From positions 53,463,001 through 53,527,000 of the forward strand of contig JAQMRL010000006.1 of assembly GCA_035578175.1 (NCBI GenBank): a DNA stretch of 64,000 bases, written 5' to 3'. Positions within the stretch are counted from its first letter, which is position 1, and each line of letters begins with the position of its first letter. Position numbers and translations under genes: made by a program. This document shows positions 1-64,000 of the stretch, one piece after another. This DNA comes from Catonia carolina (Eukaryota; Arthropoda; Insecta; Hemiptera; Achilidae). The notes beneath the pieces were generated by a model. It saw only the letters and a program-made list of their open reading frames with translations. It was not told the origin of the DNA and ran no database searches.

Positions 1-505
1 AAGTTATTTTCATTTTAATACAATGTAATGCAGTCGGCAGTTCTGATTTAGATCAGGAAACGTACAGTACTGTTCGTTATTTTTTATTCTGATTTTTTTT
101 CATTTTATTTTACTTTTTTAATTGGAGATGCAATACCGTTAAAGCAATTAATTTGGTTTTAATTGTAAATAAATTGTAGATTGTAAAATATTATTTATTT
201 TCATCACAAATTTAATCTGTTTCAATTAATTATTTCTCTATAAATGAAGGCTATTTTTTAAATAAAAAAAAATTATTTTCAGTTAGTTAGCAAAGACAAA
301 GATTTAGTAAATTTATATTATAATTGATTTCCTGGCATTTTCCCCGCCAACTTTCCTGCGATATACCGGAGCTTAAACGAGGAGGCTGTTTCGAAAAATT
401 CTTATGAAAAATCATGACTGGTGACTGTCACTTACCTAAAAATAAAAATAATTTATAAAAAGTTCCGAGAGCGAGGGTGAGATTGATCGGCAACCTGATT
501 TATAA
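1..505. other. AT-rich stretch, no feature recognised
   Basis: No open frame of note, no terminal inverted repeat and no match to the repeat families found elsewhere in the window. Confidence 0.5.
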
Positions 506-509
506 TTTC

Positions 510-684
510 ATTTTCCAACATAAGACTTACCATAGGGAGAGTGGAATTGCTGCCTGGTACTACAATATGGTAAAGGTTATGCAATCACTTCAGAAAAAAA
601 CCCTGGAAAAAATTAAAGAACTTCTACTGGATCATTTTCCAACATAAGATCATACCACAGAGAGGGTGGAATTGCTACCTGGTA
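510..684. repeat. Diverged tandem duplication (~130 bp unit)
   Basis: A segment starting CATTTTCCAACATAAG at about 512 recurs at about 633. Unit 1 runs through TACTACAATATGGTAAAGG and an AGAACTTCTACTG segment near 620. Unit 2 is broken after 684 by a pogo-like element and then by a SINE-A, and resumes at 1838 with TACTACAATGTGGTAAAGG, ending near 1915. The unit itself is not recognised as coding. Confidence 0.7.
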
Positions 685-1432
685 TAGTAGACTCTCAGAA
701 ATCCGGACTAATGTGGCGGACGGCCGGTCCGGATTTCGAAAAATCCGGATTTCCCGGAGGTTGACAATTTCGTCTTAATGGCGAATAATTATGACAATAA
801 GCATTAACGTTTATCTGCTAATATAAGAGTGAGCTTCTGAAAAAACTTTAAAACACTGTAGGCCTAATAAATTACAGTAGGCTACTGGTACTGTAATTAT
901 TCAATATACGAAGCACAAACATTGACTAAACTTAACGCTACTGTACCGTAATAAGATTCGATTGCACTCTTTGTAAGATTTGCAAGTTACGGATTTCAAA
1001 CATGTAACAATGAATGTCATATGTCTCAATTATAGAGTAATTACACGATCAACTAAATAAAATCTAAATGTACTGTAGCACGGTACTGTGCTTAGTAAAG
1101 TACGGTTCTGGGATTAAATAAAATGCCTCGTAAAATCATAAACATAGATTTTACTGAAACACAGAGCTCCCGACGACGCAAACTACTGTGGGCCCTAAAT
1201 GACAAAAAGTGTCATTTACATACATTTATATACGCAATTATTACTAAAAAGTACATACACACAAATTATAGTGCTAATCGCGTGATCGTTCATTGGGCCA
1301 ATTCCATGAAAACTTTTTACTGGTTGATAATTTAAAAGTTGTAAATTTTCAGAAAATAAAGTAAAAAAAAAATCATCGTCCGGACTATCCGGAGTCCGGA
1401 CTAGAGCGATCCGGATTTTTGAGAGTCTACTG
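685..1432. mobile_element. Pogo/Tigger-like non-autonomous DNA transposon
   Basis: The ends are inverted repeats: TAGTAGACTCTCAGAAATCC at 685 and the complement of CAGTAGACTCTCAAAAATCC ending at 1432, with TA duplicated outside (683-684, 1433-1434). The CAGTAGACTCTC terminus and TA target are typical of the pogo/Tigger group (family knowledge). CCGGA blocks repeat near both ends. A 70-codon frame from 1123 begins MPRKI, a plausible transposase start remnant, but no DDE domain is present, so the copy cannot move itself. Confidence 0.75.
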
Positions 1433-1442
1433 TACTACAATG

Positions 1443-1835
1443 TTGTTGTTTAGGTCAACAGCCGAAAGGCTGGTTTGAACCTCTAGAGGTTTTACTAAGT
1501 AAAACGAGGAAGAGGTGGTTTACCATGCTTTCCTCACTGAATGGAAAAGTATGCTTATCAGCATGCCGGGCCCTCTGAAAAGCACATATTTTCCACTCTT
1601 TAAATGACACCTTCACTTCATTCACCACAGGGTCTGGCTGTACAATGAAATTCATTACTTTCAGAGGAGATAACTCTGATTAGTGTCTTTTACATCTCTA
1701 CCTCTTCTGTTCTTAAATGATTCAATCATTTAATTGGCTGACCATGTGATAAGAAACAGAACTATTTATTTTAGCCCTGCAACGAACAGATTGAGTGTAA
1801 ATAATTTGACACTCCACCTGTCTGTTATTGGCAGG
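1443..1835 (-). mobile_element. SINE-A copy, inserted in unit 2 of the tandem duplication
   Basis: This is a near full-length minus-strand copy: the (GTT)n tail complement is at 1443 and the complement of CTGCCAATAACAGACAGG ends it near 1835. The TSD GTACTACAATG occurs at 1432-1442 and 1836-1846. The 72-codon frame seen in other copies is frameshifted here after about 45 codons. Confidence 0.85.
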
Positions 1836-1915
1836 GTACTACAATGTGGTAAAGGTAAAGCTAAATCACTTCAGAGAACCCTGGAAAAATTAAAGAACTT
1901 CTACTGCATCACGGT

Positions 1916-2325
1916 TATATGCGCCCACTATACAACCCAGAGCAACTAATAAATGTTCCCAGAGGTGAAGAAAGACCTAAAAAGATAAACTTTTGAGATA
2001 AATTTAATGGTCGTAAAAACCGTAAAGGAGAAATGCAAAGTGCTTTCGAAAGATAACAAGGATTTTGTGTTTGATAAGTGGGTCAACATTGATATTAGCA
2101 GATGTCTTTACGGAAATCTATTTTGAAAAAATGTAAATGTAAATTCAGAATATAGTTCTTTTCGAACTACAGCTGTCGTTTCATTACAATTTTGATCGTC
2201 CTTGTATATTAATTAAACAAGTTTAATTTTTCTTTTTCTTGATAGTTTCATGGATGATTTCTAATTTTTCGTTAAGAAGATTTATTTACTTAGTTTTACT
2301 AGCATTAACTCTCGATTTTGCCCAT
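1916..2325. other. Unassigned
   Basis: AT-rich sequence following the tandem duplication. No domain, inverted terminus or match to another segment of the window was seen. Confidence 0.4.
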
Positions 2326-2326
2326 A

Positions 2327-2680
2327 ACAGCCAGGTGGAGTGTTAAATTATTTTCACTCGATCTACTAGTTTTAGAGCTAAAAAATTAGTTCTGTTTCTA
2401 ATCATATGGTCAACCGATTACATGATTAAAGCATTTAAGAACAAAAAAGTTAGAGGTGTAAAAGATACTAGTCAGAGTTATCTCCTCTGAGAGTAATGAA
2501 TTTCATAATTGTACATCCTGTGGTGAATGAAGTGAAGGTGTCATTTGCAGGGTGAAAAGTAGATGCCTTCTGACATGCTGATAAGCATACTTTTCCACTC
2601 AGTGAGGAAGGCAAGTGTAAACCAACTCACTCCTCGTTTTACTTAGTAAAGCCTCTAGTTCGGCTGATGACCTGAAGAAC
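2327..2680 (+). mobile_element. SINE-A copy, old and deleted
   Basis: It starts GCCCATAACAGCCAGGTGG and ends GGCTGATGACCTGAAGAAC. Several short deletions have removed the part around AGAGGTTCAAACCAGCC. It belongs to the subtype with GGGTGAAAAGTAGATGCC in the middle. Confidence 0.8.
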
Positions 2681-2689
2681 AAAATAATT

Positions 2690-3535
2690 TCAATAATAGT
2701 GTGATTTAATCTGATGATTTTTTTCTAGATTGGGTAGCAGAATAGTTAAAATTTTCCCTAGTATACATACCCAAACAAACTCCGAATTCTTGTTTCAGAA
2801 AGAATTGAAAATCTGAATTCTCGATTCAGGATACCTGTTAGAGGATTGTTACTATGGATCATAAAGAAGTTGCCAATCAATCGTGATAGATGTGAAGGCC
2901 AAGTTTTAGGTTGTGTGTTCATAATTCTGATGGATTATATGCTACGACAGTATTTAAAAAACGTCGCACTTTTCAAATTTAACGTCTTCACACATTTCTA
3001 TTAAAAGATACTTTCATAACCTCCTGAATCGTTCATGATTAGTTTGAACTTTTGAATGTGCCCGTTAAAAATGACTTTTTTTACAAGGGAGAGTCACCAT
3101 TTTCGCCGGGAACACTGCAGAAATTTTGGTTCTTCACTAACTCCACCCAGGCCCTGAAACCAACATGAAATATATCACCATCCATGAGGCTGTGGAGGAG
3201 CTGATAAGATAGGCTACATTGATAATAGGAATTTTAATTTAATTTACTTGTAATATAATTTTTTGTTTACAATTTTTTGCCACTTCTCTTAGGCACTTTT
3301 ACTCCAACTCCCGTTCTTAACCAATAAGAGGTGCTCCTGTGAAACCAATTAACGCAGTGGAAGGTGAGTAACGAACCCCAACAAGAACCTGAGTTGGTGA
3401 GCCGTTTTGTGTTGGCGATTGTGGATTTATCTTTGGTTAATCCTTCCAACCTGATGGTCCATATCGATCCAGCTACCTATAGGTAGGAGAGTGGATATGT
3501 ATTCTAAGCAAGGATCAGTCACTTATACATATGAT
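2690..3535. other. Unassigned
   Basis: No repeat family from this window matches and no credible coding frame exists. The minus frame at 3267-3449 is only 60 codons and resembles nothing I know. Confidence 0.4.
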
Positions 3536-3536
3536 T

Positions 3537-4710
<1,174 letters not shown>

Positions 4711-4949
4711 TTCTTATTAATTAAAAATCCTAAATATCAACACCAGAATTAAATCAGGTTTATTCGAAGAAATCAGCGGAAACTAACTTTATTTATGATT
4801 ACATAGAACTTTCAAGGAATCGTAAACAGGTAAAAACATAATTTATTATTGAGTCTTATTAGAAATTAAGAATGAATGAAAATAGCTTTTAAATTGTTTT
4901 CTTTTATGTAGTTTACTTCGTAAAAATACTCATAGTTTTTCAGTGTATA

Positions 4950-5095
4950 AAAATCCTGGGTTCGAATCCCACTCAGGCACGACATATTTTCATACGTTAC
5001 AAAAAATCATTTCATCCTCATTACGCACCTACACACCTACGTCGTCGCTAATGACCTTGCAATTGATGCGACGTTAAATAAATAAATAAAAAAAA
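4950..5095 (+). mobile_element. SINE-C, 5'-truncated tRNA-derived SINE
   Basis: A perfect pol III B box, GGTTCGAATCC, lies at 4959-4969. It is followed by CACTCAGGCACGACATATTT and CGTCGCTAATGACC, then an AAATAAATAAATAAAAAAAA tail. The body matches the longer minus-strand copy at 57541-57722. The A box and tRNA-like 5' half are missing. Confidence 0.8.
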
Positions 5096-5099
5096 TACC

Positions 5100-5875
5100 G
5101 TAAGCCTATTCTATCGATTTTGGTTAGGGATTCCTTACCATTTTATAACAACTTAAAATCTGCGCGAACACGCTGTTCTTTGATGTATATCAAACGACCT
5201 TCAAATCAGAAATTTTAAAATTCAATTATTAACTTATTTTAACCGAAAAATGTAGAATCATGCCTATACAATATACTTTCAATAGAGATTAGACACGGTA
5301 ATTCTATTTTTAAAACCCTGATAAAAATACGTCCATTCTGCTGAATATTTTATGACCTAAACTAATTTTTTAGTTTAGGCATTTTAGCCATAAAAATTTA
5401 ATTGCAAAATTGTTTATAGTTTTAAATAAAAAGAAAACTTTAAAATATAATAGAATTTTTAGGTTTTCTGTTTAAATTACGTAATATCGTTTTTTAGTTT
5501 CTCACTAATGGAATTATGTCAGTTCTACGATTTTATTGGTTATTTTGAAATAGGTTTTTAGAAGTTCTTTTTAATTTATAAAAAAGATTGTTGGTTTGTT
5601 TCGGCAACTGAAGTAGGTATTCCATTTTAAAAATATTAAATGAACTATTAATTTTGTAACTTTTACTATGTTACCGCGACGGTAAAATATGAGTAATAAT
5701 AGCCTGTCTCAAATTTGAAGACGAAAAATTTGATTTTTTAAGATTTTCCATACTAATTATCGAACGAAATATAAGAGTTTGCCCAAAAATCTTTTGAATC
5801 TGCTTCTGAAGTTAGATATAAGAAATCATTAACTTATTTTACAAGCTTAAGAAAAATATCCGAAAATAACAGACA
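5100..5875. other. Unassigned AT-rich stretch
   Basis: No terminal repeat, coding frame or internal match was found. Confidence 0.4.
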
Positions 5876-5879
5876 CAAG

Positions 5880-7030
5880 TGGAGTGTTAAATTATTTTCC
5901 ACACTACCTACTAGTTCCAGGGATACAAAAAATAGTTCTGTTTCTTATAGCAGTACCCAAATAAAAACAGTTACAAATTATATAGGGTGATTCACGAAGA
6001 TATGCAGAAACTTTGGGAGTGCATTGTAGCCTACTTGTAAAAATAATGAAAAAAGTTTGTATAAACATGGGTCCGGAAATGCTTCGTTTCCGAGTTACGG
6101 CTAGCGAAAGATTTCGCCCGGATTTCAGCTCACCAGGTGAAATGAGGGCTTTCTGAAATTCTGGTAAGGTAGATTAAGGGGCGAATTCAATCGTTTCTTA
6201 CGGTTTTTGACCTGATAAATTGAATAAAACAGGTCCCAGAACTGTAAATTAAATAGTTTTTGAGAATACCAGTGTCAAATGCAAAAAATATGGTGTGAAA
6301 AAACCACAATTTTTCATCTTTTTTTTCCGGTTAATTTTACTTTGTACTGTTATGAATAAAAATTCATTTAATCAAACATCTATTCGCTTTCTGTGTACTT
6401 TATTTACACCGGTTTGTTAAGAATAAAATTTTCAACAGGTTTTATTCAAAAAATTTTACTGTTTCTTGGTGAAATAACAAAGTTATTCTTGCCCAAAGAT
6501 GAAAAAATGTGTTTTTCACTACATTTTTTGCATTTGACACTGGTTTTCTTAAAAAATATTCAACTTACAGTTCTGGGACCTGTTTTATTCAATTTATCAG
6601 ATCAAAAACCATAAGAAATAATTGAATTCGCCCCTTAATCTACCTTACCAGAATTTCAAGAAGACCTCATTTCACCTGGTGAGCTGAAACCCGGGCGAAA
6701 CTTTCGCTAGCCGTAACTCGGAAACGAAGCATTTCCGGACCCATGTTTATATAAACTTTTTTCATTATTTTTACATGTACAATGAGCTCCTAAAGTTTCT
6801 GCATATCTTCGTGAATCATCCTGTATACAATATATAAATATGTTACAAAATAAATAGTGCTACAAAACATAGTTCTGTTTCTTATGACATGGTCAGCCAA
6901 TTTTATGACTGAAGCATTTAAGAACAGATAAGGTACAGGTGTAAAATACACTAGTCAGAGTTATTTATCTCTTCTCGAGGTAATGAATTTCATTATACAG
7001 CCAGACCCTGTGGTGAATGAAGTGAAATTG
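5880..7030 (+). mobile_element. SINE-A copy split by a long-inverted-repeat element
   Basis: The 5' part (AAGTGGAGTGTTAAATTATT through ATAGTTCTGTTTCTTATAG) occupies about 5880-5960. After the inserted element the copy resumes near 6850 and runs through CAGCCAGACCCTGTGGTG to about 7025, where the 3' third is lost. A short overlap (ATAGTTCTGTTTCTTAT) occurs on both sides of the insertion. Confidence 0.75.
5983..6823. mobile_element. Foldback-type DNA transposon with ~290 bp inverted repeats
   Basis: The left arm starts TAGGGTGATTCACGAAGATA (5983); the right arm ends with the complement of CAGGATGATTCACGAAGATA (6823), each next to TA. Pairing continues for about 290 bp per arm, through GGGGCGAATTCAATCG on the left and its complement at about 6620-6640. 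The ~260 bp centre is AT-rich with no transposase. TA target use suggests a Tc1/mariner-type source (inference). Confidence 0.85.
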
Positions 7031-7034
7031 ATTT

Positions 7035-7486
7035 AAAAATTACGAATTCTAAATCGTAAAAAAATGCAAAACTTAGTACTGAATCCAATTAAAAAATTAA
7101 ACAAGCTAGGGACATTGCTGAAATCAGCATAAGTTTTACTATCAGATAAAATCAAAACCTACATGAAAAATGACACAAGTCTCAATGACATATAGAACTC
7201 AGTGTACCAATACTGTATGTGTCTCAAAATGTTTCTGGCCATGTGAACAGAGACATAAAAATATGTCTCACCGGAGTCAACCTTTTAAGAACACAGAAGC
7301 TTATAGCAGATATAAACAGACTACCGGGTTGAAAGTTAGTAAAAAGAATGCGTAATCATGTTTCACTGTACCAACGCCTTCAGTCAAAACAACCAGCGAC
7401 AGACCGGATGTTTTATAATAAACCTACTCTACAAATTCTTTCTACTGGTACTGTCGTATGTTGTATTTAGTATATTATGGTTCAAT
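7035..7486. other. Unassigned
   Basis: No recognisable feature. The 61-codon frame at 7170-7355 has no known motif. Confidence 0.4.
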
Positions 7487-7488
7487 TA

Positions 7489-8780
7489 CCGTATTTACTC
7501 GCGTACGACGTGCACCTTTTTCTAATATTCTAACGCAAAATTCGTAGGAGCGCGTCATATGCGGGGTTTTCTGGTAGGTACAATACAGGTATGTACTGGA
7601 TTGTACGATAATATAAATCGCCAAACACTGTCCGGTGGTAAGCTAATCTGTTAATGGCATTTTCGGTAGTTTTTTAAACAAATGCAATTTGTTTGGATTT
7701 AACAACGACACTTTGTTAAATAACAAGTAGTGGTGAGTCACATCCGGTGTAAGGCTTCACAACAAAGGTATCTCTTCAGTTCGTCGTCTTCGGGGATTTT
7801 CGTATGTAAGGTAAACAGACCATTTACGTACAACTCATACATTTCATTTTACTGCCCAGTCAAGATCAAGTGTGTATTTGGTTCAGACAGTTTATTACGT
7901 GAAAATGAGTTCTGCAAAGCAATTGCGTTCATTTACTGCTGATGAAAAATTAAAAGTTCGTCTTGAAACAGAAGAAATTGGTAACCATTCCGGAATCCTG
8001 TGTAAGGGATTGGAGAAGGAAAAAAGAGAAGCTTCAAGATTCAAATAAAAACAGAAGAGCATTTCACGGAGGAAAACGAAAATTTCCATAAGTAGAAGAA
8101 CAGCTATTGTCCTACGTTGAAGATCGTCGTCATGAAGGGTTGGCAATTTCAACAGAAATGGCAACTTTAAAGGCGAAAGACATTATATTCATAATTCAGT
8201 AATTAAATTTAATTGAGAATTGATTGGTGCTTCTAATATGGGACCTTTTCCGTTATTTCACATCACACCATATGTAACCTTAAAGTCGCCTCATGTAAAC
8301 GCATCTTTATTGTTATGACTGCTGACTCCCACTCACTATGATTAATATTGTAGATATTGTTTGCATGTTTATTACTACACATCAGTTGGTTGTTTGCTTT
8401 GCACGTGTTCTGTTCAATACATAATGAATCTTTTGGAATTGGCTCCTATTATTTCTACTAAGGAAAGAGCTATACGTTTCCTTTAAGTGAAAGGACTACT
8501 GCATAATCCGCGCATTTGTTTAAATGGACACGATATGATATTTAACACCACTGGCCAGGATCGTTGGGTGTGTAATAAAGCAATCTGCAGAATAAGTAAA
8601 CCTCTAAGAAGCGACACAATTAATTAATTAATTTGTGAAACTTGTAAAAGAATGAAGGAAAAACAACCAAAAATATAATGAAAATGAAAACAACCGAAAA
8701 TAAAAGAATCAGGCGATTGATTGCTAATCACGTGCAGGGGCGTGTCTTACGAGGGGCGGGTCTTACACGAGTAAATACAG
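7489..8780 (+). mobile_element. Pogo-like DNA transposon, internally deleted
   Basis: The termini are CCGTATTTACTCGCGTA at 7489 and the complement of CTGTATTTACTCGTGTA ending at 8780, flanked by TA at 7487-7488 and 8781-8782. The long segments GTACGACGTGCACC and GGGCGTGTCTTACGAGG lie just inside. It carries only the start of a transposase (see the pseudogene within) and no DDE core, so it is non-autonomous. Length is 1292 bp. Confidence 0.85.
7905..8180 (+). pseudogene. Pogo/Tigger transposase N-terminal DNA-binding fragment
   Basis: Translation from the ATG at 7905 reads MSSAKQLRSFTADEKLKV, then ETEEIGN. After a frame change it reads IPESCVRDWRRKKEKLQ, then RRAFHGGKRKFP, a stop, and VEEQLLSYVEDRRHEGLA followed by STEMATLKAKDI. 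The order is a psq-type helix-turn-helix then a CENP-B-like helix-turn-helix, typical of pogo/Tigger transposases (established). A small deletion after GN, one in-frame stop and the missing catalytic domain make it dead. Confidence 0.8.
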
Positions 8781-8789
8781 TAGTGTATT

Positions 8790-9430
8790 GCAAGTTTCAT
8801 CTGAAAAGCAAAGAATATTTTTTTGTAACTCGGAATGGATCGCGCTAAGTTCAATCACAGTTTAAATACATTTATGTTTTGACGTGCTGCATGTTTCCAT
8901 GGGATAAAGTATACGCGGTAAAACTGCTCGGTTTGTTCTATATAGAAATTACCGACCCGTGTACTTTAATTAAATAGTAGACTAAACAGAAACATAACCA
9001 CAATGAACCGAATCAACCCCACGAAGACCAAAACCATGAATAAGACAAACTTCTGTTGATAGTAGACAAAACATCATCATAAAAGCGCCGCGTTGAACAT
9101 AGTGCGTCTGGTGTTGTTACTATTTATCATAGTACGTGCTTCCAATGTACTAATGTATTTGTGTTACAGTAACAACTCACTATTTACATCGGAAGAAGCT
9201 TAGCACTTTTGTAATAATGGTAAAGTGTAAACATATGATTGTAGAAAGTAATATGCACAATAATACTGTTTGAACAGTGAACATTACAGATTTCGGTTTT
9301 TTTTGAGGATACCATATACCATAGGATTTAGTACGATTAATAGCTACTATTGGTACTCCAGGTTTATATTAGTACAGTAGTACAGTACCCCGTCAGGTCG
9401 GAACCCTAGAACCTGGAATAAATCTATATA
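8790..9430. other. Unassigned
   Basis: No ORF above 60 codons and no match to other parts of the window. Confidence 0.4.
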
Positions 9431-9432
9431 TA

Positions 9433-9720
9433 GAGTGATTCAAAACTATACGGCAATCTCTTGGGATCTCATTCTATAGCTAAAAATAAGAAAAAAAGTT
9501 TATATAAACATATGCCTGAAAACGCTTAGTTAGCGAGTTACGGCTAGCGAAAAATTTCACCTAGAACTCTGTACCCTCAGTAAAGTAAGGCCGTATAAAA
9601 ATGTTGAAGGTAGTTAAAAACATACAAATACGATTGTTTCTTATGTTTTTTAATCTGAAAAATTGAATAAAATTGGTTCCAGATCTGTAAATGCAATACT
9701 TTTAGAGATATCTTACATAA
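9433..9720. mobile_element. Half of a long-inverted-repeat element, diverged
   Basis: The segment starts TATAGAGTGATTCAAAAC and keeps the order of motifs of the arm at 5983: AAAAGTTTATATAAACAT, GAGTTACGGCTAGCGAAA and AAATTGAATAAAATTGGTTC. Only one arm is clear; the opposite arm is absent or too diverged to see before 9955. Confidence 0.6.
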
Positions 9721-9954
9721 AACACAAGAATTGGTGCAAAGAAATGACACATTTTTGTGTTTAACGTAAGATTACTTCCATAAATGGTAAATAAAGGTGT
9801 ATTTTTTCTTAAATAAATTTGTAGAAAATTTAATTCTGAAAAGATTCATGTGAATTACTCAGGAAAAAAATGAATAATAAATATTGAAATTTCGCTTTAT
9901 TTAAAATCAAAACAGACGCACATATAACGCACATTCTTAACTGCATAAAATATT

Positions 9955-10000
9955 AGGTTGGGAGTAACAGCTGATCATTATCAGCTGTTACTCCCAACCT
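9955..10000. repeat. Perfect 21 bp inverted repeat (hairpin)
   Basis: Arm 9955-9975 begins AGGTTGGGAGTAACAGC and is perfectly complementary to 9980-10000 across a 4-base loop, CATT. It lies directly upstream of Helitron-like sequence. It may be a terminal structure of that element or an independent palindrome. Confidence 0.95.
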
Positions 10001-10715
10001 ACATATTAGTTAATATAATATGTATTTGTATGTTCCCCTTTATCTCCTAAATTACTGAACCAATTTTCATGCAGTTTTTTTATGTTGTAACTATGATGCC
10101 GGTGCAGGTTTTAGGCTATTGAAACCCTTAAAAAATTAGCCCTAAAGGGTTGAAAATAATGTTTATGTCCTACATTAAGGCTTTTATGAGGTTAGATAAT
10201 CTGCTGCTTTTAAACCAGCTGATGTGATTCAAATAAAGATTAGTCATAAAGTCATATGATTTAGTAAATAGCAACGTGGTGCTAAGGATCAGCTGGTGAC
10301 GTCACATGATAATTTTATTGTATTTTATTATGTAGATACGATTTTGTATAGTTGAGTATTTTATAAAAGTAAAGTTCCGTGTTTCTTTAATTTGTTTTAA
10401 TTTTCTTTTAATTGGTGAGTGATCAATTGCCTTGATATTTTATTTTTATTTTTATTTTATTCAACGTAGATTTAAGTTTTTGGTTTCGATAATTATTTTT
10501 TGTATGGTTATTTTTTTATTTTTTTCCATTTTCAATAATGCCATCAAAAAAAAACATCACTAGGAAGAAAATTTCAAAAGCAAAATAAACTTCAAAAAGC
10601 AAGAACTGCTGAAACTGAGGAACAATGAGAATCTCGCCAATTTTTCTGCTACATATTTAAAAAAAAAAGTGATTATACCATTTTCCGCGTGCAAAGCCGC
10701 GACGGGGCATGCTAG
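10001..10715 (+). mobile_element. Helitron-derived fragment with 3' end
   Basis: The 3' end reads GCGTGCAAAGCCGCGACGGG then GCATGCTAGT: a GC-rich hairpin followed by CTAG (10712-10715), matching the CTRR terminus of Helitrons. Upstream text such as CTCCTAAATTACTGAACCAA resembles insect Helitron interiors. At about 10560-10650 a decayed frame gives QNKLQKARTAETEEQ then ESRQ, like the start of Helitron replication-helicase proteins. The 5' TC end was not located. Confidence 0.7.
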
Positions 10716-10719
10716 TAAA

Positions 10720-12100
10720 TAAATAAAATAACTGGACAACATAAAACCCCAACACAAATATGGGATCTGTATCAATATATACAACAATAAATTTTAAGTT
10801 TTTTCAACAGTTTTTCAAATTTATGTACAGTAGTATGTTATCTTTGAAATAATTCCGGAAGTCTTAGTATGTTACTAAAAATAATATTTTAAAATATCGT
10901 TAAAATATTAACTTATTTTTTCTTAACAATGTAAGCTAATACAAAAAAATTAATTGGAGAAATTCGATCAGATTTCTTAACTTAGGTAGTATTTAGGAAA
11001 TAAAAATATCAAGAAATAAAAATTGATATTATCATTACTAGTTATTTTTTTCTTATAATTTTACACATGTCTTAACAACATTTTTAACTGTCACTTTAAA
11101 TGTTTGTATACATAGTTAGTCAAGGGAGAAAGTGAAATCCTTCCTACTTCCTGATAATAATGCTGTTATTTTATTCTAAGCGTCTTGTCTTGTCTTGTAA
11201 CTCAGTTGTGTTTATTATTGGTTAAATAAACTCAAAAGGAAAGCAGTCGAGGCGTCAATAACAACAATAAAATTAATAATTATTGCTATATACATAAGGT
11301 GTTGTCGACCTTTAAAAAGTTGCCTCAACCCAACCTGTATCTACAATAATTTAAAATAAAAACATAGATATCTATTACAAATAATTATGTATTTATATTT
11401 ATTAACTTTATATTTGTTGTTCATAAATTACAGATATTGTTTTAAAATTTATGTATTAATTTTATAAGTGTTCTTGATTTCCTTTTTCACTAAATTGCAA
11501 GGTTACAATTTGCAGATGCAAATTGTAATAATAATACAGTACTTATATTATTATCAGGAAATGAACATGAAGTTTATTACGAACCGTTTATGGGTGTGCT
11601 TTACAAAAATTTAAATTACTTGTTTTGTTTTTTGTAATACTCGATTGTAATTTAAATTCTGCATGTCCATATTTTAATTTATTTTTGACTTATTATTAAT
11701 TAACCACAGAGAAATGCATTAAATAAAATAATTAATTATCTCTTCCTGTTTCGCTCTACAATTTACTTAGACCAGGTATCACTTTGCTAGTAGTTGGGTG
11801 TCGATATAAACACCAAAAGAACAGTGATGAATTCAGGGGGTGGCCCGGGGGATTCCTCCCCACCCTGAATGTAAACATTTTCCCCTCAAAAATTTTAAAA
11901 CCATTAATCTTGAAATTTTTTCACACAAACCAATTACTAAAACTTTTTTTTTAATTCATGGAATCTGAAAACGTGTATCTGGTGAAAAGTCGATTTCGAA
12001 AATTTGACTCGAAAACATTATTTCCTTCCTTATAAATTAATACTTGACAAGGGAAAATAAAAGGTAGTTTAACTATTAAAAAAATCACAAGTAACTATTG
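10720..12100. other. Mostly unassigned; TG-element fragment near 11960-12035
   Basis: Mostly AT-rich with no frame. GAAAACGTGTATCTGGTG then AAAGTCGATTTCGAAAA at about 11966-12000 match the left part of the TG element on the minus strand, ending in TTATTTCCTTCCT. A GGGGGTGGCCCGGGGG patch at 11836 is unexplained. Confidence 0.5.
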
Positions 12101-12105
12101 ATTAA

Positions 12106-12435
12106 CCCACCGGGTTAGTCTAGAGGTAAAGTCGTCGCCAAAATCAGCTGTTTAACAACTGATTTTCGGAGATGAAGGTTCCTGGTTCAAATCCTAGTAA
12201 AGGCAGTTACTTTTATACGGATTTGAATACTAGACAGAGGTTACCGGTGTACTTTGATGGTTGGGGTTTAATTAACCATACTCTCTCAGGAATGGTCGGC
12301 CTGGGTCTGTTCAAGACTACACCTCATTTACACGTCATACACATCATCCTCATCTCATTGGGTCATCGGGTTGCTTATTGTTCTGAATTGAACAGATTGC
12401 AACGTACACAAATTAGGAATAAAAAAAATAAAAAA
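12106..12435 (+). mobile_element. SINE-B, full-length tRNA-derived SINE
   Basis: Pol III A-box-like TAGTCTAGAGG lies at 12116-12126 and B box GGTTCAAATCC at 12184-12194. A-rich tail AATAAAAAAAATAAAAA ends the copy. The TSD ACTATTGATTAA is perfect at 12094-12105 and 12436-12447. Between the boxes sits an imperfect palindrome (AAAATCAGCTGTT / AACTGATTTT). The second copy is at 60896-61240. The 330 bp length and two-box 5' end indicate a tRNA-headed SINE moved by a LINE. Confidence 0.92.
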
Positions 12436-12445
12436 ACTATTGATT

Positions 12446-12472
12446 AATAATAATAATAATAATAATAATAAT
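12446..12472. repeat. (TAA)n microsatellite
   Basis: Nine TAA units directly after the SINE-B TSD. Confidence 0.9.
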
Positions 12473-12512
12473 TGTGAACGGAAAATATGGTTAGAATGTA
12501 CACAGAAATCAC

Positions 12513-13330
12513 TAGTGCTCGTCACAAAAGAAGTCCGCTGTGAAGACCATTTGCCCATCAACCAATTTAAAATAAAATTTATAAAACCAATTTATTTTTT
12601 ATTTTTAATTTATTTATTTTAATTTTTATTTATAAAACCAATTTATAATAAAATTTTCTATTTACATCACAATTAATTTCAGATTTATTTATAACTTATA
12701 AATAAGAGAGTCAACTCTACTTGGCACAATACTGTTGTCTTCTTCTCCTTCTGCCTTTCAAGGATTAGGCATCTCTGCCTGTTCCGAACCTCTCAAATCT
12801 GCCAATCTCTTTCTCGAGCGTCCTCGTTCTCTCCTGCCCTCCGGCTTATAGCCGTGTTAATAGCCCTACTTATAGCCCAGCTTAAATACTGTTGTAAAAA
12901 TGCATAATTCAGTCGAAAATTCATTTCGCAAACTTTACGTGGAGCCAAAATAGCACTTTTTTAAAATGGCCACCGTATTAAAACGGAAAATGAGATTTAC
13001 TTTTTTAGTATTTACATTGCAGAAAAAAATTGGGATCTTAAACATACTTAAACCCCGATTTTTTTATGTAAAGCCTGGATTAAGTAATAGACATTTAAAA
13101 AGCACACTAACATAAAACCGGCTAAGAACTGGGTACTTTGCGCGTAAATTGCTGTATCTGCGACAAATTTTTAAATAAAAAAATTTAAGGTAAATTTAAG
13201 GTTAAATAAATTTAATTTAAGGTAATTTAAGAACAGGCTTTAATTTGCTGTAGTGTTAAAATTTTTTCGTTCGGTCGTTTTTGAAATAGAGCTCTTTAAA
13301 CACAGCGGACTTCTTTCGTGGCGTGCACTG
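12513..13330. mobile_element. Possible inverted-repeat element
   Basis: AAAAGAAGTCCGCTGTG at 12525-12541 is the complement of CACAGCGGACTTCTTT at about 13302-13317, with weaker pairing outside (GTGCTCGTCAC against GTGGCGTGCAC). No TSD was confirmed. The interior holds a LINE 3' fragment and AT-rich sequence. Confidence 0.45.
12726..12870 (-). pseudogene. LINE C-terminal fragment
   Basis: Minus-strand translation contains RRERGRSRKRLADLRGSEQA. This matches a plus-strand fragment near 31510-31590 (CPRKRWADLKDSEQAEED) and resembles the G-R-P-x-K-R-W ending of LINE ORF2 proteins. Only the last ~45 codons remain. Confidence 0.5.
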
Positions 13331-13339
13331 TGCGCTATT

Positions 13340-14100
13340 AAAATAACAATAGTTCAGTTTGGGTAAATCATTTTTAATTAAAATGCTGTCTGTGTCTATC
13401 TTTCAACTTCTGCGTAGGTCATTGGCCGCTCTAAATGTGAAATTGGAAATTTTGGACTTTTATTCTCAATATTTAAATTCAAAATGTAAATTTCAATTTT
13501 GTAAAATTCTAATACTGTCAAAATACACAAAAATTACCAAAATAAATAAAAACTTAAACGACATGTCAACACCCCTCGAAGTAAAGTGTCTGAATTTACA
13601 CTGCAATAAAACCAATGTACTTGTGATCGGTAAACGACCGGGAATGAAAGATTATATTCGAATTAAAGGACCGTTTTTTAAGCAATAGACAGTTTCTGAG
13701 ATGGCGAGTGAACAAAGATCGGAGAGTAACATAGCGAAGATCAGATTATAATTTGTTAAACAAACCCGTACCGAACTACATTTAGAAGGTCGATTGGAAT
13801 TTTGTGCACTACGGATCTTGGATTTCCACTAATAAATTAGATTGGTCCGCTGTTATGAATTCTCGTTGTTAATGTTGTGTGGTGCTTGGACACTGAATCA
13901 AAATTAGATACAAAGTTTCCAGGGCGTCGAGATGTGGTGTTATATGCTATTTCTGCGTATACCACGGACAGATAGACTAAGGACTTGGTGAAGTTGAATA
14001 AAAAGATTGAATTCATGAATACATAAGTCGAAAAGTGGAAAATTTGGGTGTTGTGATGAGATGCGAAAAGTATTGAATACTAGGAATATCATGCTAGGAA
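13340..14100. other. Unassigned; one unrecognised 109-codon frame
   Basis: The plus frame 13359-13688 begins MGKSFLIKMLSVSIFQLL and shows no known domain or repeat match. Its AT-driven composition (Lys, Asn, Ile, Leu) suggests chance. Nothing else was seen. Confidence 0.3.
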
Positions 14101-14104
14101 GGAT

Positions 14105-14955
14105 AAGGCTAAGCCCAGGACGTTTCCTCCTCCTCCTCCCCTCCTTCTACTTCACCTTGTCCATCTCCTCTTCCAATACAAAATGGTCTATAATTCCTCC
14201 CTTAATACAGGGATCACGTCCTTGATCTTCAACATCAGTTTCTTGTTCTATCGCATCATGATCTAATTTTTCCCCTCTAGAGTTGGTATACGAATTCCTT
14301 CCACCTTTCTGCTCTCTCTTGGCCATTTAAAAATGGTTTGCCATCTGCACTTTGTAAATTGACAGCTTTCTTCTTTCGTTCCCCAAAGTTTTCCCTTATT
14401 TTTCTGTAACCTGCATCTATTTATTAATTACCATTTTACTTTCAATCTCCGTACATTTCGCTCTGATCCAAGCTTCCTTCGCTTTCTTACACCTTTTGTT
14501 TATGGCATTTCTCACGTTGAAATATTATTGCCTTTTACCACTTTTGTCCTTCGTGTTTTTAATTTGTTTTCGTTCATCCATCAATTCCAGAATACCATTA
14601 GTTATCTAAGGATGTCCTATCTATTCTTCCGCTGTTTTACTACCACCACCTTTAGGTTTATCCACTCCCCCTCTACACTTCTTGTGCCATTACCTCTTTC
14701 TTCTATCCCTTTTGAAATACTCTCCTGGAAACCCATCTGGTTATCGTTTTCTCTCAGTTTGTCTACATCCCACCAAGCACTACACTATTTTTTTTTTAAA
14801 TTTAAGCCTACTATCCATTACTACTAAGTTAGGATCACTCCTTGTATCTGCGCCTAGATTGGCTTTACAGTTCAAAATCTCGTTTCTGAATCTTTTTCTA
14901 AGCATTATGTAATCTGTTTGGTGTATTCCCTTGTCACTTGGCATCATCCAAGTAT
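14105..14955 (-). pseudogene. LINE-alpha ORF2: end of endonuclease and linker to reverse transcriptase
   Basis: Minus-strand frames read YTWMMPSDKGIHQTDYIMLR, then KRFRNEILNCKANLGADT and LVVMDSRLKFKKK. This is the C-terminal part of an APE-type endonuclease; the usual SDHN catalytic segment reads RSDPN, so Asp remains but His is lost. Further on: KNTKDKSGK, NAINKRCKKAKEAWI, RAKCTEIESKMV and ILEEEMDKVK-like text, the EN-RT linker. Stops and shifts are frequent. It is the continuation of 16665-17270, separated by a DNA transposon. Confidence 0.75.
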
Positions 14956-14958
14956 ATA

Positions 14959-16647
14959 CCGTCAAATGGGGTGAGTTTGTGCCACTTTTTGTGTACTTAT
15001 CTACGTATTTTTATGAGTATGCAAAATATTACTTCGGCAACTATGCGTAAAACTAGAGCTAGTTTTTAGCTTTCATCTCATTTAAAAAAAATTGAGATTT
15101 ATTAAGCCAGTTAGCCCCAAATTTGAAAAATTCACGGCACAATCTTACCCCACTGATCGGGGCTAGTTTGTGCCAGCAAGTTTTTACTATGATATCTTAT
15201 TTAAAAATCAATGTGGCACAATCTTACCCTAAGAAGGGCTTGGTTTGTGGTTATTGAAGACCACGGAAATGAAAAACAATATTTTATTAAAGCCTAAAAA
15301 GAAGAATTTACTTAAAATTAGCATATGTTGTAAGGAAATGATTTTTAGCCACTTAAAACTAGGAAATGCCGTGTCTACTTTATTTTAATAGATCTAAAAC
15401 TTTTACATATCAATGATAGAATAGAATAAAAACTGGAAAACTTAAAATACAAATAAACATTAATTAAAAATTGAGCACTAATTTTACAAACTAAATTACA
15501 AAATCATTTGCCTATGGCTTCCAGTCCACAGTAATATTCTCTTCCAGACAATTGTACAAGATCAGCAATCGTTCTTAAAACCGCTTCTTTAGAATACCAA
15601 ATCTCAGCTTTCTTTGCTGGGGTCATTTCCAATGTTTGCCTGATTTTTCCATCAAGTTAATGTGTACGTCAGTTTGATACGTCCATGATACACCTTTACC
15701 TTCATATAAGAATACAATCAAGTCCCCAACACTTATGTTGCTACTATCCAAGGTACATCTTGCCGTTTCTTTTATATTAGTACTCTCAAAAAATCTGGTT
15801 TAGCAATCTGGATCAGTAAGACCTTTCTAGCTATCTTCACTTTTATCAAAAATTTCCTCTCCACCCTCTGATTCACTGCTGTCTGATATTTTGTTTCTTT
15901 TCTTTTTCTTCCTGGATGTAGAAATCTCAGTATTTTCTGTATTGGCAACCAGGAGACCCTCTGCAGACACACTTTTTCGTGGTATTATAATATAAGGTCA
16001 GCTTCCACGCTTTCGAACATAGTTCCTTGCCATTTTTGAAATAATATCCACTTTTAACCTAAAACCAACAGAACGCAAAAAAATGTAATGAGCACTATCT
16101 TAGCAAACTTCTGGCATTTTTCAATCATATTAAGTTATGTAGCTGTAAGCTACAAGCTATTTTACAACCCTTATTTCTTAGTAAACGACCAGCTGTAAAA
16201 AATTATTGAACAAAAAGTTACATCAAGGAGGACACTTGTGCCAAAATTGGCACAAAGTCACCCCATGAATGCGCGGTCAAAAGATTAAACAGTAATAACT
16301 CGTCGTAAACTTACTTAATTTAATTAAATTTTATATGAAAATAATCACAACTAAATGTACTAAAAGTAATACTAACCTGATTTATATTATATTGAATCGT
16401 GTCCTGTCCCACATAAAAGTTGCACACATAACCTCAAATTTGACAAAATGCCACAGTTAATGAAGAGCTATACAAAACGAAGAGGTTAAATCAAGTTACC
16501 CGAAATACATAGCGAAACGCAGCACATTTCAGAGCTTCCATCCGTCCTAAAAACAGGGTCCTATCTCTTATAGTTAAGGCGGGACAGTAAAAAATATGAT
16601 TTGGCACAATCTAACCCCTGCTGTCACAAAGTCACCCCATTTGACGG
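14959..16647 (-). mobile_element. Pogo-like DNA transposon inserted in a LINE-alpha copy
   Basis: The ends are CCGTCAAATGGGGTGA at 14959 and the complement of CCGTCAAATGGGGTGA ending at 16647, both flanked by TA. Subterminal copies of GGCACAATCTTACCC occur near 15140 and 15210, with a variant near 16600. On the minus strand a frame starts MARNYVRKRGS near 16033 (psq-like start of pogo/jerky-type proteins) and continues through an acidic, Lys-rich part (SRKKKKRNKISDSSES). It ends near 15500 with GREYYCGLEAIGK. The HTH and DDE core expected in between are absent. It is an internally deleted, non-autonomous copy of 1689 bp. Confidence 0.85.
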
Positions 16648-16664
16648 TAACCTCCTTTTGTGAT

Positions 16665-17270
16665 ACATAAAAAGTGTATTGAATACTACCACTGAATTAT
16701 ATTTGGAGCAGAAATTTAGCTCCCTCTGTCATTTCTCTTTCCTAGACCATATTTTCCAATTATCCTTCTTTATTTTTCTTCTCCAACTACTGCATTCCAG
16801 TTTCTCATAACTATCAAATTTTCAACACCCTTGGCATATTTTATCAGTTCATCTAATTCCTCATATACCTGCTCTATTTCTTCCTCTTTATCCGGAGACG
16901 TACGCATGTAAACTTGCAATATACTGGCGGGGTTTGGTTTAATGTCTATTTTAAACATGATAATTCTATCACTACACTGCTTATAGTAGGTTACTCTTTG
17001 TCCTATTTTTTAATTATTACTATTCCCACTCCTCCCTCTCCACCGATGGCTTTAGTGTTAATAACCCTATTATCTTCTGACCATAAGTCTTGATCATCAT
17101 CCCATCGCACCTCAGTAATACTTAAAATACCTAACTTCAACTATCCATTTCCCTTTTTAAATTCTCTAATCTACCAGTTTGTTTTGAACTCCTAACATTC
17201 CACGTTTCAACTTGAACAATTTCAAAATCTTTTTCTTCTTTTTTCAGCTTATTTTAGAGTTGTGGCATGT
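16665..17270 (-). pseudogene. LINE-alpha ORF2: APE-type endonuclease, N-terminal part
   Basis: Minus-strand frames give ETWNVRSSKQTGRLENLKRE, EVRWDDDQDLWSEDNRVIN, GGVGIVIIKK, SDRIIMFKIDIKP, ILQVYMRTSPDKEEEIEQVY, ELDELIKYAKGVENLIVMR and NWNAVVGEEK. NVR, E-V-R-W, Q-V-Y-M and the D-W-N-A motif (here N-W-N-A, so the catalytic Asp is lost) mark an exonuclease/endonuclease/phosphatase fold that nicks target DNA. Several shifts and stops make it inactive. Confidence 0.8.
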
Positions 17271-17279
17271 TAATCTGTA

Positions 17280-17905
17280 TTTTATTTAATGACAAATACA
17301 ATTTCATTAATTTATGAAAGAAAACTTTTAGCCAATTTTTTCACATTTGTTAAACAATAATTCTAGTCTAAGATGTACAGTTTAGTAAAGTAGCTGATAC
17401 GATTAACGCTAACGAAAAAACCAATACAAATTTTTACAGATTTTTTTTTAAAATGACCTAGTACTTTATAACATCACTTGCATTAAGAATTTTACTACAG
17501 CTGTGAAATTTGTTACAACAAAATAGATGATAATTAATTTCAAAGCTAAATTTTAAAGAAAAATTTCAGTAAAAATTATTTGAGTAAATTCTATTTTTAT
17601 AGTTGACCCCGAAAATCAATTAACATGTCTGTTTTAGTGAGTCTACCGGTGAACCAATATTCGTAATCTATTTATCTGAATAATGAACACGGTCTTCAAT
17701 TATTAAGAAAAATAATAACGTTATTATTACCACTTCAAGTGTTAAATAAACAAGATTATTAATTGTTGTTAAAAAATTTTCAAGTGTTTGATAGTTATTA
17801 ATAACTATTTAATAAGTAATAAATAATTTCTTCGATTAGTAACTGCACTTTTTCTTAAATATCTCTTAAAAAAGTAATAAATTAAAATCGTAATTTCGGC
17901 ATTGC
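17280..17905. other. Unassigned AT-rich stretch
   Basis: No frame or repeat match seen. Confidence 0.4.
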
Positions 17906-18317
17906 GTACCATCAATCGTAGTTGTTGGTTAGGTCATCAGACTAAAGGCTGATTTGAACCTCTATAGGCTTTGCTAAATAAAATGAGGAGTGAGGTGATT
18001 TACCATTGGCTTCCTCACTGAGTGGAAAAGCATGCTTATCAGCATGCCAGGCCTCTGAAAAGCTCATATTTTTCACTCTGAAAACATTTTCACTTAATTC
18101 ACCAAAGGGTCTGGCTCTACAATGAAATTCATCATGTCATCTTTGCCCCCTTTGATTAAGTACTGTGCTGCCGGCTATCAAAGGTTCCGTCGTAACGACA
18201 GAGAGAGCAGCCAATAGTTCCGAGAGGGGTGGTAGGCTTGTGGCAGCGTACCGACAGAGGCCTTTGTCATCAAGGCCAAGACCAATAACCGCCCTCTACC
18301 ACAGCGCTTTCGGCAAC

Positions 18318-18326
18318 TATATAAAG
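18318..18326 (+). promoter_or_regulatory. TATA box of solo LTR copy 1
   Basis: TATATAAAG followed by AGCCGCTACACTGAG. The same motif lies at the same relative place in the other two copies, so transcription would start about 30 bases downstream. Confidence 0.8.
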
Positions 18327-18720
18327 AGCCGCTACACTGAGCCGAAAAAAATTCAATTCCGATCCAGACAACAGACAAGACGACCGCCATCGGCAACACG
18401 GCTACCGGACCCCAGCGAAGACTAATCGACGACCCCGCAAGGGAGAAGATGATGCTTCCGCTCGCCGACCCGTCACCGTAATCCGTCGACCGGACCGTCA
18501 TCGCCCGCTGACGCGAGCGATGCCCACAGCGGTCCCTCGACCGAGCCTTACACCCACCGGACCCGACGAAGCAACTCAAAAAAAAAAATGTCATCGACGC
18601 ACTACTGCGAGAGAAGAAGATTATGTCTCCGCTGGACGACGGCACGCCGTGTCGCCCAGCTCCTCGACCGCCACGTCGACTACGACCGACACTTCCCATC
18701 AAAACGACCACCGCTTAAAC

Positions 18721-18736
18721 GGCCCTTTTCAGGGCC
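18721..18736 (+). terminator. Histone-mRNA-type 3' stem-loop in LTR copy 1
   Basis: GGCCCTTTTCAGGGCC forms a 6 bp stem with a TTTC loop, preceded by TTAAAC and followed by ACCAAAA. This is the canonical metazoan histone 3' element bound by SLBP (established). It lies 51 bp before the LTR end. A purine-rich U7 site downstream is not clear (GTAAAAG is the best candidate). Confidence 0.85.
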
Positions 18737-18892
18737 ACCAAAATGTAAAAGTTTCAACCCGGCACTTAATGTCGCCATCCGGTGACAATTACTTTCAGAG
18801 GAGATAACTCTGACTGGTGCCTTTTACAACTCTACCTCTTCTGTTCTTAAATAATTCAGTCATTTAATTGGTGATCATGTGATAAGAAACAG

Positions 18893-19130
18893 AGTACGGA
18901 ACTGAATGTCTGCAATCTGAACGGGAAGATTGCAGAATATCGTAATCGATGGAGGGAGCACGTAGAGAGAATTCCTGAAGGAAGGATCCCCCTCATTGTT
19001 TTGCAATACAGTCCGCTGGGGAGGAGAGATGTTGGGAGGCCACGCAAAAGATGGCAATAATTCAGTAGTTTGTTGATGTTGTGAGTCGGAACAGTCGGAA
19101 GCCTTATCCTTGATTGTGAGAAGAAGAAGA
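18893..19130 (+). pseudogene. LINE ORF2 C-terminal fragment (LINE-delta-like)
   Basis: Plus-strand frame: LNVCNLNGKIAEYRNRWREH, VERIPEGRIPLIVLQYSPL, GRRDVGRPRKRWQ, stop. It has the typical E-H-x-x-R-I-P ... G-R-R-D-V-G-R-P-R-K-R-W ending of LINE reverse transcriptases, followed by a GAAGAAGAAGAA tail. It is a 5'-truncated insertion inside a SINE-A. Confidence 0.75.
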
Positions 19131-19452
19131 ACTTTTTTTTTTTGTAACCCTGGAACTAACATATTCAGTGCAAATAATTTAACACTCCACCTGCCTGTTA
19201 TGGCCAAACCATCGATTACGTATACTGACATTTCCAGCAATATTTTTTGTTTATTAAGTTCCGGACAAAGTAGATGGCTGAACTCGGTGAAGATGTCCAA
19301 ATATATATGGTATAAAAGACACTAGTCAGCTATTTTCTTTGAGAGTAATTTGCAGGGTGAAAAGTACTGTATATAACTTGATGGCCTCCCGCAGAGAGGA
19401 GCAGAATCGGCCTGCTACTAGCCTTCTCAGTAACAGTTCATTATGTACTACT

Positions 19453-19785
19453 AGAGAGAGTCACAAACATGGAAGTCCTAAGGAGGATGCAGAAGGGAAT
19501 GGAAGTGATGATCGAAATCAAGAAGAGAAAGCTGGTGTACCTCAGCCATGTCTTGAGAGGTCCAAAATATAAAATCCTTCATCTTGTCATCCAGGGAAAG
19601 ATTATGGGCAAACGATCGGTTGGAAGAAGAAGAACCTCCTGGCTACGGAACCTGCGAGAGTGGTTTAATTTGTCATCCATCGACCTATTTAGAGCTACAG
19701 TTTCCAAGGTCAGGATTGCCATGATGCTAGCACACCTTCGTAATGGAGATGCTACATGAAGAAGGAGAAGATGTACTACTACTAA
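19453..19785 (+). pseudogene. LINE ORF2 C-terminus inside the foldback
   Basis: The frame reads NMEVLRRMQKGMEVMIEIKK, KLVYLSHVLRGPKYKILHLV, IQGKIMGKRSVGRRRTSWLR, NLREWFNLSSIDLFRATVSK and VRIAMMLAHLRNGDAT. The G-K-R-x-x-G-R-R-R-x-S-W-L and F-R-A-x-V-x-K-V-R-I-A-M-M signature is the usual end of an insect LINE ORF2 family. It is open for 96 codons to its natural stop; the reverse-transcriptase core is absent. Confidence 0.8.
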
Positions 19786-19822
19786 CTAGTACACTGGAAT
19801 TGGTACATAATGAAGTGTTATT

Positions 19823-20217
19823 CTGCCCATAACAGACAGGTGGAGTGTCAAATCATTTACACTCAATCTGTTAGTTGCAGGGCTAAAATAAATAGTTCTG
19901 TTTCTTATCACATGGTCAGCCAATTAAATGACTGAATCATTTAAGAACAGAAGAGGCAGAGGTGTAAAAGACACTAATCAGAGTTATCTCCTCTGAAAGT
20001 AATGAATTTCATTATACAGCCAGACCCTGTGGTGAATAAAGTGAAGGTGTCATTTGCAGAGTGGAAAATATGTGCTTTTCAGAGGGCCCGGCGTGCTGAT
20101 AAGCGTAGTTTTTCACTCAGTGAGGAAGGCAAATGTAAACCACCTCACTCCTCGTTTTACTTAGTAAAACCTCTAGAGGTTCAAACCAGCCTTTCGGCTG
20201 TTGACCGAAACAACAAC
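19823..20217 (+). mobile_element. SINE-A, full-length reference copy
   Basis: 395 bp from CTGCCCATAACAGACAGG to GACCGAAACAACAAC, with a perfect 11 bp TSD GAAGTGTTATT (19812-19822, 20218-20228). Internal landmarks: ATAGTTCTGTTTCTTATCAC, AGACACTAATCAGAGTTATC, CAGCCAGACCCTGTGG and the CCTCTAGAGG palindrome. Near the 3' end a small AGCC-TTTC-GGCT hairpin is followed by the (AAC)n tail. No clear tRNA, 5S or 7SL head is seen. The variable-length AAC tail and TSD imply LINE-driven retroposition. Confidence 0.92.
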
Positions 20218-20444
20218 GAAGTGTTATTGAGAAGGCTAGTAGCGGGCCGATTTTGCTCCTTTCTGCGGGAGGCCATCAGGTTATAGACAGACAGTAGATG
20301 TTTTTCAAAAGCCCTAGCATGCTGATAAGTATATTATTCCACTTACTAACAAAGGCTATGGTAAACCATGTCACTTCTCGTTTTACTTATTAAAGCCTCT
20401 AGAGGTTCAAACCAGGTTTTCGACTGATAACCTGAACACAGTAT

Positions 20445-20820
20445 TTTTATTTGCTAAAGACCAATATCTTTCTTTTTTGAAAGAAATATTTGCTATAATG
20501 AAATGCACTCGTAAGTCAATATTTTATAATAACGTCAGCATAACAGCAATCTTAAAAAGGAAATAAAAGGAACGTGTTAAATACAAGTTTGAAAGATATT
20601 ACATTCCGCACGCACATCCACAAATGTGGAAAACGTGAGCTCTGTTAAATATTTATGTAGCGCTTACTTTCATGGGTCAAAAAGGTATAATCCTAAACCA
20701 ACATTATAAGCAAAACTTTTGACAGATTCTTTTGCATCAGCATTTTTTACAAACTTCTTAAAAATGTATGCAAATATTTAAAGTTATTTAAAATATTAAG
20801 GGATTCTTACTTCATTAATA
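20445..20820. other. Unassigned AT-rich stretch
   Basis: No frame, terminus or internal match. Confidence 0.4.
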
Positions 20821-20960
20821 TTTATTTTTACTTTCTCTTGCCTATATGAATATATAGGAAGGAAAGTATTGTTTTCATGTCGATTTTTCGAAATCGAGTT
20901 TTCACCGGATCTATACGTTTTCAGACCCCCTGAACCCAAAAAACATGTTTTTAGCGATTG

Positions 20961-20961
<1 letters not shown>

Positions 20962-21007
<46 letters not shown>

Positions 21008-21104
21008 CGTGCGTGCGTGTGTGTGCGTGTGCGCGCGTGTGCGCGCGCGCGTGTGTGCGCGTGTTCGTGTGTGTGCGTGCGTGCGTGCGCGCGTGCGTGC
21101 GTGC

Positions 21105-21199
<95 letters not shown>
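20962..21199. repeat. (TG)n/(CG) compound microsatellite
   Basis: A first part mixes TG with CG steps (GCGCGCGTGTGTGCG type, 20990-21110); a second part is a pure (TG)n run of about 90 bp. The Cys/Val and Thr/His frames across it are artefacts. The CG-rich part suggests substitution within an older run. Confidence 0.97.
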
Positions 21200-21201
<2 letters not shown>

Positions 21202-21432
21202 CAGAATATCTCAAGAACGGAACATCGTACGAACTTGAAACTTGAAATTTAAGTTACATATCACTACCGGACCCGACACGAACATTTTCATCAAAATCGG
21301 TCAACCGGAAGTAGTAGTTTATTCGTATAATTTTTCACTTTTTTGCGATTTTCTCAAAAACTAGTCCTACGATTTTTTTAAAAATCAACTGGTTTACTAC
21401 ATTTTTTATGCTCTACAATATAGGGTAGGCGC

Positions 21433-21815
21433 CAGTGACGGATTTATAAATTTTTTGTCCCTAGGCACTATTCTGACTGCCGCCCTTTTGAAACATGCCA
21501 CATCTGTGCCAAAGTTATTACTCAATTTAAAAAAAAGTAAATCTAACGAGTTCATAAACGGGTGTTGATAAAATCACCAAAAGATACTTAATTAGATTTT
21601 AATCACATTTTAAAAGGTTTCTACTATAACAAACTAAAAATACAGGTGTTCATAAAAACACCGAGGTATCAGTCACCGCCGCCACCCCGTCGCGCCGCCC
21701 GTCGACAGATCGGACCATCCGGCGCGGCTTAGCGGCACCTGTCAGGTCGTGCCGCCCCTGAGGCGTGCCGCCCCTAGGCTCTGGCCTAGTGTGCCTAGTG
21801 GGAAATCCGTCACTG
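21433..21815. mobile_element. hAT-type MITE with perfect 8 bp TSD
   Basis: The ends are CAGTGACGGATTT and AAATCCGTCACTG; the TSD GTAGGCGC is exact at 21425-21432 and 21816-21823. The right half is strikingly GC-rich (CGTCGCGCCGCCCGTCG) against an AT-rich left half. There is no transposase. Confidence 0.92.
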
Positions 21816-22555
21816 GTAGGCGCCATGTTTGCTGAAATTCTGCTTGAGGCTGTTTTTTACGTAAAAACATTTTCTTTTTAAGATTGCGGCTTTAATATGC
21901 ATTTTAGCGCAAAACGTTATATAATAAAAGTTGTAGAGAATGTAAAATTCTACAACTTTTATTTCAAACATTTTTTTGTATAACGCTTAGTTTAGCGGTA
22001 ATTTGCGATTTTCTGTTTTTTTCTCACGAAAACGTGAGAAAAATCGATTTTTTTAACATTTCGGTCTTAGTATGCATTTTACGACAAAAGTGTATATAAT
22101 TAAATTTATAGAAAATTAAAAGATCTACAACTTTTGTTTAGAGCATTTTTCTCTACAGAGCCTAGTTTAGCGTGAAAGCGTGATTTTCTGTATTTTTAAG
22201 CCAAACTGAGGTTGATTTTCATTTTGCGTCTTTCACTCATGATTAAAATTAGGTTATGTTTATTGAGGTTAGTTTTTTGTTTATTTCTAATGTTTTATTA
22301 CTAATATTAGGTTTATTATTAATTATTTATATTGGCAAGAGAAAGTTGTGTGAGTGTTTCACACCAGATTTTTACGTTTTATCAAATTCATAATAATCAT
22401 TATATCTTAGTAGATGGTTTAAAAATTTATTTAAAAAATGTATAGTCCCATATTTTTGCTGAAGGAATATTAAATTTATAATGTATTTCATAAATTTTAT
22501 TGTTGAAAGATTTAATATTACCAAATAAATGTTACAAATTTTATTTATTATTTTT

Positions 22556-23120
22556 GTCATCAGTCTCTCCACTGGTTTGATACAGTTTTCCAAGCTGTTT
22601 TATCTTTTCATATCTAGTACATACATCTTTTGTAATTTGCTTAAAATATTCTAACCTTTACCTCCCCTATAATTCACTCCCTCAATATTACCATCCATTA
22701 TTGGATAGAGCATATCCAATAAGCAACTTGGATGTCTTAAGATATGACCCACTAGCCTATTTCATCTTCTGGTAAGATGTTTCCGTATATTTCTTCTTTC
22801 ATTCACTCGTCTAAGAACCTCTAAATTACTTTTTATGCCCTCTAATATTTTCCTATAACACGATATTTCAAAAGCTTCTATCCTCTTCCTTTCTAAAGCC
22901 CGTATCACCCATGTTTTACTCCCGCATAATACTTCATTCTAAACAGTGTTTTAAGAATTTTTCCCTAATCTGTAAATCAATATTTGTTGTCAGTAAGCTG
23001 TTTTTCATTTCAAAGGCTCTTCTAGCTTGAGCAATTCTGATATCACTTGTGCTTCTACCATCCTTTGTTATTTTACTCCCGAGGTAGCAGAATTCCTCAA
23101 CTGTCTGTATGTTTTAACTC
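22556..23120 (-). pseudogene. LINE-alpha ORF2 C-terminal fragment
   Basis: Same minus-strand 3' end as other LINE-alpha copies (complement of CATCAAACCAGT...GAGACTGATGAC). Frames correspond to the Q-A-R-R-A-F-E-I-K-N-S-L-L-T part, then R-x-E-A-F-E-x-x-C-Y-R and the final R-R-x-x-L-V-G-H region, with many stops and shifts. It is truncated at the 5' side near 23110. Confidence 0.75.
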
Positions 23121-23129
23121 TTTATAGGT

Positions 23130-23515
23130 CTTTGGTAAGTATACTTACCACTGGCAATAAGGTCAAATTTTTTTAAGAATAAGCTATGCAGTTGAACCAT
23201 TTTGGCATTTTCTGGTTTTATAGATGTTCTCTGGTAAGTAGGCTATCCACATTTTGAAATTATTGCGCAGCGACCATTTGCTTCATGAGTTACACGAATT
23301 CATACCAGCGTACGCTACTGTACTTTTGTACAGTGCTTAGAAAATTCGAGTTTTTTACGGGAAAGCAAGGATTCAAAGTTGAGATAAGTTATTCTACACA
23401 TTTTTTTGTTATATAGGACTTCAAGTTGTTTTAATAAGCATTCTTACCACTAAACATTATGTGATTCCCTTTTCAATAAACGTTTCTTGGTAAGTATATT
23501 TACCAGGGCTTGATA
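23130..23515. mobile_element. Possible MITE with palindromic ends
   Basis: GGTAAGTATACTTACC (23134-23149) is a perfect 16 bp palindrome. The near-identical GGTAAGTATATTTACCAGGG starts at about 23488. The two lie ~350 bp apart and read as inverted termini. No TSD was established. Confidence 0.4.
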
Positions 23516-23524
23516 TTTAAAAAA

Positions 23525-24510
23525 AAAGAAATATCTTACTGTTCTGCCACTGGAAATACATTATTCAAGTCCCCACGGTTACTAGTAAAGTAACCGTGCA
23601 AGTGCCTATAAAACAAAATTTAACATTTTATAACATGTACATTTTCCCTGTAGTACTGCCCTATGAAGGTTTAACAAACAGACAAACATGGAGAATATAT
23701 CAAAACCATTGCCTCAATTTTGAAAAAAGGTGGATGAAGGTCATTTTGAAAATGAACTAAGCATTTTATTTTACATGAATTTTTACACCACACCTTTTCT
23801 TAAGAGTTCATGTACATTCTTTCCCAGTAAGTCATATTAGGAATTCACTATAGGCCTACATTTAATGTTAACTTAGGATGAACAAGAGTGCTTAACAAGT
23901 TTATAAGTAATTTTATTTTGCTAATACCGTTCAAATAGTTCTTCTTCAATCAATATCATCATCATCATCAATCAATGACAATGTGCCATCTATTTCTTTA
24001 CTATTATATAAAATGATAAAATTTTTTGTTGTGATAACTATTTCTGGAGTTGTACGAACCCGATTTTAATAATTTTGGTGTCGTTTGAAACTATTGCCAT
24101 ATAGCTTTGCTGAAATTCCCAAATATATGTTTTTCTCGGAAAATCCTACCCGAAAATCAAAATAATTAGGTATCTCCATAACTGTTAAAGTTATCGAATT
24201 GCAAATTTCACAAGTGAATTCCTAGACCCATAAAACTAAAAAAAAAATAATTTCAAACCGTACGTCAGCGCATACTTTTTTGATTTGAAAAATAATTTTT
24301 ATCATAAAACTGAACTAGGAGACACTGCCAGGCATTATGCCGTTGCGTTCATTTGTCTCCAGGGACCATACTCTTTTCATTTAAAAGAGTTCAGTTCTCT
24401 ATTAAGCCTATCCTTCACTGTACCTAATAATTAAAAAAGCTAAAACAAACATTGACAGCAAGAGGGTAATTAGGCTACAGAATGTAAATTTTTTAACCCG
24501 ACATTTCCCT
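23525..24510. other. Unassigned; small hairpin at 23574-23598
   Basis: CACGGTTACT and AGTAACCGTG pair perfectly around a 5-base loop at 23574-23598. The remainder has no frame or repeat match; a CATCATCATCATCA patch lies near 23957. Confidence 0.4.
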
Positions 24511-24514
24511 TGTA

Positions 24515-24715
24515 GTATTATATAAACAGTTCCGAGGGAGGTGGAGAGTTCTTTGCTGATGTCGGATCAAGTGGCCAGGTTTTTGGTTGGTAGGTGGTTG
24601 TGGCCTTCTTGGGGCTGGACGAGGACGCCTCAATTGAGTCCAATACTATTTCCCCCATCGTGAGGGAGTGAACATGAGTTTTTCTCGCCGCCTCGGATAA
24701 GGAAAGGGCAAACAT
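24515..24715 (-). repeat. Repeat shared with 46595-46765, with a small open frame
   Basis: The minus frame contains MGEIVLDSIEASSSSPKKAT, TTYQPKTWPLDPTSAKN and SPPPSELFI. The plus-strand copy at 46595-46765 gives VVLDSIEAFTLSRKKAATAY and QPKLGHFIHLRKSSTSSELL. DNA similarity continues on both sides (CGAGAAAAACTCAT; GAAATGTCGGGTTAAAA). The family is unknown; a retroelement Gag or untranslated region is possible. Confidence 0.55.
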
Positions 24716-24778
24716 TTAAATTCGTTGGGTTAGATTTACGCAAAGAATGTTTTTTGCATGGACAATTTTATGTCATTT

Positions 24779-25055
24779 AAGAGCAGAAGAGGTAGAGGTG
24801 TAAAAGACACTAATCAGAGTTATCTTCTCTGAAAGTAATGAATTTCATTATACAGCCAGACCCTGTGGTGAATGAAGTGAAGGTGTCATTTGCAGAGTGG
24901 AAATTATGTGCTTTTCAGAGGGCCCGGCATGCTGATAAGCGTACTTTTGCACTCAGTGAGGAAGGCACTGGTAAACCACCTCACTCCTTGTTTTACCTAG
25001 TAAAACCTCTACAGGTTCAAACCAGCCTTTTGGCTGATGACCTAAACAACAACAA
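24779..25055 (+). mobile_element. SINE-A, 5'-truncated
   Basis: Starts within AAGAGCAGAAGAGGTAGAGG and runs to GATGACCTAAACAACAACAA. The internal 72-codon frame from 24838 (MNFIIQPDPVVNEVKVSFAE) is open. Confidence 0.85.
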
Positions 25056-25265
25056 TTTTATGTGGGTCTGTCAAGAACTGGTATTTCTCGTAATCAATAT
25101 ATTTTAATAACGACTGGAAACAAAACAAAGAATTTTGTATTTGAGGAGGTATACTATTGATGGCTTTTTGACCGATGAAAATGTTATAGAGTTTTCAATT
25201 GGGAAAATACTATTTTCAGCAGAAACAAAACTACTTAATGAAAAATTTTGTAGCTCGTGTGATTT

Positions 25266-25288
25266 GTCCATAACAGGCAGCTGGAGTA

Positions 25289-25326
<38 letters not shown>

Positions 25327-26490
25327 GCCCTGGAGACTCCAGGAGGAGTATAGGACATGTCGTCAGATGTAACACCTGAAATACATATAAGAAACACACT
25401 ATGTATCACTACTATCAAGAAAGAAATTCTTGTACGCTATAAAAAGTTTCACCGATCAAGTAATTTTTTAAATTTTTTTAAAGGAATTCAAATCCTCACA
25501 ACACTTTAAAGATTGGGGTAATTTATTTATGAATTTTCTCCCTGCATAAGTAGGTTTTTGTTCAAACAATTTTGTGGAGTGATTAGCCACATAATAATCA
25601 TTCCTGTTTCTCGTGTTATGATTGTGAACATTGGAATTCTGCATAAAATTATTTTGCCTAACATACATAATCACCTCAAAAATGTAGAGACAGGGAACTG
25701 TAAGCAATTTAAGCTCCTTAAATAGTGGCCTGCATGAGGTTAGCTGGTTAGCTCCCACCATACACCTAATAGCTTTCTTTTGAATTTTAAAAACCCTATT
25801 CATATTACCCATGCTAGAATTACCCCATACTAAAATACCATACCGGATATGAGACAGAATGAGGCCATGATAAGCTGCCATTAGTAATTTTTTATCATTT
25901 AATCTGGCGATTTGTTTTAGTGCAAATACCCCAGATGATATTTTACTACAAACTTGATTGATATAGAAGTCCCAAGACAAAGATCTATCTAGAGATACGC
26001 CCAGGAACTTCACTGTTTCTACATGCTCTAAACTATTATTATGAATAAATACATCCACTTCTCTACTTTCTTTAACGTTATGTTTATTTTTGAACTGCAA
26101 GTACTGACACTTTTTCCCATTAACTGTTAATAACATTTGATTCAAGAACTGCACTACGGACTCTATGTTAACATGTGTATTTACTTCAAGAGCATCTACC
26201 AGTGAACTGTTTTTCATCTGGTCTGTTAGTTCCAGGGCTACAAAAAATAGTTCTGTTTCTTATCACATGGTCAGCCAATTATATAACTAAAGAATTTAAG
26301 AACAGAAGAGGTACGGGTGTAAAAGCACTAGTCAAAGTTATCTCTTCTGAGGGTAATGAATTTCATCATTATACAGCCAGACCCTGTGGTATATGAAGTG
26401 AAGTTGTCATTTGCAGGGTTGAAAGTAGGTGCTTTTCGGGGGGCCTGGCATACTGATAAGCATACCATTCCACTCAGTGATGAAGTCAAT
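25266..26490 (+). mobile_element. SINE-A copy split by a LINE
   Basis: The 5' end CATAACAGGCAGCTGGAG is at about 25269; after the LINE the copy resumes at 26218 with GTCTGTTAGTTCCAGGGCTA. It is cut short near 26490, where it fuses into TG-element sequence. About 15 bp of SINE are missing at the insertion. Confidence 0.8.
25295..26217 (-). pseudogene. Jockey/CR1-like LINE, reverse transcriptase C-terminal part
   Basis: An open minus frame of 249 codons ends with the natural-looking LNSFKKI. It contains NGKKCQYLQF, VETVKFLGVSLDRSLSWDFY (K-F-L-G-V-x-L-D-x-x-L-S-W thumb motif), YHGLILSHIRYGILVWGNSS and FKIQKKAIRCMVGANQLTSC, then RPLFKELKLLTVPCLYIFEV. The catalytic palm (Y/F-A-D-D) is missing, so this is a 5'-truncated insertion. 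It ends in poly(A), seen as a T run at 25296-25324. The unbroken frame suggests fairly recent insertion. Confidence 0.85.
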
Positions 26491-26494
26491 GTTA

Positions 26495-26700
26495 ATCAAC
26501 CTCATTCGACTTAAAAATACGGAAAATCACTAATTGACGCTAAACTAGGCTCTGTACAAAAAGTTCCTATTATATATACTAAGTTATTATTTCTTGTAAC
26601 ATGGTTAATTCTAACAGTGCCTTTATTACCACTCGTAAAACTAAAAATCGCAATGTTTTGAATTTGAACAGAATTTGCGCAAGTAAGATTTTAAGTTGAA
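26495..26700 (-). mobile_element. TG-element fragment
   Basis: CTCATTCGACTTAAAAATACG, GGAAAATCACTAATTGACG and AAACTAGGCTCTGTACA match the minus-strand right part of the TG element. It matches 57340-57530 even more closely, including CAGTGCCTTTATTACCAC. Confidence 0.7.
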
Positions 26701-26739
26701 CTTATAATGGAAACGAAGAATCACGAACCCGCTTTTTCA

Positions 26740-27030
26740 ATATTCTTCTTCTTTTCTTCACTTCAAGGTCTAATTTTAGTGAACCTTTTCCGGTACCCAT
26801 TTCTTCCTCAGTCTTCCCACAACTCTCGTACCAATTGGTATGTAATTTGAAGCCTCTATTGGCATCCTCCCATATGGTATTCTGTTCAAGTGACTGAACC
26901 AGTTTCTTCGATTCTGTAAGATCTTGTCACGTAGAGGTGGAAAAGACAGAACTCGTCTTATTTCGTCATTTCTTAACGTGTCTCTTCTAAAGTATTCCAA
27001 TACATTACGCAAAAATCTCATCTCTGAGCT
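26740..27030 (-). pseudogene. LINE-delta ORF2 C-terminal fragment
   Basis: The minus frame from 27021 reads MRFLRNVLEYFRRDTLRNDE, IRRVLSFPPLRDKILQNRRN, WFSHLNRIPYGRMPIEASNY and GTRVVGRLRKKWVPEKVH. The E-M-R-F-L-R start, H-L-x-R-M/I-P and V-G-R-x-x-K-K-W ending are typical for the last ~80 residues of LINE ORF2. A near-identical copy lies at 57780-58080. Confidence 0.8.
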
Positions 27031-27044
27031 TGGATCTTAAGCTT

Positions 27045-27105
27045 ATGTAGTAAAGTCCTTTAGATGTTCAAACCAGCCTTTCAGCTGATGACCTGAACAA
27101 CAACA
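27045..27105 (+). mobile_element. SINE-A 3' end fragment
   Basis: TTCAAACCAGCCTTTCAGC then TGATGACCTGAACAACAAC: the last ~60 bp of SINE-A only. Confidence 0.75.
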
Positions 27106-27109
27106 GCCC

Positions 27110-27860
27110 GTGCGATGCTGAGGAGGTCCGCTATTTATTTAGTCTCACTTTTATTGTAGGTACAACATTTTTAGTTGATGAAGGGAATCGAATAACAGGT
27201 CCGCTAGTTAAGAATAAATTCCTAAAATTTTCAAAATTAAAAATAATTTGTTAGAAACATAGTCCATAAATTAAAACAAGAGCTAATGATGCCATAGAAA
27301 TTGGGATCTGAACAAAACACTCTATACTTCATATTACATCAGTGTTACGTAACAGGAAACGACGAATAGTGTAAAGGAATTAATTTACCTGCATTGTATT
27401 TTAAAATAAAACAAGTGAAAAAAGTAGAATAAGAAGAAAACATACGGACAGAATAAATTGAAACGAAAAAGTAGAGTCAAATGTTAAATAAAAAGTCTGT
27501 TTAGCACACAATGGGAAATGAAAGATATACGTACTATAACAGCTCGTCTGTGATCTATATGAACACCTACCTAACTTTACTATACTCATTGACGCGCTTT
27601 ATGTCATGGCTGTATTTTCTTTTGTCTTTTGTATTATACCATAAGATGGTAATGGATAAACGTATTTAAATAATGGAAAGGTAAACCATTTATGCATACT
27701 GATACAATAGGCAACTTTTTTGGAATTCAAAAGAAAGTTATGGGCAAGAAGAGGCGTGTATTCATTGTCACTAATGCCCAAAAAAAAATAAAAAATTGTA
27801 AAAAATAGCTCTTCGGGAAGATTTATAAATAGATAAATGCTTCATTGTAGTCGACGTGTT
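27110..27860. other. Unassigned
   Basis: No recognisable frame or repeat. Minus frames at 27401-27781 are short and unmatched. Confidence 0.4.
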
Positions 27861-27861
27861 C

Positions 27862-28314
27862 TTTACTTTCTCCTGCCTTTTATATAGTGTAAAGAAGGGT
27901 AGTATTGTTTTCATCTCGATTATCGATTTTTCACCGAAAATAAAAGTTTTCAGGCCTCCTGAACCCAAAAAAAACATTTTTTAACGATTGAAGTATAGGT
28001 GTGAACAAATTACCTGAAGAACGGAACGGCGTACGAATTTGAAACTTAACTTAAGTTAGCTACCACTACGGGACCCGACACGAACAGTTCTATCAAAATC
28101 TGTCAACCGGAAGTAGCAGTTTATTCGTTAAATGTTTCACTTTTTTGCGATTTTTCTCAAAAACGGCTCGTACGATTTTTTTCGAAATCGTCTCAAATTA
28201 TTAATGTTCTAAAAGATAGGGTAAGCTGCTGAAATTCGTGGGGTCTGTGCTCTCGTGAACATTGTTTTAAGGTATCCACAACTCACAAAAGATATTTTTA
28301 ACGATTGGACTGGG

Positions 28315-28355
<41 letters not shown>

Positions 28356-28835
28356 GTGCAAAAAAATTAAGAAAAACGGACGAGAACGGAACGAAGTTGA
28401 AACTTGGAGCTTAAGTTAGGTACCAATAGGGAACCCGACACGAACATTTTTATCAAAATCAACCAACCGGAAGTAGCAATTTATTCGTACAATTTTTCAC
28501 TTTCTTGCGATTTTCTCAGAAATGACACCTACAATTCTTTTCGAAATCGCCACAAATCTTTTATGCTCTATAAGATAAAGTAAAAGACATGTCTGCTGAA
28601 ATTTTTAGGGGTTCTGTACTGTTGTGGTAAAAATTTATTTTTTAAAGACTGCGGGTTTAATATGCATTTTAGGGAAAAAGTGATGCTGTACAATAAATTT
28701 GTAGAAAATTACAACCCTACAACTTTAATTTCAATCTTGTTTTTCTACAAGTCTTATTTTAGTGTTTTTTTTCTGTATTTTGTACATCAAAATCGGTAAA
28801 AAGCGGCCATAGTATCCATAATTCGACAATAGTAT
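27862..28835 (+). mobile_element. TG element with internally duplicated core
   Basis: The left part (CTTTACTTTCTCCTGCC to AAAACGGCTCGTACGA) is followed from about 28265 by a second pass through the same core. That second pass holds ACGATTGGACTGGGC, (TG)n at 28318-28354, GGTACCAATAGGGAACCCG and ATTTGTAGAAAATTAC. The right terminus is lost at the solo LTR. Confidence 0.7.
28318..28354. repeat. (TG)n microsatellite
   Basis: About 18 TG units within the TG element. Confidence 0.95.
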
Positions 28836-28978
28836 TGTCACCGTTGTCCCCTTTGATCAGACACTGTGCTGCCGGCTATCAAAGCTTCTGATTTAGCGAT
28901 AGAGGAAACCGCCAATAGTTCCAAAAGGGGCGGTAGGCCTGTGTCGGCACTGCAGAGGGCTTGTAACTCACTGGAGAC

Positions 28979-28987
28979 TATATAAAG
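28979..28987 (+). promoter_or_regulatory. TATA box of solo LTR copy 2
   Basis: TATATAAAG followed by AGCGCTCCACCGAG; the same context as in copies 1 and 3. Confidence 0.8.
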
Positions 28988-29557
28988 AGCGCTCCACCGA
29001 GCCCGAGGGGATTCGATTCTTATCCACTCGACAGCAGACAAGACATTCATTCACCATCGGCTTACGGCTACCGGACTCCAGCAAAGATTCATCGACGACC
29101 CCGCAAGAGAAAAGATGATGCTTCCGTTCGCCGACCCGACAACGTAGCCGTCGACTAGGACCGTCATCGCTCGCTGCCACGAGCGATGCGCACATGGTCC
29201 CTCGGCCGAGCCTTTACGCCCACCGGATCCGACGAAGCAACCATCTACGCACTACTGCGAGGGGTTTTCACTCCGCTGACAACAACACGCCGTGTCGCCC
29301 AGCTCCTCGACCGGCACGGCGATTACACTCTACATCTCCGACCACGATCGACCGACTACATCCACGGGATAAAGAAAGAAAATGCTTTGGAACTTGCAGC
29401 AGCCGTCGCCGCAGATCTCGCATCCACGCACTGCCTAAACCGGTCTCCTTCGAGACCAGCACAACGATCCTTCTCAGAACCAACTGGTTAAGTTTTTCAC
29501 CGGCCCTTACAGGGCTATCAACCAACTCTGTCCGCCCCGGCGGACACACACATAAAC

Positions 29558-29573
29558 GGCCCTTTTCAGGGCC
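29558..29573 (+). terminator. Histone-mRNA-type 3' stem-loop in LTR copy 2
   Basis: GGCCCTTTTCAGGGCC with CATAAAC before and ACCAAAA after, 48 bp from the LTR end. Identical to the loops in copies 1 and 3 although the sequence around it has diverged. Confidence 0.85.
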
Positions 29574-29756
29574 ACCAAAAAGTACAGGTTTCTAGCCTCT
29601 TAATGTCGCCATTTGGTGACAGTGTATATAATATAATTTGAATTGCATTTGCCCTTAACCCTGCGCTTAGTTCATATTAAAATATATTTTGGGTTTAAAA
29701 CCAATTTTTAACAAAATGTACCAAAACTAATGTTTTTTTTTTTGGTTTTGGAATTT

Positions 29757-29798
29757 TTATTTTCAACAGATGATTGTACGGCCATCTGTTGAAAATAA
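29757..29798. repeat. Perfect 16 bp inverted repeat
   Basis: TTATTTTCAACAGATG (29757-29772) and CATCTGTTGAAAATAA (29783-29798) are exact complements around a 10-base loop. Confidence 0.95.
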
Positions 29799-29799
29799 G

Positions 29800-30362
29800 T
29801 GTAGAAACTGATAATGGTTCTGTCTTGAACTGTACTATTTAACATATTAGATGATAACTTAGTAAAAAGAAAAGGAGGGTTGAGTTTCGGCAGAACAAAT
29901 TTTTAAAGGAGATATGAACACCTGTTTCACTCCTACTCGAAGATGGAGTAAGAATAAGAAGAAGAAAAAAAAAGTGAAAAGAGGGTCGACCCCAAACTAT
30001 CACGATTCCCACGAACACATCTGGTATAGTACTATAAAAACGGTGCATAACCGCGCGCACACACACACTCACACACACATTCATTTACCTCTACAAATAG
30101 CATACACATATTATAGTGGAAAGATTTTTTGCTCCGTCACTTTTTCCCCTTCAGTTATACTTAACAACCTTCATCCCATCCACTTGCATAATCATACTTA
30201 CTATTTTTTTGTTGAGTTAGGGTAAACTTGGTGCATGTGCGTGCGTGTGTTTTATTTCTAACCAAAAATAAAATGTCAGTCAACAATGAGCTTGAAAAGA
30301 TCATTAATATTAATCAGCTAATAGTATCTTCATTAACCACGATACAAAGTAGTTCTTGTTCT
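29800..30362. other. Unassigned
   Basis: A purine run (AAGAATAAGAAGAAGAAAAA, near 29950) resembles LINE tails seen elsewhere, and a short ACAC run lies at 30058-30080. No coding frame is credible. Confidence 0.4.
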
Positions 30363-30364
30363 TT

Positions 30365-31655
30365 TTACTTTCTCTTAATATGTATGAAAAGTATAGTATA
30401 CGGAAAGAAAGTATTGTTTCTTATAGATTTATCGAAATTTTCATCGGATGTACACGTTTTCAGGCCCCTGGACCCAAAAACCATGTGTTTTAGTGATTGG
30501 TCTATGTGTGAACAAAATATCTCAAGAACGGAATATCGTACGAAGTTGAAACGTGGAACTTAATTTCGGTACCACTACAGGACCCGACACGAACATTTTT
30601 ATCAAAATCGATCACCTGGAAGTAATAGTTTATTCGTGTAGTTTTTACTTTTTTGCGATTTTCTCAAAAAAGGCTCCAACGATTTTTTTAAAAATCACCT
30701 CATTTACTACATTTTATGCTCTACAATATCGGGTAAGCGTCTGATGAAATTCTTGGGGAGCCTGTGCTCATGTGGTAAAAACTGTTTTTTGTTTTATGAT
30801 GGTAGGTATACAATCAAAGTTGTAGAATATTGAAATACCTACAACTTATATTTCAAAAACTTTTTCTGCAACGCTTAGTAAAGTAGAAATTAATGATTTT
30901 CTGTATTTTGCTCATCAAAATCGGTAAAAAGGAGTTTTTTTTTAAGATTGCGGCTTTAGTATGCACTTTAGGGAAAAAGTTTATATAATAAAAGTTATAG
31001 GAAATTAAAAAACTTACAACTTTTATTTCAAATATTTTCTTCTACAGAACCTAGTTTGCGTCAATTAGTGATTCTCTCTATTTTTAAGTTTTAGAGGTTG
31101 ATTTACATTTTGCATCATTCACTCGTAATTAAAAATAGATTACGTTTTACATTTTCCATTGTTTACTCATTATTAAATCCCGGTCCATCATCCGAGGCAT
31201 CATGAGGTTTGCCAGTAGTTAAGAAAATCCTCTGGCCACGTTACGAGCGCTGCGCAGATTAAGCTCATTATTGGGATTACCACATCACTGCATATATTAT
31301 GAGCCTGCAGGACAGTTCCTTCGAGGTGCCGCTCTAGGTTCTTCCGCCTCCTCTTCCGTTAGAAATATCTTCCATATCCGCCTTCGGAGCGGTACCATCT
31401 TCACTAGGTTTTGTCCACCCTGAGTATTTTATTTCCTCAGCACTCTCTAACAGAATTGACGAGTGTCCCCCATAGCCAGGAGTGGCCCCCGATAGCAGAC
31501 CCAGCAACAGCCACAGGAGAGAACTAGGATGCCCGAGAAAGAGATGGGCAGATTTGAAAGATTCGGAACAGGCAGAAGAAGACTAATGATTAAACATATT
31601 TTATGTTTTATTATTTTCATTGGCAAGAAAAACTATGCGACTGTTTCACACCAAA
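30365..31655 (+). mobile_element. TG element lacking (TG)n, with an insertion
   Basis: The left end CTTTTTACTTTCTCTTAATA is near 30361 and the right end ATTGGCAAGAAAAACTATGCG near 31619. The core is present, but at the usual microsatellite position it has only GTCTATGTGTGAACAAAATA. A foreign segment lies at about 31175-31590. Confidence 0.75.
31175..31592 (+). pseudogene. Degraded LINE 3' fragment inside the TG element
   Basis: The end reads CPRKRWADLKDSEQAEED (with a frame change), matching the minus fragment at 12726-12870. The upstream 300 bp is GC-richer than its surroundings and has no clear frame. It interrupts the TG element between ATTGTTTACTCATTATTAA and TAATGATTAAACATA. Confidence 0.5.
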
Positions 31656-31659
31656 TTTT

Positions 31660-32140
31660 TTTCATTAACTAAGATTTAAAAAACCATCAGAAATTTCCTA
31701 AGGAAACTCACAGTCACACTGTATTAGTTACTAATTAGTTTACTCACAAATTAACCCACTAATTAATGTTAACAGACGTCATAATTATAGCATAATGGAA
31801 TAGATTTTATTTTGTTTGGTAGTAAATAAGTGTAGAGTATTCAAGTATGGTATCTTCATGCACGCCTTGTTCCTTGGCATCAATGGCATTGCAATACTGG
31901 CGCCAGTCTCCTTTCATATGAGAAAGGAATTATAATAAATATTATATTTCAATGTAACTGTAATGTAATCAAAGTGGCCTGTTAGTTAGGCCTATTGAAC
32001 AATCAGTTTATATAAACATAATATCTGTAAATTTAGAAAAAGAAAACTAAAATTCTAAGGACATCTGCGTAAGAAACTGTTGCAAAACAAATTTTTAATG
32101 GAACTATGGTGAAGGAGAGTGGTGCAAGAAGTCACTAGGG
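31660..32140. other. Unassigned
   Basis: AT-rich, no feature seen. Confidence 0.4.
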
Positions 32141-32144
32141 ATTT

Positions 32145-32557
32145 TAATATTAATAACAGACAGGTGGAGTGTCAAATTCTTTACACTCAATCTGTTAGTT
32201 GGAGGGCTAAAATAAATAGTTCTGTTTCTTATCACAAGGTCAGCCAAAAAAATGACTGAATCATTTAAGAACAGAAGAGGCAGAGGTGTAAAAGACACTA
32301 ATCAGAGTTATCTCCTCTGAAAGTAATGAATTCATTAAAACTTACAGCCAGACCCTGTGGTGAAGGAAGTGAAGGTGTCATTTGCAGAGTGGAAAATAAA
32401 TGTGCTTTTTAGAGGGCCCGGCATGCTGATAAGCGTACTTTTCTGCTCAGTGAGAAAGGCTGAGGTAAACCACCTCACGTTTCATCTCTTTTTACTTAGT
32501 AGAACCTCTACAGATTCAAACCAGCCTTTTGGCTGATGACCTTAATTAACAACAACA
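32145..32557 (+). mobile_element. SINE-A copy
   Basis: AATAACAGACAGGTGGAGTG to GACCTTAATTAACAACAACA. Flanks AGGGATTTTAATATTAA / AGGGATATTAAGAG suggest a diverged TSD. Internal small insertions break the 72-codon frame. Confidence 0.85.
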
Positions 32558-32726
32558 GGGATATTAAGAGAACTGGAATAAACCAAGAACATTTATATTG
32601 GATCGAACCAAATTAAGACTACTAATAAAGTTATTGACTTTAAGAGCTTCCACGAGGAGCATGAACGAAACACTGGATGGACAAAAAAATGAGAAAAGTC
32701 TACAGTGAACGAATATTAAGAATGTT

Positions 32727-33742
32727 TGTTGTTTGTTTAGGTTATCAGCCGAAAGGCTGGTTTGGATCTCCAGAGCAGTGATTCTCAACCTGGGGGTTGT
32801 GGTGATATTATAGGGGGGTCGCGAAACCATAATGAAACCATTTAATCATTTTATGAGAAAAAACGCTTCGGATTCGAGACTCAACTGAAGTTGTGCGATC
32901 GCCAGCGCGTTTTAAATACTAGTAACAGCACGACTTGTTCAAAAACGTCCATGTGCATGTTCACAAACATTCACTCACAGTGAGTTTTATAGAAGGAGAT
33001 TAAATTACAAAGAGCACGTATACATCAAGTTGAAACTTGTAAATTGCTCATGTATCTGCATGTCATACAAGCATGTTCATACACGTCGCTACTATAAAAG
33101 TATAAACGCAGCAATATAAAATAATAGCAATAGTTGTATTCAATTTTTTTTACTGTCTGTATTTTCTTTAAAGACATAAAATTAGTGCAGTTTGATTATA
33201 TAATATTAAAAAAACATTTTACATTTATAATTACAGTCAAAATTCAATTATTAATGGTTATTAACTACCTATTATAATATAATATAATTATAATTACTAT
33301 TATAATCAGCGGGAAGGGGGGGTGCGAAATATTAATTATATTAATTTTTACTATTTGGTAATCGTGGAGCACAAAAAAGGTTGAGAATCACTGCTCTAGA
33401 GGCTTTACTGAGCAAAACGAGGAGTGAGGTGGTTTACCATTGCCTACCTCGCTGAGTGGAAAAGTAAGCTCATCTGCATCCCAGGCTCTCTGAAAAGCAT
33501 CTACTTTCCCAATTTCACCCTGCAAATGATATCTCCACTTCAATCACCACAGGGTCTGCCTGTATAATGATGAAATGTATTACTCTCAGAGCAGATAACT
33601 AGTATCTGACTATTATCTTTTACACCTCTTACCTCTCTGTCCTTAAATGCTTCAGTCATATAATTGGCTGACCATTTGACAAGAAACAAAACTATTTTTG
33701 GTAGCCCTGGAACTAGCAGATCGAGGGAGAATAATTTAATGT
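32727..33742 (-). mobile_element. SINE-A copy split by a hAT MITE
   Basis: The 3' end complement (GTTTAGGTTATCAGCCG) is near 32737; the copy continues after the MITE at 33394 and reaches the AGATCGAGGGAGAATAATTT part near 33740. The two outermost pieces join cleanly at CTCTAGAGG. Confidence 0.85.
32776..33393. mobile_element. hAT-type MITE with 8 bp TSD
   Basis: Ends CAGTGATTCTCAACCT and AGGTTGAGAATCACTG are perfect inverted repeats. The TSD is CTCCAGAG / CTCTAGAG (32768-32775, 33394-33401), one mismatch, with the second copy matching the SINE-A consensus. GGGGGTTGTGGTG just inside is typical of hAT-Charlie-like relatives. No transposase frame. Confidence 0.92.
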
Positions 33743-33744
33743 TC

Positions 33745-34190
33745 TAGAACCCTCTAGAAACCCTTAGTAAAATTGCTATACCTTATGAACTAGAGACTGC
33801 AGATGAAGGCGGAACATTGTGACCTAGATCACAACACATAGCCAATTGACTTTCGTTAATCGTATCCTGCGTTGTCAAGTTGTAGTCTCGTTGCGGACGG
33901 CAGCCTAACAAAAAGTCAGCTGGAGTTTGCTGGAACAGAGTGTGATTTAGCGAAGGGGCAACCTCACACCCGACCTTGGCTGTTATTGGCTAGATATCAT
34001 CAGCAATCTTTAGTTCATTAGGGTATAGAGGTTCAAATCAGCTTTTCGGATGATGACTTATACAACAACATACTTAACATTTGTAAATAGTAATTAATTT
34101 TTGTAAATGTCAACATAAACTATTATACACTAACATAAAAACTAAGTTCATGAACAATAGTGTTATACGTTTAACGCAAAGTCCATTTTT
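33745..34190. other. Mostly unassigned; SINE-A 3' fragment at 34027-34071
   Basis: AGGTTCAAATCAGCTTTTCGG then ATGATGACTTATACAACAACA is a SINE-A tail fragment. The rest (33745-34020) is of more balanced composition and unrecognised. Confidence 0.5.
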
Positions 34191-34359
34191 TCTGCTGTCA
34201 CCGCCACCCCTTCTAATAAATCATTTACTGTGTTGCCGGCTTCAATAGTTCTTCCGGCCTTTCACGGCATAGCGACAAAGCTTTCGGCTGCACACCGCAA
34301 AGGCCTTTGTCATCAAGGCCAAGCCAGTCGCCGCTCTCTACAACAGCGCTCTCGGCAGC

Positions 34360-34368
34360 TATATAAAG
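34360..34368 (+). promoter_or_regulatory. TATA box of solo LTR copy 3
   Basis: TATATAAAG followed by AGCGCTGCACTGAGCC, shared with copies 1 and 2. Confidence 0.8.
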
Positions 34369-34765
34369 AGCGCTGCACTGAGCCAAATCGATTCAATTCC
34401 AATCAAGACACCGAGAGCTTCACTTCGAACCAGACAGCAGACAAGACGTCCACCACCGCACACGGCTGCCGGACTCCAGCGAGACTAATCGACGACCCCG
34501 CAAGAGAGAAGATGATTCTTCCGCTCGCCAACCCGTCACCGTAAGCCATCGACCGGACTGTCATCGCCCGCTGACGCGAGCGATGCCCACAGCGGTCCTT
34601 CAACCGAGCCTTACGCCCACCGGACCCGACGAAGCAGCCATCGACGCACTACTGCGAGGGAACAAGATGACGTCTCCGCTGGACGACGACACGCCGTGTC
34701 GCCCAGCCCCTCGACCGCCACGACGACTACGACTGACGCCTCTCCAAGACGACCACCGCTTAAAC

Positions 34766-34781
34766 GGCCCTTTTCAGGGCC
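34766..34781 (+). terminator. Histone-mRNA-type 3' stem-loop in LTR copy 3
   Basis: GGCCCTTTTCAGGGCC with CTTAAAC before and ACCAAAA after, 45 bp from the LTR end. Confidence 0.85.
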
Positions 34782-34829
34782 ACCAAAATTATAAGGTTAG
34801 CCACTTAACGTCGCCATCCGGTGACACTG

Positions 34830-35485
34830 CGTTAATGGGAAATTGAAACGATGATAATTGATGGTAAATCTACAATTGGAGAGGTTTATTTTTTTTAAAA
34901 AAAAGCTGACCGGATCAATCGGGTGGGAGCTAAGACTGATCTGGGAAAAGGCCCTTTGCCTTTTAAATGTATAGAAAACTGTTTAAAATTAGCGAGAAAA
35001 TTCATAAGGTTTTCCTTACAAATTTATTTATTTATAACTTCAAATTATAGAACATATATTTATTTTGTAAAATCTTTTAAACAAATCTGATACACAAAAC
35101 TCTATTTTTATTACAAATAATATTAATTTTATTCAGGTGCTCCTAACTTGTTACTTGTAAACAAGTCTGTAATCCGTTTTTAAATGCCATGATAAAAGTC
35201 CCAAGAAAAAGTAGAATTGAAAAAAGCGCAATAATTATAGGTTAAGTATCCCAACGTCTTCTTCTGAAATGAATATTTAATTCCTACTTATTAAGTAACC
35301 GTATTTATCAGTAATTACTGTCAAACTTAATTATTCTAAATTTTAAAAATTTATTTCAAAATTTTTTAAATAATTATTGCGTCATACACTACATTTTTAT
35401 ACAAACGTGTTGGTTAAGTAGTTAACACAAATAATATGTATCCTGTCTAAAAATGTCTGGGTGAAAAGCAGTTCTAGATCTAAAT
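34830..35485. other. Unassigned AT-rich stretch
   Basis: No frame, terminus or match seen. Confidence 0.4.
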
Positions 35486-35489
35486 TATT

Positions 35490-35675
35490 GTTTACGCCAT
35501 CAGCCAAAAGGTTGGTTTGAACCTCTAAAGACTTTACTAAATAAAACGAGAAGTGAGGTGGTTACATTGCCTTCCTCACTGAGTGGAAAAGTATGTTTTT
35601 CAGCATGTCAAGCCCTCTAAAAACCATCCTCACTTCATTCACCATAGGGTCTGTCTGTGTAATGAAATTCAATCT
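35490..35675 (-). mobile_element. SINE-A, 3' half only
   Basis: GCCATCAGCCAAAAGGTTGG through GGGTCTGTCTGTGTAATG; joined to unrelated sequence near 35675. Confidence 0.8.
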
Positions 35676-35734
35676 GTAGGACCCCGCCATCAAAATACCG
35701 TATTGTTCCGAGCACAAACCGCAGTTTATTCCTA

Positions 35735-36715
35735 AAAATCTGGTGTGAAACACTAACACAACTTTCTCTTGCCAATGCAAATAATTAACAATAAACCTAA
35801 CATTAGTATTAAAACATTAGAAATGAACAAAAACTAACCTCAAAAACATAACCTTATTTTAATCATGAGTGAATGACGCAAAATGACAATCAAACTCAGT
35901 TTGGCTTAAAAATACGGAAAATCACGCTTTCACGCTAAACTAGGCTCTGTAGAGAAAAATGCTCTAAACAAAAGTTGTAGATCTTTTAATTTTCTATAAC
36001 TTTTATTATATACACTTTTGTCGTAAAATGCATACTAAGACCGAAATTTTAAAAAAAATCGATTTTTCTCACGTTTTCGTGAGAAAAAAAACAGAAAATC
36101 GCAAATTACCGCTAAACTAAACGTTATACAAAAAAATGTTTGAAATAAAAGTTGTAGGTTTTTAAATTCTCTACAACTTTTATTATATAAGTTTTTGCGC
36201 TAAAATTTATATTAAAGCCGTAATCTTAAAAAAACAACGTTTTTACGTGATAACAGCCTCACCGAGAATTTCAGCAAACATGGCGCCTACCCTACCTTGT
36301 AGAGAATAAAAAATTGAGTAAAATAGGCGATTTTAAAAAAAATCGTAGGACCAGTTTTTGAGAAAATCGCAAAAAACTGAAAAATTATACGAATAAACTA
36401 CTACTTCCGGTTGACCGATTTTGATGAAAATGTTCGTGTCGCGTCCGGTAGTGGTATGTAACTTAAGTTTCAAGTTTCAAGTTCGTACGATGTTCCGTTC
36501 TTGAGATATTCTGTTCACACACAGACACACACACAGACACACACACACACACACACACACATACAGACACACACACAGACCAATCGCTAAAAACATGTTT
36601 TTTGGGTTCAGGGGGTCTGAAAACGTATAGATCCGGTGAAAACTCGATTTCGAAAAATCGACATGAAAACAATACTTTCCTTCCTATATATTCATATAGG
36701 CAAGAGAAAGTAAAA
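35735..36715 (-). mobile_element. TG element, inverted, well preserved
   Basis: Read on the plus strand it starts ATCTGGTGTGAAACACTAAC, then ACTTTCTCTTGCC (about 35761), and ends GGCAAGAGAAAGTAAAAATCC near 36718. The microsatellite is a mixed CA run (ACACACAGACACACACACAG, 36516-36580). All core blocks are in the same order as at 20822. Confidence 0.85.
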
Positions 36716-36795
36716 ATCCATAATTTGACTGCGGCTTGCATTTGCGCTTTATTAATATTAATGGTTCTAATTAAGCATAAGTAGGTATAAAGAGA

Positions 36796-37185
36796 AACGT
36801 GGGTGATAGGGGCTGTAGAAAAGAAGAGGATAGAAGATTTTGATATGTGTTGTTATAGGAAAATGTTAAAGATTAGGTGGGTAGACAAAATAAGTAATTT
36901 AGAGGTTCTTAGGCGAGTGGATGAAAAAAGAAGTATATGGAAGCATCTTACCAAAAGAAGGGGTGGGCTAGTGGGGCATATACTAAGACATCCAGGTATT
37001 GGGCTATCAATAATGGAGGGTAATATTGAGGGAGTTAATAGTAGGGGGAGGCAAAGATTAGAATATAGTATAAAGCAAATTACAAAAGATTTAGGGTGTT
37101 ACAGGTATGTAGATATGAAACGACTTGCGCAAGATAGAAAGGTTGGAGAACTGCATCAAACCAGTCGAGAGACTAATGACAAAAA
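36796..37185 (+). pseudogene. LINE-alpha, 5'-truncated insertion with perfect TSD
   Basis: The TSD AGGTATAAAGAGA is exact at 36783-36795 and 37186-37198. The insert is ~390 bp; its frame reads VIGAVEKKRIEDFDMCCYRK, MLKIRWVDKISNLEVLRRVD, EKRSIWKHLTKRRGGLVGHI and GRQRLEYSIKQITKDLGCYR, ending ETNDKKG. It is the last ~125 residues of ORF2, with one indel near the end and an A-tail. Exact TSD and open frame point to recent insertion. Confidence 0.9.
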
Positions 37186-37199
37186 AGGTATAAAGAGAG

Positions 37200-38080
37200 A
37201 GACACACTCCTTATACGCACGCTTCTACGTAGTGCGTGTACAGTCATTTTGATCTGTTTGGTGTACAGTATAACGTTTGGTAAAGTCCAGGACTTTCTTA
37301 GTTTGCTCCTACTGACAACAAATAATGACGTCACTGAGCATGCGCATTATATAAAAATGAGTACACGCTGATTAAAAAGTAACAACAAAATACTTTCTAA
37401 AGTATTAAAATACAAAATACTTTTAAAAATAGTTTTATAAATGATATTAGGCGTACATCAAATCATGACTGATATTTTAAGTACTTTAAGTATTTATAAT
37501 TTAAAATATAGTTAACTGAATCGGATTACGACATCCATAAAGTCGTGGACCCTAGCGTGCACTTCGTAATAGCTGGCTTTGGTTTGTTGACTGTAGGAGC
37601 AAACTAAGGACGGCTGAACTTTTGTAGAAGTTTTCTTATTTTTCATTTTGTTTTTTATCCGATCATTTGTTTTTAGTTGTTTTTTGTTTTGTTTTTTTAT
37701 ATACGCTATGAATGATGTTATATACGTTAAGGGTACATCGTCTGTACAAATAACCAAAAATCAGCGCAGGACTTATTACTAATTTTAAATTAATCATAAT
37801 CTTATTAACTACGTGGAAAAGACATCCACCAAATAAACAAAAAATTCTAAATGCTAATTAAATAGTAAGTGTAATCAACGTATTTGTTTGTAGGCCTACG
37901 GTAATTTTTTCTTATAAAATAAAATATTTTCAAAAACATACAAGTTCTGTACTTGAAATTTGTTTTCTTAGTTTTGATCATAATTTTCCTGATGCAGATT
38001 AAATGCGGGTGTGGCTTGTTTTCGGAATATTACGGTAGTATGTAAGTAAACATTATTTACATAAAAAAAATATTCGGATA
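37200..38080. other. Unassigned; imperfect inverted repeat 37300-37605
   Basis: CTTAGTTTGCTCCTAC at about 37299 is complementary to GTAGGAGCAAACTAAG at about 37591, with a further TGACAACAAA / TTTGTTGA extension. This could be a small foldback element. Otherwise AT-rich. Confidence 0.45.
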
Positions 38081-38086
38081 TTTTTT

Positions 38087-39249
38087 GTTATCCCGCCAGC
38101 ATAATTTTTCACATTTTGTGAATATTTCGTATGCAACCTTACAGTATTTTAAACGATAAAAACGGGAAAAATATTTAAAAAAATCCTACACCGATATTCT
38201 TCAAGTTAAGGTAGGGTAAATAATTTGCTTTTTCTCAAGATTGTTACTGTACGTAATAATGAAAAATATGAACTCAATGAGTACATAATATCATGAAATT
38301 AATTTTTTTTTGTCATCAGTCTCTCGACTGGTTTGATGCAGTTCTCCAAGCTGTTCTATCCCGCGCAAGTCGCTTCATCTCTACATACCTGTAACACTCT
38401 ACATCTTTTGTAATTTTCTTTATATATTCTAATCTTTGCCTCCCCCTACTGTTAACTCCCTCAATATTACCCTCCATTATTGATAGCCCAATACCTAGAT
38501 GTCTTAAGGTATGCCCCACTAGTCTATCCCTTCTTCTGGTAAGGTGCTTCCAAATACTTCTTTTTTCATCCACTCACCTAAGAACCTCTAAATTACTTAT
38601 TTTGTCCACCCACCTAATCTTTAACATTTTCCTGTAACACCACATTTCAAAAGCTTCTATCCTCTTCTTTTCTACAGCCCCTATCATCCACGTTTCACTC
38701 CCGTATAATGCACACAAAGTGTGTAGTACTACACTCCAAACATAATGGTTTAAGAAATTTTTCCTAATCTGTAACTCAATGTTTGTAGTCAGTAAGCTGT
38801 TTTTTATTTCAAAGGCTTTTCTAGCTTGAGCAATTCTGCTTTTGATATCACTTGTGCTTCTACCATCCTTTGTTATTTTACTCTCTAGATAGCAGAATTC
38901 CCCAACTTCCTGTATGTTTTCGTTGCATACTTTTACATTTCCCATCTCTTCTAAACCACTCTTGCTGCTGCACAACACTTTCGTTTTATTTTTGAATTAA
39001 TTTTTGAAATGATTGAAATTAATTTAACATAATTAAATTAAATATTATTAAATCATTTAATAATTATCAATAAATAGTTTAAGGTTAACTTGAAAAAGGA
39101 AAAACTTTAACGTTAACTTAAAAAATATTGATGTTATATTATTTTTTATGATATTTTCCCGTTTTTATCGTTAAAAATACTATAAGAATTCCTACATACG
39201 AAATATCCACAAAATATGAAAAATTATTCGGGGGGGGGGGGCGGATAAC
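38087..39249. mobile_element. Foldback/MITE with ~90 bp arms, split by LINE-alpha
   Basis: Arm 38087-38176 (ATAATTTTTCACATTTTGTG ... AACGATAAAAACGGGAAAAA) is complementary to 39150-39249 (TTTTCCCGTTTTTATCGTT ... CACAAAATATGAAAAATTAT). GTTATCCCGCC and GGCGGATAAC mark the outer ends. The right arm contains a run of 12 G near 39230. The centre carries a LINE-alpha insertion. Confidence 0.75.
38309..38991 (-). pseudogene. LINE-alpha ORF2 C-terminus (~220 residues), one stop
   Basis: Minus-strand frame from 38978: GNVKVCNENIQEVGEFCYLE, SKITKDGRSTSDIKSRIAQA, RKAFEIKNSLLTTNIELQIR, LYGSETWMIGAVEKKRIEAF, EMWCYRKMLKIRWVDKISNL and EVLR, stop, then VDEKRSIWKHLTRRRDRLVG to ASNQSRD. The stop at about 38574 is TGA where the copy at 36796 has CGA, a CpG-type change. 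TSD-like TGAAATTAATTTTT / TGAATTAATTTTT flanks it. The RT palm is missing (5' truncation). Confidence 0.88.
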
Positions 39250-39785
39250 AGACTAGACCCAAATATTCTAATACCTATATTAATTAGATTATGTATCCGA
39301 TTCATTGTTTTAAACTCAAGTTTTTGAATTTTTCCAAAAGATTTTAATCATGTATTTTATTTTTATTTCATACCAATACAGTTTCCTGGTTAGGAAATAT
39401 CTAAAGTTTTACACAAAGCAATTTCTGTATTTAATGAATACCAATAAATTTATCTGCTTCGGATTACATTGGGTAATATTCGTTTCATCTTGAATCCCTC
39501 TTGAAAGGGGAGAAATTGAATGGTTGTACTGTACTCTCTGAGCCTATAATAGTGAAAGACGGCAACCATTTGTTATCTCTCCCCTTCGGATAATATTGAT
39601 GCCATTGTCATAACCTATTTCAAAATGGGCGAGTGGAACGAAAATGGCGAACAAAAAGCTTCATTCTTTATGATCACACTAAATCAACCTGGTTTAAATA
39701 AATATAACTACGAATTTCTTTCTCTCTAATAATCCACCAAATCTATATTTCTTTTTTAAACGTTTGACCGATTCTGGTAATGTGT
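39250..39785. other. Unassigned; imperfect hairpin 39494-39588
   Basis: AAAGGGGAGAAATTGAATGG and CAACCATTTGTTATCTCTCC form an imperfect inverted repeat. No frame or family was recognised. Confidence 0.4.
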
Positions 39786-39789
39786 TTTT

Positions 39790-40345
39790 GTCAGTCTCTC
39801 GACTGGTTTGATGCAGTTCTCCGAGCTGTTCTATCTGCGCAAGTCCTTTCATATCTACATACCCGTAACACCCTACATCTTTTGTAATTTGCTTTATATA
39901 TTCTAACCTTGGCCTCCCCCCTACAATTCACTCCCTCAATATTACCCTCTATTATTGATAGACCAATAACTGGATGTCTCAAGATATGCCCAACCAGCCT
40001 ATCCGTTCTTCTGGTAAGATGCTTCCATATACTTCTTTTTTCATCCACTCGCCTAAGAACCTCTAAATTACTTATTTTGTCCACCCACCTAATCTTTAAC
40101 ATTTTCCTGTAACACCATATTTCAAAAGCTTCTATCCTCTTCCTTCCTACAACCCCTATCACCACGTTTCACTCCCGTAAAATGCTGCTCTTCAAAAATA
40201 TAATTTTTTAAGAGTTTTTCTTAATCTGTAAGCCAATGTTTAAATAGTCAATAAGGTGTTTTTTATGTATAAGGCTTTTCTAGCGTGAGTTATCCTACTT
40301 TTGATATCACTTGTGCTTCTACCATCCTTTGCTATTTTATAATGT
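39790..40345 (-). pseudogene. LINE-alpha ORF2 C-terminal fragment
   Basis: The minus frame gives MVIGVVGRKRIEAFEIWCYR, KMLKIRWVDKISNLEVLRRV, DEKRSIWKHLTRRTDRLVGH and ILRHPVIGLSIIEGNIEGVN, then a shifted end (ERTCADRTARRTASNQSRD). Upstream sequence up to 40345 matches the I-K-S-R part with more damage. 5'-truncated. Confidence 0.85.
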
Positions 40346-40360
40346 ATCTTAACCAATTAA

Positions 40361-40725
40361 TTTGTTGTTGTTGTTTAGGTCATCAGCCCAAAGGCTGATT
40401 CGAACGACTAGAGGCTAAGTAAAACGAGGAGTGATGTGGTTTACAAATTGGCTTTCTCACTGATTGGAAAAGTGTGCTTATCAGTATACCAAGCCCCTTT
40501 AAAAAGCATCTACTTTCCACCCTACAAATGACACTTTCACTTCATTCACCGCAGGATCTGTCTGTATAATGAAATTCATTATTATGAGAGGAGATAACTC
40601 TCGATCGGACTTGTGTCTATTATACATCTCTACCTCTTCTGTTGTTAAAAATACTTCAGTCATATAATTGGTTGACCATGCGATAAGAAACAGAACTACT
40701 TCAACTGCCTGTTATGGGCAAAACT
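40361..40725 (-). mobile_element. SINE-A copy
   Basis: TTGTTGTTGTTTAGGTCATC to CTGCCTGTTATGGGCA, with deletion of the segment around the GCAGGGCTAAAATAAATAG block. The tail has four AAC units. Confidence 0.85.
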
Positions 40726-40739
40726 AAATAAAGGACTAG

Positions 40740-41550
40740 GTACTCTATTAGAACGATACTAAATTTTTTATAAAAAAATCCCCTTCATGAGGTATCGCGT
40801 CTCATGGCTGGTGGCAATTTTTAAAAAGGTGTACCTTTGACTTATAGCAAAAACTATTAGTGATTTCTGGATCTACTCTTTAAGAGGAATCGAATGACAC
40901 TTTTTTCTTTAAAAATTCCGACTATGACTTCTTAAATTCCGCTTTTGGATCACTTCAGTCGAAACTACAACTTCAAACCCAATGATATCTGTACCTACCC
41001 TATAAGAGGAATTGATTGATACTATTTTTGTTTCCAAATTGTTACTTTGATATCTTCAATTCCAGTTTTGATCACTTCCGGTCGAAACCGGAACTACAAA
41101 CCCAATGATTTCTGTATCTATTCTTTAAGAGAAATCGAATGACACAATTTTTGTTTCCAAATTCCAAATTTTATTTCTTTATTTCCGGTTTTGGGTCACT
41201 TCCGGTCGAAACCAGAACTTCCAACCCAATAATTTCGGTATCTTCTGTTTAAGAGGAATCGAATGACACTATAGTTTACAATTCCGACTTTGAATTCTTG
41301 ACTTTTTGGTTTTGGGCAACTTTCGATTAAAACCGGAACTTTAAACCCAATTCAAGCCCACTAACTTTTTTTATAGATTACGAATTAAAAAACCGTTTTT
41401 TGCTGTCTCTTTTAGTTTCTGATATCTGGGTGTGACGGACGGACGGATACAACAAAATGATAAGATAATTTTAGAAATTCCAACCGAAAATCGACAAGAA
41501 AACAATACTTTCTTTCCCTATATATTCATATAAGGCAAGAGAAAGCAAAA
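40740..41550 (-). mobile_element. TG-element relative with a minisatellite core
   Basis: The last ~90 bp (CCGAAAATCGACAAGAAAAC, AATACTTTCTTTCCC, TATATTCATATAAGGCAAGA) equal the TG-element end in minus orientation. Inside is an array of four ~123 bp units instead of the normal core, plus CTGGGTGTGACGGACGGACG. The other terminus was not found. Confidence 0.6.
40858..41350. repeat. Minisatellite, four ~123 bp units
   Basis: Unit landmarks TGATTTCTG(G/T)ATCTA, TTTAAGAGGAATCGAATGAC and CACTTCCGGTCGAAACCGG recur at 40861, 40983, 41106 and 41230. Units are ~80% alike by eye. Confidence 0.88.
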
Positions 41551-41554
41551 AATG

Positions 41555-42745
41555 TGGAGTGAAAACGTAAGAAGGAAATTTATTTAATGTGCCTCTCTTA
41601 TATTTATTTCACTCCGATAACAACCAGTTCTTTGATTCCAGAAATGATCACTAAACTTCTGAATTATTTTTAGGAGTAAATGTAAATAAAAGAGAACATT
41701 GTATACTGAACTGGAGTTCAATATTCTCTTTGTATTTGAACATTATCGTTCAACGAATGTTCTTAAAAGAGCACTCATTGTTATCGGACATTTAATAATT
41801 AACTATCATATACCTCCTTGTTAAATCAATACTCTTTATAGATAATAGTTAATAAAACGTGGGCCTGTGTGCCTGAGCGCCTATGCCTATGTAGGTTATC
41901 ATTTAAAGAGCCTACTAATGTAGTTAACAAATGTTATTACCATTAGATAATGTTTTGGCTTCCATTATTTTTTAGGGACATCATATCGTAACACCTAAGA
42001 CTAGGTTTGAATAATAAATAGACTTATTTTAAACTTATAATAATTGATTATTTATTGACACAACTTAGTTAATTAGTTTAACTTACTTAATTTTTTTATT
42101 TATTAAACTTAGTTTACTAATACAATTAGACTACTTCAATTAAATTAATTGCAAAACTTAAGCTTAAAAAACTTGATTATAAGTAAAATAGTGTCACTTC
42201 ACAGATCAAAACAATGGTTTACCTGTCCACAACCACTGTTTACTACTTATATGCACCGCACTATTAACGTAATTCAGAACCGTTCCCGTAACGACACTAT
42301 TTTGAACGGCCCGACAACACTTTCCATTTACAATTCAAGCATTAACTAACTACAAAAGCGCTAACTGTTTTTATACCTGCGGTCTGATAGTTCATCCAAC
42401 AATCGAGACCCTTCTACAACTTTTTTCCGCTTTACCAGAACATGAAAAAAGGAATCGAAATAAAACGAAAGTTTGTACTAATTAATTACAATTAACTATT
42501 AGACTTAGACTATTAACAAATGAAAATTAGACTTCAATTACATTAATTAATTACAAATTTAAAACTTAAATTAAACTCGACTACAAAATAAGATAGACCT
42601 ACTGTCAAGTAACAATGAAAAGAATCAATGATTTACAACCTCTTTCTACCAATTTTTCTGTTCACAACCTCTTTCTACCAATCGTATGTACACGCACTAT
42701 TACTGTAATTCAGAACCGGTCCATAATTTCGATTGTTAGACTACT
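41555..42745. repeat. AT-rich region with a diverged direct repeat
   Basis: ATTAGACTACTTCAATTAAA ... CGCACTATTAACGTAATTCAG (about 42125-42285) recurs as ATTAGACTTCAATTACATTA ... CGCACTATTACTGTAATTCAG (about 42530-42715). The AAACTTAA, AATGG/AATGATTTAC and CACAACC motifs fall in the same order. The spacing of ~410 bp could reflect tandem duplication of a repeat. No coding potential. Confidence 0.6.
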
Positions 42746-42746
42746 T

Positions 42747-43145
42747 GTCTGCCCATAACAATCAGGTGGAGTGTTAAATTATTTGCACTCGATCTGCTTG
42801 TTCCGGGGTTGCAAAAAATAGTTCTGTTTGTTATCTCATGGTCAGCCAATTCCATGACTGAAACATTTAGAACAGAAGAGGTAGAGGTGTAAAAAACCTA
42901 GTCAGAGTTATCTCCTCTGAAAGTGATAAATTTCATCATTATACTCGTACAGCCAGACCCAGTGTTGAATGAAGTGAAGAGGTCATTTGCAGGGTGGAAA
43001 GTAGATGCTTTTTAGAGGACCTGGCATGCTGATAAGCATACTTTTCACTTGGTGAAAGAGGCAATCGTAAACCACCTCACTCGTTTACTTAGTAAAGCCT
43101 CTAAAGGTTCAAACCAGCCTTTCTAACCAGTTGATGACCTAAATA
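42747..43145 (+). mobile_element. SINE-A copy
   Basis: TCTGCCCATAACAATCAGG to CAGTTGATGACCTAAATAAA. It is of the GGGTGGAAAGTAGATGC subtype and has a lost AAC tail and several indels. Confidence 0.88.
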
Positions 43146-43249
43146 AAAGACTATCCCTCAAGACTACCTCTTACAGCGGTACACATTTTTTTAAATTTTT
43201 TATAGCTTTTGAGACCGCAAAGGATCACTTTAATTAGTTATTTAGAAGC

Positions 43250-44515
43250 TCTTTTTGCATTCTTTTCTGGTTTTTCACCAATATTCGGTTATTCGGACCG
43301 ATCTGACCTGTCTCTCTACATCTGAAACAACCGTTGTAGTACCTCTGTTTTCGGTTTTGGTTTTAAATCTTAAGTTTTTGTCTTTAAGTATGTCTGTCTT
43401 AACTCTCTTGAGCTCCAGATCCCTAAAAGTTAAACCTAGTTCGTCCATATTCTCTTTGATTTCCTTGATCCAGATTGGTTTTTTTTTGGCAAACATATTC
43501 CTTATAATATTGTTGATAATTCTGTCCTCCGGTGGTCTAACCAAATGGCCAAAGAAAGATATCCTTTTCTTTTTCATGGAGTCTATTATTGGCTCATTAT
43601 CTTGGTAGATAATTTTGTTGGGTAAGAATCTCCATTCCCCATCTTCTTTGTGTTTTTTACCAATACAAGTTCTAAGGAGGATCCTTCGTTCAAGTTTTTC
43701 GATCTTGTCCGTTCTATTCTTCTGGTTAAGTTTAAATAAAGTTTCGGAGCTATACATAATTTCTGGTTTGATAACTATTACAGTATAATGTCTGAACTTA
43801 GCTTGGATTGATAGACATTTTTTGTTATAAGTGTCTTTAATCGTTTGTATGCCCAAATCGGGCAGGTGGAGTGTTATTTTAATTGCACTCTATCTGTTTG
43901 GTCCAGGGCTAAAAAAAATAGTTCTGTTTCTTATCACATAGTCAGCCACTTATATGACTGAACTATTTAAGAACAGAAGAGGTAGAGGTGTAAAAGACAC
44001 TAGTCAGAGTTATCTCCTCTGAGAGTAATGAATTTTATATGCAGCCAGACCCTGTGGTGAATGAAGTGAAGGTGTCATTTGCAGGGTGGAAAGTGAGTGC
44101 TTTTCGGAGGGCCTGGCATGCTGATAAGCATACTCTTTCAACTCGGTGAGGAAGGCATGGTAAACCACCTTACTCCTCGTTTTTACTTAGTAAAACCTCT
44201 AGAGGTTCAAACCAGCCTTTCGGCTGTTGACCTAAACAACAACAATCGTTTGTTGGGACCTAATAAACTTGTTGGTCCTCTCATCTCAAGCTTTTTTTAC
44301 ATTATTATTGTATATTATGATTTCTTCCAGATAATTAAAAGATTTTACTAGTTTAATCTGTTTGTTGTTAAGGTCCACTTTGTCTATGCACATTTGATCC
44401 ATTACAACCATTTTGGTTTTTCATAAGATATTTTTAAACCAATTTTTCCGGTTATTTGTTCTAGAGTTGTTACTTGTTTTTTAGCCTCTTCTAAAACACC
44501 TCTCTTTTTTATTTA
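43250..44515 (-). pseudogene. LINE-gamma ORF2: RT thumb and C-terminus, split by SINE-A
   Basis: The minus strand from 44515 reads EEAKKQVTTLEQITGKIGLK, ISYEKPK and NLQEIIIYN (the after-palm E-K-x-K-x-x region), then the SINE. From 43856: IQTIKDTYNKKCLSIQAKFR, HYTVIVIKPEIMYSSETLFK, RRILLRTCIGKKHKEDGEWR, SMKKKRISFFGHLVRPPEDR and WIKEIKENMDELGLTFRDLE. The second part is open for 193 codons. H-Y-x-x-V-I-K-P-E-x-x-Y-x-x-E-T-L and F-x-G-H-L-x-R are characteristic of this LINE class. The catalytic palm is absent. A damaged relative lies at 54230-54910. Confidence 0.85.
43849..44243 (+). mobile_element. SINE-A, full-length, inserted in LINE-gamma
   Basis: 395 bp; the TSD AATCGTTTGT is exact at 43839-43848 and 44244-44253. 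It starts ATGCCCAAATCGGGCAGG and ends GACCTAAACAACAAC. Confidence 0.92.
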
Positions 44516-44519
44516 TTTA

Positions 44520-45015
44520 AAATAAATTTTAATAAATTAAATATCCATAATTACACTCTCTGTTAAAGAAAAATTTATTTTTTTATTCTTACGTAGGTAT
44601 TCTTTAAGACTTTGTAACAATAAACCCTATTTCTATCTGTATTAATATGAGAAATTTCGATAGAAAGTTATATACTCCATATACACACGTCTGAATAGTT
44701 ACAGATAATGTTGTATGTGTTTGAAAGTACTATAGGCATAAAAGTAGCATACGGAGAGACTAGAGTACATTAAAATATAAATAACTGAAAAGATAAGTGC
44801 AGTATAGGTATAGTATATCTCTATAGAAATAGAAATGTGGGAAGGTAAATATATCTTAGTACGTTAAAAACATAACAATAGAGAGCGTTTGTCATTCCAT
44901 ATCCAGTAACTGATATGGAAAGTGAAGCTGAGTTATACATTAATCCTTGATATGAACTCATTTCTCTGATTAACAGTTTCTTTATTGTATTAACTTAAAA
45001 TTATTATCATAATTT
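44520..45015. other. Unassigned AT-rich stretch
   Basis: No frame, repeat or terminus found. Confidence 0.4.
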
Positions 45016-45027
45016 ACATATTTATTT

Positions 45028-45425
45028 GTTGTTGTTGTTTAGGTCAACAGCCGAAAGGCTGGTTTGAACCTGTAGAGGTTTTACTAAGTAAAACGAGGAG
45101 TGAGGTGGTTTACCATTGCCTTCCTTACTGAGTGGAAAAGTACGCTTAACAGCATGCCGGGCCCTCTGAAAAGCACATATTTTCCACTCTGCAAATGACA
45201 CCTTCACTTCATTCACCACAGGGTCTGGCTGTATAGTGAAATTCATTACTTTCAAAGAAGATAACTCTGACTAGTGTCTTTGACACCTCTACCTCTTCTG
45301 TTCTTAAATGATTCAGTCATTTGATTGGCTGACCATGTGATAAGAAACAGAACTATTTATTTTAGCCCTGCAACAAACAGATTGAGTGTAAATAATTTGA
45401 CACTCCACCTGTCTGTTATGGGCAG
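45028..45425 (-). mobile_element. SINE-A, full-length
   Basis: 398 bp with a 10 bp TSD ATATTTATTT (45018-45027, 45426-45435). Three or more GTT units at the tail. The 72-codon minus frame from 45246 (MNFTIQPDPVVNEVKVSFAE) is open. Confidence 0.92.
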
Positions 45426-45564
45426 ATATTTATTTAAGGTTAGGAATTAATAGAAATTTGAGGAAGTGGTAGGCATTTCGTATATTTAAGCTGAGTTAAA
45501 ACGTATAGTATTCTTTAGTTGACTTTATCAATTAATCCACCAGCATAATTGAAAATTTTTTGGC

Positions 45565-46432
45565 AACGACAAGAAAACAGAGAAAATGAAAATAAATAAA
45601 GGCGTACGACAAGGCTGTCCAATGTCTCCGATGCTATTTAATATTTACATTGATAAGATTTTAACAATTCGAATCAATTAATTGACTCAGGCATTCAGCT
45701 TTGGAATAATGTATTCCTGAATATTGCTGTACACAGATGACACTGTTATTATTTTTGACACAGAAGACAGGCTCCAATATGTCATTTATAAGTTACACAA
45801 CATTAGCGCAGAATTTGGCATGGGAATATCGGTACAAAAATCAAAAAGTATGGCATTCAAGGGAAGATGGCCAGTTCGCTCAAAAATTATACATGGCAAC
45901 CAAACTATAGAACAAGTTCGAGGCTTTAAATATTTAGGATGTAAGATTTTCAATGACAAAAATGATGACGTGAGTGAAAAACTGGCAAAATTCAGCGCTG
46001 TCTGCGGTTCTATTCGCAGGACAATAGAAAAGAAAACGAGAAATGACACCCAAATGAAATTTTATAGAGCAATGGATGTACCACTCATAACACATGGGAG
46101 TGAAACATGTGTGTCATTACAGAGGAATGAATCTCGTATCCAGGCTGCTGAAATGAGATTTTTGCGGGGAGTCAAAGGTTGTACCCAGTTAGATAGAGTA
46201 CATAACGAAGCTATATGCAGCGAGTTAAATATTCACTCACTCTGTGAAACGTTAAGAAGATATACGAGGAGAAACTGGTCCAACCATTTACTTTGCATGC
46301 CAGCGCACAGACTTCCTCTGCGAGCATGGAAATATAAACCTAGAGGGAAGCGAGGCTTGGGAAGACCTAAAAATAGATAGATGCCGGAACAGGCCATAGA
46401 ACCTAGTCCTTGACAGATGAAAAAACCAAAAA
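45565..46432 (+). pseudogene. LINE-delta reverse transcriptase, C-terminal half
   Basis: It begins in the RT palm: MKINKGVRQGCPMSPMLFNI then YIDKIL (motif B, G-x-x-Q-G-C-P-x-S-P). After a shift it reads LLYTDDTVIIFDTED, where YTDD stands for the catalytic YADD box. Then AEFGMGISVQKSKSMAFKGR, VRGFKYLGCKIFNDKNDDVS, VPLITHGSETCVSLQRNESR, IQAAEMRFLRGVKGCTQLDR and YTRRNWSNHLLCMPAHRLPL, then GKRGLGRPKNR. The frame from 45724 is open for 218 codons. The N-terminal RT and endonuclease are missing; an A-rich tail follows. Confidence 0.88.
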
Positions 46433-46589
46433 AATTATTGAAAATTTTCGAAGGTATTTTCGAAGGTTCCCGTCTTTTTTACACCTAAACTAATAAAGAA
46501 ACTTTAATTTCACGTAAAATTATTACATTATATTTGACGTCAACATTTTTGGGATAGGAAATCAAAATTAAACTTAAAAGTAATTTTTT

Positions 46590-46765
46590 TGTATCCGAGG
46601 CGACGAGAAAAACTCATATTCTGACCCTCACAATATGGAAGTAGTGTTGGACTCTATTGAAGCGTTTACATTAAGTCGCAAGAAGGCCGCAACCGCCTAC
46701 CAACCAAAGCTTGGCCACTTCATCCATCTGCGAAAATCCTCCACTTCCTCGGAACTATTAATGTA
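46590..46765 (+). repeat. Repeat shared with 24515-24715 (opposite strand)
   Basis: GAGGCGACGAGAAAAACTCA, GTGTTGGACTCTATTGAAGC and CGCAAGAAGGCCGCAACC match the minus strand of 24515-24715. The translated frame is partly conserved (VVLDSIEA...AYQPK...SSELL). Identity unknown. Confidence 0.55.
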
Positions 46766-46826
46766 ATGGAAATGTAGGGTTAAAATTTGGCAATCTGTCA
46801 GCGGGGCGTGAAAAGGAATCGTAGCC

Positions 46827-47454
46827 TAAGGGCCGATATGCACGAGGCGACCAGTTGTCGGAAACCAAGAGTTGCCGGCAACTTGAAGTGGAAGATGAGA
46901 TGTAGAGATCAGACTGGGAACTCGTTTACCTTTGTTAGTATCGCATTTGCATTTCAGCAGCATGGATGTCGAGGAAGTAGCTGTGGTTATTAGTCAGGTT
47001 TTTAAAAATAAAATCAAACAGAAAAGGAAATACTGGGTGCATCCTTTATTGGAAGAACGGCGGATAAAAGGAATGTTCGCATTATTCTTTTTGGAAGTAA
47101 GAAGTCCCAAATCGCTCTCCGAGATTGTATTTGTGTAATAAACTTCTCTGTATCGAAGCTCATGGCGATGGTTACCTCTGACAAAAAAACCGACTGTTCT
47201 GAAACTTAATTTTACTGTATTGAGGACTGGACATGTCCGGCTCCACGAAAGTTGCTCACTAGCGCGAACGCACTCGTTTGAACAACGGCATCTAGAGGTC
47301 GCCACAATCAGTTGGTCTCTGTGTGAGATGCTCATGTAATCTTGGTCGTCAGCAATTTGATGGTTGCCGCAACCAAGTACGTATAAACTGAATTAATTCC
47401 TTCAGTTTTTTGGTCTACGGCGATTGGTTTCCTAGTGAGTAACGGCCCTTATTC
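46827..47454 (+). mobile_element. Harbinger-like non-autonomous element
   Basis: Ends TAAGGGCCGATATGCAC and the complement of TAAGGGCCGTTACTCAC, with further inside pairing (AGTTGCCGGCAAC, GGTTGCCGCAACC). TAA/TTA at the edges fits the 3 bp W-rich target of PIF/Harbinger, although the two copies are not identical. It encloses a small frame resembling a Harbinger protein start. Confidence 0.65.
46962..47138 (+). pseudogene. Harbinger-type protein N-terminal remnant
   Basis: The frame reads MDVEEVAVVISQVFKNKIKQ, KRKYWVHPLLEERRIKGMF. The R-x-Y-W-V-H-P-L-L-x-x-R motif is shared by insect PIF/Harbinger nuclease N-termini (family knowledge). Only ~45 residues correspond; no DDE nuclease domain follows. 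Confidence 0.65.
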
Positions 47455-47459
47455 CCACC

Positions 47460-48590
47460 TCAACCGTGCCAGCCACCGACCATCATCACCCACTCTCACT
47501 TTCCTCACCACTCAGAAAATATTTTTTGAAAATTTTATGTGATTGGATCAGGATTCATTTGTGGTGTTATTGGATGATTCTGCTGGTCTCCGGATGTCTC
47601 TCGATCACCTTGTCTCCAAACTGCGAGACCAACTTCCAGCTCTCCTCATCACGCATTATCGCTGTTCCCACTTTCTCTGGGCTCTACAGTTCAACTTCTA
47701 CCTTTTCAGATACTCCATTCTTTCAAGGCCAAAATAGGAACATCTTTCAAAAATATGAGAAACTAATTCCTTCTCTTCGACATTTGGGCACTTTACCAAG
47801 TTTAAACTTCATCAAATATGTTCCAAAGCAACCATCCTCTGTAAAAAAAAATGCGTTAAATGAACTTACATAATACTAACTTACTGACACAGTAAACTAC
47901 AAACAAAATCAAAATAAAATTATAACCGGAAATAGTAATTAAGTATTCTTTAAATAAGAAAATCAAAACTAAAAGTGAAACCATCCATATCGTTTCAAAA
48001 CTAATTAAAAACTAATTTAAAGTAGATCTAATATTAGGTTCTAGTGATATTTTTTTTATTAATGATAGATCCTTGTAATAACTAACATAAATTTAGTTTA
48101 TGTTTTTCAAGTCATTATGCAATGTGTTTCTTTACATCATAACAAACAAATTAAACTTGTGTAATTTTCAAGTTTTTATTACTCGTGAATTCATTCAAGT
48201 GTTGTTTATAAAGTATATATAGGGTGTATTTTGTAGTTATACTTCATTGTAAATTATAAATAAATTAAATTTTCTTTATTTGTTACATGAATTTAGTTAA
48301 TGGTAAATTTATGATGTAATTGAATATTAATTTAATGAATGGGCAGAATACGAGTATAATAGCATGGGTAATAAAAGAGACTTAAATTGTCTGCACTTAT
48401 CAATCGATGGACCAAAAATATATTAAATGATAACGATAATAATATTTTATTTTAAAAAAATACATTTTTTTAACTTTACATTTTATATTAATTTTATAGA
48501 CACGTCGATTCCTATTTCCACTTTCATTCCAATAAGCGAGACGTGGAAATTAACACATCCGATTAGGCTATATTTAAACAAAACCATTTG
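47460..48590. other. Unassigned; one unmatched 135-codon frame
   Basis: The plus frame 47466-47873 (MPATDHHHPLSLSSPLRKYF...) overlaps another in a different phase. Neither shows a domain, repeat match or consistent splice context. 47880-48590 is AT-rich and featureless. Confidence 0.3.
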
Positions 48591-48597
48591 CCAACAT

Positions 48598-49358
48598 TAG
48601 GGTTCCCATACATCCCGGTTTTCCGGGACGGTCACCACTTTTGCTCTAAATGTTCCTGTGTTCCGATAAAGGCTATCGGGACGCAAAATTGTCCCGGTTT
48701 TCGGAAAAAGTATTAAAATTACTCCAAAAACTCCTTGAAAATTATTGAATGTTTAAAATAAAAATGAAATAAGTCTAAGAGCGAAGAAGAAGATACATGG
48801 GAGACCCTCAGTGCAAGTGGACTAATTGTTTTTCAAAACTGGATAAATATCAATTTTCTCACTTTTTGACAATGTGCCAATATTTGTTTTCGATACCAGC
48901 ACACAATACCAATGTATTACGGGTGTTTTCGTTGATGTATTCACAGTGGAGTGATGAACGTAATTGACTTTCAGTGGAAACGATACAAAACATCTTGATT
49001 TGTCTCTACAACTACAAAAAAAACTTATTCTGAGTTGCATGTATGTGAAAACGCAACCTGAACTTTTAAAAGCTGTTAAGTCTTCAGAAAAGTACGCCTA
49101 ATATATCAAATAAATGCTACAGCAGTAAAAATATTTTACAATAATGAGTATGCGTTTAAGACTGTCCAGTTTGATTAATTGTTGCACCTCAGTCCTCACC
49201 AAAAAAGGATTTTTATTTTATTAATTCATAGCATTTTGTTAGTTAAACTATACAATTAATTCTTATAATGATTACAATAGTCTCCGTTAATTATCTCCCC
49301 CCCCCTCGGGGGGAAATCTGGGTCCCGGTTTCACTCAGTAAAAATATGGCAACCCAAG
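48598..49358. mobile_element. hAT-like non-autonomous element
   Basis: Ends TTAGGGTTCCCATACATCCC and the complement of TTGGGTTGCCATATTTTTAC, with CCCGG blocks near both (GGTTTTCCGGGACGG; GGGTCCCGGTTTCAC). C/TAGGGTTGCCATA is a common hAT terminus in animals. The interior has no transposase; a C-run and GGGGGG occur near 49300. Confidence 0.65.
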
Positions 49359-49468
49359 CTAGGATTTATGTAAAATAAAAACATTTTACTAATCTTTTAT
49401 TTTATTATCGTATACTCGGTAAACGTTCTACATTCAAACTTAATAACAAACTTTTGATTTAAAAATCA

Positions 49469-49765
49469 ATTCTTAAACCAATTGGGAGGTATGGAATTCA
49501 ATTATGGGTCTCAGCAAGACATTCCAACATTGAAATCCTACAAAGGTTTCAATCAAAATTACCCAGGCCAATCAGATAATCACCTTGGTACATAACGAAC
49601 AACGTAGTATTACACAAAAATTTACACACTCCTACAATTCAACAACAAATGAACACATACAGTACAAAATATTAAAGAAGACTCAAATCACCTCGCCAGC
49701 TTACTATTAGACAATTCAAATGACACTCGCCAGCTGAAACAAAGACATCCTATAGACTTATTTTA
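49469..49765 (+). pseudogene. Jockey-like LINE ORF2 C-terminal fragment
   Basis: The single frame reads ILKPIGRYGIQLWVSARHSN, IEILQRFQSKLPRPIR, stop, SPWYITNNVVLHKNLHTPTI, QQQMNTYSTKY, stop, RRLKSPRQ. L-K-P-I-x-x-Y-G-I-Q-L-W, Q-R-F-Q-S-K and P-W-Y-x-x-N are the usual last segment of jockey ORF2. Two stops; the RT core is missing. Confidence 0.85.
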
Positions 49766-50115
49766 AAACAAGAAACACAAAGTAAATCCACGAAGTTCCC
49801 TCATTGGAGGTTTTTCTTTGATCATGACATAACAAAGACATCCTACAGACTTATTTTAAAACAAGAAATACAAGTAAATCCACGATTTTCCCTTTTTGGG
49901 GGTTTTTCTTGGATCATGACATAACAAAGACATCCTACAGACTTATTTTAAAACAAGAAACACAAAGTAAATCCACGAAATTCTCTCATTGGGGGTTTTT
50001 CTTGGATCATGACATAACAAAGACATCCTACAGACTTATTTTAAAACAAGAAACATAAAGTAAATCCACGAAATTCTCTCATTGGTGGTTTTTCTTGGAT
50101 CATGACATAACAAAG
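49739..50115. repeat. Tandem array, four 93 bp units, at a jockey 3' end
   Basis: Units begin ACAAAGACATCCTA at 49739, 49832, 49924 and 50017, and stop at 50110. Each contains ACTTATTTTAAAACAAGAAA and GGTTTTTCTTGGATCATGAC. The first unit overlaps the last codons of the jockey frame, so the array occupies the element's 3' UTR. Confidence 0.93.
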
Positions 50116-50164
50116 AAAACTAACACATCTACTCATTATTCTGCTTAAGAATAGATTGTAGATT

Positions 50165-50335
50165 TCCCAGTCTTGTTGATGGTCATCAACTAAATTTGAT
50201 TAAGGTCCTTTTAAAACTTTGATGAGACTCTTACAGTACGGCCAAATTTTTATTTAGGACTACCTTGCCGACTGTAAAAATTTAAATATGGCAATCATGC
50301 TAAATCTTCATACTAATTTTTAATAACATATAATG
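50165..50335 (+). mobile_element. Jockey-family 3' UTR segment
   Basis: CAACTAAATTTGATTAAGG, TTTTGATGAGACT-like and CTACCTTGCCGACTGTAAAA match the minus strand of 61590-61745, so this is a shared retroelement segment. Confidence 0.6.
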
Positions 50336-50360
50336 GACCAAACGGAAACTACTTGGACTT

Positions 50361-50810
50361 AAATTACGACAACTGTATTGGCTTGTCGGGAGGCCGTCAA
50401 CGTTGTCTTTGGAAAATTAAGTTACACTGTACAAGGTGATGATAAAACCAGTTTGGAGTTAAGGAATTGAACTCTGGAGTACAGCAAGTACGTCTAATGT
50501 AGAAATATTACAGAGATTCCAATCGAAGTTTCTTCGACTAATATTTTGTTCACCTTGGTATGTGCCTAATGAAGTACTCCACCACATGACTTGGGCATAT
50601 CTACGGTGTGAGAAGAAATTAGCAGTCGGAGTAAAAAGTATTTAAAGAAGTTAGACATTCATTCTAATCATTTGGATGTAAATCTTCTCGACAATATTGA
50701 AGATCAAAGACTCAAAAGTGTCTGGAATTTCTTCAGACGGGTGGACACTCAGTTGTTATTGTCAAAAATGGCAAAGGAGTATACGATAGTTCAGGATAAA
50801 ATTTGTACAT
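50361..50810 (+). pseudogene. Second jockey-like LINE C-terminal fragment
   Basis: The frame reads KLRQLYWLVGRPSTLSLEN, stop, VTLYKVMIKPVWS, stop, GIELWSTASTSNVEILQRFQ, SKFLRLIFCSPWYVPNEVLH. Later, shifted: YLKKLDIHSNHLDVNLLDNI. It covers slightly more upstream than the fragment at 49469 and is a different subfamily. Stops replace Lys and Tyr codons. Confidence 0.82.
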
Positions 50811-51067
50811 GAATAGGTAAATAACTAATATACACGTCTGAAAATATAGGTCTGCATATTCTTTTCTCCGGGAAAGAATGTATCGGCAAAAGTAGTAGTC
50901 TACAGCTATTTACTTACTGAATTTTTGCAGTTTCTATTAGCTACGTTTAATATCTTTTTTGACATTCTATTTTTTACCTACATCCCCTGGGCTTTTTGTA
51001 CTTGTGTCCTGGAATTTAAATCCAAAAATATGGAAGACCTAGAAATATGAAAACATAAAGTTTACAA

Positions 51068-51475
51068 AAGATGTTGTTCTTGTTTAGCTCATCACCGGAA
51101 AGGTTGGTTTGAACTTCTAGAGGTTTTACTCAGTCAAAACGAGGAGTTATGTGGTTTACAATTGCCTTCCTCACTGAGTAGAAAAAGTATCCTATGCTTA
51201 TCAGCTGCCAGGTCCTCTGAAAAGCATATATTTTCCACCCTCCAAATAACACCTTCATTTCATTCACCACAGGATCTGGCTGTATAATGAAATTATTACT
51301 TTCAATGGATATAACTCTGACTAGTGTCTTTTACACCTCTACCTCTTCTATTCTTAAATACTTCAGTCACTGAATTGGCTGATCATGTGATAAGAAACCG
51401 AACTATTTTTGTAGCCCTGGAACCAACAGATTGAGTGCAAATAATTCAACACTCTACCTGTCTGTTATGGACAGG
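51068..51475 (-). mobile_element. SINE-A copy
   Basis: GATGTTGTTCTTGTTTAGC to CTACCTGTCTGTTATGGACA. GGGTGGAAAATATATGC-type middle, several indels. Confidence 0.88.
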
Positions 51476-51479
51476 CAAA

Positions 51480-52340
51480 AGGTAACGTTTGTAAATTCAG
51501 ATTGAATTTGTTATCACAAAAATTTAAACTTGATTTAAATGTTGTAGATTACGCAACATTAAAATTTTAGTTCGATTAATCCGACAGGTTTGGCAAGTTT
51601 AGTACATTTTACTTTCATTTCAATAAAATTGAAAAATTAAAAATGCGGAGTCGAAAAGCGATTACTAAGTGAGAGTGTATGTAAATACTACATGGTTCTC
51701 TATTTACCGGATCAAACATTTTAAAAAGAAGCCCTGTGGTTGAATAAAATGAAGTGGTTATTTAAAATCATAATGGTTGAGATGGCGTAGAGAGGGGGGA
51801 GAGAGATCTTGTTGTTGTCTTGCCTGGTCGGTCAACAGTGAAATAGTAATGCTGGGTGAGAGAGCGGTGTAGATATATTGTAAACAAAGATAGACAGATT
51901 GATGGTGTAAAGAAGGAGTAGAGGGGAAGCAGTCAGTCGATCCTACTGAACCGCTCGGCGTTGTTTGGAGGACACGGAAGGACAAACTGGCCTTGAGCTC
52001 TGCTGGTTGGTACATTCTGTTTTTATTATAATAGACAACGCTCACTTTTTGTTTACGTACTATTTTTATTAACCTAGCACAATACAACCAAGTTTTTTTT
52101 ACTTCTTTGCATAATTATTTTCCACAATGTCTGAGACTTTAAATAACAATACAATAATGTTTGTTCTATTATCATTCAATATTTATCTTTCTTAGTAGCT
52201 TGGTCTGCAAAGACTTAACGTAATTATATTAAATGAAAAATTGCAAATTTTGAAGGTATGACTTATTTTTTATTTTTAATCTTCATTAAGAAAAGACATT
52301 ATAATAATCAGAAGACGATTTGGTAGTCATATTTTATGCA
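51480..52340. other. Unassigned
   Basis: The minus frame 51758-52087 (109 codons) shows no motif. A GAGAGGGGGGAGAGAGA patch lies at 51789. Confidence 0.35.
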
Positions 52341-52344
52341 AAAT

Positions 52345-52535
52345 TAGGGTGACGATAAAATCATTCTGAAGAAATCCGGGACTTACTGTGGGAGAGGTGG
52401 AGTCTGAAATTATGAAATACCCTTAAATGGCATCGGGAATCCGGGTTTTGAAATTCCAAGGTTTAAAAGTGGTTTTTGAAGACTCCAAAACCATGAAATA
52501 CAAGATTTTTTTAAAAGTTTTGTTGTTTGATACGC
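52345..52535. mobile_element. Half of a hAT-like element
   Basis: TTAGGGTGACGATAAAATC, GAAATCCGGGACTTACTGTG and GGGAATCCGGGTTTTGAAAT recall the terminus and CCGG motifs of 48598-49358. The other end was not found. Confidence 0.4.
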
Positions 52536-52539
52536 AAAA

Positions 52540-52830
52540 AATAGTTTGGCTACAAAAAATATTCTGTTTCTTATCACATGGTCAGCCAATTATATGAATG
52601 AAGTAATTAGAGGTAGAGGTGTAAAAGACACTAGTCGGAGTTATCTCCTCTGAGAGTAATGAATTTCATTAAACAGCCAGACCCTGTGGTGAATGAAGTA
52701 AAGGTGTCACTTGCAGGGTGGAAAAAAGATGCTTTTTGGTATGCTGACAAGCACATTTTCCACTCAGTAAGACAATTGTAAACCACCTCACTCCTCGTTT
52801 TACTTTGTAAAGCCTCTAAAAGAGGTCACA
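52540..52830 (+). mobile_element. SINE-A, internally deleted
   Basis: GCTACAAAAAATATTCTG to TTACTTTGTAAAGCCTC; both ends are missing. Confidence 0.82.
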
Positions 52831-52984
52831 TGACAATATAAAAATTTTGTAAGAATACACGTTTTTGTGATATTACCAGGGATCATACGTAAAACTGCTG
52901 TATTATTTGCACAATAAAGTTAAAAACAAATAAACTGGTGATATTACCGGTCTGCTCGGTGTGATTGAGGGATTTTTCATTCTT

Positions 52985-53505
52985 TTTGTCATTAGTCTCT
53001 CGACAGGTTTGATGCAGTTCTCCAAGCTGTTCTATCCTGCGCAAGTCGTTTCATAAATCTACTGTAACACCCTACATCTTTTGTAATTTTCTTTATAAAT
53101 ATTCTAATCTTTGCCTCCCCCTACTATTAACTCCCTCAATATTACCCTCCATTATTGATAGCCAATACATAGATGTCTAAAGATATGCCCCACTAGCCTA
53201 TCTCTTCTTCTGGTAACATGCTTCCATATACTTCTTTTTTCATCGACTGACCTAAGAACCTATAAATTACTTATTTTGTCCATCCACCTAATCTTTAACA
53301 TTATCCTATTACCCCACATTTCAAAAGTTTCTATCCTCTTCCTTTCTACAGCCCCTTTCACCCACGTTTCACTCTCGTATAATTCTATACTCGAAACATA
53401 GTGTTTTAAGAAATTTTTCCTTATCTTTAAGTCAATGTTTGTAGTCAGTAAGCTGTTTTTAATTTCAAAGACTTTTCTAGCTTGAGCGATTTTCATTATA
53501 AATTA
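52985..53505 (-). pseudogene. LINE-alpha ORF2 C-terminal fragment
   Basis: The minus frame from 53496 reads IAQARKVFEIKNSLLTTNID, LKIRKNFLKHYVSSIELYES, ETWVKGAVERKRIETFEMWG and NRIMLKIRWMDKISNL, stop; shifted text continues to the family end near 52985. 5'-truncated. Confidence 0.85.
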
Positions 53506-53561
53506 CAATTATTTTTTAAAATAAATATCATCTTTAAAACTAAATTCCGGGAATATGATAT

Positions 53562-53957
53562 GCAGTTGTTGTTTAGGTCATCAGCCGAAAAGCTGGTTTG
53601 AACCTGTAGAGGTTTTACTAAGTAAAACAAGGAGTGAGGTGGTTTACCATTACCTTTCTCACTGAATGGAAAAGTACGCTTATCAGCATGCCGGGCCCTC
53701 TGAAAAGCACATATTTTCCACTCTGCAAATGACACCTTCATTTCATTCACCACAGGGTCTGGCTGTATAATGAAATTCATTACTTTCAGAGGAGATAACT
53801 CTGATTAGTGTCTTTTACACCTCTACCTCTTCTGCTCTTAAATGATTCAGTCATTTAATAGGCTGACCAAGTGATAAGAAACAGAACTATTTATTTTAGC
53901 CCAGCAACGACAAATTGAGAGTAAATAATTTGACTCTCCACCTGTCTGTTATAGGCA
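53562..53957 (-). mobile_element. SINE-A, full-length
   Basis: TTGTTGTTTAGGTCATCAGC to CTGTCTGTTATAGGCAG. TSD ATGATATGCAG / ATGATACGCAG with one difference. The 72-codon minus frame (MNFIIQPDPVVNEMKVSFAE, from 53780) is open. Confidence 0.9.
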
Positions 53958-54229
53958 GATGATACGCAGAGCGTACCGAAACAATTGCGAACGTCGTATA
54001 TTAATGAAGAAAAATCGGATCGTAAATAATGATGAAACATTTTATATATTATAACTCTTTCAAAATAATGCATCACCGTTTTTTGTTCACAGCTTAGTGT
54101 ATACTATATTGCTATCGTCTCTATTAACTAACCTCTGGTCTACCTCTATCTAAGCTTATCTCTCGTGGTATCTTCTATGTATTACACATTTTGGTCTATA
54201 TTTCGCTATTCATTGTGGCGTAATGGCCC

Positions 54230-54910
54230 GCCCATTTTCACTTAGTTTTATGGGACTCCGTCTAGAGGTATAAATTTTTTTCTTTTATGACCACATAAGA
54301 TCACTTTAGTTATTTTGTATGGTTCTTCTTCAATTTCTTCTTCTTGCTGTTCCAAAACTTTTTCATATTTTCAGATCTTATTTTCTTTAGCTCATCTGAT
54401 GAACATATCCCAATTATTGTGCGTTTGACTGTTTTGGTGGCTAATCGAACTTTGTGATTTCCCATTTGGTGTTTATACCAAGGTGTACGTTACGTTAGGT
54501 CCTCCATGGTTAGGTCGAGTTCTTTCATGTCGTTTTGAATTCCTCTGAGCCAGGTTACAATAGCTTTTTCAGATTTAGCGGTAAGTAGTTTTTCAGTGAT
54601 TCTTCTTAGAAGGCGTGTTGCTGGAGTTCTCAGTATGTGTTCCAGGAAGAACATTTTCATTTTACTCATTGCAATTGTGACTGGTTCAGTATCTTTGTAG
54701 ACTTGTAAGTTGGGTGAAAGCCTGTGTTGTCCATCGATATTGTCCACCAAAGAGGTATACTTAATTTAGATCGTTTCCCGTTTGGCTTGCTTTCTAACTC
54801 AAACCGCTTCATACAAAGAATACTTCTCAACGTTTACATCTGCATTACTTCCATTCCAGTTTCTTCGTCAATGATTATGTCTGGAAGCTTATAATAATAT
54901 ATAAACTCAA
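54230..54910 (-). pseudogene. LINE-gamma ORF2 C-terminal fragment, damaged
   Basis: The best frame (54750-54490) reads NIDGQHRLSPNLQVYKDTEP, VTIAMSKMKMFFLEHILRTP, ATRLLRRITEKLLTAKSEKA and IVTWLRGIQNDMKELDLTME, aligning with GEWRFLPNKIIYQDNEPIID... of the copy at 43250. Flanks on both sides contain further shifted pieces. No active-site region. Confidence 0.75.
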
Positions 54911-55119
54911 AATCTTCTTCCTCATTATCATGTACAGAATACAGACCTCTCTCCTGATTGCCTTTACAATTCTTCATTCTGCTCCTTTCTTCCTAGAGTC
55001 GGCAGATGGTATCCTAAAGGAGAAAATGTCCTTTTCTATAAATTGTTCTCATATCCTCCCTTCAATTTAGATAGGATTAGAAGGACAGGGTTAGATAGGA
55101 GGTATAGTGCTCCCCTTAA

Positions 55120-55506
55120 ACTTCTTGTTGTTTACGTCATAAGCCGAAAGGCTAGTTTGAACCTCTAGAGGTTTTATTAAGTAAAACAAGGAGTGTTTAC
55201 CAGTGTTTTCCTCACTGAATGGAAAAATATACTTATCGGCATGCCAAGTCCTCTGAAAAGCATCTAATTTCCACCCTGGAAATGACACCTTCACTTCATC
55301 CACCACATGGTCTGGTTGTACAATGAAATTCATTACACTCAGAGGAGATAACTTTGAGTGTCTTTTACACCTCTACTTCTTCTGTTTTTAAATGCTTCAA
55401 TCATATAATTGACTGATCATGTAATAAGAAACAGAACTATTATTTGTAGCCCTTAAACTAGCAAATTGAGTGTGAATAATTTAAAACTCTACCTGCCTGT
55501 AATCGG
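55120..55506 (-). mobile_element. SINE-A copy
   Basis: TTGTTGTTTACGTCATAAGC to ACCTGCCTGTAATCGGCA; TTAAACT on both sides may be a short TSD remnant. The 72-codon frame is open but more diverged. Confidence 0.88.
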
Positions 55507-55511
55507 CAAGA

Positions 55512-55760
55512 TTTAAACTGATCATAAAGAAATCCAGAACAAAGTTCTCAGAAGCATTGTCAACGCTCCATGGTATGTTAGGAACAACGACCTGCTCCGG
55601 TACTTGGGAGAGGATTCCATAAACGAAGTAATTCGGAAATTTGCCAGGAGTCATGAAGGCAGACTTCTTTACCATGTGAATGCCGAAGCTATACAGCTAC
55701 TCGATAAAACAGATCTGAATAGGAGGCTTTCTCGTGTAAAACCATTTGAACTGGTGTAAT
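55512..55760 (+). pseudogene. Jockey-like LINE ORF2 C-terminus
   Basis: From 55522: HKEIQNKVLRSIVNAPWYVR, NNDLLRYLGEDSINEVIRKF, ARSHEGRLLYHVNAEAIQLL and DKTDLNRRLSRVK. One extra A then shifts the frame; PFELV and a stop follow in the next phase. R-S-I-V-N-A-P-W-Y-V-R-N and K-F-x-x-x-H-E-x-R-L-x-x-H-V-N are the usual jockey ending. A third jockey subfamily in the window, nearly open. Confidence 0.85.
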
Positions 55761-55764
55761 GAAC

Positions 55765-56835
55765 AATACAAAGTTATTAATTTGTTAGTTAATAGTTACT
55801 TTTATATATTTTGAAGTGTTTAGTAAATATCAAAGATTAGTAAATATTATAAATAGTGTATTAGAATATATCAAACATAAATTAAGAACTACTAGTTGGT
55901 AAATTCTTAGATTAAGTACTTAGATCAATTAAGTTAGAACAAAATTGCTAGATAGTCTTAGACTAGACACAATAAATATCACAATCTAAAAAAAATAAAA
56001 AAAAATAAATGCAAATTGCAGAAACCTTTAAAAATTACCAAAATTTACTATTACAAATTTTCATACCTAATTTTAAGGTTTTCCAGTAAAAAAACGTTGT
56101 AGAAGATTTCTTCCAAATTATTAAACATTTTTAACGGCACATCAAAATTAATATCTTTATTTATCTTGTCATTATAAAGACAAAAACTTTAGTAATTACA
56201 GTGCCACTGTAGTAAATAATTTTCAGTTTTCACGCTACGGAAAATATACAAAAACAAAATAATAAAACAAACAAAAGAAACATGAATAAAATACAAATGA
56301 ACGTGTCAACAAATAGGGAAAAAGGGAAAGTTATTTTCCATGTAATATTATACATTAGATAATATAATCTTGTAATGATGATCATTACAAACGTGTAATG
56401 TGTGAAGTGCAGAACAGAAAGTGTAAATTGAAAGTTATGATTTGTTCAAATTACAGTTGTTATTAGCATGCAGTAGCCTTGTAGTACTTTGTCATGGTTT
56501 CTTCTTGAAGTATGCATGCAGAAGGCGTGACTTAATAACGCATGTTTACAGTGATTGGAATTTAAAAATTCTTTCATATTTCTAACCGTTAAGTAGATAT
56601 TCCAAGGAGATATCATATTGTTATCTATTCTGCTTCTTAAGTGAAGTTCCCAATCAGATTCCAGGTAAAGGTTGAAATTATTTTAAAAGATAGAAGCTGG
56701 ACATTGAGGAAGAACATTACCGAGAGATTAGCGACATTCATAATTTAATCATATTAAAGAATTTTGAGGTTGTCCTGGGCGAATAGCGTCACAAACGAAA
56801 GTGTTATCTGAATTATAAAAAGAGGTTGTAAGAAC
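55765..56835. other. Unassigned AT-rich stretch
   Basis: No frame above 64 codons and no repeat match. The first part probably includes the 3' UTR of the jockey fragment. Confidence 0.4.
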
Positions 56836-56839
56836 CAAA

Positions 56840-57530
56840 AAATCTGGTGTGAAACACACCAGATTTCTTCCAATGTAATTTCTTTCCAATGTAAATATTG
56901 AAAAATATAACCTATATATAATGAGTAAACATTGCAATATGATAAACGTAACCTAATTTTTTGTGGTCATATGAAAAAAATAGTTCTATTTCTTATCACA
57001 TAGTCAGCCACTTATATGACTGAACTATTCAAGAATAGAAGAGGTACAGGTGTAAAAGACACTAGTCAGAATTATCTACTCTGAAAGTAATGAATTTCAT
57101 TATACAGCCAGACCCTGTGGTGAATGAAGTGAAGGTGTCATTTGCAGGGTGCAAAGTAGATGCTTTTCGGAGGTCCTGGCATGCTGATAAGCATAGCCTA
57201 TTTTTGTACTCATTAAGGAAGGTAATGTTAAACCACCTCACTCCCGTTTTACTTAGTTAAACCTCTAGAGGTTCAAACCAGCTTTTCGGCTGTTGACCTA
57301 AACAATAACCTAATTTTAATCATAAGTGAATGACGTTAAATGTAAATCAACCTCATTCGACTTAAAAAAATACGGAAAATCACTAATTGTCGTTGAACTA
57401 GGCTCTGTACAAAAAAGTTCTTATTAAATACCTATACTAAGTTATAATTTCTTGTATCACGGTTAATTCCAACAGTGCCTTCATTACCACATCGTGAAAT
57501 AAATAATCTTAATGTTTTGAATATGAATTG
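56840..57530 (-). mobile_element. TG-element right half, interrupted by SINE-A
   Basis: Starts with a perfect hairpin (AAATCTGGTGTG, AAA, CACACCAGATTT, 56840-56866), the family's outer end. It continues after the SINE at TAACCTAATTTTAATCATAAG and AAATACGGAAAATCACTAATTG. From about 57420 it matches 26570-26690 rather than the normal core. Confidence 0.75.
56963..57306 (+). mobile_element. SINE-A, lacking its first ~50 bp
   Basis: Runs from GAAAAAAATAGTTCTATTTC to GTTGACCTAAACAA. AACCTAATTTT occurs on both sides (56951 and 57307), which fits a TSD. Confidence 0.85.
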
Positions 57531-57540
57531 ATTTTTTTTC

Positions 57541-57722
57541 TTTGTTTATTTAACATCGCATCAACTACTGTGGTCATTAGCGACGACGTTGGGTTGCAAC
57601 TGTGATGATGAAATGATTTTTTTAACGTTCGAAAATGCCATGCCTGAGTGGGATCGAACCCACGACCGTATGACGAGAGGCGAGCACGTTAACCAAAGCA
57701 ACTACGCCAATGCGGCCGGCGA
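57541..57722 (-). mobile_element. SINE-C, tRNA-derived, full-length
   Basis: Minus strand: A box TGGCGTAGTTG (57699-57709) and B box GGTTCGATCCC (57650-57660), 38 bp apart. Then CACTCAGGCATGGC, CGTCGTCGCTAATGACC and TTGATGCGATGTTAAATAAA. The head looks like a tRNA, but the anticodon arm is not well formed and a 100 bp body follows, so it is a SINE and not a tRNA gene. Confidence 0.88.
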
Positions 57723-57739
57723 AAAGATTTTTCACAGGT

Positions 57740-58260
57740 AAGATTTTAAGTTGAACTTATAATAGAAACGAAGAATCACGAACCCGCTTTTTCAATATTC
57801 TTCTTCTTCTTTTCTTCACTGCAAGGTCTAAGTTTAGTGAACCTGTTCTGGTGTGCATCTCTTTCTCAGTCTTCCCACAATTCTCGTACCAATTGGTCTG
57901 TAATTTTAAGCCTCTATTAGCATCCTCCCATATGGTATTCTGTTCAAGTGACTGGACCAGTTTCTTTGATTCTGTAAGATCTTGTCACGCAGAGGTGGAA
58001 AAGACAGAACTCGTCTTATTTCGTCATTTCTTATCGTGTCTCTTCTAAAGCATTCCAACACATTACTCAAAAACCTCATCTCTGAGCTTGGATCTTGCTA
58101 TTAATGTTCTTTATATGTATCCAAGATTCGCTGCCATATAGGAGAATAGGAACGGCAATGGTATTGTAGATTTTAATCCTCGTCTCTTGTCTTGTTTTGT
58201 ATTTCAAGTTCCTATGAATATTGCCGCATACGCTTTTTCAATATTAATAGGAAAATTTAT
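57740..58260 (-). pseudogene. LINE-delta ORF2 C-terminal fragment
   Basis: Minus-strand frames give KTRIKIYNTIAVPILLYG-like text, then SEMRFLxNVLECFRRDTIRN, DEIRRVLSFPPL, RDKILQNQRNWSSHLNRIPY, IGTRIVGRLRKRCTPEQ. It is almost identical to 26740-27030 and extends ~200 bp further upstream. Confidence 0.8.
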
Positions 58261-58279
58261 TTTAGATCCTTCTTAACCT

Positions 58280-59095
58280 ATTTTTTTTTTTTTTTTGTTT
58301 AATTACTGCTTCCCCAACATGTAATTCCATATTGTATTCTTGAGTTAAACAAGTCAAAGTAGAGACCGCAAAAGTTGGGTATCACAAAAGTTACGCTGAG
58401 AAATACCTAATTTACGAATGCTTCCAAGGAGCTGATTGTTTAAAGTTTAGGTTGGCTTTTTCTATGAAATTTTCTCGTCTAGGTGAATACCCAAATATTT
58501 AAAGTCACTGACTTTTGATAAAACTACACAGTCCGTATTTTCTTTATATTTTGGGTCGTGATACTTAATTGGAGTATGCAAATAATCCTTTTTTTCCAAG
58601 ATTAATCCCTTGTTTTTGAAACTTTAACTGTCGTTTGATTATTTCTTCACAACTCAAAATTCTAAGATCGTGCCGAGTACACGAATAAAGAAGAAATTTC
58701 TTTTTATTAAAATACAGAAGGGCAATATCATCTGCAAAAGCATTAACCTGGCCACAGATTGGTGAAAGAAATAAGTCATTGGTATAAAAATAAATTTGGC
58801 GATAAAATTGAGCTTTGTGGCACTCCTGCTCGCACAGGATATGGTGAGCTCACAGAATCACCCACTTTACTCGTTGGAATATAAAAGTAATAAAGAAGAA
58901 ATTTATTTTTATTAGAATACAGAAGGGAAAGATCATCTGCAGAAGCATTAACCGTGCCACAGAATGGTGAAAGAAATAAGTCATAGGTATAAATAAATTT
59001 GGCGATAAAATTGAGCCTTGTGGCACTCTTGCTTGCACAGGAAATGGTGGCTCACAGAATCATTCACTTTACTCGTTGGAATATAAAAGTAAAAT
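58280..59095 (-). pseudogene. LINE reverse-transcriptase fragment with duplicated catalytic segment
   Basis: Minus strand: PVRAGVPQSSILSPNLFLYQ (motif B), then after a shift TNDLFLSPICGQVNAFADDI and ALLYFN (motif C, FADD). After that come CTRHDLRILSCEEIIKRQLK, FQKQGINLGKKG and, much later, RIQYGITCWGS. It ends in a poly(A) (T run 58280-58296) before the usual C-terminus. The motif B/C segment is present twice in tandem. Jockey/CR1-like by motif spacing. Confidence 0.8.
58684..59090. repeat. Tandem duplication of ~205 bp
   Basis: Unit 1 is 58684-58888 and unit 2 58889-59090; both start AATAAAGAAGAAATTT and end GTTGGAATATAAAAGT. They differ by roughly twenty substitutions and small indels. Confidence 0.95.
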
Positions 59096-59099
59096 AATA

Positions 59100-59995
59100 T
59101 ACTGAAGTTATAGAAAATTAAAAACTTACAACTTTTATTTTAAGCATTTTTCCAACATAACCTATTTTTGTTACTACTACAACTAATTCTTACAACACAC
59201 TCAGGTTTTCTCAGGTCGTATTTCTCCTCTTCCACTAATAACTAATTCATACTACGATGGCAACAAAATATTCTTGTACTGTCGTGATTTTACTTTCAAC
59301 CTGTAAGACAGTGAAGTTAAAAGCTTTAAGTTAAGTTTGTCTTGAAACACAACCCGTGGGGGCTAATTTTAATGTCAAAGTTTTAGTTTATTTAAACAAA
59401 ATTACCAAAACAACACAAACCTAAACCTCTATTGACTTACTATATTTGTAGCATTTTCTAAACCAGTGCTTATAAAATTATTCTTATTTAATTTCTCATC
59501 ATTTGTAAAGTATTACTTCTACTGCGAACTGTTTTGTATTATGAAAGATAAACAGATCTCTTTGATTTTAATTTCCTTCTTATTGTATGGAGTTGTATCT
59601 TATGGTATTTTTTATTATGGTTTGTAGAGTATGAAGTTCTAATGATAATAAAAAAGAACACAAGCAAGAGGATTTTTAAAGTGTATCCAACCCACTTTAC
59701 TGGATATCAATTCAGCCATATTAAATGCACAACATGGCTGATAAAGAGGACTCGATTAAAACAGTTTGCACGAGTTGTAATCTGCCTGTATGCATAAATG
59801 TGCAGCTTGCAAAGAAAGACACGTACTTTTTTAGACGGCTAGTTTTTACCCTTATTGAACGTGCAGTTGTCGAAGTCATCAGAATAAAAAACATGACGTG
59901 GCCGTGGGCTAGTTGTCATAAAATACTAGTTCATTTTCATCTATTGGAGATAGTAAACGTACTTATAAGTACGTTATAACGCACCTATAATACAA
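59100..59995. other. Mostly unassigned
   Basis: 59104-59160 resembles a TG-element segment (GTTATAGAAAATTAAAAACT, TACAACTTTTATTTTAAGC). The plus frame 59725-59979 (84 codons) starts MHNMADKEDSIKTVCTSCNL; its Cys pairs vaguely recall a piggyBac C-terminal Cys-rich segment, but the evidence is too weak to assign. Confidence 0.4.
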
Positions 59996-60009
59996 TCAGA
60001 ACACATAAT

Positions 60010-60110
60010 TTTTTTGTCGTCAGTCTCTCGACTGGTTTGATGCAGTCTCCAAGCTGTTCTATCTTGCGCAAGTCGTTTCATATCTACATACCTGGAACAC
60101 CCTACATCTA
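60010..60110 (-). mobile_element. LINE-alpha, ~100 bp 5'-truncated insertion
   Basis: Contains only the family 3' end (GTCGTCAGTCTCTCGACTGG, TTTGATGCAGTCTCC, read on plus). TSD AGAACACATAAT (59998-60009) and AGAACACATTAAT (60111-60123). A T run of 7 marks the tail. Confidence 0.88.
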
Positions 60111-60124
60111 AGAACACATTAATG

Positions 60125-60880
60125 AAGATCCAATAAGTTGTGTAAAGCGTAAAAATGAAAGTCCTTTTACATGTTGATATTTCTTATTGATTATCATTAA
60201 GAAATACTGTGGTTTTTTAATTGAAAATTGTATCATATTTTGTCAATTTTAGTAATTATGCTTTAAAGTTCAGCCTACATCTAATTGATATTCTATTACA
60301 ATCCAAGGAATCAGGAAATTGTTTTATTGAAATATCCGTATAAAATTAACCACAATTGTTCAAAATTTCATTGAGATAATTTTTAGATGTTGGTTTAGTT
60401 GACTTTATGTGGAAACCTCTCATTTCAGGGCATTGTGCACTCCTAAAATCACTCTTTTTCTAAAAGTGCCTCGCTTTAGAGCAAAATATATTTGATATTT
60501 TTGGTTTAATCTGACACAATATTCCTTAGGAATCAAATAGTCTATGTAACATATTTTCTATTTTAAAGAGGATAATGAGAACGCAAAGAACTGAACAACT
60601 ATTTCAGCCCATCCCGCACAAGTTTGTTAACCGAAACCAAATTTCCAATTGAACATATCAGATAAAAACATGTTAGAACCTACTAATTTATTGTCTGACA
60701 TTATTCAGTTCGGTGATTGAATTGCAAAATCTTTTGATCTGCTTTAGGTATGGTGAAATAGAATGTATTTTTAATGGTCTAGAAAGAAGTTTCAGTTTCG
60801 AAGGTAATAGAAATGGTTTTTATGAATGATTAACATCTCACCGAATCATTTCTTCTGGGTTTCTTAGTATTAAGTGACCT
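60125..60880. other. Unassigned AT-rich stretch
   Basis: No frame, terminus or repeat match. Confidence 0.4.
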
Positions 60881-60895
60881 TATAATCGCAGAAAC

Positions 60896-61240
60896 GTTTT
60901 TTTTTTTTTTTTTTTTTTTTTTATTCCTAATTTGTGTACGTTGCAATCTGTTCAATTCAGAACAATAAGCAACCCCATATGACCTAATGAGATGAGGATG
61001 ATGTGTATGACGTATAAATGAGGTGTAGTCTTGTACAGACGCAGGCCGACCATTCCTGAGAGAGTATGGTTAATTGAACCCCAACCATCAAAGTACACCG
61101 GGAACCACTGTCTAGTTTCCAAATCCGTATAAAAGTAACTAACTTTACTAGGATTTGAACCAGGAACCTTCGTCTCCGAAAATCAGCTGTTAAACAGCTG
61201 ATTTTGGCGACGACTTTACCTCTAGACCAACCCAGTGGGA
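60896..61240 (-). mobile_element. SINE-B, full-length, with perfect TSD
   Basis: The TSD TAATCGCAGAAAC is exact at 60883-60895 and 61241-61253. The minus strand has B box GGTTCAAATCC, an AAAATCAGCTGTTTAACAGC palindrome and an A-box-like TTGGTCTAGAGG; a ~25 nt T run is the A-tail. Same family as 12106-12435. Confidence 0.93.
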
Positions 61241-61254
61241 TAATCGCAGAAACT

Positions 61255-61588
61255 TACGGTTTTTTTTTTAAATTTCATAAAGGTTTATTTCACTAGAAAT
61301 GTGTGATGTAAAGGTTTTACGTTTAGGCAGTGTGCATACTGATAGCAACTAGTAATATCAACACGATACATACGAGTACATAAGTTTCTCTGAAGAAGGT
61401 TGATGCTCGTTGGTAAGTTTACGGCCGCGTTCAGACTGAAAGCAACTCGTGATCAAAATGCATCGCTATAATACATAATACAATAACATCGCGCTACAAA
61501 GTACAATAAAGTACAAATTTTATACGCGGGCTTACATTAGTTTGAAACTGTTGTTAAATTTTATTGGTCAAACCTTTTCGAAATCAAT
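61255..61588. other. Unassigned; short repeated motif
   Basis: CTGATAGCAACTAGTAAT (about 61340) and CTGAAAGCAACTCGTGAT (about 61437) are related direct repeats ~97 bp apart. No further assignment. Confidence 0.35.
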
Positions 61589-61589
61589 A

Positions 61590-61745
61590 ATTAGTATTAA
61601 TATTTAGCATGATTGTCATATCTAAATTTTTACAATCGGCAAGGTAGGCGTAAGTAAACAGTTGGCCGGACCATGGCAGTCTCATCAAAATTTTAAACGG
61701 ACATTCATCAAATTTAGTTAACCACTGAAGTAAAAGAATATATAG
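61590..61745 (-). mobile_element. Jockey-family 3' UTR segment
   Basis: The complement (CAGTGGTTAACTAAATTTGA, TTTTGATGAGACTGCCATGG, CTACCTTGCCGATTGTAAAA) matches 50165-50335. Confidence 0.6.
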
Positions 61746-61758
61746 GAATATGTTACAT

Positions 61759-62458
61759 CAGTGGTTCTAAAACTTTTTATTTCGAGCCCTACCCCATATG
61801 GTTTATCTATAAGCCACCCCTCCTTTATATGAACATCTTATTTAAGTTAGATGTTCAAAGCGTATTCCAATTGGGACAATGGATTCAATATTGAAATAAT
61901 TAAAAACATAATTACAAATAGATCAGAAGATGTATTTTTAATAAATATGTATTGCTAAATGTTACTTAAAACAAAAATTAGGACTACTAATGTGATGTAT
62001 GAGCCTGTTTTTCCTCAGGACAAAGCTTTCTGAAACGTGGAGTTAGTTCCGACAGTGTAACTCTTAAGTTCTCTTGTCACATCTAATCTTGAACGATTTT
62101 TGGTCTTCATGGCAGCAAGAGTAGAAAATTCAGTTTCACAAGAATATTTTGTATGAAAGGGAATAAGTACTTTTATGGTATTTTCACACAAAAAAGGGTA
62201 TTCTGTTTGGACACTGATCCAGAAGGGCATGAGCGAACATTCCTCAAATTTTATTTCCAAGGCTGTGTCACTTTGAAGATTAATGAGGTTTTCCACATGA
62301 GGTTCATGAGGTTTTACCTAAAGAAAATTTTACTAAATTTCTAAATAAAGAATATTTCACTTTATTTATTTGGTCTACATAAAACTCAATTAATTTTCTG
62401 AAACCAAGCTTTGCGCCCCCCCAAACCTTTCGGGCCCCCCACTTTGAGAACCAATCTG
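61759..62458 (-). mobile_element. hAT element remnant
   Basis: Ends CAGTGGTTCTAAAACTTTTT (61759) and ACTTTGAGAACCAATCTG (to 62458) are imperfect inverted repeats of hAT type. CCCCCC/GGGCCCCCC next to the right end matches the family's sub-terminal style. Possible 8 bp TSDs do not agree. It encloses a hAT transposase C-terminal frame. Confidence 0.75.
62015..62296 (-). pseudogene. hAT transposase C-terminal (dimerisation domain) fragment
   Basis: Open 93-codon minus frame: MENLINLQSDTALEIKFEEC, SLMPFWISVQTEYPFLCENT, IKVLIPFHTKYSCETEFSTL, AAMKTKNRSRLDVTRELK. F-W-x-x-x-x-x-E-Y-P, Y-x-C-E-x-x-F-S-x-L and K-T-K-x-R-S-R-L are the hAT C-terminal dimerisation motif, closest to ZBED5/SCAND3-like transposases. 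The DDE and BED parts are missing. Confidence 0.85.
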
Positions 62459-62477
62459 CGACAAGTTTACCCTTATA

Positions 62478-63421
62478 CAGGGTGTTTCATAATGTTCTTC
62501 TGGGTTACAAAAATTCAGTAAAAAAAACTATTTCACTTACCAAATGAAAGTTGTACGGGCCAATGCAGGGACTCAAACAGTTATTTTTAAACATCTACAA
62601 ATATTCGATGTGTGGTCCTTTGGTGACACGGCACACGAGATGATTTCTTTCGGTAGAATTGCATTGATTATGCGATCCTTCAGCTCAGCGATGTTGTTTA
62701 GGTCATCAGCCGAAAGGCTGGTTTGAACCTGTAGAGGTTTTACTAAGCAAAACGAGGAGTGAGGTGGTTTACATTTGCCTTCCTCACTGAGTGGAAAAGT
62801 ACGCTAATCAGCATGCTGGGCTCTCTGAAAAGCACATATTTTCCATTCTGCAAATGACACCTTCACTTCATTCACCACAGGCTCTGGCTGTATAATGAAA
62901 TTTATTACTTTCAGAGGAGATAACTCTGATTAGTGTCTTTTACACCTCTACCTCTTCTGTACTTAAATGATTCAGTCATTTAATTGGCTGACCACGTGAT
63001 AAGAAACAGAACTATTTATTTTAGCCCTGCAACGAACAGATTGAGTGTAAATAATTTGACACTCCACCTGTCTGTTATGGGCAGTAGCTCAGCGATATCG
63101 TTCGGCATTGGTGGGATAAACACCTTGTCTTTCACATAACCCCAGAGAAAGAAGTCACATGGCGTGAGGTCTGGTGATCTTGTTGGTCACAGTATAATTG
63201 AAATTCGTGAAATTCTAACACACAAAACGACTTTTCGCTTCCCGTGGGAGCCATTTTCTCTATTGTCTACGCCGAGCGGGCAAACGGTTAACTAACTGCC
63301 CAAAATATGTGGAAAAAACTATCTGAAGTGCTCTTTTTTACAGTACTTGTTTCATTCTTATAGCTGGATTACTGTTTTTGTACTGAATTTTTGTAACCAA
63401 AGTACATTATGAAACGCCTTG
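62478..63421 (-). mobile_element. Mariner-like element, internally deleted, split by SINE-A
   Basis: Ends CAGGGTGTTTCATAATG at 62478 and CATTATGAAACGCCTTG to 63421, flanked by TA. The minus strand carries SPDLTPCDFFLWGYVKDKVF then IPPMPNDI, interrupted by SINE-A, then AELKDRIINAI. This is the C-terminal half of a mariner-type transposase found widely in insects; its third catalytic Asp lies in SPDL. The N-terminus and the other catalytic residues are missing. Confidence 0.88.
62693..63085 (-). mobile_element. SINE-A, full-length, inside the mariner-like element
   Basis: The TSD AGCTCAGCGAT is exact at 62682-62692 and 63086-63096. Tail of two GTT units; the 72-codon frame is nearly intact. 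Confidence 0.93.
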
Positions 63422-63423
63422 TA

Positions 63424-64000
63424 CCGGGTGATTTTTTAGTCCTGTTACCCAATTGTTAATGTCTGGTAATATTTTTCTAAAAAAAATAAATTTTGTTTTG
63501 TGACACTAAGTTGGTTGCACTACTCAACCAGTATGGATATGGCAGTGTGAGTTGATTCTCCTTGAGCTGTGTAAAATTTTGTGCCATTTCCGGTCGTGCT
63601 ACGAACAGAATGTCTTTTATCCTAAAACAATCTCTTGTTTAAATCTGGAGGCTGAAGCTCTAGAACTAATCGTATGGGATACGGATACAATTTCAATTTT
63701 TTAGCAGCTTTCTGAGCACTCGAACATGACAAATCAACATGCGAGGAAAGTTTTTGTAAACTTTTCCATGGAGAATTGAGCAATCTTGTTTTCACATTCT
63801 CTTAACGTCATCTGTCAAGAGAGTTGGTCGACCACTACGTTTTCTGCTGCAAACAATACCTGCCTCTAAAAATCAGTTAGTTAGCCTAGAAATTGACTAG
63901 AATAGAGTGGAGGAACACCAAAAAATTTAATTTGAAATGATTCTTTTACACTCGCATACGATTTTGTAGCAAAATATTGTTCAAGAATGAAAACCCGTTG
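63424..64000 (-). mobile_element. Second mariner-like element, runs off the window
   Basis: Starts CCGGGTGATTTTTTAGTCC next to TA (63422-63423). Minus-strand pieces near 63690-63840 read KRSGRPTLLTDDV, SSHVDLSCSSAQKAAKKLKL and YPYPIRLVLELQPPDL, i.e. the second helix-turn-helix of a mariner-type transposase, with shifts. The other end lies beyond 64000. Confidence 0.75.

What the first reader, a model, noticed from the sequence alone, without database searches (positions are those of the whole stretch)
34196..34826. LTR family with a canonical histone-mRNA 3' stem-loop
Seen: three GC-rich repeats (18135-18787, 28836-29621, 34196-34826) with TGTCA...TGACA ends, 4 bp TSDs (CTGC/CTGC exact here; one mismatch in each of the others), a central TATATAAAG, and GGCCCTTTTCAGGGCC plus ACCA placed 45-51 bp before the 3' end. 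The 16-base loop is identical in all three although flanks differ. Known: this sequence is the SLBP-bound element of replication-dependent histone mRNAs, which lack poly(A). Inference: the parent LTR retrotransposon may end its RNA by the histone route, tying expression to S phase; the R region would run from ~30 bp after the TATA box to just after the loop. No obvious AATAAA lies near the loop.
Basis: partly seen in the sequence, partly recalled or inferred. Interest (0 to 1): 0.9.

Follow-up and report, generated by a model that had tools for sequence, protein, structure and literature searches.

The report
Solo LTRs carrying histone-mRNA 3' stem-loop
A family of mobile-element ends in this genome carries the exact hairpin that animal histone messages use to end without a poly(A) tail, which suggests, but does not yet prove, that the element finishes its RNA by the histone route.

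Summary
Three GC-rich elements (18135-18787, 28836-29621, 34196-34826) have TGTCA...TGACA ends and 4-bp target duplications (one exact, two with one mismatch). The first interrupts a dispersed repeat; 17 aligned uninterrupted copies show the empty site. Each has TATATAAAG and an exact GGCCCTTTTCAGGGCC-ACCA 45-51 bp before its 3' end. The loop lies in a 28-nt block, the longest run invariant in all three (P 0.011; 0.064 by a related test with a fourth copy). Rfam calls Histone3 at 34761 (35.2 bits, cut-off 34); the other two fall just below. A 250-kb sample of the same genome gave a fourth copy (exact AGTG duplications) and a decayed fifth, aligning well only over loop and 3' end. No poly(A)-like hexamer of 12 types lies between presumed start and LTR end in 3 of 4 full-length copies.

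Best reading: solo LTRs of a retrotransposon whose R/U5 boundary is set by SLBP/U7-type cleavage instead of polyadenylation. Not shown: a full-length element, any RNA 3' end, a U7 site, S-phase expression, the host's identity. Genome-wide search did not complete. Ten searches of open-licence papers (lists capped) showed no report of such an LTR.

The parts
18135..18787 (+). solo LTR copy 1 (653 bp), TSD ATCA/ATTA
   Evidence: inserted in a dispersed repeat; 17 paralogous empty sites aligned
18318..18326 (+). TATATAAAG box of copy 1
18716..18743 (+). 28-nt block with histone stem-loop (18721-18736), ACCA behind it
   Evidence: (Histone3 32.3 bits, below cut-off 34)
28836..29621 (+). solo LTR copy 2 (786 bp), TSD GTAT/GTGT, with a private stretch of roughly 200 bp or more before the stem-loop
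28979..28987 (+). TATATAAAG box of copy 2
29553..29580 (+). 28-nt block with histone stem-loop (29558-29573)
   Evidence: (Histone3 31.2 bits, below cut-off)
29502..29515 (+). core of a second, imperfect stem-loop-like hairpin, seen in copy 2 only
34196..34826 (+). solo LTR copy 3 (631 bp), TSD CTGC/CTGC, 8-bp terminal inverted repeat TGTCACCG/CGGTGACA
34360..34368 (+). TATATAAAG box of copy 3
34761..34788 (+). 28-nt block with histone stem-loop (34766-34781)
   Evidence: (Histone3 35.2 bits, E 1.6e-6)
34787..34826 (+). presumed U5 (40 nt), from 5 nt after the stem-loop to the LTR end; would hold any U7 site
   Evidence: boundary assumed

Best explanation
The three elements are solo LTRs of one LTR-retrotransposon family. 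Pol II starts about 30 bp after the TATA box. The transcript is cleaved about 4-5 nt after the histone-type stem-loop by the SLBP/U7 machinery instead of being polyadenylated. R is then about 395 nt (570 in the 28836 copy) and U5 40-46 nt. Minus-strand transfer in reverse transcription needs only matching R ends, not a poly(A) tail, so such an end is compatible with the LTR life cycle. Shown: mobile LTR-like units; the stem-loop 45-51 bp from the 3' end in all 5 copies seen (exact in 3, one changed base in L003 and in L008); no poly(A)-like hexamer in 3 of 4 full-length copies. Suggested: its conservation. Inferred: start site, cleavage, SLBP binding, S-phase coupling, and an autonomous parent.
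For: Rfam Histone3 above the gathering score at 34761, and the other two window copies at E 2.1e-5 and 5.2e-5. GGCCCTTTTCAGGGCC is among the stem-loops sought in human histone genes by PMC7807067 (passage). The stem has adenines before it (AAAC, one C away) and ACCA after it; the minimal SLBP-binding RNA is described with two 5' adenines and one 3' adenine (PMC10388802 passage). A CA ends 4 nt after the stem; the reported major cleavage is at a CA 5 nt after it (PMC6303110 passages). The 28-nt block is the longest invariant run in the three-way alignment (390 of 543 ungapped columns identical; permutation P 0.011) and the top 28-column window among four copies (P 0.064). It is kept where the sequence just upstream is replaced (28836 copy) or hardly alignable (L008, nhmmer E 2.7e-8 over 73 bp). 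Empty sites (one copy) and 4-bp TSDs (4 of 4 full-length copies) show insertion as a unit. No poly(A)-like hexamer of 12 types between start and LTR end in 3 of 4 full-length copies. No Histone3 match at gathering score in 210 of the 250 kb sampled.
Against: No full-length element or gag/pol was found, so LTR identity rests on ends, TSDs and anatomy. The U5 holds no AAAGAG purine core for U7, only a short AAAAG(G)TT-like stretch. The 28836 copy has CATAAA at -7 and three weaker hexamers; L008 has AATAAA at -7. The conservation test drops to P 0.064 with four copies. Two of three window copies and L003 (24.8 bits) fall below the Rfam cut-off; L008 did not reach E 1 and its changed base breaks a pair. 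The nucleotide next to the stem is C, where the Rfam consensus has A. No compensatory changes, because the stem hardly varies. The host was not identified, so that it is an animal with SLBP and U7 is assumed. No RNA evidence at all.
Confidence: 0.6

Rival explanations
1. Dual or regulatory use: the stem-loop binds SLBP for export, translation or stability, or gives only part of the 3' ends, while a poly(A) signal near or outside the loop makes the rest.
For: CATAAA at -7 in the 28836 copy and AATAAA at -7 in L008. Dual histone/poly(A) ends are known for H2A.X (PMC7807067, title and start of abstract in listings) and for H2AC18, by a PAS overlapping the HDE (PMC9756948 abstract).
Against: No such hexamer in the 18135, 34196 and L003 copies between start and LTR end. 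L008 is heavily decayed, so its AATAAA may have arisen by mutation.
Confidence: 0.2
2. Not an LTR: a non-autonomous DNA transposon or other small element that picked up a histone gene's 3' end together with a promoter.
For: No internal region has been seen; 8-bp terminal inverted repeat in the 34196 copy; the four full-length copies are single units of 631, 653, 679 and 786 bp.
Against: TGT...ACA ends, 4-bp TSDs of differing sequence, TATA and stem-loop placed as U3-R-U5, and solo LTRs being the usual relic (general knowledge of LTR elements). The two long frames inside LTR copies match no Pfam family, histones included.
Confidence: 0.12
3. Chance hairpin with another role or none.
For: GC-rich LTRs often fold (general knowledge); about one independent origin of the motif; folding energies are only moderately better than shuffles (4, 9 and 0 of 200 shuffles fold as well).
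Against: Markov expectation 5e-7 in the window for a histone stem-loop followed by ACCA; flanks match too; kept across diverged copies.
Confidence: 0.08

Closest known systems
Replication-dependent histone mRNA 3' end (Rfam RF00032; SLBP, U7 snRNP, CPSF73)
   Same: Identical 16-nt stem-loop, 5' adenines, ACCA behind, and a downstream stretch where a U7 site would lie.
   Different: Sits in a mobile element; no histone gene was seen with it; no clear AAAGAG-type HDE; processing not shown.
LTR retrotransposons (Ty3/Gypsy or BEL/Pao type, class not determined)
   Same: TG...CA ends, short inverted termini, 4-bp TSD, U3 with TATA, presumed R and short U5.
   Different: These normally carry a poly(A) signal for the R/U5 boundary (general knowledge); here a histone stem-loop stands there and no AATAAA or ATTAAA lies in the presumed R-U5 of the four full-length copies.
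Histone genes with both kinds of end (human H2AC18, H2A.X; bdelloid H2A variants)
   Same: Stem-loop with, in L008 and the 28836 copy, a poly(A)-like hexamer close by (PMC9756948 abstract; PMC2642717 passages).
   Different: Those are cellular genes; 3 of 4 full-length element copies lack the hexamer.

Membership tests
LTR retrotransposon (solo LTR) | TG...CA termini with short inverted repeat | tested here: met
   TGTCA...TGACA in 4 of 4 full-length copies; 3' end kept in L008, 5' end not identified
LTR retrotransposon (solo LTR) | short direct target duplication, 4-6 bp, not target-specific | tested here: met
   4 bp in 4 of 4 full-length copies, two exact, two with one mismatch; empty sites for one copy
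LTR retrotransposon (solo LTR) | U3-R-U5 order: promoter upstream of RNA 3'-end signal | tested here: inconclusive
   TATA box (TATATAAAG in three, TATAAAAAG in L003) then stem-loop in 4 of 4 full-length copies; start and end of RNA not mapped
LTR retrotransposon (solo LTR) | paired LTRs around PBS, gag, pol, PPT | tested here: inconclusive
Histone-type 3' end (RF00032) | 6-bp stem, 4-nt loop of the histone consensus | tested here: met
   exact in 3 of 3 window copies; one C-to-T in L003 leaving G-U, one G-to-T in L008 breaking a pair; 1 of 3 window copies above the Rfam cut-off
Histone-type 3' end (RF00032) | A-rich 5' flank and ACCA/CA 3' of the stem | tested here: met
   AAAC before and ACCA after in 4 of 4 full-length copies; AAAC before and ATCA after in L008; the base next to the stem is C, not A
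Histone-type 3' end (RF00032) | downstream element pairing with U7 snRNA | tested here: inconclusive
   no AAAGAG core; short A/G stretch about 10-15 nt after the stem (reading); host U7 snRNA not in hand; Drosophila HDEs are AU-rich (PMC7026596 passages)
Histone-type 3' end (RF00032) | RNA without poly(A), bound by SLBP, made in S phase | not testable with these tools
   needs RNA data

The most novel reading that the evidence does not exclude
An LTR retrotransposon lineage has replaced the poly(A) signal of its LTR by the histone stem-loop pathway. Its genomic RNA has no poly(A) tail, is made and translated with histone mRNAs in S phase, and its R region ends at the SLBP site. This would be a non-histone mRNA class using the histone route and a way to time reverse transcription with DNA replication.
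Probability: 0.5. Interest if true: 0.9.

Novelty: new variant of a known kind. Interest (0 to 1): 0.75.

Why it matters
[quoted passage not shown] A retroelement using the same end would break that rule, tie its replication to S phase, escape poly(A)-based annotation and RNA-seq, and give natural replicate sequences for dissecting the SLBP/U7 signal. It is directly testable with poly(A)-minus RNA.

Tried and rejected
Genome-wide copy search: the genome search (own, pattern for the loop) was tried 19 times with the same request and never answered. Viral-contig scans with four DNA patterns and one GTDB scan: 0 matches each (31); these collections are viral, bacterial and archaeal and may leave out the window's own genome, so this says little. 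Histone3-like match at 30676-30722 (27.4 bits): rejected, as it is an A/T-rich stem in another repeat whose five aligned paralogues differ there. Coding reading of the LTRs: two long frames lie in LTR copies (18178-18711 -, 29194-29595 +), no Pfam match. Motif scan for RT, integrase, protease and gag motifs in frames of 45 aa or more: six rows at five places, isolated, one inside the 28836 LTR itself. Compensatory-change test: not possible, stem nearly invariant. U7 pairing: no host U7 gene in hand. Literature: eight term searches on histone stem-loop/SLBP with transposon or LTR terms, one on U7/HDE and one on the letters of the loop (one paper, on human H2A.X) listed no report of such an LTR. 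The lists were capped (25 of 11,694 papers, 25 of 3,237, 15 of 321, 20 of 31, 15 of 65, 12 of 48, 12 of 23), only PMC open-licence papers were covered and Repbase was not available, so a description elsewhere is possible.

Full report
OBSERVATION. They share 72-82% identity over the long BLAST-aligned stretches (75-85% over ungapped columns of a multiple alignment), have GC of 0.55-0.575 against 0.345 for the window, and CpG observed/expected of 1.12-1.27 against 0.84. All lie on the + strand. Each begins TGTCA and ends TGACA; the 34196 copy has a perfect 8-bp inverted terminus TGTCACCG/CGGTGACA (sequence reading). TSDs are ATCA/ATTA, GTAT/GTGT and CTGC/CTGC. The exact 16-mer occurs three times in the window and nowhere else with up to 3 mismatches (100 shuffles: mean 0.20, one shuffle with 3).

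PROOF OF INSERTION. The first copy interrupts a dispersed repeat. Joining its flanks in a script finds 18 paralogues that run across the junction. I aligned 17 of the 18; ATTA stands at the site in 16 of 17, ATCA in the other. So the 653-bp unit inserted exactly at its TGTCA/TGACA ends with a 4-bp duplication, one side of which has since changed. The other two copies show no paralogous empty site in the window.

STEM-LOOP. Rfam's Histone3 model scores 35.2 bits at 34761-34806 (cut-off 34, E 1.6e-6), and 32.3 and 31.2 bits for the other copies (E 2.1e-5 and 5.2e-5, below cut-off). The RNA folds as a 6-bp stem and 4-nt loop in all three; 4, 9 and 0 of 200 shuffles fold as well. GGCCCTTTTCAGGGCC is in the list of stem-loops sought in human histone genes by PMC7807067 (passage). 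The minimal SLBP-binding RNA is described with two 5' adenines and one 3' adenine (PMC10388802 passage). Read from the sequence, the stem here is preceded by AAAC (three adenines, one C away from the stem, where Rfam's consensus has AAA) and followed by ACCA. A first-order Markov model expects 5e-7 such loops with ACCA in the window.

CONSERVATION. In the three-way alignment 390 of 543 ungapped columns are identical. The longest identical run is TAAACGGCCCTTTTCAGGGCCACCAAAA, 28 nt, permutation P 0.011. With a fourth copy (L003) and a mean-identity measure it is still the best 28-column window, but P is 0.064, so constraint is suggested, not proven. Two observations add weight. The 28836 copy has a private stretch of 200 bp or more directly before the same block. 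And a much-decayed fifth copy, L008 4865 to about 5154 (-), aligns well only over its last 73 bp (nhmmer E 2.7e-8), where the loop reads GTCCCTTTTCAGGGCC (one pair broken) followed by ATCA, and the end CCATCCAGTGACA. Its 5' end was not identified.

COPIES OUTSIDE THE WINDOW. 250 kb were read from the same genome (L001-L025; one contig of 439 Mb, one of 36.8 Mb). BLAST finds one full copy (L003 1169-1847, -, 679 bp, TSD AGTG/AGTG, TATA box TATAAAAAG) and the L008 relic. L003's loop has one C-to-T that leaves a G-U pair. No Histone3 match at gathering score occurs in the 210 kb scanned (L001-L021; L022-L025 were not scanned). At E up to 1, over L002-L008, the only Histone3 match is the L003 copy (24.8 bits, E 0.015); L008 is not reported. 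The window, with three, is richer than the sample.

ANATOMY. With a start 30 nt after the TATA box and a cut 5 nt after the stem, U3/R/U5 are 213/394/46, 173/570/43 and 194/397/40 nt. Both boundaries are assumptions. Twelve poly(A)-signal-like hexamers (list from general knowledge) were sought between the start and the LTR end. None occurs in the 18135, 34196 and L003 copies. The 28836 copy has CATAAA at -7, GATAAA at -190 and AAGAAA twice. L008, whose start is unknown so that its 290-bp tail was scanned, has AATAAA at -7 and AATGAA at -104. The AATAAA at 34215 lies upstream of the TATA box. A U7 site is not evident: after ACCA follow AAATGTAAAAGTTT (18135), AAAAGTACAGGTTT (28836), AAATTATAAGGTTA (34196) and AACAGAAAAGGTTT (L003; sequence reading). 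None has the AAAGAG core of mammalian HDEs; Drosophila HDEs are AU-rich and pair poorly with mammalian U7 (PMC7026596 passages), so the host's own U7 is needed.

MECHANISM. A histone-type end at the R/U5 boundary suits an LTR element. tRNA-primed minus-strand strong-stop DNA copies U5 and R and jumps to R at the RNA 3' end; a poly(A) tail is not needed for that (general knowledge). SLBP is made mainly in S phase (general knowledge), so full-length RNA would accumulate then. The loop is present in the 5' LTR transcript too, so the element must avoid early cutting there, as retroviruses with a poly(A) signal in R must; how is unknown.

WHAT IS NOT SHOWN. No internal region was seen. Pfam on 10 of the 11 window ORFs of 120 aa or more gave only an RVT_1 match (28.1 bits, under its cut-off of 29.6), and a motif scan gave only isolated single matches, no cluster. 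So the class (Gypsy, BEL/Pao) and even LTR identity rest on ends, TSDs and layout. The host is not identified; that it is an animal with SLBP and U7 is assumed. No RNA data exist here. The genome search did not complete in 19 tries.

NOVELTY. [quoted passage not shown] Ten paper searches listed no paper on a histone stem-loop in an LTR. I saw the listings (titles and abstract starts, capped), passages of five papers and the abstract of a sixth. Only open-licence PMC papers were covered and Repbase was not available. I rate it a new variant of a known kind.

Noticed in passing
window 19822-20217, 45031-45426, 62689-63084 and others: Abundant dispersed repeat of about 400 bp with a GGTTTGAACC motif that resembles a tRNA-type box B (label recalled, not tested); the first LTR copy sits in one of them.
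   Followed up: partly
window 29502-29515: A second, imperfect stem-loop (GGCCCTTACAGGGCT followed by ATCA) starting 56 bp before the canonical one in the 28836 copy; perhaps a decayed duplicate.
   Followed up: partly
L003 about 1558-1636 (-); window about 34385-34438: A short tandem unit (GATTCAATTCCGATCCAGA-like) just after the presumed start site varies in number between copies: by eye about three in L003, two in the 34196 copy, one in the other two window copies.
   Followed up: no
three window copies, L003 and L008: LTRs are GC-rich with CpG observed/expected of 1.12-1.27 (window 0.84, loci 0.85); the decayed L008 tail has 0.24, as if CpGs are lost with age.
   Followed up: partly
window 30676-30722: Sub-threshold Histone3 match (27.4 bits) in another repeat family; an A/T-rich hairpin partly shared by its paralogues.
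   Followed up: yes
window 9949-10007: Near-palindrome that scores weakly as a miRNA precursor on both strands, probably a small inverted-repeat element.
   Followed up: no
window 45724-46380, 36803-37252, 38574-38978, 39791-40165: Fragments that look by eye like broken LINE reverse transcriptase; only the first gives a (sub-cut-off) Pfam RVT_1 match, the other three none.
   Followed up: partly
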